Shown piece by piece: positions 1-44,515 of a stretch of DNA of 44,515 nucleotides. The stretch is from a virus. Numbering within the stretch: the stretch's first letter is position 1; every line of letters starts with the position of its first letter. The translations under genes and the position numbers were made by a program. The DNA lies in the IMG/VR virus record IMGVR_UViG_3300009610_000044, positions 1-44,515 of that record. One strand, written 5' to 3'. Under the pieces are notes generated by a model. The model saw only the letters and a program-made list of their open reading frames with translations. It was not told the DNA's origin and ran no database searches.

Positions 1-615
1 AGATTGCTCTCTGCGGACTTCTTGCTTGATGAGCTTAATTGCTGTCTTGCGGTCTTGTATCGACCTAAGCGAAGGATTGACCCTGACTGCTTGGGCGAGG
101 TTGAGGTCCTCGGAGATGGTTCCGAGGGCAATTCCGAGTTCTTCCGCTGTGTCACGGACCCCCCACCCTTCCTTCTCTTTGTCTTTGGCCGGACGCCCTG
201 TTTTCGCGATCCCATGTTCTTCCTGTCTCAGCCCATGTAACTCCTCAGTTTGGACTGCCTGTTCATACCAGGGGAGGTTCATGCGTTTGAGATTCTCATG
301 GCATCGACGAATCTTAGCCTGCCTCGGAGTCATGTCCTCAACGATGGCTTCGATTTCCGTCATGCCAATTCGGAGAGCAGCAACGATGCGCATCAATCCA
401 AAATTGAGAGCATATTTCTTGATATCTTCCGAACAAGGAATAGAACTGTTCAGTGCGCGAACACTTATCGCCTGCAACTGTCCAAGCTCCTTCATCGAAT
501 CCGCGAGTTCAGCAACCTGACTCTCGAGGGACTTCTTGCTCTGATCACCACCTGCCTCAAGATCCTTCGTAAGATCGGGCGGTGTGTATTCGATGTCTGC
601 TATCGCTATCTTCAT
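1..615 (-). CDS. ParB-like DNA-binding protein (3' end beyond window)
   Basis: The reading frame runs from an ATG at 615 (GGAGAG just upstream) off the left edge, giving 205 visible residues. Residues about 33-50 (ELADSMKELGQLQAISVR) and 73-100, which include GMTEIEAIVEDMTP followed by ENLKRMNLP, match the ParB/Srx-fold pattern of KorB/Spo0J N-domains. A helix-turn-helix-like stretch follows (VRDTAEELGIALGTISEDL). Phages use such proteins for partition-like DNA binding, or fused or next to DNA-modification enzymes; the missing C-terminus would decide. The frame stays open for 23 codons upstream of the ATG, so an earlier TTG start is possible. Confidence 0.72.
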   Translation of the reverse strand, partial: MKIAIADIEYTPPDLTKDLEAGGDQSKKSLESQVAELADSMKELGQLQAISVRALNSSIPCSEDIKKYALNFGLMRIVAALRIGMTEIEAIVEDMTPRQAKIRRCHENLKRMNLPWYEQAVQTEELHGLRQEEHGIAKTGRPAKDKEKEGWGVRDTAEELGIALGTISEDLNLAQAVRVNPSLRSIQDRKTAIKLIKQEVRREQS

Positions 616-675
616 ATTCTCTCCGTGATTAAGCAGACTCAGGAGCAAGGGAGCCTCGTCCCAAGATTTCAAGCC

Positions 676-703
676 GCCGGCGATTCAGCCTCGTATTGCC
701 GGC
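676..703. other. Intergenic hairpin
   Basis: GCCGGCGAT (676-684) pairs with ATTGCCGGC (695-703) across a 10-base loop: nine pairs including one G-U. It lies in the 104-base gap between the acidic-protein gene and the ParB-like gene. There is no T-tract on the leftward strand, so it is not a classical terminator. It may be a processing or translational-control hairpin, or it may be part of an N-terminal extension of the ParB-like frame. Confidence 0.35.
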
Positions 704-719
704 CATCCTGTTAGACTAT

Positions 720-1025
720 CTACTCGTCGAGATCCTCGGCGCTGTCGTCCGTGTCGTCGGACTCGTCGTCGTCACTGTCGTCATCGTCATCATCATCGAC
801 AGCGTTGAGGTCGTCGTCATCCTTGTCGAGTTCGGCGCGCGTGGCATCCTCCTCGCGCTCCTTCTCGACCTTCTCCTGTTCGAGGTCCTTGTTGTCCTGT
901 TCACTCATCTGAGTCTCCTTGTTGGTTGGTATAGTGCCTCTGTCTATCCCGAGCCACTGGAATGAGGAGACTTCTTCGTAGTCATAGTATCCCCACTGTT
1001 GAAGTTCCTCATTCCAGTATGGCAT
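720..1025 (-). CDS. Small acidic protein with Asp/Glu-rich tail
   Basis: From ATG 1025 this is 101 residues: an aromatic N-terminus (MPYWNEELQQWGYYDYEEV) and an extremely acidic second half containing a run of seven Asp. An internal ATG at 908 has a textbook ribosome site (AAGGAG, six bases away) and would give 62 residues (MSEQDNKD start). I prefer 1025 because it starts eight bases below the stop of the ssDNA-binding gene, in keeping with this tight operon, but no Shine-Dalgarno is visible there. Both starts may be used. It directly follows the ssDNA-binding gene; acidic tails are the protein-interaction element of such proteins, so this may serve as a separate acidic partner. That role is inference. 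Confidence 0.6.
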   Translation of the reverse strand: MPYWNEELQQWGYYDYEEVSSFQWLGIDRGTIPTNKETQMSEQDNKDLEQEKVEKEREEDATRAELDKDDDDLNAVDDDDDDDSDDDESDDTDDSAEDLDE

Positions 1026-1032
1026 GACGAAG

Positions 1033-1458
1033 TTAGCCGAGACCGCCAACCGGGACCGACGACGCCGGCGAACCCGACCCACCGACCGACGCGGGAGCCC
1101 AGTCGTTGATCTTGTTCGTGGGCCGACCCTCATACTTGTCGGTCAGAATCTCGACGCGCACCTGCATCCCCTTGATGGTGCTGAAGTCGAACTCCGCGCC
1201 GGTGTCCTCGGAGACCGCTCCGCCGAACGCCTTGATGATCGGAACAGCGAGACCTGGAGCCTTCTCCGAGACCCAGTAACGGAACGGGACACCCAGCGCG
1301 TCGCCCTCCAGCCCTTCCAGGTCGATGACGATGTTGTTGCTCTTGCCGTCCTTGGCAGACTCGAGCTTGACGTCGGTCACCTTGCACAGGTAGTAACCCG
1401 GCCGGATAATCTTGGACCGCTTGACGTCCTGTGGTGTGACTTGAAACTGCATTCCCAT
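1033..1458 (-). CDS. Probable single-stranded DNA-binding protein (DUF669-like)
   Basis: It encodes 141 residues, with AGGAGA upstream of ATG 1458. The core has the pattern of phage DUF669 proteins, OB-fold-type ssDNA-binding proteins encoded in recombination operons: GYYLCKVTDVKLESAKDG, NNIVIDLEG, FRYWVSEKAPGL, then DKYEGRPTNKINDW. The C-terminus is a Gly/Ser/Pro-rich linker ending in GGLG, without the acidic tail usual for SSBs; an acidic protein is encoded next. It lies directly downstream of the RecA-like ATPase, the usual pairing. It would coat ssDNA during replication or annealing. Codons are richer in G/C at the third position than in neighbouring genes, suggesting high expression. Confidence 0.62.
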   Translation of the reverse strand: MGMQFQVTPQDVKRSKIIRPGYYLCKVTDVKLESAKDGKSNNIVIDLEGLEGDALGVPFRYWVSEKAPGLAVPIIKAFGGAVSEDTGAEFDFSTIKGMQVRVEILTDKYEGRPTNKINDWAPASVGGSGSPASSVPVGGLG

Positions 1459-1477
1459 AAAGTCTGTCTCCTAACGT

Positions 1478-1524
1478 GCCCACTTAAGGGCTGGTTTACG
1501 CTCCTCTTAGTTTTGGTGAGGAGC
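1478..1524. promoter_or_regulatory. Two hairpins upstream of the ssDNA-binding gene
   Basis: GCCC-ACTTAA-GGGC (1478-1491) and GCTCCTC/GAGGAGC with an 11-base loop (1500-1506 with 1518-1524) fill the gap between the ATPase stop and the ssDNA-binding gene. The second hairpin contains an anti-Shine-Dalgarno sequence (CTCCTC) on the transcribed strand. They could set the relative expression of the ssDNA-binding gene by processing or RBS masking; this is inference from base pairing only. Confidence 0.35.
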
Positions 1525-1535
1525 TTGCTACACAC

Positions 1536-2408
1536 TCACTTACCCGCTTCTACTCCTTTCTGCTGAGAGGCGATGTGCTCCTGCAGCTTGATGTTATACT
1601 CCTCCAGATACTTCTTGACCTCGTTGAAGGCGTTCTTGTTGGTCACGTCGAAGTTTGCTGGAAGAGGGAGAGCGGACTTGGCAAACTCAGTCCCGATGGT
1701 TTGAGTATGCACGATACGTTGGGGAGACGAGCCGGGCCTGACCTCGATGTGCCAGACCTCGTTGAAGTAGCCGGGAGCCATCGCCGCTGTCTTTGCTCCG
1801 TAAGCAGCGATGGAGGTAGTCTTGGTCACGCGCATCGAGTTGCCTTGTCCCGACGTTTCGAGCTTTGGCAGGGGATGGACTGTCCAGATGACGTTGCATG
1901 GCAGCACCTTGGATACGTCGAGACTCTGAGTGACGAGTGTGGTCTCTCCCTTGTATTCGTCGAAGTCGGGGATTACCAAGCCGCCCTTGGAAGTCGCCGT
2001 CGCCTTGCCCTCAGTGTGCGAGCGGACGTCAAGCTGGAACGTCACGCACGTTACTGAGAAAGAAGTGAAGGAATCAATCACGATGGTCGACCACGGGCAG
2101 TAGTCCTGGAGCTTGTTGAACTCCTCAGCGAATTGGATCAAAGACTTGATGTGGATGGTCTGCCCGAACGAGTCCTTGAACCTGGTCTCGCGCGCACCAT
2201 AGATGTCGTATTCGATGTCAGTCCGCTGTGGATAGAACCGCTTGAGGATGTCCAGTTTGCTGCCATCGAACATGAAGAACTTGATGGGTCCGGGGAAACT
2301 GCCGGCAAGCACAGTCTTCCCAGAGCCATTGTCGCCCTTAAGCATGAGCATGAGGCGCCCGCCGAGGATTATGTCGCTAGTCCTTGGCATCGGGCTCGTC
2401 ATCTTCAA
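1536..2408 (-). CDS. RecA-fold recombination ATPase (Sak4/AAA_24-like)
   Basis: This 290-residue protein has a clear Walker A motif (GDNGSGKT, residues 25-32), a Walker B-like strand ending in Asp (STIVIDSF, about 104-111) and a further strand (CNVIWTVHPLP). Length and motif order fit the compact RecA-like P-loop ATPases found in phage recombination operons, including Sak4 single-strand annealing proteins, which lack RecA's N- and C-terminal domains. Its neighbours, an ssDNA-binding protein and a RecB-like nuclease, support a role in recombination-dependent replication or repair. The start at 2408 overlaps the gene upstream by 32 bases; ATG 2390 is a possible shorter start. Confidence 0.75.
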   Translation of the reverse strand: MKMTSPMPRTSDIILGGRLMLMLKGDNGSGKTVLAGSFPGPIKFFMFDGSKLDILKRFYPQRTDIEYDIYGARETRFKDSFGQTIHIKSLIQFAEEFNKLQDYCPWSTIVIDSFTSFSVTCVTFQLDVRSHTEGKATATSKGGLVIPDFDEYKGETTLVTQSLDVSKVLPCNVIWTVHPLPKLETSGQGNSMRVTKTTSIAAYGAKTAAMAPGYFNEVWHIEVRPGSSPQRIVHTQTIGTEFAKSALPLPANFDVTNKNAFNEVKKYLEEYNIKLQEHIASQQKGVEAGK

Positions 2409-2571
2409 TCTCGGCAGCCTCTTCTGGGATACTTTCGAGTGGCGAGATAGCAGCGTTTACCTCACTGATGGCATCGTCGAGAACGTCCCTGACTCGTCTC
2501 AAGTCACCCTGAGCCTCGTCGAGTTTGTCGTAAGCCCTCTTGACCTCTTCGAGCACTTCTTTCTTAGTCAT
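2377..2571 (-). CDS. Small acidic coiled-coil protein
   Basis: It encodes 64 residues from ATG 2571, with AGGAG five bases upstream; a GTG at 2577 lies too close to that site. The sequence is Lys/Glu/Asp-rich with heptad-like hydrophobics (VLEEVKRAYDKLDEAQGDL), predicting one long amphipathic helix and an acidic C-terminus (AEIEDDEPDAKD). I recognise no family. It overlaps both neighbours, so it is translationally coupled to the ATPase gene and could be an accessory subunit. Confidence 0.6.
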   Translation of the reverse strand: MTKKEVLEEVKRAYDKLDEAQGDLRRVRDVLDDAISEVNAAISPLESIPEEAAEIEDDEPDAKD

Positions 2572-2678
2572 TTCCACTCCTTTTTTACCACAATGTAATC
2601 AGCATCGTCAGTCAGGAAGTCCCACCATCTCGGCAGCGTCACGACGATAAACGTCAGCACGAGCGAGATGAATCTCAT
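2568..2678 (-). CDS. 36-residue protein with a hydrophobic N-terminus
   Basis: ATG 2678 follows GGAGGG by six bases, and the stop overlaps the next start as ATGA. The product begins MRFISLVLTFIVVTLPRWW, a short membrane-anchor-like helix, and ends in a polar tail with KKEWK. The good ribosome site and exact overlap argue that it is real despite its size. Function unknown; it might be a small inner-membrane protein. Confidence 0.5.
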   Translation of the reverse strand: MRFISLVLTFIVVTLPRWWDFLTDDADYIVVKKEWK

Positions 2679-2680
2679 CT

Positions 2681-2983
2681 TTAGCCCTCCAAAAGTTTGT
2701 CCAAGTTACTGATGACCGAATCGATGTTTACTGTTCCCTTCGTCTCAGTGCATTTCGGACAGTGGGGTCTCGCGAGATAGGTCGAGGCGTAGGTCATCTG
2801 GAACGTGTCTCCACAACGCCAGCAGACACACTCATCCCCGACGACTATCTCGCGTGCCTTGAACGTAGTGCATCCTGCGAGCTGACACTTGAAGATGTAG
2901 TAGGGCTCGTCGGCCTTCTGACGAGACTTCCACTGGATGCGACGATACTTGTGCGCACCCTCGTGTGTCTTTTTCTTAGGCAT
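2681..2983 (-). CDS. Zinc-ribbon protein
   Basis: This 100-residue protein has a basic start (MPKKKTHEGAHKYRRIQWKSRQ) and an array of cysteines (FKCQLAGC, ECVCWRCG, HCPKC) that can form one or two treble-clef or ribbon zinc sites. Such proteins bind nucleic acid or other proteins. It overlaps the nuclease gene by eight bases and so is probably co-translated with it. No specific family is recognised. Confidence 0.65.
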   Translation of the reverse strand: MPKKKTHEGAHKYRRIQWKSRQKADEPYYIFKCQLAGCTTFKAREIVVGDECVCWRCGDTFQMTYASTYLARPHCPKCTETKGTVNIDSVISNLDKLLEG

Positions 2984-3902
2984 TAGTCTTTTCGACTTTC
3001 TTGTCTCGCGTATGGGGAGACCAGGGTTCGCCCACGTAGAAGTTCGTCATGAGCTTGAACTCACGAACTTCCGGGATGCTCTCGCAGACCTTCTGAAAGA
3101 TACACCCCGAGTATTTATCGCACGACGTGAAGTTGGGAGGAAAGTATCCCGTGTCGATGTAGTTGACCAGCACGCGCGTCCAGTAGATTGCCTGCTCTTC
3201 CCACTCGTTGAGAATTGGCTGATTGTAGGAGAGGAATGGACGCTCGAACCGTTCTTTTTCAGACAGGGTTTTCTGAAAGCCAATCTTGTTCACGATGAAA
3301 TTGTAGCTGCCCGTCGCCCAGCAATATCCCATAAACTGATTGGAGAGCTTTGTTGGACTTCCCCTGCGTGAGGACGTCTTGTGGTCGACGACGAAGATGC
3401 CATGTGGCGTGTCAGCTATGAGGTCGATGACGCCCTCATACAATACCTGTAAACCCTCTTTGACCACGGTGCCTATCGCCCCAGGGGTGCCTTCAGTAGC
3501 TACGACGTCGCCAACACGCCACATGACCTCATCATCGCGGCGATACAGAACCTTCGAGAATGGGCGCTCAACCTCAAGCGGCATCCATCCATCGCTCTGA
3601 TACCACACCGCGTATTGCATGAACTGAGAGATGTTCTCTTGCACCGTGGAGTCGGGTAAGTCCATGTCGACGGCAGCAATCGTAGCGACCTGCTTTGCTT
3701 CGTCGAGAATCTTAGCGATGTCCTTACGCCGTTCCATCCGAGCCCGATAGTAGTGAGCCAGCATCCGATGCATGAGGTCACCCTTCTCGAGTGCCTCTGC
3801 CTTCTGAGTCGGTCGCCAGTTGTCAAGGAACTCCAGCTTGACCTTGCGCGCACAGTTTGCGACTGTGTTGAGTATCTGCGAGTCGAGTGCTATTGTTCTC
3901 AT
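2976..3902 (-). CDS. PD-(D/E)XK nuclease, RecB/Cas4-like, probable Fe-S cluster
   Basis: This 308-residue protein shows the RecB-family nuclease order: a helical GxxxH-type motif (GDLMHRMLAHYY, His45), the first acidic strand (YEGVIDLIAD, Asp160), the VVDHK motif (Asp173, Lys175) and the Q...Y helix (Gln189, Tyr193). Cys17 near the N-terminus plus Cys261, Cys267 and Cys273 near the C-terminus resemble the split four-cysteine 4Fe-4S cluster of Cas4 and AddB. Role: DNA exonuclease or end processing in phage recombination, acting with the ATPase and ssDNA-binding protein encoded downstream. There is no CRISPR array here, so a role in spacer acquisition is not suggested. Confidence 0.8.
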   Translation of the reverse strand: MRTIALDSQILNTVANCARKVKLEFLDNWRPTQKAEALEKGDLMHRMLAHYYRARMERRKDIAKILDEAKQVATIAAVDMDLPDSTVQENISQFMQYAVWYQSDGWMPLEVERPFSKVLYRRDDEVMWRVGDVVATEGTPGAIGTVVKEGLQVLYEGVIDLIADTPHGIFVVDHKTSSRRGSPTKLSNQFMGYCWATGSYNFIVNKIGFQKTLSEKERFERPFLSYNQPILNEWEEQAIYWTRVLVNYIDTGYFPPNFTSCDKYSGCIFQKVCESIPEVREFKLMTNFYVGEPWSPHTRDKKVEKTNA

Positions 3903-3905
3903 GGG

Positions 3906-4121
3906 TTATTCGCCTACTATGGATTGAACTTCGTCGTTCCAGAACATATCAAAGCCGTTGCTTCTCCAAGTGCATAACTCGTCTTCATTTTGGGGAGGCA
4001 TCTCGTCTATAAACCAGCCTATACGGACTATCTCGGGGTCTATCTCTATAGCTATCTCGCCCTCATAGCTATGCCGATACTGCTTTCCCTTATGCTCTGT
4101 GGTAATGACAATCCGAGCCAT
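3906..4121 (-). CDS. Hypothetical 71-residue protein
   Basis: The start at 4121 overlaps the upstream stop as TGATG. The protein begins MARIVITTEHKGKQYRHSYEG and reads like a small beta-rich domain followed by an acidic helix (PQNEDELCTWRSNG). No family recognised. It ends three bases before the nuclease gene, and so is coupled to it. Confidence 0.6.
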   Translation of the reverse strand: MARIVITTEHKGKQYRHSYEGEIAIEIDPEIVRIGWFIDEMPPQNEDELCTWRSNGFDMFWNDEVQSIVGE

Positions 4122-4435
4122 CAAGACATCCCCACAGGAAATACGTGCAAGGACCATTGGAGATAGGCTTGGCAATCGTCAACAAGCCCCTCATCCAGAA
4201 GTAGGTCGTGAGCCTTTAGGTCCCAGGTCTCTACGACTAAGTCTTCTCGCTTCATCTGAGCGAGTGGTGGCAAGTGAGGACTAGAAGCCATCTCAAACAG
4301 GCTCTCAATCTGGGCCTGACTCCTAAACTGGAACACACCAAGAGTTCGACAACACTGGGAGACGTTCGAGTAATGCCCCTTACCGTGATTGACGCCCATG
4401 AACAGGCCCGCCGTCTTGTGTCTCACTTGCCACAT
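4121..4435 (-). CDS. Hypothetical 104-residue protein
   Basis: ATG 4435 has AGGAA five bases upstream, directly after the stop of the coiled-coil gene. The protein is mixed in character, with a His/Gly-rich start (FMGVNHGKGHYSNVSQCC) and a leucine-rich acidic segment (DLKAHDLLLDEGLVDD). No recognisable domain. Position suggests an accessory early protein. Confidence 0.55.
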   Translation of the reverse strand: MWQVRHKTAGLFMGVNHGKGHYSNVSQCCRTLGVFQFRSQAQIESLFEMASSPHLPPLAQMKREDLVVETWDLKAHDLLLDEGLVDDCQAYLQWSLHVFPVGMS

Positions 4436-4443
4436 TTTGTTTC

Positions 4444-5106
4444 CTATCGACGCTTCTTGTCCCAGTCCTTCGCGAGTCGGCTCTGAACCGCCTTGAGCTG
4501 TTTTGTCGCCGTCGAAAGCTGCCGTGCGAGGCCAAGATTCTCCTGCTTGAGCTGTTCGAGAGACGAGCGAATCCAGCCCTCGTTGACCTGCTGGTTGATC
4601 TCGTTGTGCGCGCGATTGATATTGCTAATGTTCACATTCTGTTTCTCGACCAGCGCAAACAAGGTCTTGATGAGGCTCTTGTTCTGAGTTTCCAGCTTGT
4701 CGAGTTCACTGATGGCCGCGCTGTGAGCTGCCTCGACGCTCCTTCGACCCTGGTTTTCCTTGTAGAATGCCTGGTCGAGACCAATGATTCTTCGATCAAA
4801 CTGCTCAAGCCTCTCGACACGTTTCCGCAGCTTGAACTCCGCGACGTCGTGCTTGGCGATAAGTCGAAGCTGAGCCGTCGGATTGTTTACGATATTTTTC
4901 ACAAGATGATCGACATCAGCCTCGGGATTGATCTTATTGTCCATCATCATGCGAAGATGGGGGTCAGCCACCTCTGTCTCACCGGGCCTATCACAGACCT
5001 GATTCGACCCACTACGATACGGTGACGACTCCAAGACCTCAAGGCGCTTTGCCTCTTGATTAAATGCCTGGGCCAGCTCTCTCAATCTGTTAGCAAGTTC
5101 ACTCAT
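4444..5106 (-). CDS. Coiled-coil protein
   Basis: This 220-residue, almost wholly helical protein opens with a short helix (MSELANRLRELAQAFNQEAK), has a polar linker at about 28-45, then long coiled coils (KLRKRVERLEQFDRR, SELDKLETQNKSLIKTLFAL, SLEQLKQENLGLARQL) and a basic end (KDWDKKRR). No family recognised. It could be an oligomeric scaffold for replication proteins. It starts next to the stop of the preceding gene with a G-rich ribosome site. Confidence 0.6.
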   Translation of the reverse strand: MSELANRLRELAQAFNQEAKRLEVLESSPYRSGSNQVCDRPGETEVADPHLRMMMDNKINPEADVDHLVKNIVNNPTAQLRLIAKHDVAEFKLRKRVERLEQFDRRIIGLDQAFYKENQGRRSVEAAHSAAISELDKLETQNKSLIKTLFALVEKQNVNISNINRAHNEINQQVNEGWIRSSLEQLKQENLGLARQLSTATKQLKAVQSRLAKDWDKKRR

Positions 5107-5373
5107 TTATTCCCCCCACTCTTCCCTAGTCCAGTTAAGCCTGAGCACCGTGATGTGTCCAGCTTCACACCTGTAGAAGTCGCACGCGTCCTGAGCCCCC
5201 TGTCGTGCTGCCCTCTGTCTTCCAGTTTTCAGGAGACAAGTTGGACAGACAATAAATGCCACAGATTTGGTAGTAGAAGTGTTCGTGGGCTGAACACTTT
5301 CTACCTTCTCCTTGTAGCCATCGGTGTAGTGGTCCTTATTGAGCAACCACCTATCAAGGTCTCTTGTTGTCAT
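5107..5373 (-). CDS. Small zinc-binding protein
   Basis: It encodes 88 residues. ATG 5373 uses the last base of the previous stop (TAATG) with GGAG upstream. CPTC in mid-protein and C...C-GH near the end (ACDFYRCEAGH) form a possible zinc ribbon. The N-terminus (MTTRDLDRWLLNKDHYTDG) is helical. Family not recognised; nucleic-acid or protein binding is a reasonable guess. Confidence 0.55.
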   Translation of the reverse strand: MTTRDLDRWLLNKDHYTDGYKEKVESVQPTNTSTTKSVAFIVCPTCLLKTGRQRAARQGAQDACDFYRCEAGHITVLRLNWTREEWGE

Positions 5374-5846
5374 TATGGCTCCACAATCGTCCAAGCCAGC
5401 GCGAAGTTGTCGTTCCAAGTGAGTCGATGAGGCTTACCCGGACGCCAGCCATCAATGTATTGACGCCATCCACGTTCGGGAAAGCCACGTGACGGCAGCA
5501 TCCCATCGACGGTCCAGAGGAGGAGCCGAGCAAACGCGCACGCCAGAACATCGTTGTTCGCTATCGAGGTTGCGACGACGATGACTGAGGGCGTGTAGAT
5601 GAGTTCCTGACAGACTTGAATGGCAAAAGCTCGGGTCGATGGGTGCTCTATAACGCCCTGAACTCCAGCCTTCTCGAACTGCCAAAAGCCCTGAGCAGGC
5701 CCGCCTCCCATCTGACGACGATGTTCGAACCGCGACTCCTGCAAGCCTATCGCCAACAACATGGCTCTGGAGGCGGGAGTGTCCATCGAGCCGGGGAGAA
5801 GTCCAAAGGCTGCGGGGAAGATGTAACTGTTGATGTTGTGTATCAC
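5373..5846 (-). CDS. Lytic-transglycosylase-like protein
   Basis: It encodes 157 residues from a GTG at 5846, overlapping the upstream stop as GTGA. The segment MLLAIGLQESRFEHRRQ has the catalytic-Glu pattern of soluble lytic transglycosylase/goose-lysozyme-like enzymes (E-S-x-F), and GPAQGFWQFE matches their following G-x-x-Q-F block. It would cleave peptidoglycan. No signal peptide is visible, so it would need a holin or a virion position. Unusually, it lies among early leftward genes and not with the late genes; a holin candidate lies 31 kb away. Confidence 0.6.
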   Translation of the reverse strand: MIHNINSYIFPAAFGLLPGSMDTPASRAMLLAIGLQESRFEHRRQMGGGPAQGFWQFEKAGVQGVIEHPSTRAFAIQVCQELIYTPSVIVVATSIANNDVLACAFARLLLWTVDGMLPSRGFPERGWRQYIDGWRPGKPHRLTWNDNFALAWTIVEP

Positions 5847-6145
5847 TTCTTATCCCCTTTTAACTTAAAGATTGGTGGACGAGCATGCCAGTCTCCTGAG
5901 AATATAGGCTTCGTGCTTCGTTGTATGTCTCTCCAACGAGTGGCTGGTATGATGGAGAATTCAGGGAAGACGATTGTCTTAACTCCCGAATAACCTGGGA
6001 CAATTTGAAAACCGTCCTCATACTCCAATGCCATGCCCGCAATTCTCGCAGACCTCACCGGACCACTTCGACCCACACGACGGGCATTTTGAAATCGTGC
6101 TCTTTCGAGTAGGTAATCCACTTGTTCGGGAGACAACTCTGACAT
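5843..6145 (-). CDS. Hypothetical protein overlapping the gene upstream
   Basis: The frame is open back to 6334, but the first part is low-complexity Ser/Thr/Lys and reads as the shadow of the overlapping zinc-ribbon gene. I place the start at ATG 6145 (MSELSPEQVDYLLERARFQ), giving 100 residues; ATG 6034 is an alternative that leaves only a 17-base overlap. The C-terminus (FPEFSIIPATRWRDIQ, then RPPIFKLKGDKK) looks authentic and couples by GTGA to the lysozyme-like gene. Function unknown. Confidence 0.5.
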   Translation of the reverse strand: MSELSPEQVDYLLERARFQNARRVGRSGPVRSARIAGMALEYEDGFQIVPGYSGVKTIVFPEFSIIPATRWRDIQRSTKPIFSGDWHARPPIFKLKGDKK

Positions 6146-6521
6146 CTCGTCGTATCCCACTATCTGGATTGGACTCTCGCCAATAGAGGGACCCAATCTC
6201 TCCACAGACTTGCAACCATCGCTTGGGGTCGTTGCAGACTTCGATGAGCTTTTCGATATGCTCAAGTCGATAGCCGTGTTTTCGTCCATAGAGTTCGACC
6301 CACCATTCCCTTTTGAGCCTTTTGATTTCGTCATAAAGCCTGCAACAAATCTCTGCTCGAAGTCCCATGCTCAGATCAGGCATCTTGTCCTTGAAGCCTA
6401 CTGAGAAAACGGATTCCGGGTATACTGTAATCCTGTCCCCATGCTCATGACAAGATGAACAGCATACCCCAAACTCGCCTGCAAGGTCTTCACAGGTATG
6501 GACGAAGGGTTCTTTAGCCAC
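6018..6521 (-). CDS. Cysteine-rich protein with C-terminal zinc ribbon
   Basis: It starts at GTG 6521, overlapping the upstream stop, and encodes 167 residues. It contains HTCEDLAGEFGVCCSSCHEHGD near the N-terminus in two short Cys clusters, a helical middle (LYDEIKRLKREWWVELYG) and a clear ribbon at the end (CPSCG, VCENCGHG). It is probably a zinc protein with nucleic-acid or protein targets. Its last 128 bases appear to be read in a second frame by the next gene. Confidence 0.55.
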   Translation of the reverse strand: MAKEPFVHTCEDLAGEFGVCCSSCHEHGDRITVYPESVFSVGFKDKMPDLSMGLRAEICCRLYDEIKRLKREWWVELYGRKHGYRLEHIEKLIEVCNDPKRWLQVCGEIGSLYWRESNPDSGIRRDVRVVSRTSGLPTRKSTISKCPSCGSKWSGEVCENCGHGIGV

Positions 6522-6741
6522 CCCAAATCTTCCGAAAGAATGCCTTGATACCCCAGCCCTTGCTCTCCGAGATGCCAGCCTGCGCCCCGTATGAGATACC
6601 CTTGTCCTCGTGCTCACGCTCGAAGATGACGTCGATGCTCTTGTCATCCCTAGAAGCCTCACCTTCGAGTCGAATCTCATTGTGTGCGGCGTCCTTGATG
6701 GCCTTGGCGAGGAGATCTTCTTCCTTCGGTAGTTTATCCAT
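6514..6741 (-). CDS. Hypothetical 75-residue protein
   Basis: ATG 6741 overlaps the stop of the upstream gene by a few bases. The product is charged and helical at the start (MDKLPKEEDLLAKAIKDAA) and ends in an aromatic, basic segment (IKAFFRKIWGG) that could touch a membrane or a partner protein. No family recognised. Confidence 0.55.
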   Translation of the reverse strand: MDKLPKEEDLLAKAIKDAAHNEIRLEGEASRDDKSIDVIFEREHEDKGISYGAQAGISESKGWGIKAFFRKIWGG

Positions 6742-6904
6742 AGATAACTTTCTGCACCCCGTGGATAGAACAGACGAGCTTGTAGCCGGCGATCTTGACA
6801 CGCTCTCCATTGAGTCTGAACGTCCCCCTGCCCTTCTCCTTCGTGCGCTGATGGAGAGGCTTCTTGCCGAGCTGCACGCTGCACCTGCATCTGTTATTCA
6901 TCAT
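6734..6904 (-). CDS. Hypothetical 56-residue basic protein
   Basis: Tandem ATGs at 6904 and 6901 follow GAGAAGGG, and the start overlaps the preceding stop. The product is Lys/Arg-rich with scattered Cys (MMNNRCRCSVQ) and ends in a beta-like segment (VKIAGYKLVCSIHGVQKV). It may be a small nucleic-acid-binding protein; no family recognised. Confidence 0.45.
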   Translation of the reverse strand: MMNNRCRCSVQLGKKPLHQRTKEKGRGTFRLNGERVKIAGYKLVCSIHGVQKVIYG

Positions 6905-7208
6905 AACCCTTCTCTCTCCGAAGTCTTTCCGATCCAGACCGCCCTGGCTCGAATCCTTCGTTGCGGACTCGGTCGGTTTTACGCTGTGCATCAGTCTGAG
7001 CAGAGGGCAGACGGTTCTCGCGCGCCCCATCTGGAGTCTTCTCCCTGTAGATGCGCTCGATTTGGGTAATCTGGTGTTCGCTGAGCCAGCCCCTCATCTT
7101 GTATTGACCGATGATTGAGGGAATAAACTCCTTCTCCCAGTGGTTTAGATCGGTGCCCCTGTCCTGGATGGCATCAATCATCTCTTGAATCAGCTCGTAA
7201 TCAGGCAT
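6894..7208 (-). CDS. Hypothetical 104-residue protein
   Basis: It starts at ATG 7208, overlapping the upstream stop (TGATG). The first 60 residues form a helical domain (YELIQEMIDAIQDRGTDL, then LSEHQITQIERIYREKTP) that resembles generic phage early proteins. The tail is Arg/Ser/Gly-rich and probably disordered. Function unknown. Confidence 0.55.
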   Translation of the reverse strand: MPDYELIQEMIDAIQDRGTDLNHWEKEFIPSIIGQYKMRGWLSEHQITQIERIYREKTPDGARENRLPSAQTDAQRKTDRVRNEGFEPGRSGSERLRREKGYDE

Positions 7209-8020
7209 CAATCTTTCCCCCTTTCTATATTGGTGGCCCGCTCCTCTACCTGACGGAGACGGACCTCGGCAGCTTCTGCGCGTTCGGCCAAAACCAGCCG
7301 CTCGCCCTCCAAAGAGTCAAGGAACATAAACCACGACGTGTCCTGGCCCTTTTGCAGACGGCGGCGTTCGCCTTCGGATTTATGCCAGAGCCGTGCGTCG
7401 TTCTCTACGCTGTCAAGCTCTCGCAGGAGTTCCGCGATACGGGCTTCGGCCTTTCTGAGTGCCAAAGCGTCAAGAACGATTCTCTGAGCGCGGTATTCTG
7501 CGGCTGCCTGTCTGTGTTTGGCGCTCTCTGCTCTGGCCCGCAGTTCGTCTTGTTCTGCGCCCATCGCCGCAATGGTATGGCCGCGCTCAGAGACTTCTTC
7601 AGCAAGCTTTTGAATCTTGGCTGAGATGCGGTCGTAGAGCGGCTTCCCCTTTGTCTCGCCTGCGTCAGAGCACTCGTCCAGCCGCACATGACCCATACGG
7701 GCCTCATTGAGGGCCTCGTCCCGCTCGTTCACGGTGTAGTGCAGAGCGGTTTTCAGTTCGTCTCGCTCCCCCTGGATCTCCGCGAGCCTCGCAGATTGAA
7801 GGGTGAGATCAGACTGAAGTTGGGTGAGGTGCGCCAAAATACTAGGAATGTTACGTGCAAGCTCGCGCAACGTCGCCGCACGTTCCACGAGCAGTGCCGT
7901 ATACACCAACCCTTCGACGGCCACGCGGTCATCAATCAACGCCGCCCCGTATGTTAAGGCGTCTGAAATGTCCAGCCTCGCCCGGATCCCCGCCAGGGTC
8001 GCCTCGTCCTTATTAGTCAT
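7208..8020 (-). CDS. Long coiled-coil protein
   Basis: It encodes 270 residues from ATG 8020 (ATGA overlap, GGGGAG upstream). A globular N-terminal section (ATLAGIRARLDISDALTYG) is followed by about 200 residues of Ala/Glu/Arg/Leu-rich coiled coil. It is probably an oligomeric structural or scaffolding early protein. No enzyme motif is seen. It is one of three coiled-coil genes in this arm. Confidence 0.6.
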   Translation of the reverse strand: MTNKDEATLAGIRARLDISDALTYGAALIDDRVAVEGLVYTALLVERAATLRELARNIPSILAHLTQLQSDLTLQSARLAEIQGERDELKTALHYTVNERDEALNEARMGHVRLDECSDAGETKGKPLYDRISAKIQKLAEEVSERGHTIAAMGAEQDELRARAESAKHRQAAAEYRAQRIVLDALALRKAEARIAELLRELDSVENDARLWHKSEGERRRLQKGQDTSWFMFLDSLEGERLVLAERAEAAEVRLRQVEERATNIERGKD

Positions 8021-8310
8021 AGGACTCCCCGACAATCAGCGCAACGAAATCGCTTCGGCTTCGACATGTCTCCGTCGGGCCACATCAGCTCACCCCCAAA
8101 TGACGGCTGCATCTTGCCGCAGTCATAGCAAGTTTTCGAGTGCATTTTGTTTCGAGCCGCTTGATAGATGAGAGCCATTTCTGGCTCTGTCCATCTTTCC
8201 CGAGTAATGAACTCAACGAGGTCCTTTACGACCTGGTCTCTTGGAACCTGTTGACCCTTTGAGCGTGCTATCGCCTGTTCTATCGGCGTCTGTCGGTTTA
8301 TCACTCCCAC
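8017..8310 (-). CDS. Small zinc-ribbon protein
   Basis: It encodes 97 residues, starting at GTG 8310 (or GTG 8304), with about 98 bases of overlap with the gene upstream. CYDCG and a C-terminal FRCADCRG form a four-cysteine site. The N-terminal half is helical (VVKDLVEFITRERWTEPEMA). Role unknown, probably nucleic-acid or protein binding. Confidence 0.55.
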   Translation of the reverse strand: MGVINRQTPIEQAIARSKGQQVPRDQVVKDLVEFITRERWTEPEMALIYQAARNKMHSKTCYDCGKMQPSFGGELMWPDGDMSKPKRFRCADCRGVL

Positions 8311-8503
8311 TTAATCCCCCCAACGCACGTATCATTCGTGCTTTTTCCTCTGGTGTTCTGATGTGGAGCCTTAGCAGCCCCTCAATCTGGTCTAATAGAA
8401 ACTCGTGAACGACTTCGTGCCTGATGAGAGGCTTAGGCTTGTGATCCTCGACCTTCTCATCAGGCACCTTACCTACGACGCGAGAGCCGAACTTGAGGTC
8501 CAT
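8213..8503 (-). CDS. Hypothetical 96-residue protein
   Basis: ATG 8503 begins a frame with a helical core (HEVVHEFLLDQIEGLLRLHI) and a disordered Lys/Gly/Ser tail. The tail overlaps the next gene by about 98 bases in another frame. Both frames keep plausible protein composition, so I keep both. Function unknown. Confidence 0.5.
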   Translation of the reverse strand: MDLKFGSRVVGKVPDEKVEDHKPKPLIRHEVVHEFLLDQIEGLLRLHIRTPEEKARMIRALGGLSGSDKPTDADRTGDSTLKGSTGSKRPGRKGPR

Positions 8504-8509
8504 GTCTTT

Positions 8510-8755
8510 CTACGTGTCGGACTCTCCCCCGAGGGTCTTGATACGTTCGACGAGAGCCTTATCGATGAGCCCTTTGACTTCCAGGTCGGTCACTCGCTTG
8601 CTCAGGTGCTCGTCAACGGCCCTTTCGATGGCTCCCTTGTAGCGGCCCATCTGCGTGCGGACCTGATTGTCTACGATTGCGTTGACCTGACGCATCACCG
8701 TCTCTTTGATGGTCGTCTGAAGAATCTCGTCGGGAATCGTAAACTTGACATCCAT
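8510..8755 (-). CDS. Hypothetical 81-residue helical protein
   Basis: ATG 8755 has GGCGAGG upstream. The product starts MDVKFTIPDEILQTTIKET and is predicted to be helical throughout, ending in GGESDT. No family recognised. It sits in a run of equally small early genes. Confidence 0.55.
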   Translation of the reverse strand: MDVKFTIPDEILQTTIKETVMRQVNAIVDNQVRTQMGRYKGAIERAVDEHLSKRVTDLEVKGLIDKALVERIKTLGGESDT

Positions 8756-8760
8756 CTGAA

Positions 8761-8934
8761 CTACCTCGCCGCCATCACGTAGTCAGTCGAGGCCTGATTG
8801 CAGACCATGAACGAGACGAAGTGCGCGCACCAACCACCCTGGCCGTCGGCGCGCGTCTCCTGATAACTGCCGGCGATGTAGGCCACGAGCACCACGGCCA
8901 CGAACGCGAGAATCAGTCTCTTATGTTTCATCAT
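8761..8934 (-). CDS. Small membrane protein
   Basis: It encodes 57 residues from ATG 8934 (GGAGATTG upstream). A basic start and one transmembrane helix are clear (MMKHKRLILAFVAVVLVAYI), then a short domain with two cysteines (GWCAHFVSFMVCNQAS) that would be periplasmic if the anchor is N-in. Disulphide bonding is possible. It might act in lysis or superinfection exclusion; nothing specific supports either. Confidence 0.55.
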   Translation of the reverse strand: MMKHKRLILAFVAVVLVAYIAGSYQETRADGQGGWCAHFVSFMVCNQASTDYVMAAR

Positions 8935-8936
8935 TT

Positions 8937-9140
8937 TCAATCTCCAAAGGCTTTACGTGCAGCCTCTTTGCCCGACGTTGCCGCCATTCTCCAGAACTCA
9001 TAGGAGTTCAGCTGCTTCGACGCCAGCGCCCACTCTCCCATCGCGAACGCCTGGACGTAAGAGTTCCAGTAGAGAATCGCTCTCACCTCGAACTCGTTCA
9101 TGTCCGAGGCTATTTGTGCTCTACGTGGCACCGGATACAT
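8937..9140 (-). CDS. Hypothetical 67-residue protein
   Basis: It starts at ATG 9140, sharing bases with the upstream stop (TAATG). The product is helical and rich in Trp/Tyr/Phe (AILYWNSYVQAFAMGEWALA, then NSYEFWRMAAT). No family recognised. Confidence 0.5.
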   Translation of the reverse strand: MYPVPRRAQIASDMNEFEVRAILYWNSYVQAFAMGEWALASKQLNSYEFWRMAATSGKEAARKAFGD

Positions 9141-9358
9141 TAGCGCCCATCCTCGTCGGGAAACATGTCCTCGCCACGAGCCGCACGCCTCTCAGCCGCC
9201 CTCAGGCAACGCGCACAGATGGATGATGGAGCCCCAACGCGCAACACTCGGCCACAGCCACCGACACACCGCCACCGCTGACGTCCCTTGCTGTCGATCT
9301 GCGGACAATCACCCGACTCGTGGCCGCAGCAGGGATAATCTTCACATCTTGCCATCAT
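9140..9358 (-). CDS. Small cysteine-rich zinc protein
   Basis: It encodes 72 residues with eight cysteines plus His (CEDYPCCGHESGDCP, RWRCVGGCGRV, ICARCLRAAERR), enough for two zinc sites. The stop overlaps the next start, and the start overlaps the stop of the gene upstream by 17 bases. This is one of a series of tiny Cys-rich proteins in this arm; likely a nucleic-acid or protein adaptor. Confidence 0.55.
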   Translation of the reverse strand: MMARCEDYPCCGHESGDCPQIDSKGRQRWRCVGGCGRVLRVGAPSSICARCLRAAERRAARGEDMFPDEDGR

Positions 9359-9557
9359 GCACCATCAATTCTGTCTGCTTCTCCATGAACTCGACGATGA
9401 CTTTCAGGTCGATCACCTCGAACTGCCAATCATCTTGAAAGGCGCTGAACCACCACTTGCCGTCCTCGAGCCGGACCTCTCCGACCACCTCGCCGTTCTC
9501 GATGACCTTGAACACCTCGTCGAAGTCGTTCTGCTTGTTAAACTCCAAAGCCATCAT
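9342..9557 (-). CDS. Hypothetical 71-residue protein
   Basis: ATG 9557 follows AAGGAGAG by a normal distance; the longer frame upstream runs through the hairpin and is not chosen. The product is a beta-rich domain (VFKVIENGEVVGEVRLEDGK, then WWFSAFQDDWQFEVI). No family recognised. Confidence 0.6.
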   Translation of the reverse strand: MMALEFNKQNDFDEVFKVIENGEVVGEVRLEDGKWWFSAFQDDWQFEVIDLKVIVEFMEKQTELMVHDGKM

Positions 9558-9580
9558 GCTCTCCTTATCAACGAGTCCAC

Positions 9581-9654
9581 TGAGAGACCCCACAGGGTTA
9601 TGTCTAGACTTCTGGGGGTTGTCCCACTGAGTATCTAGACTGTGGGGTCTCTCA
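9581..9654. promoter_or_regulatory. Long imperfect hairpin between genes
   Basis: Fifteen bases at 9581-9595 (TGAGAGACCCCACAG) pair perfectly with 9640-9654. Inside, GTCTAGA (9602-9608) can pair with TCTAGAC (9634-9640), and TGGG with CCCA closes a small loop. It separates the helicase/zinc-ribbon pair from the next leftward gene. It lacks a T-run on either strand, so processing, attenuation or protein binding is more likely than a simple terminator. Confidence 0.55.
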
Positions 9655-9658
9655 AACC

Positions 9659-9742
9659 CTACTTGCGAAGTTTACACCGACACACGGGGCAGATAGAACC
9701 TCGTGCCAGATTGAACTCACGCGCGCATTTGGGACACTTCAT
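9659..9742 (-). CDS. 27-residue zinc-ribbon microprotein
   Basis: ATG 9742 overlaps the helicase stop exactly (ATGA). The product is essentially only a ribbon: MKCPKC at the start and CPVCRCK near the end, 17 residues apart. It is too short for routine gene calling, but the overlap and the intact CxxC pair make it believable. It may be a cofactor for the helicase encoded just upstream, whose N-terminus carries a similar CxxC. Confidence 0.5.
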   Translation of the reverse strand: MKCPKCAREFNLARGSICPVCRCKLRK

Positions 9743-11310
9743 CGAATTATATTGCTCCTTCCCTTTTGACGAATGATGCTCGCCAGCTCTTGAAAGAGAC
9801 TTGACTGGTCCCAGGGAACCGTCTTGCCATCGAGCGTCTGTCCGACCGTAGCACGCTTCTGCTCAATCAACTGAGTCAGCCACTCGTCTATCGTGCCAAT
9901 CGCTATGAGGTAGGCCGCGGTGATGATACCACCTTCTGACCTCTTGATTGTCGTGCCGGGCCGTGGGAATCGAGCTTCGGCTTGCTCTTCGTTCGCCGGA
10001 TTCCACTGACGCTCGACTACTAAGCAGTCCGAGCAGAACTGAAGGTTAAGTCCCTCGCCGGCAGCCAATGTAGACGCCACGAGAATACGGCAGCCCGGTG
10101 TCCTGAAGCGGTCGACGTTTCTCTGACGCTCCTGAACGTCCATGTCCGACGTAATCTCGGCTGCTCCTTCGTAGCCACCATCCTCAAGCGTCTTTTGGAG
10201 CTTGCGGATAATCATCTGTCCAACGTCTTTATGGTGGACGAAGATAGTCAGCTTGCGATTCGTGCCGAGCAGGAACTCCTCAGCGTAGTCGACTGCGTCT
10301 TGCGCTTTGCTTAGACCAGTCAAATGGCGCATCTTAGCGAAGTATCCGAGGAGATTCGTGCTATTCCAATCGGCATCAGCGTCGAGCCCTTCGTAATAGT
10401 CGATAAAGTCGGCTACTACCTTTTTGTAGGCCTCGAGCAGCCCTTCCTCCATGTCCACCTTGCGGAACGTGCGGAAGATGGGCGGCAGGTCGGGGAGAAC
10501 GTCCTCTCTCTTGAAGCGAATAATCCAGTCTTTTGTCTTTTTCTCGAACATGACGGGATACTTAAGTCCATAAGCCTTGATACCGTCATACACAACGTCG
10601 TCACGGAGGAACTTTGCCTCTGAGGGGAACTGCTCAGGGTTGACGAAATTGAGTATCGAGAAGTATTCCCCCGCGTTGTTCTTGATTGGCGTCCCTGAAA
10701 GACCACGTCGATGTGAAATGCCGGAGAACATGCGCCTAAGAGCTTTCGTCCGCGCCGAAGTGCTGTTCTTAAACTGCTGACACTCATCGACGGTGACACT
10801 CTTAAAACGCGCACAAGTTGCCTCGTCCCATTTGAGGTTTCGCAGCATGTCTCCCGACACGATTACGACGGGGAACAGGTCCAAATAGGGCTGCTCTTTC
10901 GACGAGTAGATGACCTGGGCCGCGATGCCTGCCCATCTGTAAGTCTCCGCGAGCCACTGGAGCCTAAGACCAGACTTAACGATGTAGAGAGCGGGCAACA
11001 TCGCTGCCTTGTTCCTCAACAAAACAGCCAAGTCGCAGACCGTCTTGCCGAGTCCCATCTCATGTGCGATGATTGCGTTCCCACCAGCAGCCTCGACGAA
11101 CTCTACGGTCTTGATCTGATAGTCGAAAAGCATCCGACCATCTTCCGACACAATTTCATCGGGGCTCGGGGGTGCCAAAGCGTCGCGCGTGATTGTGTGC
11201 TTGCAGTCCAGAGTGATGTAAATTTTGTTACCAGCCTTGAGAGCCGACTTCTGGACCGCAATCTTCTTGCAGAATGGACACTTGCGCTTGATGACGGTGA
11301 TTTTGCTCAT
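9739..11310 (-). CDS. SNF2-like DEAD/H-box helicase
   Basis: From ATG 11310 (ATGA overlap) it encodes 523 residues. An N-terminal zinc knuckle (CPFC, residues 11-14, with a later DCKH) precedes a superfamily 2 ATPase: Walker A HEMGLGKT (83-90), DECQ box (175-178), SGTP motif III (205-208) and a C-terminal RecA domain ending in motif VI-like QAEARFPRPG. The GLGKT and DExQ-type motifs and the lack of inserts match small phage SNF2/HepA-like helicases. It probably translocates on duplex DNA during replication or recombination. Note RFPRPG in place of the common R(I)xRxGQ. Confidence 0.85.
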   Translation of the reverse strand: MSKITVIKRKCPFCKKIAVQKSALKAGNKIYITLDCKHTITRDALAPPSPDEIVSEDGRMLFDYQIKTVEFVEAAGGNAIIAHEMGLGKTVCDLAVLLRNKAAMLPALYIVKSGLRLQWLAETYRWAGIAAQVIYSSKEQPYLDLFPVVIVSGDMLRNLKWDEATCARFKSVTVDECQQFKNSTSARTKALRRMFSGISHRRGLSGTPIKNNAGEYFSILNFVNPEQFPSEAKFLRDDVVYDGIKAYGLKYPVMFEKKTKDWIIRFKREDVLPDLPPIFRTFRKVDMEEGLLEAYKKVVADFIDYYEGLDADADWNSTNLLGYFAKMRHLTGLSKAQDAVDYAEEFLLGTNRKLTIFVHHKDVGQMIIRKLQKTLEDGGYEGAAEITSDMDVQERQRNVDRFRTPGCRILVASTLAAGEGLNLQFCSDCLVVERQWNPANEEQAEARFPRPGTTIKRSEGGIITAAYLIAIGTIDEWLTQLIEQKRATVGQTLDGKTVPWDQSSLFQELASIIRQKGRSNIIR

Positions 11311-11609
11311 GCTGTCAACCCGCAGTCTGGGCAAATCTTACCCTTGAGTGGGGCTGAGAGACCCATAAGCGGGGCCGAGAGACCCAAGAACGCGTCACTG
11401 TTACACTTGGGGCAACGAGATTCGTCAAGAACTTCTATCACAAGCTCGTGCGTGATGTCCTTCGGAGCTGGAATGGGCTGACCTTCGTCGTCCAGGTCGA
11501 ACAGATCCCACATACGTTCCTTGACGGCCTCAGCCACCTCTCCGAGCATGTCCTGATTGACAGAGGGGTGAAACTCCACCTTGAACACGATGAACAGCTT
11601 ATTTGCCAT
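11307..11609 (-). CDS. Zinc-ribbon protein with internal repeat
   Basis: It encodes 100 residues from ATG 11609 (a GTG lies three bases before). The N-terminal domain is alpha/beta (LFIVFKVEFHPSVNQDMLGE). The C-terminus is a ribbon, CPKC...CPDC, whose knuckles are separated by a direct repeat (GLSAPLMGLSAPLKG). At DNA level the repeat carries GGGTCTCTC twice, the same motif found in the arms of the hairpin at 9581-9654. It is coupled to the helicase gene. Confidence 0.55.
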   Translation of the reverse strand: MANKLFIVFKVEFHPSVNQDMLGEVAEAVKERMWDLFDLDDEGQPIPAPKDITHELVIEVLDESRCPKCNSDAFLGLSAPLMGLSAPLKGKICPDCGLTA

Positions 11610-11618
11610 CACAGCACC

Positions 11619-11771
11619 TCAATCAACCCGAAACACGATAAAATCAATCTTCTCGACCGTCTGCGCGTGAGCCTTGAGCCAGCGGACGATTTCCACGGGC
11701 TCCGAGAAATGCACAATCCGATACCAGCCAGCGTAGGCATTGAGCCAGTAACCGAGATGATAGACAAACAT
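11619..11771 (-). CDS. Hypothetical 50-residue protein
   Basis: ATG 11771 lies eight bases after the stop of the upstream gene, and the stop lies ten bases before the next start. The product is compact and aromatic (MFVYHLGYWLNAYAGWYRI, then VRWLKAHAQTVEKIDFIVF) and resembles a small ferredoxin-like alpha/beta fold. It fills an otherwise empty gap. No family recognised. Confidence 0.5.
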   Translation of the reverse strand: MFVYHLGYWLNAYAGWYRIVHFSEPVEIVRWLKAHAQTVEKIDFIVFRVD

Positions 11772-11778
11772 AGGAGAA

Positions 11779-12003
11779 TCAACCCTTCATCAAGAGGTCA
11801 GCATAATCAAATGCCGCCTCAACCTTCGCCTGTTTCGACGCCTGTCCGGTGAGTCCGTGCGTAGGCGTATCCATCATCGACTTGAGAATCGCGCAGGCCA
11901 GCATCATCCGAACAATCTTCTCAGGATGCCGACCAGTCCTCTCTGCGTATTCGACTAAAAGCTCGTCCATGACTACCTCGTTAATTGTTCGGTCTGCGAA
12001 CAC
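11779..12003 (-). CDS. Hypothetical 74-residue helical protein
   Basis: The frame starts at GTG 12003; ATG 11970 (MDELLVEYAERTG) has a better ribosome site (GAGG) and is an alternative. It is mostly helical (VRMMLACAILKSMMDTP, then KVEAAFDYADLLMKG). No motif. The stop is close to the next small gene. Confidence 0.5.
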   Translation of the reverse strand: MFADRTINEVVMDELLVEYAERTGRHPEKIVRMMLACAILKSMMDTPTHGLTGQASKQAKVEAAFDYADLLMKG

Positions 12004-12017
12004 TTTCTGCCCTGTAT

Positions 12018-12905
12018 TTAGGACTTGAACTTCGCAATGAGCGCTTCGAGGTTCGCAGGGATGGCCGTTCCGACCGATGTCAGCGTCGTCCGAATAGTCG
12101 CTTCGTCCATCTGGAGCTTGACGAACTGCTTGACCTGCTTTTCGGCCGTCGTCAGTCCAGCGTCGGCCTTCGGAGATTTCGGCGCTTTTGCTGCCTTTTC
12201 GGTTTTGACCTTGCGGCCACTCATGAACTCGGAGTCTCGATCTTTCAGACCCTTGAGCTTCTTGGCGTCGACCAGGTGAAGCTTGCCCTCGTAAGTGGCC
12301 TTGATCGCGTTCTTCTGAATCTTGACCCTACGGATCATGCGTTCGAGACGATGCCGAAGCGTTAGGAGGTCGTCAGCGCTGAGGTCTTTGACCTCTGCCA
12401 CCGTAGCGTTGAAGGTCGCCAGATACTCCTCGTCAATGTCTTCCATGTCTGCGAGCTTCGGGGAGACTTCAAGAGGAACCTCGGGTAGGTCTGCAATCGA
12501 CACGTTCGGTGCCGTGGGGTGAGCCAGGGTTGGGATAATGCTACCCTGGACGATGTAGTTCTCTGCATCGATTGCTGCACGATGTTTGCAGTCCGTGCAA
12601 TCAGCGGCGCTTGCCTTCGGAAAAGTCACGTGGAATCGGCAGAGACGCACACCATCGAGGAGTTGAGAAGCCTCACACGCGCACACGTCGCAGCCGCCGT
12701 CAATCTTCATAGCGTCCTTGATAACCTTGGACACTTGAATCTCCCAGGCCCGTTCAGCGTCCCTCGTAGCCTTGAGGTCGCCGAGCCCTGTGGGAACGTC
12801 GGTCTCTCGCAGTTCGCTTGCGGGAGTGTCCTCGATAGTGGGGAGGACGTTTTCAGCGTCTTCTCCTAAAAGGTCTCTCAGGTTGAACTCGTCTTTGTTT
12901 GACAT
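12018..12905 (-). CDS. Hypothetical protein with Cys-rich centre
   Basis: This 295-residue protein has an acidic N-terminus, a Cys/His cluster at about 73-107 (CDVCAC, LCRFH, CTDCKH) that may hold zinc, a long helical pair (about 160-200) and a Lys/Ala-rich linker before a final helical domain (KQFVKLQMDEATIRTTL). I recognise no family. It is the second gene of the leftward operon, next to the promoter, so it is expressed first and may be regulatory. Confidence 0.6.
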   Translation of the reverse strand: MSNKDEFNLRDLLGEDAENVLPTIEDTPASELRETDVPTGLGDLKATRDAERAWEIQVSKVIKDAMKIDGGCDVCACEASQLLDGVRLCRFHVTFPKASAADCTDCKHRAAIDAENYIVQGSIIPTLAHPTAPNVSIADLPEVPLEVSPKLADMEDIDEEYLATFNATVAEVKDLSADDLLTLRHRLERMIRRVKIQKNAIKATYEGKLHLVDAKKLKGLKDRDSEFMSGRKVKTEKAAKAPKSPKADAGLTTAEKQVKQFVKLQMDEATIRTTLTSVGTAIPANLEALIAKFKS

Positions 12906-12920
12906 ATCAGTGTCCTCGAA

Positions 12921-13073
12921 TCACGATTGTTGACGTATCGTCTTGAGCCTGCGCAGGACCGTTGTCAGCTTGCGCTCTCGAGCCTTGCGTTGACATACTG
13001 CGATGCAAGCTATCTTGGTAGGACAGCTCTCGCAGTAGCGTCTCGACAACGGCTCGTTTCGTCCATGTCCCAT
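12921..13073 (-). CDS. 50-residue Cys4 basic protein, first gene of the leftward operon
   Basis: ATG 13073 opens the leftward operon; the stop lies 15 bases before the next start. The product (MGHGRNEPLSRRYCESCPTK onward) carries four cysteines (C14, C17, C23, C27) in a pattern suited to one zinc or Fe-S site, followed by a strongly basic helix (RKARERKL...RRLKTIR). This is a plausible small DNA-binding regulator. No family assigned. Confidence 0.5.
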   Translation of the reverse strand: MGHGRNEPLSRRYCESCPTKIACIAVCQRKARERKLTTVLRRLKTIRQQS

Positions 13074-13157
13074 GTTTTTGCTCTAGGATGAAAACAAACG
13101 ACCTGTAGTATCGTGGCGTTTTTCGGTTATATTCATGGCGTTTTTTGGGCAGATTCT

Positions 13158-13187
13158 AGTGTAACACACTTTTCATCGATCCTACAA
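13158..13187 (-). promoter_or_regulatory. Leftward sigma70-type promoter
   Basis: On the minus strand, TTGTAG (13187-13182) and TACACT (13163-13158) are separated by 18 bases. Transcription would begin about 80 bases before the first leftward gene. The -10 hexamer is identical to that of the rightward promoter at 14,900. The -35 box overlaps one copy of the 15-bp AGTCCTTTAGAATCA repeat, which suggests control by a protein bound there. Confidence 0.6.
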
Positions 13188-13520
13188 GTCCTTTAGAATC
13201 AACACTTTAGCCCCACTTTGTGATCCAAAGAGGCTTCCATACCCCTGTCCCCCCCCATTCGATGGGGCCAAGCCCTTGATCCCATTTTCGGTCATATATC
13301 GGAGGTCGATATATTGAGGTTTTTATATCGGGGGTTTTTATAATGTGTTTTTTTATTCTTATATATATATAAAACTAATATATACAATAATCATGCCATC
13401 TTTCAAACTGACCTAAAAAGTGGACACTCGATGACCGAAAACGGAACACTCGGACAGCCCTTTTATAACAGGGGGGACCCCCATCGGGCTTGTAATTATA
13501 GGTTAAGTCCTTTAGAATCA
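13187..13520. repeat. Direct repeat AGTCCTTTAGAATCA (two copies)
   Basis: Identical 15-mers lie at 13,187-13,201 and 13,506-13,520. The first overlaps the -35 region of the leftward promoter. The equal orientation and 304-base spacing suggest a binding site or duplicated promoter segment, not a hairpin. Confidence 0.6.
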
Positions 13521-13852
13521 GCGGTTTACGAGGATTCGACACACCAAAAAAACGCCATAAAAACGGGCAGAATATGCCAGAAAAACGGCTATAAAACGGC
13601 CAAAAATATAAAAGCGTAAGAAAAGCGAAAACTCATATAAGGCCCAAGGTGCGATCGCGAGCTCGGCCTATAGCTAAGTGCCAGGATCGAATTGAAAACT
13701 GTTCAGGGGCAGCCTAAACTGTTCTAGGGGCATTGTAGCGTATGACCCCCAACGTGCGGTCAGTCCGGGAGCACCGTCCTATAAAGTGGACACTATTATA
13801 TCGGGTGACAAATATTGTCAGCCTGAGTCGAAGCGCGTCCACTTTAGTGGAC
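13417..13852. promoter_or_regulatory. Operator-like AGTGGAC sites (three)
   Basis: AAAGTGGACACT occurs at 13,417-13,428 and 13,783-13,794, and a perfect palindrome GTCCACT-TT-AGTGGAC at 13,837-13,852. The shared half-site AGTGGAC suggests a dimeric regulator with one full and two half sites, upstream of the isolated gene at 13,957. Confidence 0.5.
13696..13732. repeat. Short tandem-like direct repeat
   Basis: AAACTGTTCAGGGGCA (13,696-13,711) is followed 20 bases later by AAACTGTTCTAGGGGCA (13,716-13,732), differing by one inserted T. Two turns of helix apart, the copies could bind a protein side by side. Confidence 0.5.
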
Positions 13853-13920
13853 GTAAAATATATTTCGGTTGTGTATTGATTTGCGTCCTATTGGGGCTTG
13901 CGTTCCGGTAGAATGTTCTT

Positions 13921-13940
13921 GGCTGGCGCGAATGCCAGCC
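13921..13940. promoter_or_regulatory. Leader hairpin GGCTGG-N8-CCAGCC
   Basis: A perfect hairpin (GGCTGGC/GCCAGCC, six-base loop) sits 16 bases before the start codon at 13,957, in the probable mRNA leader. The same GGCTGG-N8-CCAGCC frame recurs after that gene at 14,491-14,514. Leader hairpins of this kind can stabilise an mRNA or bind a regulator. Confidence 0.5.
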
Positions 13941-13956
13941 AAATCAAAGGACGGTT

Positions 13957-14469
13957 ATGGAAACCATCACAAACGAACAGACGACGACGGAGACGGCCAA
14001 GGTCGAAAAGGACGCGATTGTCCTTCTGGCGCACACGGACGAGCGGATTCCCGAAGCCGCGCGTCCATTGGTCGAGTCCGGCGCGCTGGAAGCCGAGGTG
14101 AAGACGGTCGAGGTCGAGGTCAAGGGAGCCAAGGACAAGGCCAAGCGTGACTACGTCCGGCTCACGGCCCTGAGCATCGAAGGCGCGCTGTTTCTGGTTG
14201 GCGGCCGCATGACAAAGGTGTCGGCCAAGGACGAAGATGGCAAGGACGTGCCAGTCGAGCAGCGCGGTAACGGCGTGCTCGATTACTTCAACTACGGCTA
14301 CGACCTCGGGGTCCGCTCCACCGTTCGCAACGCGCTTCTGCTCACGCTGGAAGGCCCGGAGAAGGCTATCGAGCGTGGCGTGAAGGGCTTGATGGCCGCT
14401 GGGATCGATGAGACAGTGGCTCGCGCCATTGTCATCGAGCAGCGCAAGCTGAAGGGCTTGGCGGTCTAA
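13957..14469 (+). CDS. Conserved-looking protein of unknown function, isolated transcription unit
   Basis: It encodes 170 residues with AAAGGA five bases upstream. An acidic Thr/Glu-rich N-terminus is followed by an alpha/beta domain (RLTALSIEGALFLVGGRM, DYFNYGYDLGVRSTVRNALL) and a basic end (RAIVIEQRKLKGLAV). No family recognised. It stands alone: hairpin before it, hairpin and intrinsic terminator after it, operator-like sites upstream. Codon choice is strongly C/G-ending like that of the capsid gene, suggesting abundant expression. That is compatible with an early host-takeover protein, a DNA-binding structural protein or a regulator. Confidence 0.65.
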   Translation: METITNEQTTTETAKVEKDAIVLLAHTDERIPEAARPLVESGALEAEVKTVEVEVKGAKDKAKRDYVRLTALSIEGALFLVGGRMTKVSAKDEDGKDVPVEQRGNGVLDYFNYGYDLGVRSTVRNALLLTLEGPEKAIERGVKGLMAAGIDETVARAIVIEQRKLKGLAV

Positions 14470-14488
14470 CAGCGACGGCGTGCAAGAC

Positions 14489-14516
14489 GGTGGGCTGGTA
14501 TGATCGCCAGCCCACC
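14489..14516. promoter_or_regulatory. Trailer hairpin matching the leader hairpin
   Basis: GGTGGGCTGG (14,489-14,498) pairs perfectly with CCAGCCCACC (14,507-14,516), 10 bp with an eight-base loop. Its core repeats the leader hairpin motif GGCTGG-N8-CCAGCC. It precedes the terminator by 19 bases and may protect the 3' end of the mRNA. Confidence 0.55.
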
Positions 14517-14535
14517 CAACTACCAAGGACGTAAG

Positions 14536-14568
14536 GACCGGCTGTCTTAGGATGGCCGGTCTTTTTTT
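14536..14568 (+). terminator. Rho-independent terminator
   Basis: GACCGGC (14,536-14,542) and GCCGGTC (14,555-14,561) form a GC-rich stem followed by a run of seven T. It ends the single-gene unit begun at 13,957 and insulates it from the right-arm operon. Confidence 0.85.
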
Positions 14569-14714
14569 GTCACAAGCCTGTCAATATAATGACACTCCAC
14601 CGTCAATGCCCTGACACTACCGCCCGTATGGACCCCCGTAGCGGGTCCCATAAACTCGGGGAGGGGGGAAGGCTTCCATATAAACCTGCCTGTCCGACTT
14701 TAGCCCCCTACTTT

Positions 14715-14803
14715 TATAAATGGTTCGTTTATATCCAGAGCAGATAGTTATAAATGGGTCCCCTATATTTCGGGTTCCCTTGTATCCAGACCAGATTATA
14801 AAT
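14715..14803. repeat. TATAAAT / TATCCAGAnCAGAT repeat array
   Basis: TATAAAT occurs at 14,715-14,721, 14,749-14,755 and 14,797-14,803. The last two are each preceded by TATCCAGANCAGAT (14,732-14,745 and 14,783-14,796) and followed by a GGTC/GAGTC box. These repeats could be iteron-like binding sites upstream of the late promoter. Confidence 0.55.
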
Positions 14804-14899
14804 AGAGTCTCATACAGACTACGGTATAAAAAAGACAACATGAAAAGTGTTCGGCGTATGAACAGTTCGTATTCCGCAAAATCCCTAGGAAAAACCGAC

Positions 14900-14928
14900 T
14901 TGACTTTAGAGGGGAGGATTGCTACACT
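14900..14928 (+). promoter_or_regulatory. Strong rightward sigma70-type promoter
   Basis: TTGACT (14,900-14,905), a 17-base spacer and TACACT (14,923-14,928) are close to consensus. It is the only clear promoter before the run of co-directional genes starting with the small terminase, so it probably drives packaging and structural genes. Transcription would start near 14,935. Confidence 0.75.
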
Positions 14929-15036
14929 CATTAGTGCGCGGGGGCGTCTCGCCGTCCTTGCGTCTTATTCTCTGAGGAGTGGGTAGGACGTGAGTTGTTT
15001 GATGCCGCCGCGCCTTTTCTCTATGTTGGATACGTA

Positions 15037-15732
15037 ATGTTTATCTCAGACGAAGAAGCCTCTTCGAGGTTAAAGTCCTCTCAGAATGTCCTTAACGTAA
15101 TAAATAAGGGCAGGGCGGAGCTTCCTTCGACGGTCCCATCTGCGCAAGACCCACCAGAACTCCCATCAGTAGACGAAGTTGAGGAGTCTCTAACTTCTCA
15201 ATACCCCGAAATAGAGGCGGCCCTCGAAGCACCGGACGGTAAGTTCCTTCGTAAGATCCTAGGGATGAATCCTAGCGGTCGAAAGCTAGGCATTCCTAAT
15301 ATGCCTCGAGAAATACAAGCGGCAGTTGCGACGACGGCTCAAGTTGCGACTATCACGCTGGCCGCCGAAACTTTTGGGACGTCAGTTCATCACGCGCACG
15401 AGCTGAAGCATGGATATACCAACCAAGCTTCTCAATACGGGGGAGAAGCTCCCGACAAGCAACTCGCCGCTATTATAACCCAACAGAAGAAACAAGTCAG
15501 AGACCTGGCCTTTGAGAAGCTGACTAAAGCTCTCGGCCTTATCACTGACGACAAGCTTATCCTTGTGACAGATGTGGTCAAGCTGTCACGAGTTGCGCGC
15601 GATCTTTCTGGCGTTGTCGAGAAGGTCTTGCCGAAAGAGGCTACGAATACTGGGGGCGTCCACTTCCATGTGTGGCGACCCGAGATGCGTGAAGAGTCCT
15701 CTTACGAAACTATTCCCGTGTCGAACCGCTAG
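15037..15732 (+). CDS. terS: Terminase small subunit (probable)
   Basis: It encodes 231 residues from ATG 15037 (MFISDEEAS); a TTG at 14,995 with AGGA upstream would add 14 residues. A helical DNA-binding-like domain (IQAAVATTAQVATITLAAET) is followed by a helical oligomerisation region (VRDLAFEKLTKALGL, VVKLSRVARDLSGVVEKV). The end, HFHVWRPEMREESSYETIPV, is a beta-strand tail like those of phage TerS proteins. It is the first gene of the operon that contains the large subunit. It would recognise the packaging site and recruit TerL. Recognition rests on architecture and position. Confidence 0.62.
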   Translation: MFISDEEASSRLKSSQNVLNVINKGRAELPSTVPSAQDPPELPSVDEVEESLTSQYPEIEAALEAPDGKFLRKILGMNPSGRKLGIPNMPREIQAAVATTAQVATITLAAETFGTSVHHAHELKHGYTNQASQYGGEAPDKQLAAIITQQKKQVRDLAFEKLTKALGLITDDKLILVTDVVKLSRVARDLSGVVEKVLPKEATNTGGVHFHVWRPEMREESSYETIPVSNR

Positions 15733-15753
15733 ACTCCAAAGCCTCCTACTCCT

Positions 15754-15975
15754 ATGGATACTCAAACGCGCACAGAGACAGGCGTAGTCCGAAAGCTCAG
15801 AGAGGGCTATGGATTTATCGCAGGGAATGATGGAATTGATTACTTTCTCCATTGGACTGCGATGAGACCTGAATCGAAGTTGTTTCGTGAATTAGTCGTG
15901 GGGGATAGGGTAGAGTTCGAGAAACACACGGCTCCAAAGGGGCCTCGTGCAATCGAAGTTCGAGTCACTCCTTAA
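15754..15975 (+). CDS. Cold-shock-domain protein
   Basis: This 73-residue protein spans one CspA-type OB fold: G-V-V-R-K-L-R-E-G-Y-G-F-I (RNP1-like), then DYFLHWTA (RNP2-like, usually VFVH) and the closing GDRVEFEKHTAPKGPRAIEV. It would bind single-stranded RNA or DNA. It sits between the terminase genes, an unusual place; it could act as an RNA chaperone on the structured leaders in this operon. That link is inference. Confidence 0.8.
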   Translation: MDTQTRTETGVVRKLREGYGFIAGNDGIDYFLHWTAMRPESKLFRELVVGDRVEFEKHTAPKGPRAIEVRVTP

Positions 15976-15993
15976 TCCTGATACGGGGGTTCT

Positions 15994-16128
15994 ATGCTAG
16001 TAAGAGTCGTCATCGCAGTCGTCGCGGCGGTCATAGCCATCGCACTTCTCGGGGCAGTCTCTGAGGCAATCGGACTTCCCATCAACTCTAACCTGATGCT
16101 CATCTTCAAGTTTGCATTGCAGGACTAG
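15994..16128 (+). CDS. Small membrane protein, probably frameshifted
   Basis: ATG 15994 has GGGGG upstream. It encodes 44 residues with one clear membrane helix (VVIAVVAAVIAIALLGAVSE) and a short second hydrophobic start before TAG at 16,126-16,128. In the -1 frame the sequence continues as a typical second helix (CIAGLAFFYILRGRNW) to a stop at 16,173-16,175. Two-helix proteins of this layout are common in phage packaging regions. So either a base is missing or extra, a -1 frameshift is used, or the gene is broken. No classical slippery heptamer is seen. Confidence 0.5.
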   Translation: MLVRVVIAVVAAVIAIALLGAVSEAIGLPINSNLMLIFKFALQD

Positions 16129-16224
16129 CCTTCTTCTACATCCTCCGGGGTCGAAACTGGTCAGACTCCGTATAACTCAAAAGACGCCTAACTCAAAACG
16201 GTTGCTCAATAGGAGATAGAACAA

Positions 16225-16980
16225 ATGACCGAGACAGCGAAACCAGCTCCAGCAGTTCCCGACCCGACTCCACAAGCAGCGCCAGTCGCGGGCTCGTTGC
16301 AGGGAGCCAATCCTCCGGGGACGATTACTCCCAGCGCGACGGGGGCTTCGCCCGCTACTCCTCCAAAACCAGGACCAGCACCCGACCCGCACGAACCCAG
16401 CAAGTTTCTCGAGAAGGAAGCCGAGCTCGAGGAAACATCTTTCACGAAGAACAAGGACGGGAATTGGGTGGACTCGAAGGGAGTCCTCGTCAATCCCCAG
16501 GCTGTCGACGCGAACGGTAAACTCATCGGAGCTGTGCCAGTCGAGAAGCCGGTCTACGTCATGGATCCCAACGACCCGACCAAGATGCTCGTGGAAGACC
16601 CCAAGTCGAAGGAGCATCTCGTCGACGTGGTTACGGGGATCAGGACTCACCGCAAGACTGGCAAGAGAACGAGGAAGGTGGCAACCGCCCTCAAGCCAGG
16701 CACGAAGTCAATCGTTGCGCGCGAGTATGTTGGGACGGGTCCTCTCACCGTCAACACACCGGGGGGCGACGTCAAGGCCTACTCCGGCGACTTCATCCTG
16801 ACCTTCGATGAGCCGCAATTCGAGATCAAAGATGCGGTGCGTGTCCCGGTGTGGGATGCGATCACGAAGCGCCAGAAGATGAAGCAGACGAACCTCGTGA
16901 TTTCCAAGGAGCAGATGGCCGTCCTCGGTTGGGTCATCGACTACGAGGAAGTCGAAGTTCTGGCTGATCGTCCCCTCTAA
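16225..16980 (+). CDS. Hypothetical protein with Pro/Ala-rich N-terminus
   Basis: It encodes 251 residues; AGGAG lies about ten bases before ATG. Residues 1-58 are Pro/Ala/Thr-rich and disordered. The middle is acidic and polar (NKDGNWVDSKGVL). The C-terminal 80 residues are beta-rich (PGGDVKAYSGDFILTFDEPQ) with a basic patch, and end in WVIDYEEVEVLADRPL. Placed between TerS and TerL, it may be a packaging accessory or a minor virion protein. No family recognised. The gene ends one base before the RNA-like element that leads into TerL. Confidence 0.6.
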   Translation: MTETAKPAPAVPDPTPQAAPVAGSLQGANPPGTITPSATGASPATPPKPGPAPDPHEPSKFLEKEAELEETSFTKNKDGNWVDSKGVLVNPQAVDANGKLIGAVPVEKPVYVMDPNDPTKMLVEDPKSKEHLVDVVTGIRTHRKTGKRTRKVATALKPGTKSIVAREYVGTGPLTVNTPGGDVKAYSGDFILTFDEPQFEIKDAVRVPVWDAITKRQKMKQTNLVISKEQMAVLGWVIDYEEVEVLADRPL

Positions 16981-17083
16981 TTTCTTAGCCGGCTGGGTGA
17001 TTGATTGGGGTTACGGCAACCCGAGCACTGTCTTAACCAGTAGTCAGTATTCAGTGCGTGCAACAACCTAGCCGGCTGAGAAA
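16981..17083 (+). promoter_or_regulatory. Multibranched RNA-like leader of the large terminase gene
   Basis: The element fills the gap before TerL. The closing stem pairs 16,981-16,997 with 17,067-17,083, 17 pairs without a mismatch if two G-U pairs are allowed. Inside are GGGTT-ACGGC-AACCC (17,008-17,022) and GCACTG/CAGTGC (17,025-17,030 with 17,052-17,057), giving a three-way junction. The 3' strand of the closing stem includes GAGAAA, the only purine-rich sequence at Shine-Dalgarno distance from ATG 17,089, so folding would mask translation. It may be a translational switch; a packaging-RNA-like role cannot be excluded. Confidence 0.6.
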
Positions 17084-17088
17084 GTAAA

Positions 17089-18759
17089 ATGCCCGTCCAA
17101 GTAACCGGAAGATACGAGAAGGTATGGAGCCCCCATCAGAGACAGGTGGATTTCATCTCCATACCCTTCTCGGTCTTCGAAGCGATGTATGGAGGAGCGG
17201 CAGGAGGGGGCAAGTCGGAACTCTTACTCATGTTGCCAATCGTCTATGGGTGGCACGACATTACAGGGTTCAACGGTATTCTCTTTCGTCGCACGTTTCC
17301 TCAGTTAGAAGAGTCGCTCATACCGCGTAGCAGGGAGTTCTACAAACCTCTAGGCGCAACCTACAACGACACGAAGCATCTCTGGACGTTTCCTAGCGGC
17401 GCAGTTATAAGGTTCTCATACCTCGATAAAGACTCAGACGCGCGCGACCATGACACGGCGGAATATCATTACGCGGGCTTTGATGAACTCACGGCGTTTA
17501 CGGAGTTCATGTATCGGTATATTACAAGCAGAGTTCGAAGCACACTCGCAGGAGTCCCCGCACTAGTAAGAAGCGCGACGAATCCTGGAAATATCGGGCA
17601 CGTTTGGGTTAGAGATAGATTCGTAGCAGACGCGCCCGAGGGAAACAAGATTCTTTATGACGACGTAGCGAAATCGAAGCGGGTTTTTATCCCGGCCAAG
17701 CTGACGGATAACCCGCATTTGATGGAGAGGGACCCAGACTATATCAACCGTCTGCGTATCCTCCCCATCGCTGAGCAGAAGGCAAAGATCGATGGAGACT
17801 GGTGGACCTTTAGTGGTCAGGTCTTCGACATGTATAGAGAGCGGCCGTATTCCGATGAGCCAGCCAATGCTTGTCACGTTGTCCCAGACTTCGAGCCCCC
17901 TGAGTGGTGGCCACGCATTGTGGCAGCCGATTGGGGATATGCGGCTCATACTTGGGTTGGCTGGGGAGCGGTTAGTCCCGACTCGCGGCTCTTTCTTTAT
18001 CGCGAATATTGCCATAATCGCGAAGACGTATCTGTCTGGGGGGCCAATATACTGCGGGCCTCTCAGTTTGAACTAGACAACATCGTCGCGCGCGTTTTAG
18101 ATCCTAGCGCGTGGCAGAAGCGAGGCGTCAAGACAGTCGCGGAACAAGTCATCGAGGCGACAGGATGGAACTGGGAACCCGCAGACAACGACCGCATTGG
18201 TGGAAAGATGCTGGTCCACGAGTTCCTTCGATGGAGACCGAGACCAAAGAGATACGTTCCGAAAGAGGGGTTTAAGGAAGAGACGTTCCAGTGGATTCTC
18301 CGAAATCGTGGACAGGAGGCAGCGACCTCCTATCACCACATGTTCGAGGAGGAGACACCGGAGAGTAACATCCCTCGGTTGCAGATTACTCAATCGTGTG
18401 TTGAGGTTCGGAGAACGCTTCCTCTTTGCGTCTACGAAGAACGGGACGGTAAGCCTACAGAAGATGTAGCTGAGTGGCAGGGAAACGATGACCATCCTGG
18501 CGACGACCCGTATGATGGCCTTCGTTACCTCCTTAAAGCGGTGGATCGCTTCTGTCGTCAGTCGAAAAAGGAGCACACGAAGCGTAGCAGGCTCGCAGAG
18601 ATACAAGAACGTTTGGCGAGGACGGGGGACCAAAACACGTATTATCGTCAGATGGGGAAATTTGAGTCAGAGAACAACAAGGTCGTCGGTATCTGGAGAG
18701 GACGGAACCGTGGTCGACATTTCGTGGCTTCTTCAACGCGTCGGGTTAGTTCCTCTTAG
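17089..18759 (+). CDS. terL: Terminase large subunit
   Basis: It encodes 556 residues. ATPase domain: Walker A GGAAGGGKS (35-43), Walker B and catalytic Glu in YAGFDELT (about 128-135), and coupling motif SATNPGN (162-168). Nuclease domain (RNase H fold): first Asp in AADWGYA (281) and the late DDPYDGLRY segment (about 473-481). It packages DNA into the prohead and cuts concatemers. The last 17 codons overlap the next gene. The poor ribosome site and structured leader suggest tight translational control. Confidence 0.95.
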   Translation: MPVQVTGRYEKVWSPHQRQVDFISIPFSVFEAMYGGAAGGGKSELLLMLPIVYGWHDITGFNGILFRRTFPQLEESLIPRSREFYKPLGATYNDTKHLWTFPSGAVIRFSYLDKDSDARDHDTAEYHYAGFDELTAFTEFMYRYITSRVRSTLAGVPALVRSATNPGNIGHVWVRDRFVADAPEGNKILYDDVAKSKRVFIPAKLTDNPHLMERDPDYINRLRILPIAEQKAKIDGDWWTFSGQVFDMYRERPYSDEPANACHVVPDFEPPEWWPRIVAADWGYAAHTWVGWGAVSPDSRLFLYREYCHNREDVSVWGANILRASQFELDNIVARVLDPSAWQKRGVKTVAEQVIEATGWNWEPADNDRIGGKMLVHEFLRWRPRPKRYVPKEGFKEETFQWILRNRGQEAATSYHHMFEEETPESNIPRLQITQSCVEVRRTLPLCVYEERDGKPTEDVAEWQGNDDHPGDDPYDGLRYLLKAVDRFCRQSKKEHTKRSRLAEIQERLARTGDQNTYYRQMGKFESENNKVVGIWRGRNRGRHFVASSTRRVSSS

Positions 18760-19207
18760 GTCCGTAAGGGCTCAGGAGTTTGAGTTTCAAGAGCTGCGTA
18801 AGAAGTGTGTGCAGTTCGAGAATGCCTACGAGAGACATTGCAAAGAGCTGATAAAGCTTGAAGCAAGTCTTGAGAAATCCTTCGATGAGGGGGCCAAACT
18901 CGAACAAGAAGCTATGGCGTCGGAAGAGGCAAAAGTCCTTGCCGTTGCTCAGCTTGAAGGACTTCGTGAGGAAGTGACCTACCTGAAAGGTCAGGTGGTT
19001 ATCTATCAGGCTCGTCTCGGACTTCTTCCTCAGGAGCCACGCGCACAACAGATTGGCGAGCAGAAGATACTCCGGAAGGCAAGAGTGCCTTTTGCAGTCG
19101 CAGAGGCTCGAATCCAGACACAGAGGACTGAGGAATACTGGAAGAACCGGGCAAAGCTCGCTGATGTGGGTGGAGTCGAAGCCGTTACGTCTCCTGAAAC
19201 CAAATGA
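18710..19207 (+). CDS. Coiled-coil protein following TerL
   Basis: I choose GTG 18710 with GGAGAGGA upstream, inside the end of TerL; the longer open frame upstream is a TerL shadow. The 165 residues start MVDISWLLQRVGLVPL and form long Glu/Lys-rich coiled coils (VRAQEFEFQELRKK, LEASLEKSFDEGAKLE) with a basic end. It might be a virion or scaffolding component. It overlaps the next gene by ATGA. Family not recognised. Confidence 0.6.
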   Translation: MVDISWLLQRVGLVPLRSVRAQEFEFQELRKKCVQFENAYERHCKELIKLEASLEKSFDEGAKLEQEAMASEEAKVLAVAQLEGLREEVTYLKGQVVIYQARLGLLPQEPRAQQIGEQKILRKARVPFAVAEARIQTQRTEEYWKNRAKLADVGGVEAVTSPETK

Positions 19208-19587
19208 GATTCTTAGACGAGTTGGACATTCGCAAAGTTGGAGAGCGCAGGTGGAGGCTGCTCTCTGATTTTCGCTTTGAGTCCGACAAATATCCTGGTA
19301 TTTTCGTAGCACCCAAGGGAATGGAGACCAACTTTGCGTCCATCCCAAGGATTGCATACAGGATACTGCCACCAATAGGCAACTATGATGAGGCTGCTGT
19401 TATTCATGATGGAGCCTACGACGACAAGCTCATTACTCCAAATGGTCAACGTATCAACTGCGTCAAGCACGTAGCTGATAATCTCTTTTTGGAAGCCTTA
19501 CTAACGGAGACTTTGCGTCATAGTAAGGTTGGAGTAGCTAGGGCTAATCTCATGTATTTCCTCGTCAAGACTTTTGGAAAGAAGTAA
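19204..19587 (+). CDS. DUF1353-family protein
   Basis: It encodes 127 residues. The pattern FVAPKGMETNFASIPRIAYRILPPIG...AAVIHDGAYDDKL is the DUF1353 signature: Asp/Asn-FAS-x-P followed by AAxxHDxxY. This family is common in phages near head or lysis genes, and its biochemical function is unresolved. A conserved His-Asp pair (H..D in VIHDGAYD) suggests a metal site or hydrolase. It is coupled by ATGA upstream and by overlap with the portal start. Confidence 0.8.
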   Translation: MRFLDELDIRKVGERRWRLLSDFRFESDKYPGIFVAPKGMETNFASIPRIAYRILPPIGNYDEAAVIHDGAYDDKLITPNGQRINCVKHVADNLFLEALLTETLRHSKVGVARANLMYFLVKTFGKK

Positions 19588-21986
19588 TGGACGAAGTTCT
19601 CGAACCTCCTCCGCTGCCTCCAGAAGGGACCGACTTTGAGGAGTTGCCTCCGGAGGTAGCTCCAGAAGTAATTCCGGCGCAAGTCGAAGAGAAGGAGCTC
19701 TTTTGTGACAGCGTTATCGGGAGACTTCTGTCCGAGCTCATCGAGGAACTTGAGAGACCCGAAGAAACCGTCCGTGAGATGATGGTTCGTGTTTGGAAAA
19801 AGCACGAAAACTACTGGCGTGATCGTCAGTATATCATCTGGGATGAGGTTGCGACTGATTGGCGCACCCCGATGGAGCTTCGAGAGCTGGACCCGAATCT
19901 CGACATTGACCCGGCAGCTTACGCCAAGGTCATCAACATCTACAAGACTCATGGTGAAGCTATCATCTCCGCGCTGTCTGCCGGCCTTCCCTTTGTCAGA
20001 TTCTTCCCTGATGATGCAGACTCTCAGGATGATGTCTTTACTGCCAAGTCGTATTCCAAATTGGCAGAGCTCATCCAGAAGCGCAACAAGGGACAGCTTC
20101 TTTTCATCAAGGCCCTATTCTTTCTCTATAATTGTGGCACCATCTTTGCCTACAACGAGAACAAGGACACCGACCAATTCGGTATGCACAAGAGGCAAAT
20201 CTACCAAGATAAGCCCATCATTGTGCGTAACAAGTTCTGTCCGTCCTGTGGGCTTCCCCTTGGTTCTGAGGAACTTCCACTTGTTTCTCCAGAGCAGACG
20301 CCGCCTCAAATGGGAGGAATGCCAGGAAGTGTTCAGGGCGCGAACGCTTTACCGCCTTCTCCACAGATGCCCCCTCCTGGAACCACGATTTGTCCCCAGT
20401 GCCAAGAGCTAATACAGCCGGAGACTGAGGACTACGAGGATGTATTTCCAGAACCCGTTGGGGAAACTGAAGACCCTAAGAGCCATGAATTCATCGAGAT
20501 TTTCTCTGGCTTGCACGTAAAAGTCCCGCATTGGGCGACGTCGCAATCACAGATTCCGTGCTTGACCCTTGAGACTGACGAGCACGCAGCACTTCTTCAG
20601 GATATCTATCCTGAGGTTGCTGACAAGATTCATCCCCGTGGTGATGATTCTACCTACGAGAGACAGGCGCGTCGAAACTCTGATTATCGTGGAGATTCCC
20701 CCCGCGATCTTTGCACGCTGAAAAGGTCTTGGATTCGTCCCTGGGCCTATAACCAGCTCGGGCGTAAAGAGGACATCGACCTTCTCAAGAAAGAGTTCCC
20801 GGACGGCGTCTATCTCGCACGCATTGATGACCTAGCAGTGGAGGCTGTTTCGGACCGTCTCGACGACCACTGGACCATCAATCAGAATCCTCTCTCTAAC
20901 CATTTACACGGTGACCCACTAGCACAACCGCTCATGCCAGTGCAGGACATCGTTAACGAGCTAACAAACCTTACGCTAGAGACAATCGAGTTTGGGATTC
21001 CGGAGACTTTCTACGACTCAGAAACGATCGACGCTGACCAGTATGGTAAATCAGAGGCGCGTCCTGGCATGTTGTATCCTGCCAAGGCTCGACCGACGAT
21101 GGGCCTCGACTCGTCGTTTCATACGGTCAAGACTGCGGCCCTCAGCCAAGAAGTGGACGCCTTCTCGAACAAGATGATTCAGGCTGGGCAGCAGGTAGTC
21201 GGTGCGCTTCCTACGATCTGGGGTGGAGCACTCGAGGGTTCTGGTGGGACGGCAAAAGAAGTTGAGCAGTCACGCGCAGCAGCTCTGCAACGTCTGAATC
21301 TGACCTGGGTAATGGTCAAGATTTGGTGGGCAGAGGTGATGGCTAAGAGCGTGCGCTCCTTCGCTGTCAACATGAAGGACGATGAGAAGTATGTCGAGGC
21401 CAAAGGCTCCTCATTCGTTAACGTCTGGATTCGCAAGGCTGAGATGTCTGGTAAGGTTGGGGCAGTAGAGCCGGACATCAACGAAGCCTTCCCAATCTCG
21501 TGGGCTCAGAAGCGTGACATTCTCATGGGACTCATCGCGATGAAGAATCCCATGGTCGAGTCGGTAATCATGCATCCTGAGAACGCTGGCATCGTAGCGG
21601 GAACCATAGGATTCCCTGAGCTTTATATCCCCGGAGATGACGCGCGCAACAAGCAGCTTTACGAAATCTCCGAACTCATCATGGCAGAGGCAATTCCGAC
21701 GGGTATGCCTGGCCCCGATGGTCAGGAAGTCCTCCAGCCTACACTTCCCATCGCAATGTGGGAAAACCACGCAGTTGAGGCTGAGGTCTGTAAGGCTTGG
21801 CTTATGTCGGAAGTTGGTCTCGAACTCAAGAAGACAAATCCGGGCGCCTACATGAACGTCGTTGCTCACATGCAAATGCACGATTTCCAAGTTCAGATGG
21901 CAGCTCAGGCTGAAGCAGAAGCTGAGGGAGAAGACGATGTTCAATCGAAGAAAGATGACGGCTCAGGGCCGCCTTCTGGCAGCTGA
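19587..21986 (+). CDS. Portal protein with zinc-ribbon insertion
   Basis: It encodes 799 residues and starts on the last base of the preceding stop. Size, position between TerL and scaffold/capsid, and the late helical, polar segments (TKEVEQSRAAALQRLNLTWV) fit a large podovirus portal, the dodecameric DNA channel. Unusual: residues about 217-271 insert two CxxC knuckles (CPSCG and CPQCQ) around a Pro/Gly-rich loop, a zinc-ribbon-like insertion. An acidic N-terminus and an acidic C-terminus (EAEGEDDVQSKKDDGSG) flank the fold. Confidence 0.8.
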   Translation: MDEVLEPPPLPPEGTDFEELPPEVAPEVIPAQVEEKELFCDSVIGRLLSELIEELERPEETVREMMVRVWKKHENYWRDRQYIIWDEVATDWRTPMELRELDPNLDIDPAAYAKVINIYKTHGEAIISALSAGLPFVRFFPDDADSQDDVFTAKSYSKLAELIQKRNKGQLLFIKALFFLYNCGTIFAYNENKDTDQFGMHKRQIYQDKPIIVRNKFCPSCGLPLGSEELPLVSPEQTPPQMGGMPGSVQGANALPPSPQMPPPGTTICPQCQELIQPETEDYEDVFPEPVGETEDPKSHEFIEIFSGLHVKVPHWATSQSQIPCLTLETDEHAALLQDIYPEVADKIHPRGDDSTYERQARRNSDYRGDSPRDLCTLKRSWIRPWAYNQLGRKEDIDLLKKEFPDGVYLARIDDLAVEAVSDRLDDHWTINQNPLSNHLHGDPLAQPLMPVQDIVNELTNLTLETIEFGIPETFYDSETIDADQYGKSEARPGMLYPAKARPTMGLDSSFHTVKTAALSQEVDAFSNKMIQAGQQVVGALPTIWGGALEGSGGTAKEVEQSRAAALQRLNLTWVMVKIWWAEVMAKSVRSFAVNMKDDEKYVEAKGSSFVNVWIRKAEMSGKVGAVEPDINEAFPISWAQKRDILMGLIAMKNPMVESVIMHPENAGIVAGTIGFPELYIPGDDARNKQLYEISELIMAEAIPTGMPGPDGQEVLQPTLPIAMWENHAVEAEVCKAWLMSEVGLELKKTNPGAYMNVVAHMQMHDFQVQMAAQAEAEAEGEDDVQSKKDDGSGPPSGS

Positions 21987-22272
21987 TACCACACGAGCGC
22001 TCATAGCTGCTCCGGGGGTAGGCTTTAGACTGCGAATCTTTCGAGTCTTTGCGTCTGTCGCGACGGTGGCAGCTCAGGCCATCGACGTTGGAGTGGATGG
22101 CGGGGGAGTAGGGCAGCAGGTCCTCTCGATTGCTGCGTCGGCTACCATTCCCCATCACTTCTGGTGTGAGGAGGGATTCCCCCTTCCTGAAAATACTGCC
22201 TTCTCTGCAAAGCCAGCAGCAGCGGGGCCGGCTGTTCAGTTCTTCGTTGAATACATCATCGAGAAACTCTAA
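21937..22272 (+). CDS. Small head protein (decoration-like)
   Basis: ATG 21937 (GGGAG upstream) overlaps the portal end by 50 bases and gives 111 residues. After a basic start (MFNRRKMTAQGRLL) the protein alternates short beta strands (FRLRIFRVFASVATVAAQA, VGQQVLSIAASATI, AVQFFVEYIIEKL) like a beta-sandwich. It lies between portal and scaffold, suggesting a head-surface or connector-associated protein. No family assigned. Confidence 0.5.
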   Translation: MFNRRKMTAQGRLLAADTTRALIAAPGVGFRLRIFRVFASVATVAAQAIDVGVDGGGVGQQVLSIAASATIPHHFWCEEGFPLPENTAFSAKPAAAGPAVQFFVEYIIEKL

Positions 22273-22285
22273 ACGGAGCTAAAAC

Positions 22286-23650
22286 ATGAATCGCCTGACT
22301 CTTATCGATAGACTCTTTCCGTTCCTCTTCTCTCCTGACGATGATGGGGGTGGGGGTGGCGGTATCGGTGACGTCTCTGATGTAGCCCACGGTGAACAAG
22401 GCGATGTCGAAATTATGGGTCGTGGTAAGGGGGAGACTGACACCGGAGCTGGCGATGATGATAAGAACGATGATGAGGGCGCTGGGGATGGTGACAGGCC
22501 AGAAGTCTTCCTTGAAGAAGAGGAAGAAGGTAGTGACAAAGAAAAAGACGACGAAGAAGAGAAAGATGAAGGCAAAGACGACGGGGAAGAAGAGGGTGTC
22601 AAAGATGACGCCAAAATCTTCCAAGGTCGTCCAATGCTCACCGACCTCAAGAAAGAATACCCAAAAATCTTCAAGCAGTTCCCAGAGCTGCGAGAAGTCA
22701 TCTTTCGAGAGCAAGAACTCTCTAAGCATTTTGGCACTGTCGAGGAAGCTGAAGAGGCCTCCATTAAGGCGGGAAGCTTTAATACGATTGAGGCAGCCCT
22801 TCTCGCGGGTGACCCAAGCCTCATCTTTGATCAACTCGGAACGAATGCTCCTGAGGCACTGGTAGGAGTTGTCGACAATTTTCTCCCCAAGATTCTCGCC
22901 AAGTCTCAGGACTTGTATCTGAGGGCTACGACGCCGGTCATCGAGCAGTTCCTCTGGTCTGGCTATGAGCACGGCAAGCGAATCGGCGATGCGAATCTGA
23001 TGAAGTCGATGCAGCATGCAGCGAACTTCATCTTCGGGAAGCCTGAGATTCCGGACCCGGCACGTCGGGGCAAGCCTACTGGTCCCCACCCTGCCGAGCA
23101 GAAGCTGGAAGAGGAGCGAGCGGCTTGGCAAAAGGTTCGCTACAAGGAAGCGTCCACGGAGATTAGTGGAGCTATCGATGCGGAGCTCGAAAAGGATATC
23201 GTAAGGGGCCTCGACCCCGAGAAGAAACTCTCTGATAGGCAGCGTAGGAGCCTTATCAAGGAGATCAAGGACGAAATCGATCTAACACTTGGAAAAGACA
23301 CGGCATTCGGGAAGCAGATGCAGGCACTCTGGAAGAAAGCCGGCTCTGCTGACTATCCGAGGGACCAGAGGGCCAGCATCCAAAACGCGTTCCTGGCGCG
23401 CGCAAAAGCTCTGGTTCCTGCGGTGAGGGCACGGTTACGTTCGGAGTGGTTTGGTGAGCGTCCTAATTCTGGGAAGCTTGCCGAGAAAGATAAGCAAGTC
23501 CAACAGCCGCAGAAGAAGCGGACCATCGAGTCATCGTCAGGTCGTGCGTCAGGGAGTGGACCGAAACGTCCACCGGCCCCGCGCGATGTCGACTATACAA
23601 AGACTACTGACATGGACCTCATCGAAGGCCGGTTCTCTCGACGGAAATAG
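22286..23650 (+). CDS. Scaffolding protein (probable)
   Basis: It encodes 454 residues. Residues 20-110 are Gly/Asp then Glu/Lys-rich and highly acidic; the rest is helical, with a basic C-terminus (about residues 395-454, KQVQQPQKKRTIESSSG to EGRFSRRK). An acidic helical body with a basic C-terminal capsid-binding end, directly before the major capsid gene and after the portal, is the classical scaffold layout of P22-like phages. It would direct prohead assembly and then leave the head. Confidence 0.72.
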   Translation: MNRLTLIDRLFPFLFSPDDDGGGGGGIGDVSDVAHGEQGDVEIMGRGKGETDTGAGDDDKNDDEGAGDGDRPEVFLEEEEEGSDKEKDDEEEKDEGKDDGEEEGVKDDAKIFQGRPMLTDLKKEYPKIFKQFPELREVIFREQELSKHFGTVEEAEEASIKAGSFNTIEAALLAGDPSLIFDQLGTNAPEALVGVVDNFLPKILAKSQDLYLRATTPVIEQFLWSGYEHGKRIGDANLMKSMQHAANFIFGKPEIPDPARRGKPTGPHPAEQKLEEERAAWQKVRYKEASTEISGAIDAELEKDIVRGLDPEKKLSDRQRRSLIKEIKDEIDLTLGKDTAFGKQMQALWKKAGSADYPRDQRASIQNAFLARAKALVPAVRARLRSEWFGERPNSGKLAEKDKQVQQPQKKRTIESSSGRASGSGPKRPPAPRDVDYTKTTDMDLIEGRFSRRK

Positions 23651-23667
23651 TTGGCGGAGAAAACAAC

Positions 23668-24921
23668 ATGGCGCTTGCAGAAACGCAAGTCGTGGCGAAC
23701 GAGCTGGAGAGGGTCGAACCGACCGTCCCCACGCTGTTCGATCGCGACGCGGTGTTCTACGCGAACATCGAGAAGCGCCCTGTCGAGAAGGTCTCAAACC
23801 GTGACATGCGCATCCCCCTCGAGCTGCGACCGGGTGGCCTCTTCGGCCATTACGACCCAGCGGGTGGTGACATGGGACGCGGTGAGGGGCCGACTTTCGA
23901 CAAGGCTCTCGTCAACACCGTCCACCTCAAGCACGCGGTGGAGTGGCACAAGAAGGCGGACTGGGCGACGGACAGTGCTCGCAAGTCTGTGGTCCAGACC
24001 TTCCGTCATCTGCTGGCCAAGTCAATGTCGGAGTTCCGTCGTCACGTGGACTCGTTGATGATGACTTCTGGCAATGGTCAGATTGGCACCATCACGTCGG
24101 TCGCGAACGGCGGTGGCTTCGACACCTACACGCTCACCACAGACGGCTTCGGCGCTCGCCTGATGCGCTTCGGTCAGAAGGTGAACATCTATCTCGCCAA
24201 CCTCTCGGCGCTGCGTCATGCGACGGGGGGTGAGACCTCGATCACCTATCACGACCTCGAGAACAAGCAGATCAAGGTCGCGACGGTGACAGGCTCGGCG
24301 GCGACGGATGTCATCCTTCTGTCGGGGCTGTCGGGCGCATCGCCGGTGTCGCTCCTCGGGGTGCCCTATCACCACAACAACGCGTCGACGGGAACCTGGC
24401 TCGGACTCGACCGTGCCCTGAATCCCGAGATTCGTGCGAGTCGTGTCAACGCCAACTCGTCTCCTCTCTCACTGCCCTTTCCACGTCTGGCCGTCAATAA
24501 GCTGGGCGACCGAGTCGGCATCGAGCAGGGAATGAAGTTCCAGGCGTGGATGCATCCCTGTCAGGTGCAGGCGTATGAGGACCTGGGCCAGATGGTCTCG
24601 GTCATCAACAAGGAGGCGAAGCAGCAGGGGCTCGACCTCTACTTCGACGTCCAGCAGCTCGCCGGCGTCCCCATCAAGAAGTCCTACTCGTGGGACAAGA
24701 AGCGCATTGACTTCATCGTCAACGAGGCCTGGGGCCGCGCCGAGATGAAGCCGTGCGGGTTCTACGAGGAAGGTGGACGGAAGATTTTCGAGATCCGTGG
24801 CGCATCCGGTGGTGTCGCGGCGGCCTCGATCTTCTACATCGTTTGCTCGTTCAACCTGTTCATGAAGAACCCCACGCAGGGGGTCTACATCGACAATCTG
24901 CAGGTTCCATCGGGCTACTAG
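23668..24921 (+). CDS. Major capsid protein
   Basis: This 417-residue protein (HK97-fold class by context) starts MALAETQVVANELERVEPTV after GGAGAAAAC. It has features of P22/N4-type coat proteins: an early strand pair, a helical spine-like segment (VVQTFRHLLAKSMSEFRRHVD) and a C-terminal beta region (FFYI-like FYIVCSFNLFMKNPTQGV). Codons are strongly biased to C/G endings compared with flanking genes, as expected for the most abundant virion protein. The structured element after its stop probably belongs to its mRNA. Confidence 0.85.
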   Translation: MALAETQVVANELERVEPTVPTLFDRDAVFYANIEKRPVEKVSNRDMRIPLELRPGGLFGHYDPAGGDMGRGEGPTFDKALVNTVHLKHAVEWHKKADWATDSARKSVVQTFRHLLAKSMSEFRRHVDSLMMTSGNGQIGTITSVANGGGFDTYTLTTDGFGARLMRFGQKVNIYLANLSALRHATGGETSITYHDLENKQIKVATVTGSAATDVILLSGLSGASPVSLLGVPYHHNNASTGTWLGLDRALNPEIRASRVNANSSPLSLPFPRLAVNKLGDRVGIEQGMKFQAWMHPCQVQAYEDLGQMVSVINKEAKQQGLDLYFDVQQLAGVPIKKSYSWDKKRIDFIVNEAWGRAEMKPCGFYEEGGRKIFEIRGASGGVAAASIFYIVCSFNLFMKNPTQGVYIDNLQVPSGY

Positions 24922-24930
24922 CGTTTGACA

Positions 24931-25025
24931 TCTGGGGGTGGGTTAGGGAACCTTCTGTGATTAGGGCAAGGCTGCGATCCTGTAGCTAGTCCTATGTCCC
25001 CCACGGCTGGATGCCCACCCCCAGA
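24931..25025 (+). ncRNA. Structured RNA element after the capsid gene
   Basis: A perfect 12-bp stem (TCTGGGGGTGGG, 24,931-24,942, with CCCACCCCCAGA, 25,014-25,025) encloses 71 bases. Inside, TAGGGC (24,962-24,967) pairs with GTCCTA (24,989-24,994), and GGCTGC (24,970-24,975) with GTAGCT (24,982-24,987), counting G-U pairs, leaving loop GATCCT. Loop bases ATCC can pair with GGAT at 25,009-25,012, a possible pseudoknot. No T-run follows, so it is not a simple terminator. It may stabilise the capsid mRNA or be released as a small RNA. Confidence 0.55.
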
Positions 25026-25055
25026 CTCCTACTCTTTACTCATAAGACGTGACGT

Positions 25056-25586
25056 ATGAAATCATCAGAACTCGACGAGATAAACGAGAGACTCCTACTT
25101 TACTACGGGAGAGAACTTGACGGGCGGCAACGGTATCGTGTCTCCTGGTCAACGGGTGAATTTGAGAAGCGCTTCGGGACATTTAATGAGTTCTATGGGG
25201 CTATCTTTCTCCGTGAGTTCATCGGGATTAAAGAATGCCCGAAGTATCCATACGACTCGGATAGGTGGGTCATCGAGAAATTGTTCTACGTAAAGAACGA
25301 CGAAATCATTGCGGAGAAGCCTGGGAGCTATGAGCCCTTCTATATTCTCAAGGGACCGAAAAGTGAGTTTCTCCCACTAAATTGGAAAGTCGTAGATATG
25401 ATTGTGAACTTTGCCGAGACTAAGCCGGTTGGCATCAAGCTCACTGATAAGGATTGGGAGAACCAAGAGCAGGTGGAGATGAAAGCAGAAGCAGCATACT
25501 TTGAGGATGAGCTTGACGATCGAGGACGCTCGCCTCTCTTTGCTTTTGAGAATTCAGTATTCATGGACTCAACTCGTCGGTTATAA
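25056..25586 (+). CDS. Hypothetical protein downstream of the capsid gene
   Basis: It encodes 176 residues. It begins with a helical segment (SELDEINERLLLYYGRELDG) and contains a repeated Trp/Tyr-rich pattern (RYRVSWSTGEFEKRFGTFNE) found in phage proteins of unknown role, then an acidic tail (EDELDDRGRSPLF). Its position between capsid and adaptor genes suggests a head or connector accessory protein. Function not known. Confidence 0.55.
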   Translation: MKSSELDEINERLLLYYGRELDGRQRYRVSWSTGEFEKRFGTFNEFYGAIFLREFIGIKECPKYPYDSDRWVIEKLFYVKNDEIIAEKPGSYEPFYILKGPKSEFLPLNWKVVDMIVNFAETKPVGIKLTDKDWENQEQVEMKAEAAYFEDELDDRGRSPLFAFENSVFMDSTRRL

Positions 25587-25597
25587 AGGAGACTCTA

Positions 25598-26269
25598 ATG
25601 GCACGCGCAACGTATGACCCGGCTGCTACTGTTATCTCGATGGTCCCGTTTCCCATCGACGAGACAAAACCGGGTATGACTCCTAGCAAGTTCTACGTTG
25701 ATCCTGCACCGAGGGATGGCTTCAGCTGCCTTCTCGTGACGAAGTGTCGACATGGCGTCTACCTCGACGAGTTCCGCCCTGTGCTCGTGGTGCCAACTGC
25801 TCCTGAGGAAGTGGCCGAGGCTATTTGCTTCGACTACAAGAAGGGCCAGTTGGGTATCCGACTTGGAGAGGCAGAACCGGGTCTCTTTTGGGTGCCTGGC
25901 AACTTCGCCGAGAAGGAGACGCACAAGGAACTCCAAGCGACTTTCTCCGCCGAGTTCCGAGATGCTGCACGTCTCCAGGTGGAATGGTTCAAGTCTCTCG
26001 TGAGCTTGGCTGATGACGGCTGGAACCGATTCAAGCAGCGTGGGATGATTTCTCAGATGCAGAAGATTGCGGCTTCTGCTCTGAAGCTCGAACGTGAGTG
26101 GCTTCTGGACATCGAGGTCACGGCGGCTCTGAGCGAGTGCCCCATCTGCTACGAGAAGGTCCACCCGAAGGCTATCGTCTGCCGTGGCTGCAACGGTATT
26201 CTCGACGAGGCAGAATACGCCAAGAGGAAGTTTGTCATGGCGGGGTCTCCAGCCGCTCCTAAGGCATAA
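25598..26269 (+). CDS. Virion-associated protein with C-terminal zinc ribbon
   Basis: It encodes 223 residues with GGAGAC upstream. The N-terminal half is beta-rich (FYVDPAPRDGFSCLLVTKCR), the centre helical (AEFRDAARLQVEWFKSLVSL) and the C-terminus a clear ribbon, CPICYEKV...IVCRGCNGIL (about residues 183-202). With the portal insertion this is the second zinc-ribbon protein in the head region. It may bind nucleic acid or a connector partner. Confidence 0.55.
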   Translation: MARATYDPAATVISMVPFPIDETKPGMTPSKFYVDPAPRDGFSCLLVTKCRHGVYLDEFRPVLVVPTAPEEVAEAICFDYKKGQLGIRLGEAEPGLFWVPGNFAEKETHKELQATFSAEFRDAARLQVEWFKSLVSLADDGWNRFKQRGMISQMQKIAASALKLEREWLLDIEVTAALSECPICYEKVHPKAIVCRGCNGILDEAEYAKRKFVMAGSPAAPKA

Positions 26270-26272
26270 GAC

Positions 26273-26923
26273 ATGGCTATCACTGCACAGGAACCAATGA
26301 CGGAGGTGAAAGCCCTCCTCAACGACCCGGATGGTAATATCTATCCGGACGCTAGAGTCATTCCGTTTATGCAGAAGGCGTATCGTGAGCTGCAAACGAA
26401 GATGATGCTTAATGGTCTTCCTGTGCTAAAGGAGAGTTCAGTAGATATCCCTGTAGCTGCTGGGACTCTCCTTCTGGGCGATGGTTCTGGTCTACCAACA
26501 GACTTCATTTACCCCATCGAACTCCATGAGAGGGTGAGTGGGTCGACAGATAGATACGAGGAGATGAAGGAGTTGGCTTGGGAGGGAGACTACATTCCCT
26601 CTGACCGCTTACTCTATTGGAACTGGCGTGAAGAGGAAGTCAAATTTGCCGGAGCGACGACGCCTCGCGAGGTCCGCATTCGCTATATGAAGGGACTTGC
26701 GAGAATCACGGGGGTTGGTAGTAACATTGCAGTCAACAACGCTGTGAGCTTTCTTGCTACTCGGACGGCATCTCTTGCTGCTCGCTTTCTCGGCTCAAAT
26801 CCTACACGGGCTGATGCTTTGGATGGAGACGCGGGCATGGCATTATCGGACCTGCTTGGGATTCTCGTGAAGCGAGACCAGGGACTCGGTATTCGTAGAC
26901 GGGTTAATCGGTATCGTCGTTGA
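26273..26923 (+). CDS. Head-tail adaptor (P22 gp4-like)
   Basis: It encodes 216 residues. The N-terminal helices (MTEVKALLNDPDGNIYPDAR, then FMQKAYRELQTKMML) and the beta section (VDIPVAAGTLLLGDGSGLPTDF) have the layout of phage adaptor proteins that plug under the portal, as in P22 gp4 and related podovirus proteins. The tail is basic (GIRRRVNRYRR). It starts three bases after the previous stop and precedes the tail-hub gene. Confidence 0.65.
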   Translation: MAITAQEPMTEVKALLNDPDGNIYPDARVIPFMQKAYRELQTKMMLNGLPVLKESSVDIPVAAGTLLLGDGSGLPTDFIYPIELHERVSGSTDRYEEMKELAWEGDYIPSDRLLYWNWREEEVKFAGATTPREVRIRYMKGLARITGVGSNIAVNNAVSFLATRTASLAARFLGSNPTRADALDGDAGMALSDLLGILVKRDQGLGIRRRVNRYRR

Positions 26924-26940
26924 CTTGATAAGGAGAAAAG

Positions 26941-27390
26941 ATGCCCCCGACATTGAGAAAGAACAAGAACGCTGAGTTGCACAATTTGGGGAACAACAAC
27001 GTGGTGTTCACCCACCGAGAACGCGTGTCTCTCGCGGACATCAACGCAGGCTACACGCTTCTCAGCGCCGTGCCCAACTACAAGTATCGTCTCGTCGATG
27101 CGAAGATGATTGCGATCGGTGGCGCTGCTGGCGTCTCGACCGCCGCAGTCATCCTAGGCACGCGCGCAGCAGCAGCCGTCGCTCTGATGACTACACTCAT
27201 CGCGGCTCTCGTGCAGAACACCATCGTCGACCTCGCGACAGCCAACGACCTCGACGCTGGATTGTCGTTCACTGAGCTCGACGACAATACGGCCATTACC
27301 GTTGGCAAGACTGGCGGCACGATGACCACGCTGACGCACATCGACTTCATCGTCGTCTACGCACTGATTCCGTCACGTTCTGGTGCCTAG
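26941..27390 (+). CDS. Small structural protein (decoration-like)
   Basis: It encodes 149 residues with AGGAGAAAAG upstream. After a basic N-terminus the sequence alternates Ala/Val/Thr-rich strands (VSTAAVILGTRAAAAVALMT, VGKTGGTMTTLTHIDFIVVY), typical of a compact beta-barrel surface protein. Codons are C-rich like the capsid gene, which suggests high copy number, so a decoration or head-stabilising role is more likely than a single-ring tail role. Family unassigned. Confidence 0.55.
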   Translation: MPPTLRKNKNAELHNLGNNNVVFTHRERVSLADINAGYTLLSAVPNYKYRLVDAKMIAIGGAAGVSTAAVILGTRAAAAVALMTTLIAALVQNTIVDLATANDLDAGLSFTELDDNTAITVGKTGGTMTTLTHIDFIVVYALIPSRSGA

Positions 27391-29235
27391 GTGAGAGACC
27401 ACGACCCAATCACAATTCGAGAGTTCCTTGGCACGTTTGACCGGGGGGAAGATGACTCTGTTCCTCCCGGGTTCTTCAAGGACTCTCGGAATGTTCGATT
27501 TATCACAGGGGGTGTAAAGAGTCGTGAAGGCACAACTCTGGACGTTACCATTGGCTCTGTTAAGAGGATGGCCATCTATGAGAGGATAGGAGAGGCCCAG
27601 CGTCTGTTACTCTTGGATGCTGCCGGTAATCTCTACGATAGCACCAACCTTGTAACACCTATCCTCTCCATAGTGGCTATGACTGATTTTTCAGTCGAGG
27701 TCATGTTCGACCGAGCCTACATTACACCCCACGATGGGACGAAAGGCTTACCAGGGGAAAAGGTTTACGTCTATCCAGGCTCAGGTCTGGCGCGTCCTGC
27801 TGCTGGAACTCCTCCTAGTGGTTTTAATCTTACTGCTGTTGACTCTGCTGTCTCTGGGAACTGTGAGACTGGCACACATGTCTTTGCAGTGTGTAATGAG
27901 ACCGCCTCTGGATATCTCACGAAGCCAGGGGGATTTGTTGCCTTCTCTCCGACAGGTGGTAAGAAAGTAGACCTAGGTGCTATTGCCATCGGTCCAGCTA
28001 CCACAGCAGCTCGTCAGATAGTAGCAACCAAGGTCATCGCTGATTTTAACGGAGACTTTGAGAACCAAGAGTATTTCATTGTTCCCGGTGGAAGAATTGC
28101 CGACAATGTAACGACTGTCCTGGCAGCCTCTTTCTACGATGCAGACCTACAGTCGAGTGCTGACTACCTGATGGACCAGTTGTCAGAGATTCCTGCTGGT
28201 GTTTGTATTAGGAACTATCGAGGTCGCCTCTGCATAAGTGGTGAAGACTTAAATCCTGCTATTGTGCGCGTGAGCAAACCGGGAGAACCCGAGTCCTTTG
28301 ACGCAGTAGAAGGTTTCCTGACCGTCAACCCAGGGGACTCCGGCGGTGGAGTCCAAAACTGCGTTGTGTATCGTAAGCAACTTATCCTCCTTAAGGATGA
28401 GCGTGCTTATGTTACGATGGATAATGGAGAAAATGCAGCCTTCTGGGATGTTGACGACCTCGACCCCTCAATCGGGACGACCTGTCATGGGATTGGTCGT
28501 ATTCGTAATTTTGGAGATAGCACGGAAGATAGAATCTTCATAGCTTCTCGGCCAGGACTTCAGCTCTTCAATGGCACTTTCTCAAATACAGCCGTTACCT
28601 ATGTAGTCGATAATATCTGGAGTAGGATAACGAAGCTTTACTTTCATACTATCGAGGTAGTGGTTGACCCTATCGAGGCCCTTGTCTATTGTGCTATTCC
28701 CCTTGATGGGGCTACGAGTCCTTCCCATCTTCTCGTAGTTGATTACCAAGATGGATTTGAGAAGATCAAGTGGACTCTGTGGACGTTTCCAAGAAATCCG
28801 ACAAGCATCATCGTTAGTGTCATCCATGCTACGAAGACTTCGCAGTTCGAGTTTGGAGCTTTAAACGGAAACGTATACAAGCTTGACTCAGCTGCAACTG
28901 ATGATTTTGGCACCGCCATCGATTCCTATGTTCATTTCGGACATCTACCTGCTGATGATACTGGTAATGTCTGGCATTTCACTGGTGCCCGGTTTCGTGT
29001 AAAGGGAGTGGGAAACTTAGATATAAGGGTAGAGAGTGAGGATGCCGTGCTATCCCTCATTGCTACTAGTCTTGTCCTTTCTGCCTCCCCAGGACGGGAA
29101 CTGTTTAGGGGATTTGATTTCGTAAATGAGAAAGCTTCTGTGAAAGTCGGAGTTGATGGAGCGGGGGAGAGATTTACACTCACGAAGTTTGCCCTCTTTG
29201 GTAAAATTGAGTGGGAAACAAGGCCCGCTGAGTAA
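27391..29235 (+). CDS. Tail hub protein (P22 gp10/T7 gp12-like)
   Basis: It encodes 614 residues; GTG 27391 immediately follows the previous stop. The opening (FKDSRNVRFITGGVKSREGT) followed by many beta strands and repeated short blades (AQRLLLLDAAGNLYDSTN, QFEFGALNGNVYKLDSAA) is the pattern of podovirus hub proteins, which form a hexameric beta-propeller nozzle closing the DNA channel. A beta-sandwich C-terminus precedes the stop. Gene order adaptor-hub-FnIII-spike supports this. Confidence 0.72.
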   Translation: MRDHDPITIREFLGTFDRGEDDSVPPGFFKDSRNVRFITGGVKSREGTTLDVTIGSVKRMAIYERIGEAQRLLLLDAAGNLYDSTNLVTPILSIVAMTDFSVEVMFDRAYITPHDGTKGLPGEKVYVYPGSGLARPAAGTPPSGFNLTAVDSAVSGNCETGTHVFAVCNETASGYLTKPGGFVAFSPTGGKKVDLGAIAIGPATTAARQIVATKVIADFNGDFENQEYFIVPGGRIADNVTTVLAASFYDADLQSSADYLMDQLSEIPAGVCIRNYRGRLCISGEDLNPAIVRVSKPGEPESFDAVEGFLTVNPGDSGGGVQNCVVYRKQLILLKDERAYVTMDNGENAAFWDVDDLDPSIGTTCHGIGRIRNFGDSTEDRIFIASRPGLQLFNGTFSNTAVTYVVDNIWSRITKLYFHTIEVVVDPIEALVYCAIPLDGATSPSHLLVVDYQDGFEKIKWTLWTFPRNPTSIIVSVIHATKTSQFEFGALNGNVYKLDSAATDDFGTAIDSYVHFGHLPADDTGNVWHFTGARFRVKGVGNLDIRVESEDAVLSLIATSLVLSASPGRELFRGFDFVNEKASVKVGVDGAGERFTLTKFALFGKIEWETRPAE

Positions 29236-30635
29236 TGGCTACTAAGGACATTACTAGTCTTATTGCTGGTCTACAGCTAGAGAACCCTCGTCTTTACCAG
29301 GCGCTTGAGTTTCTGAACAGCAGGATAATCACCGTTGAAGAGGAGCTGTTTCCACTTGTTCGCCAGGCTGCTGAGCTAGAAGTCCTTGAGGCAGACCTAT
29401 TGCCTCCGACTACGCTAAGTTTTGTGTTTACGCCCACGACCGTCCGTTTCATTTGGACTGAGGTGGCGGGGGCAGCTCAGTATGAAATTCGTAAAGGAGT
29501 AGATTGGGATACTGCTACGTTTCAGCTCCGTTCTAATTCGCTCCAAGCTGATATAGACCCGCTCCTTGTTGGTTCTCATACTTACTTGATCAAAACCATC
29601 ACTGCAGGGGGTGTTTATTCAGTCCTTGCTACCCAATGTATTGTGACTGTTTCCGCGCTGGGGACTATCACGATTACAAAGGCAGTAATTGACAACAACG
29701 TGCTTCTGAGTTGGATAGCCCCGACTAGCACGTTTCGGATTCTTAACTACAAGGTCAAGAAGGACACGGTTCTTATTGGCACTGTAGACTCAACTTTTTT
29801 CACACGGTTCGAGAACGTCGCGGGGACTTATACCTATACTGTAACAGCAATCGATGTAGCTGGTAATGAGAGCCCTGCATCGGACATTATTGTTCAGGTT
29901 CTCACACCACCTGATTATGCTCTACAGGACCAGCAGACGTCGGCGTTGAACGGGACGCGCGTGAATGTTCCTCTCTTGCCCGGTCCTAAGCTCTTGGCGA
30001 ATTGGGCTCCGGAAACGTTTGAGGTTCACTTCACTTCGAGGGGGTGGTTAACTCCTCAGAATCAGGTAGATGCTGGGTTTCCGATTTATATCCAGCCTGC
30101 TAACCTCACAGGAAGCTACGAGGAAGTAATTGACTATGGAGTAGCGCTGAATAATGTCATTGGGACTATAACCTACAATTCGTTTTTGGTTACACCGGCT
30201 GAGACGATGGGGGTTATTATCAAAATGGCTACGTCGCTGGATGGGGTTTCCTATTCAGCCTTTACGAGTGGGGCAAGCCAGTTCCTCTCAACTCTACGCT
30301 ACCTTAAATTCCGGCTTGAGTTTACAGGGTCAAGCACGAAGGCCCTGATGGAGATTTTCAACGTAGTTATCAGTCTTAACGTAAAGCGAGAAAATGATGG
30401 GGGAGAGGTAGAGGCTCTCTTGACTGACGTGGGGGGCACGGATGTTTTCTTCAACAAGCCCTTCAAGGATGTCGAAAGCTTGACGGCGACGGCAAAATCT
30501 ACGACCGAGCCCTTCGTCGTCATTATTAACTTTAATGATATACCAAGCCCGACCGAGTTTCAGGTGTTCGTCTTTGATACGACGGGCAATCGGGTTAGCA
30601 AAACAGTCGAGTGGAAGGCGCGCGGGGTCATCTGA
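29235..30635 (+). CDS. Tail protein with fibronectin type III domains
   Basis: It encodes 466 residues. A helical start (about 1-55) is followed by FnIII-type beta sandwiches (FVFTPTTVRFIWTEVAGAAQ to about 135; ITKAVIDNNVLLSWIAPTST to about 215, with the closing YTVTAIDVAGNESPAS). The C-terminal 240 residues are beta-rich and unassigned. Such proteins sit at the tail tip and carry the receptor-binding spikes. It overlaps both neighbours by one base. Confidence 0.7.
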   Translation: MATKDITSLIAGLQLENPRLYQALEFLNSRIITVEEELFPLVRQAAELEVLEADLLPPTTLSFVFTPTTVRFIWTEVAGAAQYEIRKGVDWDTATFQLRSNSLQADIDPLLVGSHTYLIKTITAGGVYSVLATQCIVTVSALGTITITKAVIDNNVLLSWIAPTSTFRILNYKVKKDTVLIGTVDSTFFTRFENVAGTYTYTVTAIDVAGNESPASDIIVQVLTPPDYALQDQQTSALNGTRVNVPLLPGPKLLANWAPETFEVHFTSRGWLTPQNQVDAGFPIYIQPANLTGSYEEVIDYGVALNNVIGTITYNSFLVTPAETMGVIIKMATSLDGVSYSAFTSGASQFLSTLRYLKFRLEFTGSSTKALMEIFNVVISLNVKRENDGGEVEALLTDVGGTDVFFNKPFKDVESLTATAKSTTEPFVVIINFNDIPSPTEFQVFVFDTTGNRVSKTVEWKARGVI

Positions 30636-32275
30636 TGTGGCAGCGGTGGAATCAGACGCTAAATAAGTTTGAGAAGAGCACCGATGATGGTGTGACATGG
30701 GAACGTCTGGATATTTCTGAGACAGTTGGCTATCGAAACGTCAGAGACTATGGTGCTCTTGGGGATGGTGTCACGAATGATACTGCTGCCATCCAAGACG
30801 CACTTGATGACATGCTTATAAATGGGGGTCGACTCTTATTTCCCCCCGGAGTTTACTGCGTTGGTGTTGGTGGGACTGGGCTAGTTGTAAGTCAAAGTAA
30901 TAACTTCGCCTTTGAGATTATCGGTGCTGGTAAGATCATGCATCTTCAAATCTCGGGTGAGGCTGCTACGACTCTCAAGTGGGTTGGTAGTGCTGGTGGT
31001 AAGATTCTCTCCGTCATCGCGATGAACGGTGGTCGTATCGAGGGAATTACCTTTGACTGCAACACGGTAAACCCAGCGGCAAATGGACTCTACATTGAAT
31101 CTTGCGTAGGAACTCATTTCGAGTGTTTAGGAATAGACAATTCTAGCGAGTATGGTTTCTGGATTCGCTCTGTTGCGGCTGGTGTCTATTCTTGCACTTT
31201 TAACAATCTTCATACTGAGGAAACTTGTGATGGTGGAATGCTTCATGATGCTGATAACGGTTCTCCCCCAGTAGCAGATATTGCTCATTGCACTTTTACG
31301 AACTTAACTCTGAACTATAAGGGGACGACTCGACATGCTCTGAGCCTAAAGTCAACTGATAACTGCTGGTTCTTTGGTCTTACAATACGTGCTGTTGATT
31401 GGCACTGTGCAGAGCTGATGTATCTGCATGATAAAGCTGGCACAGACTTCGGCGCACTTAGTAACTTTTTCTTTGGTGTTGATGGTGGAACTGGGGATGT
31501 AACGAGTGGAGGTGGTGGGACTCAAAGGTCTATCAAGTCAGATGTCGTATCACCTGACAAGAATGTAATCTTTGGTCTTAACCTAACGAATGGTATCCCA
31601 GGACTCATCACAGGAACCCATCCAGAGACTCTTTACGTGATGGGGGATAGTTCAGGATTTATTCAAAGTAGACATTTTAGCTCACCTGAGAAGCTAGCTT
31701 TCTCAAATGCAACTCAACCTCTGCATCTGTATTCTGACTCTTCATCAGGTCAGACCCGTATGCAGATGTGGGATGCTGCTACGGCAATTGGTTTTCGTCT
31801 TGCTACTAGGGTAGGAGCTGGAGTTGATATTGATCTTCTCGATATCAATGGGACTACTGGTGACGCTAAACTCAAGGGCTCTATTACTCTCGATGGGAGC
31901 AAGATAGTCTTTGATAGCATTACCAATGCTGATATGACCGGGGAGATAAACGCTACTGGTTATAATGGTGGCGTGACTCGATTTCGTGATTTGTCCATTA
32001 AAGATGGCAAGGGAGTGGAAATCATAAAGTTTATGAATTCTCTCGTCGCTGATAATGGTGCGTTTCTTTCCAACGGGTTTAGCTTGCATGTCGGATCAGC
32101 GACACGAGTTGGTCGGACATCAGTAAATCCTACAAACGTGATAAACTTTTACCCAGGGACTCTTCCTGCTGGGACAATGGCAGGTGGTCTCCAGGTCTAT
32201 GCGAAAGACTCTGGAGCTGGACTCATTAGGCTTTACTATATGGATAGTGGTGGCACTGAACGTGGGCCACTATAA
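30635..32275 (+). CDS. Tailspike with pectate-lyase-like beta-helix
   Basis: I place the start at ATG 30635 (TGATG overlap), giving 546 residues. The N-terminal block NVRDYGALGDGVTNDTAAIQ plus LLFPPGVY is the hallmark of the Pectate_lyase_3 superfamily: the capping segment of right-handed beta-helix tailspikes. Helix rungs follow to about residue 290. The C-terminal half resembles a fibre domain (AGTMAGGLQVYAKDSGAGLI). It probably degrades a host surface polysaccharide and decides host range. Confidence 0.82.
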   Translation: MWQRWNQTLNKFEKSTDDGVTWERLDISETVGYRNVRDYGALGDGVTNDTAAIQDALDDMLINGGRLLFPPGVYCVGVGGTGLVVSQSNNFAFEIIGAGKIMHLQISGEAATTLKWVGSAGGKILSVIAMNGGRIEGITFDCNTVNPAANGLYIESCVGTHFECLGIDNSSEYGFWIRSVAAGVYSCTFNNLHTEETCDGGMLHDADNGSPPVADIAHCTFTNLTLNYKGTTRHALSLKSTDNCWFFGLTIRAVDWHCAELMYLHDKAGTDFGALSNFFFGVDGGTGDVTSGGGGTQRSIKSDVVSPDKNVIFGLNLTNGIPGLITGTHPETLYVMGDSSGFIQSRHFSSPEKLAFSNATQPLHLYSDSSSGQTRMQMWDAATAIGFRLATRVGAGVDIDLLDINGTTGDAKLKGSITLDGSKIVFDSITNADMTGEINATGYNGGVTRFRDLSIKDGKGVEIIKFMNSLVADNGAFLSNGFSLHVGSATRVGRTSVNPTNVINFYPGTLPAGTMAGGLQVYAKDSGAGLIRLYYMDSGGTERGPL

Positions 32276-32485
32276 ATGACTATGTTTGATACATCTCCAG
32301 AGGAACTCTTTACGTTGATTGGTGAGCGTGAATTCATCAAGTATCGTCTTACTCAGGAAGTAAAGGACCGAGAGAACATCATCCTTCAACTTCAGACACA
32401 GCTCACAACAGCGCGCGCGACCATTAAGATTTACGAGGATAGATATGGCAGACTGGAACAACCCACTAATAACAACACAGTATGA
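32276..32485 (+). CDS. Small coiled-coil protein
   Basis: It encodes 69 residues, starting directly after the spike stop. A single amphipathic helix (REFIKYRLTQEVKDRENIIL, LQTQLTTARATIKIYEDRYG) is followed by a short polar tail. It overlaps the fibre gene by 41 bases. It may be a trimerisation or chaperone factor for spike or fibre assembly. Confidence 0.6.
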   Translation: MTMFDTSPEELFTLIGEREFIKYRLTQEVKDRENIILQLQTQLTTARATIKIYEDRYGRLEQPTNNNTV

Positions 32486-32918
32486 CGTCTTTGTCGCTGA
32501 GGCTAAAGCCCGCGATGTTGATGTTGCTACGATGTTTGTTAATGCACCAACGAACCCGCCTACAAGTGCAATGCGTTCAGTTCGTCTTGCTCTTGGGATG
32601 TTCAAGTTTCAAGAGTGGGATGGTGCTGCGTGGCAACCTCGTTTCCTCGACGTCGCTGGTGGTGGGACTGGTGCTGCAACTACTCCTGATGCTCGTGTGG
32701 CTCTCGGTATTGGGACGATGGGTGTTCAGAACTCGAATGCCATTGCCGTCACAGGTGGCACGGTTTCGGGACTGACCCAGCTCGATGTAACAGGTCCTAT
32801 CACGTTCTCGGCGGATGCATCATGGGACCTTGGAACTTTCGCTAAGCAGGCACGCAAGGGATATTTCAAAGATGCCCTCGTGTTGCCTGTTGGTGTGGAT
32901 AAATACGCCACGTCTTAG
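32445..32918 (+). CDS. Tail fibre protein
   Basis: It encodes 157 residues. The segment VAGGGTGAATTPDARVALGI, then GTMGVQNSNAIAVTGGTVSG and ITFSADASWDLGT, is the repeated Gly/Thr-rich signature of phage fibre stalks, also seen near fibre tips of many Caudoviricetes. The N-terminus (MADWNNPLITTQYDVF) may be the attachment domain. It precedes the His-Asp repeat protein and is probably part of the same fibre. Confidence 0.7.
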   Translation: MADWNNPLITTQYDVFVAEAKARDVDVATMFVNAPTNPPTSAMRSVRLALGMFKFQEWDGAAWQPRFLDVAGGGTGAATTPDARVALGIGTMGVQNSNAIAVTGGTVSGLTQLDVTGPITFSADASWDLGTFAKQARKGYFKDALVLPVGVDKYATS

Positions 32919-32930
32919 TAATAGAGACTA

Positions 32931-33818
32931 ATGGCAAAGATTGCAGGCTCAGCGTGGGTGGAAGGAAATGACTTCCACTATATCGATAACTCCAACAGGG
33001 AATGGTTCTTCGCTGGTAATCTAGTGGGGGCTGCTGGTGGTGGGGCTAAGGCTGCGTCTGCATGGATTGAGGGGAATGACCTTCACTACATCAATGAGGC
33101 TGCGACTCAAGAATACATCGTCTATGGGCCTGACCAGGGGATAAAGACCAACGCAAAGAGTGGCTCGCTCTGGGTTGAAAATACCCTCTTAGCGTGGATA
33201 AAGCAGGGAACAACCAATAAGTATCTAGGACATGATGATGTGGCCCATGTTGATACCCACGGCGACGTTGCTCATATTGATGGCAGTCATACGGATGTTG
33301 CTCACACCGACAACGCCCATACGGACACGCATACTGATACAGCGCATGTGGATACTCATGGTGATACTCCACATAGTGATTCTCATACTGATACTCACGA
33401 CGACGTAGTTCATTCTGATTCCCATACTGATACAGCTCATGTTGATGATCATGCTGATTCACATGGAGATACTGAACATGTAGATATCTTTCATGTTGAT
33501 GAGCATGGGGATTCCACGCCGCATGGTGATAGTCCCTTTACAGATGAGCCACATAGTGATAGTCATGGGGATTCTCATGATGATGTAGCACATTCAGACG
33601 TAGCTCATGGTGACCAAGCGCATACGGATAGTCATGGGGATTCCGTTCATGGCGATGCAGCTCATAGTGATGCCCACACGGATACTGCACATACGGATGC
33701 GCATACGGATGTGGCCCATACGGATATAGCTCACTCAGACGTGGCGCATGCAGATAGTCATACAGATTCTCACGTTGATACTGGTCATACTGATAAACCA
33801 GTGCTTATAGGACCTTGA
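32931..33818 (+). CDS. His-x-Asp repeat fibre-like protein
   Basis: It encodes 295 residues. The first 100 contain three imperfect blocks of about 37 residues (GSAWVEGNDFHYID, ASAWIEGNDLHYIN, GSLWVENTLLAWI), typical of fibre modules. From His101 to residue 288 the protein is almost entirely His-x-Asp, about 40 copies at spacings of mainly four or five residues. Such density of His and Asp predicts metal coordination, perhaps a metal-stitched multimer analogous to the HxH metal sites in the T4 gp37 tip. It lies directly before an HExxH protein and a radical SAM enzyme and may be their substrate. Confidence 0.75.
   Translation: MAKIAGSAWVEGNDFHYIDNSNREWFFAGNLVGAAGGGAKAASAWIEGNDLHYINEAATQEYIVYGPDQGIKTNAKSGSLWVENTLLAWIKQGTTNKYLGHDDVAHVDTHGDVAHIDGSHTDVAHTDNAHTDTHTDTAHVDTHGDTPHSDSHTDTHDDVVHSDSHTDTAHVDDHADSHGDTEHVDIFHVDEHGDSTPHGDSPFTDEPHSDSHGDSHDDVAHSDVAHGDQAHTDSHGDSVHGDAAHSDAHTDTAHTDAHTDVAHTDIAHSDVAHADSHTDSHVDTGHTDKPVLIGP
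33231..33794 (+). repeat. His-x-Asp coding repeat array
   Basis: About 40 codon triplets of the form CAY-NNN-GAY recur with spacings of 12 or 15 bases. Synonymous positions vary freely, so the array is kept at protein level and not as fresh DNA duplication. TCATGGGGATTCTCATG (33,563-33,579) occurs exactly again in the tail of the radical SAM gene at 35,354-35,370. Confidence 0.85.
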
Positions 33819-33819
33819 T

Positions 33820-34221
33820 ATGAATTGGACATCGCTTTTCGGTAAGGCCATTGTCAACTCAAGGTTGGCCCAGTATCCTGATGCCAAAATCTATAACGCT
33901 GCGACGATGCTTGCGCCTGAGGAGAGGCCAAAGGTTCCCGTCCGAATGGTGAATAATGATTGGGCAAAATCTAGACCTACTCCGATGTGGTTCGACTCCG
34001 CAAAGCCCGATCATATCAGCGTTTCTACAGGTTCACCGAGTTATAAGAAGGGGGATATGCCTCGGCTTGCTGCTATGCTAGGTCATGAGGCAATTCATTC
34101 TGGCGGACAGATGGCTGAGGTTCCTGGCTATGAAAGGGAGACCGCAATTCTACAGCGTTTTGGATTGGGAAGTAGTCAAAGGATCAAAGACATCGAAGAG
34201 ATAAAGAAGCGTTTCAAATGA
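33820..34221 (+). CDS. Small HExxH putative metallopeptidase
   Basis: It encodes 133 residues. The segment MLGHEAIHSGG contains HExxH (His89, Glu90, His93), followed by Glu/Tyr in VPGYERE as possible third ligands. The hydrophobic residues before the motif (RLAAMLGHEAIH) match zincin active-site helices. It starts after the repeat gene and overlaps the radical SAM start by four bases. It could process the repeat protein or act on the host envelope. Its small size means peptidase activity is not assured. Confidence 0.55.
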   Translation: MNWTSLFGKAIVNSRLAQYPDAKIYNAATMLAPEERPKVPVRMVNNDWAKSRPTPMWFDSAKPDHISVSTGSPSYKKGDMPRLAAMLGHEAIHSGGQMAEVPGYERETAILQRFGLGSSQRIKDIEEIKKRFK

Positions 34222-35408
34222 GCATAGAGTATCTTCCAGTTGGCATCGCGTGTAATCTTGGTTGCAACTATTGCTACCAAGACCCTATGCGTGATGCGGG
34301 GAACATTACTGTCCCGAGAGACTGGGACAAGGCGCGAGCTCAATTAGAACGAGAGGGATATAACTTCGCGGTCTTCGGTGGCGAGGCGCTCTTAGCCCCC
34401 ATCGAGCATCTTGAGGAGGTCTTCAAGTTTGGGTTTGAACGTTTTGGACGGAACAGTATCCAGACCAACGGTATGCTGATCAGTGATGCACACATTGAGC
34501 TTTTTCAGAAGTATCATGTTGGTGTTGGTATTTCCATTGATGGGGGAGACTACCTTAACGATGCTCGATGGGCTGGTTCTCTAGAGGCAACGCGTAAGGC
34601 TACTAAGTTGGTTCAGAAAAACATTGAGCTACTTTGTAAAGAGGAAATAATTCCAAGCATCATCGTTACTCTGCACAGGGGTAATGCTGAAACTCTCGAC
34701 AAGATTTACGACTTGTGTGAATGGTTCAATCTGTTAGAGCTGCTCGGAATTCGAAATATTAATCTACACATTCTCGAGACGGAGAAGGGTCGAGAAAACT
34801 TAGCCCTAACAGATAGGCAAAACATCCAAGCGTTTCGAGTGCTTTACGAGCACTCTTTGAAATCAAAAATGTCGTTTCAACCATTTCGAGATATTCGTCG
34901 ACTACTCTTGCAGGAAGAGTTGAGCAACGTATCCTGTATCTGGAATGCTTGCGATCCGTTAACGACTGATGCTGTTCGAGGGGTGGGACCTGATGGAACG
35001 CAATCAAATTGTGGAAGAACCAACAAGGATGGAGTCAACTGGGTCAAGTCTGACTCTAATGGGACTGAGAGATATCTGGTTCTGCATCATACTCCTCAGT
35101 CTCATGGTGGGTGTAAGGATTGTCGATTCTTTTCTCTCTGCAAGGGACAGTGTCCTGGAACAGCTATCGACAATGACTGGCGCAATCGGACGGTTCATTG
35201 TGCGGTGTGGTTCTTCCTGTTTGAGATGATTGAGAAGACCATTCTCCTATCTCACAGACTACCTATTTCTCGTGATACTGCTGCGCGAAAGGCTCTTGAG
35301 GCAGGACTCCTTAAGAAATGGGGAATACCTCATAGCAATCATGGTGATGCTCCTCATGGGGATTCTCATGGGGATTCTGATAAGGGCATAGAAGTAGTCT
35401 GGCTATGA
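34218..35408 (+). CDS. Radical SAM/SPASM enzyme with His-x-Asp tail
   Basis: It encodes 396 residues. Cys12-x3-Cys16-x2-Cys19 (CNLGCNYC) binds the SAM-cleaving 4Fe-4S cluster; FGGEALL (about 53-59) is the GGE motif of the SAM site; ISIDGG is a barrel strand. Late cysteines (NACDP, NCGRT, CKDCRFFSLCKGQCPG at about 299-313, and a final HC) form a SPASM-type domain for extra Fe-S clusters, usual in peptide-modifying enzymes such as sulfatase- and RiPP-maturases. After residue 370 the protein carries its own NHGDAPHGDSHGDS tail, matching the repeat protein. Probable role: modification of the neighbouring His-Asp protein (inference). Confidence 0.85.
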   Translation: MSIEYLPVGIACNLGCNYCYQDPMRDAGNITVPRDWDKARAQLEREGYNFAVFGGEALLAPIEHLEEVFKFGFERFGRNSIQTNGMLISDAHIELFQKYHVGVGISIDGGDYLNDARWAGSLEATRKATKLVQKNIELLCKEEIIPSIIVTLHRGNAETLDKIYDLCEWFNLLELLGIRNINLHILETEKGRENLALTDRQNIQAFRVLYEHSLKSKMSFQPFRDIRRLLLQEELSNVSCIWNACDPLTTDAVRGVGPDGTQSNCGRTNKDGVNWVKSDSNGTERYLVLHHTPQSHGGCKDCRFFSLCKGQCPGTAIDNDWRNRTVHCAVWFFLFEMIEKTILLSHRLPISRDTAARKALEAGLLKKWGIPHSNHGDAPHGDSHGDSDKGIEVVWL

Positions 35409-36697
35409 AACTAGACTTTGCTCTCCCAGAGTTTACCCGCATAGCGTGGGTGAGCCCTCGTGCGCGTGAGGTGTGGGAGCCTCGTATCCAGGCTGTCTCT
35501 AATGCTTGGCTTGATATCGAGTTAGAATCTGTGCGCCTAAACATACGTGAGGGGGCACTGGTATTTGGTCTGGAGCGCATCAACAACTTTAACCTTCATC
35601 CCATCGAGGTAGCTCCCAACAGATTTGCTGTAGGTCGTGGCCGTCATGAGCTTGCGATTGCATACGAAGCGCGCGACGATGATAAGGTAGGCAAGCTACT
35701 CGGATTCCCGGCCTGCTGTCGAGAGTTCTTTGATGAAGTATGGGGTGATGGGAACTCTGATACTACCTGGGAGATGGCTGGGAATCCGAAAAGCTCTCAC
35801 GTAGAAGTGTCAGGACCAGTGGAGTGCAATATCTTAGGGCGATGGCTAGGCGTTCGGCTTGTCCCCCATTTGCCCTGCTCATTCAACTGTAACGAGACAG
35901 TAGCGCGTGCTTATGCTTTCAATATCATCTGGCCTGCTCAGGAGCTTGAGTGGGCGCGACAAATACTGAGCTGGCCGACGCAATGGTCCTCACTCCACGG
36001 GGTTGCTATCATCACGATGCCAGTGCTCAAGATAGTAACGAATACTACTGCTGTGACTGAGGAACAAGTTGTCGATAGGGATGGGGACATCTACCCCATA
36101 GAAGGAGCAAAAGGGACTGAGTTTCCGTTCAAGACTATACACACCCTAAGTGTTCGCCGCACGAACGATTATTCCGATAACGGCTTTATATCGGCGAAAA
36201 CTCAAGACGCTGCTCACGCTGTCATTCTTCAAGCTGTCTCGAAAGTAATGGCTTCTAAACCAATAGGCAAAGTTTTAGACCTTGGATGTGGTAATGGTAG
36301 ACTCCTCCAAAAGATACTCAGTCTTGCGCCGTGGTTGGTTCCATGTGGAGTGGAACAAGACAGGTCGCGTTTTGAGAAGGCGTCGGAGAGACTTAAAGCT
36401 TACAGTCCTCATCTGTATTATGGTGATATTAACGATCATTCGGTGGGCAAGGCTCCATATTGGGATGCTCCATATTGTCTCGCTCTTGTCTCGGTTAATC
36501 GCATTCGTGAGACTGAGCAAGCAGACCAGCTCCTAACCAATCTCGCGAATGCCTGTGACTCAATCATCTTCTACTCCTATGATACAGATGAGTGGCCGGG
36601 GCTGGGTGTCCCTGGTTTAACTCGGCTCTTCAACATGGAAGAGCATTTCTCCGGTGTCAATACTTGTGCTTTGTTAGTAACTTGTCGGAGGGATTAG
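35405..36697 (+). CDS. Two-domain protein: DUF483-like region plus class I methyltransferase
   Basis: It encodes 430 residues, overlapping the radical SAM stop by four bases. The N-terminal region contains KLLGFPACCREFFDEVW (about 96-112), the GFP-x-CC-x-x-F-F motif of DUF483-type proteins. The C-terminal region has a SAM-binding motif I (VLDLGCGNGRLL, about 290-301), an acidic strand end (GVEQDR) and a Rossmann layout. It may methylate a protein or peptide, plausibly a partner in this cassette. An exact family and substrate are not visible. Confidence 0.75.
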   Translation: MKLDFALPEFTRIAWVSPRAREVWEPRIQAVSNAWLDIELESVRLNIREGALVFGLERINNFNLHPIEVAPNRFAVGRGRHELAIAYEARDDDKVGKLLGFPACCREFFDEVWGDGNSDTTWEMAGNPKSSHVEVSGPVECNILGRWLGVRLVPHLPCSFNCNETVARAYAFNIIWPAQELEWARQILSWPTQWSSLHGVAIITMPVLKIVTNTTAVTEEQVVDRDGDIYPIEGAKGTEFPFKTIHTLSVRRTNDYSDNGFISAKTQDAAHAVILQAVSKVMASKPIGKVLDLGCGNGRLLQKILSLAPWLVPCGVEQDRSRFEKASERLKAYSPHLYYGDINDHSVGKAPYWDAPYCLALVSVNRIRETEQADQLLTNLANACDSIIFYSYDTDEWPGLGVPGLTRLFNMEEHFSGVNTCALLVTCRRD

Positions 36698-37092
36698 TGG
36701 CTGAAGAGATCGTTGAGGCTAAGTCTGCTGACGTTGGGACTGTGCATCCTGGTCAGGCTGGCGGGACAGTCCCAGCTAAACCTGATGTATTAGTTCTTCC
36801 TGGTGGTAAGGCTGCTGCAATGCCAACGACTACAGAGGAAGAGGACCGCACCACTTCTGGCCAGCGTGATACTAGTAACATGTGGGAGAGCACGCAGCGA
36901 TTGATTGCTCTTTCTGTAGTGGAAGTATCGTTGATGGTTGCAGGCGCTTTGGCAGTCTTTGCAAAGACCGAGAGTGTGCAAACAGCGTCTCTTGTGTTTT
37001 TGTTTGGAGTGGCAAATCTCGTCATTGGATTCTACTTTGGTCGGACGAATCACCAGAGGGTTGGTGGTGTTGGGCCAGTATTAGGACGATAA
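36697..37092 (+). CDS. Two-helix membrane protein (holin-like)
   Basis: I choose GTG 36697 (TAGTG overlap, CGGAGGG upstream), giving 131 residues. The first 60 are polar and Gly/Thr/Glu-rich. Two membrane helices follow (LIALSVVEVSLMVAGALAVF and ASLVFLFGVANLVIGFYFG) with a short basic end (GRTNHQRVGG). Topology and size fit class II holins, but the long N-terminus and the position inside the tail/modification module leave room for another membrane role. Confidence 0.6.
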   Translation: MAEEIVEAKSADVGTVHPGQAGGTVPAKPDVLVLPGGKAAAMPTTTEEEDRTTSGQRDTSNMWESTQRLIALSVVEVSLMVAGALAVFAKTESVQTASLVFLFGVANLVIGFYFGRTNHQRVGGVGPVLGR

Positions 37093-37095
37093 ACA

Positions 37096-38547
37096 ATGCC
37101 AAGGTTTTTTCCGAACGGTGTTCTTTGTGTTGGATTGGGCCGGGATCCCTTTGATTCGACTCGGTCGATTACTCAAGAGTGTAGCACGCCGCTCGCTCTT
37201 TTGCATTCTATAACCCCACAGAATCCCTGCATCGTAGCACTGTCTGATGGAACTGTGATTGGTAACACTGGAACAGTCAAACTCGTTGCCAATGGTAAGC
37301 GCACCTGGGCCTATATTCCATTCCCCGCTGGTGGTTATCGAGATTCTTTTGGACGCACAGATGCCAATGATTCTCGACTCATCGACCGTGGGCCTGGCGA
37401 GATTGGACCTGATGGCGAAATTGTCTTGCGTCCATTTAGCAATGCGTTTGCCGAGGTAATTGATCCGGACGGCACGATTTGGCCCCTAGCAGACTTTGAC
37501 ATTTTCGATATTCAGTTACTAGGACAACGTCAGGCTATCTTTCGTGCAGTGAGAGATCCACAAGCTCTACACTCTCGAGGTGGCGTTGTTGAGCAGCCGA
37601 AAGGTGCATGGGGCTGGCCAAGGATGATTACTTGGCCAGGTGGGACGTTCAAGCTGCTCTACCAATCTTTTGATGGTGGCGCACTTGTGCTTGATGGACA
37701 TATCGTCGCTGATGGTGTAAACTTCTTTCGGCCTGATGCGATCGTAATAGGTAATGCCATCTATATTGGGTGGAGCACGGGGCCACAGGAGTATGGTGTA
37801 ACTCCCCCGCCTCTTGTGATCCCAATAGCAGAACTCTCAAAGTTGCCACTCATCGCGGATAGACTTAACACATCACATAACGATGCACCACATAACGATG
37901 CACCCCACGGTGATATTCCACAGGAGCCTAACGTGAGCCGAAAAGACGAACTGTTTCCAATCCTGCAGGTCCTGAACACGGAATCAAGGTTTGCTCTTAG
38001 ACTGCAAGGCACCTCGGAGGCTACGCAAGCACATAGCATTCGTTTTCTCACCGAAGCTGTCCTCCGTGCACGTCGGCAGGGCTTGACACGCTTTGGACTG
38101 CTGAAGAAGCCAGAGGGCATCAACGCGGACAACGTGACAAGTCGTGAGGACAACGGGGTCATTCTTCACTTCGATGTCATTTCCGGCGCTGATGGTCTCG
38201 CCGCTGATGGCACGTTGACACATATCCCCACACTGGCCTGGGGAGACAATGGACCAATCCAGTCGGGGTGGTCGCAGTTTATTCCGGATGACGTTGCACA
38301 TGATGATGCTCCTCACAATGATGTCCACAATGACGCGCCACACAATGACGTCCCATCGCCAAACACAACTCTGGCGCGTCTAGGAAAGCTCGAAGCTGAG
38401 ATGATCGATGTCAAGACTCGGCTTAGCTTTCTCGAGAAGGGTGGACCGACTCCCCCACCGGCACCGACCACCGAGTTGGAAGTGCTCAGGGAGATACTTG
38501 CTACGGAGAAGGCCATTCTCGCTGCACTCGTAAAAGCACTTGAATGA
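37096..38547 (+). CDS. Virion-like protein with two His-x-Asp clusters
   Basis: It encodes 483 residues. The first 255 are beta-rich (DGTVIGNTGTVKLVANGKR, DGEIVLRPFSNAFAEVIDPD), resembling a propeller or sandwich. His-x-Asp cluster 1 (HNDAPHNDAPHGD, from about residue 261; 37,876-37,920) and cluster 2 (VAHDDAPHNDVHNDAPHNDV, from about 398; 38,287-38,354) flank a globular segment. The end is a coiled coil (LGKLEAEMIDVKTRLSFLEK...ATEKAILAALVKALE) like a trimerisation stalk. The shared motif suggests that it interacts with, or is modified like, the repeat protein. Confidence 0.6.
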   Translation: MPRFFPNGVLCVGLGRDPFDSTRSITQECSTPLALLHSITPQNPCIVALSDGTVIGNTGTVKLVANGKRTWAYIPFPAGGYRDSFGRTDANDSRLIDRGPGEIGPDGEIVLRPFSNAFAEVIDPDGTIWPLADFDIFDIQLLGQRQAIFRAVRDPQALHSRGGVVEQPKGAWGWPRMITWPGGTFKLLYQSFDGGALVLDGHIVADGVNFFRPDAIVIGNAIYIGWSTGPQEYGVTPPPLVIPIAELSKLPLIADRLNTSHNDAPHNDAPHGDIPQEPNVSRKDELFPILQVLNTESRFALRLQGTSEATQAHSIRFLTEAVLRARRQGLTRFGLLKKPEGINADNVTSREDNGVILHFDVISGADGLAADGTLTHIPTLAWGDNGPIQSGWSQFIPDDVAHDDAPHNDVHNDAPHNDVPSPNTTLARLGKLEAEMIDVKTRLSFLEKGGPTPPPAPTTELEVLREILATEKAILAALVKALE

Positions 38548-38930
38548 TACTCCGATCGTTTCGCCAGACGGATATCGACGCCATAGATAGGATTTGGCGT
38601 GCGCACCATAGCAATGACTTTTCCGTGCCCGACCGTGAGAACATGGTCATCGATGCAGTTGTCGAGGATAAAGGAGAAGTCATAGCTTATGGTCAAGTGA
38701 AGCTGTTTGCAGAGTTCATGCTTATCCTCGATTTGAGCGCGTCGCAGAGAGTAAGGATAGAGGCGATTAAGCTCTTGATGCTTGAAGCGTTTCGAGGGGC
38801 AGACCAAGCTGGGCTCAAGCGAGTTTATAGCTTCATCAGAGATCCAGGTTTCGCTACACTCATCGAACGGCATTTCGGATTCGAAATCGTCGACGAACCG
38901 GGAGAACTTCTCCTGAGAAAGAAAGACTAA
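38544..38930 (+). CDS. GNAT-like acetyltransferase
   Basis: It encodes 128 residues. An early RSFRQTDIDAIDRIW start, a VIAYGQVKLFAEFM strand, the helix after a degenerate acetyl-CoA site (ASQRVRIEAIKLLMLEAFRG) and a late RVYSFIRDPGFATLIERHFGF motif follow the GNAT fold. The Q/RxxGxG/A loop is not typical (SASQRVRIEA), so activity is uncertain. It overlaps both neighbours by one to four bases. It closes the enzyme-rich module. Confidence 0.6.
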   Translation: MILRSFRQTDIDAIDRIWRAHHSNDFSVPDRENMVIDAVVEDKGEVIAYGQVKLFAEFMLILDLSASQRVRIEAIKLLMLEAFRGADQAGLKRVYSFIRDPGFATLIERHFGFEIVDEPGELLLRKKD

Positions 38931-40246
38931 TGGGCGGCAACAAAGAGGGCAAGAAAACCAACTCCATGCTCGACACGCAGAATGCCCAAAACTCTGCCGA
39001 GCAAGCCAACTACATGGGGGCCGTCAACAAGGGCCTTGCAGGATCACAGGAGCGTGCATCCGATATGTATGGCTCCATGTCCGGTGGCTATAACAAGTTC
39101 ATCGAGGGGGGTGGCAACTTCGACCCAGCCAAGTATGGGGCTTCTTCCGGTGGTGGTTCCGGGGGAGATCCTGGGGGTGCTGGAGCTGCTGCTGCTGATG
39201 GCCGCTTCGGGGAGGCTGAGGGCTCCTATCGCAACTTCATGAGTGGTGGGGGCGTCGATACAGGACGCTTCAATCAGTTCCAAGGGCAACTCGGGGAACT
39301 TGCGAGTTCTGGTGGTTGGGACCAGGGTCGTCGTGACTCGATGGACGAGAACATCAAGGGGATGAAAGGGATTGCTAGTGACCCCGAAATCGCAAATCGT
39401 TTCCGTGGCAATGGAGTCTTTGACGAATTTGCCAAGACCGGGGGATACTCCGAAGGTGACATCTCCAACATCCGGTCACGTGCCAACTCTGTTATCCCTG
39501 CCTATTACGACGTGGCGAAAACTGAAGCTGGACGAATGGGTTCTGTGCAGGGTGGATACGGACCTGGGCGTTCTGCTCTCATGGCTCGCATGTCACGAGA
39601 CCAGTCGCGAGGTGCCGCTGGACAAGCTCTTGACACTGAAGTCGGAATCAAGGAAAACGTCAACGCCGGTCGTCAGTGGGGTTCCGATCAGATGTCCACT
39701 GCTGAAGGAGCCCTCCAAGGAACTCGGATGAACGCGTTGACGGGGGCATCCAGCGCCGAGAGCAATATGCTCAACTCGATTGCCCAGAATCGTATCGGTG
39801 CAGCTGGGGCAGGCGGTGGCAACGAGATCGGAATGCAGGGCGTCGTGCAGAAGGGCAAGATGTTCGGCACACAGGGACTCGAGGGCATGGCTGAGAGTGC
39901 TGCCAACAGAGCCGCTTCTGCTTCTGCTGCTTCCGGCGCTGCCTCATCTCAAGCTGCTGCCGACGCTCGGTGGCGTGCTCAGTTCGACCGTGAGGGTCAG
40001 CAATATGGCCTCGAAGGAATGCAGTCTCTCTACGGCAATGCGCCTGGAGAGGTTGGCATGTATCTCGATGCCAATAACCAGGGACGCTCAGTTAACAACA
40101 GCGTTCAGGGTCGTCTCATCGACCAGCGAATGGGAAACAATCCCAAACGTGACTGGCTCGCAACCATCGGAGGTATCGCAGGAGCCGCTGGGGGAGCTAT
40201 GACGGGAGCCGGAGCACTCGGTTACAAGCCCGGAGGTAGGGGATAA
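38930..40246 (+). CDS. Gly/Ala/Ser-rich internal virion protein (probable)
   Basis: It encodes 438 residues and starts inside TAATG. It is rich in Gly, Ala, Ser, Gln and Asn (GGGSGGDPGGAGAAAADGR; AASASAASGAASSQAAADAR), with helical blocks (GLAGSQERASDMYG) and a C-terminal small-residue hydrophobic stretch (IGGIAGAAGGAMTGAGALG) suited to membrane insertion. It is the first of three consecutive internal-type proteins, as in podovirus ejection cassettes. No catalytic motif. Confidence 0.6.
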   Translation: MGGNKEGKKTNSMLDTQNAQNSAEQANYMGAVNKGLAGSQERASDMYGSMSGGYNKFIEGGGNFDPAKYGASSGGGSGGDPGGAGAAAADGRFGEAEGSYRNFMSGGGVDTGRFNQFQGQLGELASSGGWDQGRRDSMDENIKGMKGIASDPEIANRFRGNGVFDEFAKTGGYSEGDISNIRSRANSVIPAYYDVAKTEAGRMGSVQGGYGPGRSALMARMSRDQSRGAAGQALDTEVGIKENVNAGRQWGSDQMSTAEGALQGTRMNALTGASSAESNMLNSIAQNRIGAAGAGGGNEIGMQGVVQKGKMFGTQGLEGMAESAANRAASASAASGAASSQAAADARWRAQFDREGQQYGLEGMQSLYGNAPGEVGMYLDANNQGRSVNNSVQGRLIDQRMGNNPKRDWLATIGGIAGAAGGAMTGAGALGYKPGGRG

Positions 40247-41301
40247 TGGCTTTCCAGAATCCGTTTCAGTCAATGCGGCGTAGGAACATTCTTGCGCCTT
40301 CATCGTTTAATCAAGAGGGTCCATCCAAGCCGAAGATGAGCTTTGGTATCGAGGCAAAAGAGCCCGATCCCTATCAGCCTCCCAAGCAACGGACCTACGA
40401 GGATGATATCTCAGACCTCCAGAGTCAGTCTGGCCCTGGACTGGAGGCCTATAAAGACTATCTCACAAGGCTCCCAAAGAGAGAGGACAGCAAACCCGGC
40501 GTGATGACTCGTATCGCGGCGGCCCTTTCTGGAGGGGCCGCTGGACTTCGTGACCCAGGGGCGGGCATCAAGGTTGCGCAGGACGTCAACTCCTCGAGCT
40601 ATCGCAATGCTCTCTCTGATTATGCTAACGAGGGCGTCGGCCTGAAAGAGCGGTCGGATATGGAGCAGGACGAGCTTGACTCGAAGTTGAAGGCCCTCAC
40701 GAGCGCGCGTGCGATGGGCCTGAAATACGACGAGTTCGACCTGAAACGTCGCGAGGCTGGTAACAAGAATGCCATCGATCTCCAGAACTCCGAGTCTGGT
40801 CGAATTCGTGCCGACGCCTATGCCAAGACTCAGGGTCGTCCGCGTCATCAGTATCGTGACCAGGAAGATGGCTCTATCCTTGAAATCAATGAGGACGATG
40901 GGACGCAGAGGGTCATTCCGGGTAAGAGCCTTGCTTCTGGACAACTCGGCGTTTCCCGAGGCCAGCTCGGCGTCTCCCAAAGGAACGCTGCGACGGCTGA
41001 GGGCAATCTTGGAGTCAACAAAGACCGTGCTGCTATGTATGGTCGCGGCGTTGACGCGACCATCAAGCGTGGCGACAAGGCAGCGTCTCCTCGAGTTCAG
41101 CAGGATGCCGAGGACCGAGCCCTCACAGAGATGATGAGTGATCCGCTGTTCAAGGATTTCGTCGGTCTGGATGACAAGGGTTTCCCCGCAATCAAGGGCG
41201 ACCCTGACGACCCCGACTATCAGGACTTTCTCGAAGCACTCGACGCTAAGAAGGCTGAAGTCCTGGCCGGCACTTCTCGTCGTAGAACTGGGGGTCGCTA
41301 A
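40246..41301 (+). CDS. Internal or ejected virion protein (probable)
   Basis: It encodes 351 residues, starting in TAATG. It is charged, helical and low in aromatics. A small-residue hydrophobic patch (MTRIAAALSGGAAGLRDPGA) lies at about 86-105, a short direct repeat (GQLGVSRGQLGVSQRN) occurs near 232-247, and the C-terminus is acidic then basic. Context suggests a DNA-ejection protein between the Gly-rich protein and the very large protein; no family recognised. Confidence 0.55.
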   Translation: MAFQNPFQSMRRRNILAPSSFNQEGPSKPKMSFGIEAKEPDPYQPPKQRTYEDDISDLQSQSGPGLEAYKDYLTRLPKREDSKPGVMTRIAAALSGGAAGLRDPGAGIKVAQDVNSSSYRNALSDYANEGVGLKERSDMEQDELDSKLKALTSARAMGLKYDEFDLKRREAGNKNAIDLQNSESGRIRADAYAKTQGRPRHQYRDQEDGSILEINEDDGTQRVIPGKSLASGQLGVSRGQLGVSQRNAATAEGNLGVNKDRAAMYGRGVDATIKRGDKAASPRVQQDAEDRALTEMMSDPLFKDFVGLDDKGFPAIKGDPDDPDYQDFLEALDAKKAEVLAGTSRRRTGGR

Positions 41302-44300
41302 TGCCGCAAGAAAAGGTAAGCCCGTATGAGGCAGCGCGGGCAAGAGTAGCTGCTCGTCGCGCGTCTCAACCGCCTAAGAGGTCGTGGTGGGATACTGGTA
41401 AGGATATTATCGGTGGCGTGACCGATACCATCCTGCCAAGCAAGACCCTCTCCGATTACTGGGAAGGTCCGATGGAGGTGGCTAAGCATCCCATCGAATC
41501 TGCCAAGCGCATCGGACAGAGTCTTTACGAGGGGCAGGCCGACCAGTTCCGCAAGATGAAAGAGGCTCCAACCCTCTCTGAGAAGCTGGCCTATGGAGCA
41601 GCAGGGTCGATACCACTTCTTGGTCCAATGGCTGCTGGAGCCGGCGAAGAGATCGGAAGGGGCAACTTTGCAAGGGGTGGTGGACAGGCTGCTGGTATTC
41701 TCGGTGGCTTGTATGCTGGCTCCAAGGCCAGACCAAAGGGCTCTGTCGTGGAATCTGTAGTCGAGACCCCAAAGCCACGCGCACCTCTTGGCCTCCCCGA
41801 GCGCACAGGTCCTCGTTTCTATGCTGGAGAGGCAGGAGTCGCCGACGCTACACAGACATATCGTCGACACACCGGCAATCCCAATCCCTATATCGAGAGT
41901 GGAACGCAAACTCTCTCAGACGTTGGGGAAGTCGTAACGCTGCCTCCAGAGTTAGCTGCTCAGGGATATGGGCCGCAGGGAGCACCACCTATCTCTGTTG
42001 GCAAGCAGAGGACGAGGCTTGCCCAATCTGAGTTCGAGCGAATCCAGGCAGAGAAGGCTCGTCGTCCTAAGATGGGAGCGCAAATCGGTGGACGAGAGCG
42101 TCTGAACATGGACGTTGAGGCTATCGGGGGAGAAGGCTTCTCTGAAGCTGGTCCATCACGTCAGCCACCTGGTATTCCCTCACAAGAGAAGCTCGTGCCG
42201 CAACGTCCACGGGAAGCTTACTATCCCAAGGAAGACCCAAACGTCCCTGGCATCGGAAACGTGGAGCCTGTGGGCCAGCAGGGTCCAAGAGAGATTCGAC
42301 TCCCAGCGGGTCATCAGTCAGCTCTCCGCAAGATGGGTGTGCCTGAAGACAAGATTCGCACGATGTCGATGACGCAAGCTGACGCGGTGCTCAAGTCGAC
42401 GGGGGCAGCTCCTATTGTTGGTGAACAGCCCAATGCGCGCCTTACTCAAAAGCGTAATCGCGTCGGTGATAAGGTGCCCGAGTTAAAGGACACCCCGATG
42501 GCCGCTGTTGCTGAGCAGGTCAAGGCAGACCTCACAACGGGCACACAGAACAAGCGTCCCTATCAAGGTCTCACCGACAACGACTTGATGACCCTCGGTG
42601 CTCGTGGAGATGCGAGTGCCATTAAGGAGATGATTGGTCGGAAGCGAGGAGAATATCAGCGCGTCACACCCGGCGCTCCTCTCAAAACTCGTCCGGGTGA
42701 TGTTGCCCCTTTCGATAAACCCGCGTCTGCTCCCGTAAAGGATGCCGGTGCGGGTATCTCTGCTAAGTATGCCTTTGAGCAGCCTGATGAGTATGGACGT
42801 CCCACCTCTATCTATAACATTGAGGGCGGGCCTCAGCATGGGTCTTCCGTCACTGCTCAGACGCTTCAGGGGATGGGCATAGCAGTCCCTGAGAAGACTG
42901 CTCCGATGGCTAAGCCTTTGACTCTTGCTGAGAGAATGAAAAGTGAGTCAGGCCACGCACTCCTCGAACGCAAGCCCTACAAACCCATCGACTTCGACAA
43001 GCCTCTACCGGCATCGGAGAAGGGCAATATCTTTCATCGAACTGTCAACGAAAAGTTCGATACCAACTTCGGAAATTGGGTCAACGCTAGGAATGCGTCC
43101 AAGGTCGAAGGAGTCATCAAGCGTCGAGAGTTTGCTGACCTCGATGCGGCTGGCTTCGACGGCATTACTGCGTTCCAAGAGGGGCTTCTCACAGAGGGCC
43201 GCTTCAAGGACATCAAGACTTATTTCGACAAGAAGCATGAGCAGCTAAGCGCAGCAGGGGTCAAGCTTGGCTTCCGTGAGAACTACCTGCCACAGCTCTG
43301 GGAGAACCCTGCCGACGAGGTCTTTGCTGTATCCAAACGGCTGGGACTTAAGCCTACGTTTTCACTGGAGCGCGTCCTCGAGAACTATAAGGCGGGAATT
43401 GCCGAGGGTCTAAAGCCCAAATACAAGAACATCGGTGAGCTGATGGGCTGGTATGAGGGGCGCGCGAACAAGGCCATCGCCGACCGTCTTTTTTTCGATC
43501 ATCTGCGAGAGTCCAAACAGATTCTTCCCGAGGGCAAAGCTCCTTCCGAGTGGTCAACCATCAATCCTGACCATTTCCCCGTGCAAAAATTCAAGACGGC
43601 ACGAGGGGAGCACGTCACGAAGAACTACAAGGCCCCATCGGACATCGCAAAGGCCATCAACAACTACTTAGGCGAAGGACATGAGGCGTTCAAGTGGCTC
43701 GGGGACAAAGCGAGCATTACTAAGAACATCGTCCTCTCATCAGGTATCCCAGGCACCGCCATAAACGCGCACGGTTTCAACATCTCAGCTCGTAACGTGA
43801 TGGCAAATGGTGTTGTCAGCGGTGGAACTCAAGCTCTCAAGTATCTCATTAACACTGGCGCAGACAACCCCATCGCACGGGGCATCGAGAAGATATCGCC
43901 GTGGGAGTCCGCTCGCAAGTTCTTCGACGAGAATCTAAGGGATGCTGCCGACGCTGCTCATCATGGCCTGACCGTTATGACTGAGGACCATGTGATGGGT
44001 GAAAAGGGCTCTGCCCATCTTCTTCGAGAGGCTAAGACTGCCCCTGGTAAGCTCGCCAACAAGGGATTCAATGCTTTCCTCAAAACTCAGGGGAAGTATT
44101 TTGAAGACCCTCTGTTTCAGCATGTCGTTCCCGCCCTGAAAGTCAAGCACTGGAGGGGAATGGCTCAAGACATGATGAAGCAGGGTGTCAAAGAGGTCGA
44201 TGCGAAGAAAGCCGCGGCTGCTGCTACGAACGAGATCTATGGTGGCATCAACTGGGAAGCCATGCAGAGGAGCCGAGACATCCAGAACCTCATGCGGGGT

Positions 44301-44515
44301 ATCGTCCTTGCACCGGACTGGTTTGAGACCCAGTATCGTATCGGTAAGGGGATGGGAAATACTCTTCGTGACCCAACAAATCCGAGGGGCCTGAGCTATA
44401 AGCGTATCGCTGCCAATCTCGTGGCTGCCTACGTTGCTGCTGACGTCATCAACTACAGCATCAACAAGAAGCACATGTGGGATAACGAGACGGGTCACGC
44501 GCTCGACATCAAGGC
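41301..44515 (+). CDS. Large internal virion protein, polyvalent type (3' end beyond window)
   Basis: From ATG 41301 (TAATG) the frame stays open to the right edge: 1071 codons seen, no stop. The N-terminus has a small-residue hydrophobic region (AAGSIPLLGPMAAGAGEEIG, near 97-116) and a disordered Pro/Gly-rich section to about 540. From about 560 come helical segments (FHRTVNEKFDTNFGNWVN, GFRENYLPQLWENP), then ITKNIVLSSGIPGTAINAHG, resembling large polyvalent-protein-associated (LPD) domains of phage ejection proteins. It is probably injected with the DNA. Its C-terminal half and any enzyme domain are not visible here. Confidence 0.75.
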   Translation, partial: MPQEKVSPYEAARARVAARRASQPPKRSWWDTGKDIIGGVTDTILPSKTLSDYWEGPMEVAKHPIESAKRIGQSLYEGQADQFRKMKEAPTLSEKLAYGAAGSIPLLGPMAAGAGEEIGRGNFARGGGQAAGILGGLYAGSKARPKGSVVESVVETPKPRAPLGLPERTGPRFYAGEAGVADATQTYRRHTGNPNPYIESGTQTLSDVGEVVTLPPELAAQGYGPQGAPPISVGKQRTRLAQSEFERIQAEKARRPKMGAQIGGRERLNMDVEAIGGEGFSEAGPSRQPPGIPSQEKLVPQRPREAYYPKEDPNVPGIGNVEPVGQQGPREIRLPAGHQSALRKMGVPEDKIRTMSMTQADAVLKSTGAAPIVGEQPNARLTQKRNRVGDKVPELKDTPMAAVAEQVKADLTTGTQNKRPYQGLTDNDLMTLGARGDASAIKEMIGRKRGEYQRVTPGAPLKTRPGDVAPFDKPASAPVKDAGAGISAKYAFEQPDEYGRPTSIYNIEGGPQHGSSVTAQTLQGMGIAVPEKTAPMAKPLTLAERMKSESGHALLERKPYKPIDFDKPLPASEKGNIFHRTVNEKFDTNFGNWVNARNASKVEGVIKRREFADLDAAGFDGITAFQEGLLTEGRFKDIKTYFDKKHEQLSAAGVKLGFRENYLPQLWENPADEVFAVSKRLGLKPTFSLERVLENYKAGIAEGLKPKYKNIGELMGWYEGRANKAIADRLFFDHLRESKQILPEGKAPSEWSTINPDHFPVQKFKTARGEHVTKNYKAPSDIAKAINNYLGEGHEAFKWLGDKASITKNIVLSSGIPGTAINAHGFNISARNVMANGVVSGGTQALKYLINTGADNPIARGIEKISPWESARKFFDENLRDAADAAHHGLTVMTEDHVMGEKGSAHLLREAKTAPGKLANKGFNAFLKTQGKYFEDPLFQHVVPALKVKHWRGMAQDMMKQGVKEVDAKKAAAAATNEIYGGINWEAMQRSRDIQNLMRGIVLAPDWFETQYRIGKGMGNTLRDPTNPRGLSYKRIAANLVAAYVAADVINYSINKKHMWDNETGHALDIK

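Follow-up and report, generated by a model that had tools for sequence, protein, structure and literature searches.

Phage-encoded His-x-Asp repeat protein of fibre-like type paired with its own radical SAM enzyme, a putative crosslinking maturase

Many tailed phages carry a fibre-like protein built of dozens of His-x-Asp (HxD) steps next to a radical SAM (rSAM) enzyme of their own, and the sequence pattern suggests that the enzyme staples each step into a small ring, a chemistry so far known from small bacterial peptides and not, as far as we could find, from virus structural proteins. The locus was examined in a 44,515-nucleotide stretch of viral DNA (IMG/VR record IMGVR_UViG_3300009610_000044, positions 1 to 44,515; hereafter the window), in which a preliminary description had noted a fibre-like protein with about 40 HxD repeats followed by HExxH, radical SAM/SPASM and methyltransferase-like genes and, after a holin-like and a second virion-like gene, a GNAT-like gene. 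That observation was confirmed, with genes and coordinates as described, and the features of the locus and its upstream context are as follows, with related loci and contigs recovered in our searches designated by the prefixes L and G, respectively.

30611..32275 (+), tail-spike-like protein with pectate-lyase fold, upstream context (Pfam PF12708 4e-12; PHROG tail fibre/spike hits)
32445..32918 (+), short fibre protein with weak PHROG tail-fibre hits; the same protein, ending PVGxxK(Y/F), sits at the same place in L001, L122, L044, L011 and L004
32931..33818 (+), HxD array protein: head of three GSxWxEGNxxxYID-type units (residues 1-100), array of 40 HxD plus 1 FxD (about 101-288) and conserved end HTDKPVLIGP; a C-terminal HxDxPxxxGP-like end recurs in relatives
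33820..34221 (+), small HExxH protein of no recognized family, an occasional member of the locus
34218..35408 (+), radical SAM/SPASM enzyme, proposed maturase of the array
35334..35381 (+), C-terminal HxD tail of the rSAM enzyme itself, predicted to be disordered
35405..36697 (+), DUF483 domain (N-terminal half) fused to a class-I methyltransferase (C-terminal half)
36700..37092 (+), small protein with one hydrophobic stretch, at most a possible holin
37096..38547 (+), virion-like protein carrying two short HxD clusters (residues 261-273 and 402-418)
38544..38930 (+), conserved 128-aa protein, GNAT-like only in the preliminary description

The 295-aa array protein contains 40 HxD motifs from residue 101 to 286, spaced 4 (16 times) or 5 (21 times) residues apart, whereas composition shuffles averaged 7.0 and never exceeded 16 in 5000. 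The one large gap (10 residues) is filled in register by Phe-Thr-Asp. Of the 40 coding 9-mers 25 are distinct, and we therefore rejected the possibility of a DNA tandem-repeat artefact; many pattern hits elsewhere were such artefacts, and these served as controls with no enzyme. The 34218-35408 protein is a radical SAM protein (Pfam PF04055 1.2e-13; PHROG 1802 7e-31) with CxxxCxxC and a complete seven-Cys SPASM pattern (C245-x14-G-x4-C265 ... C299-x2-C-x5-C308-x3-C312 ... C328), every cysteine of which is invariant in 32 relatives. Its AlphaFold model had a pLDDT of 87, and the closest solved folds were anSME with peptide and ChlB.

Examination of the remaining genes led to several corrections of the preliminary description. 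The rSAM protein itself ends in an HxD tail (SNHGDAPHGDSHGDSD), which was found in 31 of the 32 members of one set of relatives (A1) and in 64 of 80 of a set collected from the enzyme; AlphaFold left this tail disordered (pLDDT below 50 over residues 373-396), and thus gave no support for its docking in the enzyme's own active site. The 37096-38547 protein also carries HxD motifs beyond expectation (8 observed, 1.0 expected, maximum 5 in 2000 shuffles); its L001 relative, 25% identical, also carries an HND cluster, whereas the L122 relative does not. The labels "GNAT" (38544) and "holin" (36700) received no support from Pfam, PHROGs or NCBIfam, although relatives of the former protein were present in 48 of 213 rSAM loci. 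The small HExxH protein matched no family in the same profile searches and had relatives in only 7 of 213 rSAM loci, lying between array and rSAM in L125, L127 and L132. A structure search with the DUF483-methyltransferase protein, intended to identify the fold of DUF483, returned only methyltransferases among the PDB matches, but a DUF483 partner was found at almost every rSAM locus with enough downstream DNA.

In order to determine whether the pairing of array and enzyme was an accident of this contig, we searched for each independently of the other. Heterogeneous HxD arrays found by a DNA pattern had this rSAM on the same record in 34 of 38 cases, compared with 2 of 44 other pattern matches, both of which were the enzyme's own tail (p = 3e-16, with relatives not independent). 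With a second, different pattern, 58 of 80 stretches were accompanied by the rSAM, 11 were real arrays without it, and 11 were non-arrays, none of which had it. Searching from the enzyme, 69 of 75 loci had an array upstream, and the genes usually overlapped by about 20 bases, while generic rSAM/SPASM loci fetched as more distant hits (L169-L226) had no array. Among 50,697 GenBank phages only Thermus phages phiLo, phiMa and Cumys had either enzyme or array, and all three have both. There were exceptions in both directions: some arrays lack the enzyme on their record, for instance the internal array of the 46 kb contig G056, although many of the few unpaired arrays are cut at a contig end, and L016 has the enzyme and no recognizable array. 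Random occurrence of the repeat protein without the rSAM gene had been named beforehand as an outcome that would count against a dedicated substrate, and the co-occurrence far above chance indicates that the inference survives this test.

Analysis of the arrays showed that the motif is not really HxD but aromatic-x-Asp/Asn. Inside arrays, Asp followed at +2 after 91% of His (2033/2244), 34% of Tyr (125/369), 25% of Phe (41/164) and 22% of Trp (18/83), but after only 2% of non-aromatic residues (218/9507). Repeating the analysis on 114 ORFs chosen by position alone gave Asp/Asn at +2 after 90, 26, 27 and 24% of His, Tyr, Phe and Trp, respectively, and after 5-11% of non-aromatic residues; after His, the third residue was Asp in 82% and Asn in 9%. 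In-register replacements of His were Phe (25), Tyr (22), Trp (2) and all non-aromatic residues together (18), although Phe and Trp are not one-step neighbors of His codons. Neutral decay of His as the reason for Tyr was rejected, since Leu, Arg, Gln and Asn are not enriched (Pro only slightly) while Phe and Trp are. Additionally, one relative (L271) has a PFDNTPFDN array with the same head and an rSAM downstream; a scan with a Phe-x-Asn pattern gave one real array, which was already known, and low-complexity matches.

Aromatic-x-Asp/Asn is the substrate motif of the three-residue-cyclophane enzymes (triceptides; XncB, OscB/GrrM, MscB/FxsB, YxdB, HaaB, YhhB), which join Phe to Asn, Trp to Asn/Asp, Tyr to Asp, and His C2 to Ala/Arg across residues i and i+2 (PMC11002830), and the motif argues against metal binding or DNA modification. 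These are likewise rSAM/SPASM enzymes encoded next to a protein with such motifs, but their substrates are small peptides, whereas the array proteins are long, of structural type, have dozens of motifs and are not leader-core peptides. The enzyme also lies outside the curated families: its best NCBIfam neighbors include DynA, AmcB, YhhB and GrrM/OscB, yet it scored far below the curated cut-offs of every named cyclophane maturase (XyeB, GrrM/OscB, FxsB, YhhB, AmcB; best AmcB, 78 bits against a cut-off of 425) and is about as close to sulfatase maturase, such that chemistry cannot be read from homology. The anaerobic sulfatase maturase and the dynobactin/AmcB maturases are the closest sequence and fold relatives, but they act on different substrates.

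The preliminary description had compared the locus with the Hxs system, in which a His-Xaa-Ser repeat protein is encoded with HxsB and HxsC. Both have a His-x-polar repeat protein with a dedicated rSAM, but this comparison is the weaker one: the window has a single rSAM gene, HxsB/HxsC were not among its best 25 NCBIfam matches, a relative matched HxsB at only 23.8 bits against a cut-off of 370, the third residue is Asp/Asn, and His is exchangeable with other aromatics. The TvgA/TvgB repeat peptide with poly-cyclopropylglycine (PMC9062424) also involves an rSAM acting repeatedly along a repeat substrate, but with Val as substrate, cyclopropane chemistry and a bacterial RiPP cluster. The Thermus phages carry a homologous enzyme (46-49% identical) and a DUF483 protein in all three, with array, rSAM and DUF483 in the same order in Cumys and phiMa, where the head of the array protein was matched at 35% and the DUF483 proteins are shorter than the window's fusion. 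The array proteins of these two phages, Cumys_13 and phiMa_29, have 53-54 motifs. The module in Cumys and phiMa had already been noted, without mention of the repeats so far as we could see, and interpreted as possible DNA modification (PMC11437467). A literature search for a phage cyclophane fibre found none in the open-access literature, which leaves out most subscription journals.

Taken together, these results are best explained by a locus that encodes a virion fibre-like protein and its own cyclophane-type maturase, a reading in which we have fairly high though not full confidence. In this view the enzyme most likely takes a hydrogen from the beta-carbon of the Asp/Asn and joins that carbon to the ring of the aromatic residue two positions earlier, making a three-residue cyclophane (loss of about 2 Da) at each step, up to 41 times in this protein. 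DUF483 probably assists the enzyme or recognizes the substrate, while the fused methyltransferase and, in some relatives, an alpha-ketoglutarate HExxH peptide hydroxylase would tailor the product further; the hydroxylase family, unrelated to the window's HExxH protein, was found above cut-off (TIGR04267) in L013, L014 and L064, with related ORFs in 21 rSAM loci including most bacterial ones. The product would be a stiff, stable polycyclic rod displayed on the phage tail and used for attachment or for stability outside the cell. The genes, the array, the SPASM enzyme, the co-occurrence and the aromatic-x-Asp/Asn rule are evident from sequence, whereas modification of the array by the enzyme (very likely), the cyclophane nature of the product with its ring-to-C-beta bond (likely), and presence in the virion with a role in attachment (plausible) are inferred without biochemical or proteomic data. 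The interpretation in the preliminary description, a repeat substrate built into a tail fibre and modified by phage enzymes, is supported in part: the inference of a dedicated substrate survives the co-occurrence test, but the tail-fibre label rests only on gene order in a tail-gene neighborhood and on a lectin-like Laminin_G_3 domain in two array proteins (L022 and L247), with no direct Pfam or PHROG family match of the window protein.

Other explanations appear less likely. The enzyme may modify the array with another chemistry, such as C-beta modification or epimerization of Asp, a nitrogen-carbon link from His, or links between motifs; homology does not fix the chemistry, the closest NCBIfam model is DynA, a two-crosslink maturase, the middle residue is mostly small (Ser, Gly, Thr), and a His-to-Asp C-beta bond is not among the His products we found described (His-Ala and His-Arg are). 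However, the strict i/i+2 spacing and the exchange of His by Phe, Tyr and Trp and of Asp by Asn fit ring-to-C-beta cyclophanes, and Phe has no side-chain nitrogen to link, such that we consider this alternative unlikely, albeit the strongest of the rivals.

An unmodified metal-binding or polyelectrolyte fibre, with the enzyme serving something else, is very unlikely: His/Asp clusters can bind metals and some phage fibres bind metal through His, but aromatic residues replace His in register, the Phe-x-Asn array occurs with the same head and enzyme, and co-occurrence with the enzyme is near-strict. Similarly improbable is modification of phage DNA by the rSAM-DUF483 module, as proposed for Cumys and phiMa in a study that reports homologues next to deazapurine DNA-modification genes in some cyanobacteria (PMC11437467). 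The third, unexplained gene of that module is the HxD array (Cumys_13), the enzyme carries the substrate motif on its own tail, peptide hydroxylases recur in the loci, and the closest solved folds are peptide-modifying enzymes.

The farthest-reaching possibility, which we regard as about as likely as not, is that a widespread class of tailed phages builds a virion structure from a genetically encoded polycyclophane, a new kind of covalently hardened biological fibre whose tens of ring-stapled steps are installed by a phage-encoded rSAM enzyme, with a few more virion proteins and the enzyme itself carrying the same tag. Whereas ring-forming radical SAM chemistry has been described for small bacterial peptides, here the same motif logic appears in long phage structural-type proteins, repeated up to about 100 times, in at least dozens of phage contigs and in three cultured Thermus phages, with the sharp prediction of a mass loss of about 2 Da per motif in virions that can be grown in the laboratory. 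If this is true, phages make a hardened, non-canonical polymer for their tails, the enzymes become tools for stapling long repeat proteins, and the unexplained rSAM module of Thermus phages gets a concrete, testable role.

The 44,515-base virus record encodes terminase, helicase and tail genes, and the preliminary description of a protein with about 40 His-x-Asp (HxD) repeats followed by genes for an HExxH protein, a radical SAM (rSAM)/SPASM enzyme and a methyltransferase was confirmed by our analysis. The array protein comprises a 100-residue head of three GSxWxEGNxxxYID-type units, then 40 HxD motifs spaced mostly 4 or 5 residues apart, and finally the end HTDKPVLIGP; shuffled sequences gave 7.0 HxD motifs on average and never more than 16. 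The genes that follow overlap or abut and encode a 133-aa HExxH protein, a 396-aa rSAM/SPASM enzyme and a DUF483-methyltransferase. The enzyme has all of the radical SAM and SPASM cysteines, which are invariant in 32 relatives, and it folds confidently in structure prediction, with the sulfatase maturase with bound peptide and the radical SAM protein ChlB with its precursor peptide as its nearest solved structures. The features of this region considered below are as follows.

32931-33818, the HxD array protein
33786-33815, the conserved C-terminal end of the array protein
35334-35381, the C-terminal HxD tail of the rSAM enzyme
37096-38547, a downstream virion-like protein carrying two short HxD clusters

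In order to determine whether the pairing of array and enzyme is general, viral contigs were searched with the enzyme, which resulted in 19 loci. Of the 17 loci that were not cut at the enzyme's own start, 16 have an HxD array protein upstream (15 of them directly adjacent), with a single locus, L016, as the exception. A complementary search with an HxD DNA pattern gave 120 matches. Arrays that were heterogeneous and at least 8 motifs long had the enzyme on the same record in 34 of 38 cases, whereas the other matches tested, mostly tandem-repeat artefacts, had it in 2 of 44, and those 2 are the enzyme's own tail. Some of these contigs are near-duplicates, and the Fisher p of 3e-16 therefore overstates the number of independent events. 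A second pattern with different spacing gave 80 listed stretches, of which 58 have the enzyme on the record, 11 are real arrays without it, and 11 are non-arrays, none with the enzyme. Of the unpaired arrays that we retrieved, those of contigs G050, G053, G059, G060 and G007 run off the contig at their 3' end, where the enzyme gene would follow, while G056 carries an internal array without the enzyme on a 46 kb record and is the best counterexample. An independent enzyme-first scan, overlapping in part with the first, showed an array upstream in 69 of the 75 loci with enough DNA, and generic radical SAM/SPASM loci retrieved as distant hits (L169-L226) showed none.

Among cultured phages, the enzyme family was found in three of the 50,697 GenBank phage records examined, the Thermus phages phiLo, phiMa and Cumys (46-49% identity), and all three have HxD array proteins. 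In phiMa and Cumys the gene directly upstream carries 53 and 54 motifs, respectively, whereas phiLo (locus L140) has three array proteins with 47, 72 and 101 HxD motifs, encoded on the strand opposite to the rSAM gene and with many Tyr-x-Asp motifs interspersed. No other record in this set matched the array proteins. Kolesnik and colleagues described the rSAM module of Cumys and phiMa as an rSAM gene, a DUF483 gene and a third gene of unknown function, and suggested a role in DNA modification (PMC11437467). The third gene is the array.

We next examined which residues the motif tolerates. Within the arrays of 55 loci the residue at +2 is Asp after 2033 of 2244 His, 125 of 369 Tyr, 41 of 164 Phe and 18 of 83 Trp, but after only 218 of 9507 non-aromatic residues. 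Because these arrays had been picked by HxD density, the count was repeated on 114 ORFs chosen only for lying directly upstream of the enzyme, and here Asp/Asn was found at +2 after 90% of His, 26% of Tyr, 27% of Phe and 24% of Trp, and after 5-11% of all non-aromatic residues. Where a motif between two HxD neighbors had lost its His but kept Asp/Asn in register, the replacement was Phe in 25 cases, Tyr in 22, Trp in 2 and everything else in 18; Phe and Trp are not one-step mutations of His codons, while Gln, Leu, Arg, Pro, Asn and Asp are. In the array at 32931-33818 the only gap is filled by Phe-Thr-Asp. Furthermore, locus L271 has the same head and a Phe-x-Asn array, L299 mixes Phe-x-Asn, -Ser and -Gln, and L240-L242 use His-x-Asn. 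Divergent arrays with Trp-x-Asn/Asp and His-Glu-Asn repeats were also detected next to divergent rSAM enzymes in archaeal or bacterial MAG contigs (L163, L164 and L168). The constraint is thus an aromatic ring at i and Asp/Asn at i+2. Array proteins in many loci, including the one described here (33786-33815), often end in a conserved HxDxPxxxGP-like C-terminus, even the Phe-x-Asn type L299, and this end may be an assembly or recognition signal.

This rule is the same as that of the triceptide maturases, which join the ring of residue i to the beta-carbon of residue i+2, with documented pairs including Phe-Asn, Trp-Asn/Asp, Tyr-Asp, His-Ala and His-Arg (PMC11002830), so that a three-residue cyclophane at each step is the most likely product. 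Whereas the array, its pairing with the enzyme and the residue rule are read directly from sequence, this product is inferred, as the enzyme scores far below the cut-offs of all named cyclophane families. Consistent with a peptide-modifying locus, related loci encode an alpha-ketoglutarate HExxH peptide hydroxylase (TIGR04267), which exceeded the model cut-off in L013 (11766-12707), L014 (11240-12199) and L064 (7627-8475) and has relatives in 21 rSAM loci including most bacterial ones; the family, HMM-confirmed in L013, L014 and L064, recurs beside the rSAM-DUF483 pair in these three loci and in bacterial loci L147, L149, L150, L152, L153, L155, L156, L158 and L160. DUF483 itself is a near-universal partner of the enzyme. 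Additionally, nearly every phage rSAM of this family carries the proposed substrate motif (PHGDxHGDHTD) on its own C-terminal tail (35334-35381 here), which is predicted to be disordered. The tail is present in 31 of 32 members of our first alignment (A1) and in 64 of 80 members of the second set, while most close bacterial relatives lack it, and it could be a docking tag or a cis-substrate. The virion-like protein at 37096-38547 carries two short HxD clusters and its distant relative in locus L001 carries one, suggesting that the motif is used as a portable tag.

With respect to where the array would act, the array gene follows tail-spike and short fibre genes in this record and its relatives, lies among baseplate and collar-fibre genes in Cumys, and in loci L022 and L247 the array is fused behind a lectin-like domain. 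A virion fibre is therefore the best guess and is likewise inferred, in this case from gene order and domain context. Taken together, these results support the interpretation in the preliminary description in part: the proposed enzyme-substrate pairing is strongly supported, whereas the analogy drawn there to the Hxs systems should be replaced by triceptide-like chemistry. Bacterial genomes (Nitrospinaceae, Acidobacteriota, Bryobacterales, Nannocystis, Chengkuizengella and others) carry related enzymes, with HxD-bearing proteins nearby in several cases, although some of these may be prophages. HxD-bearing proteins lie beside the same rSAM family in bacterial loci L147-L152, L158 and L159, including a 264-aa protein with 30 HxD motifs in a Nitrospinaceae MAG, possibly a cellular version of the system, which may thus not be confined to phages.
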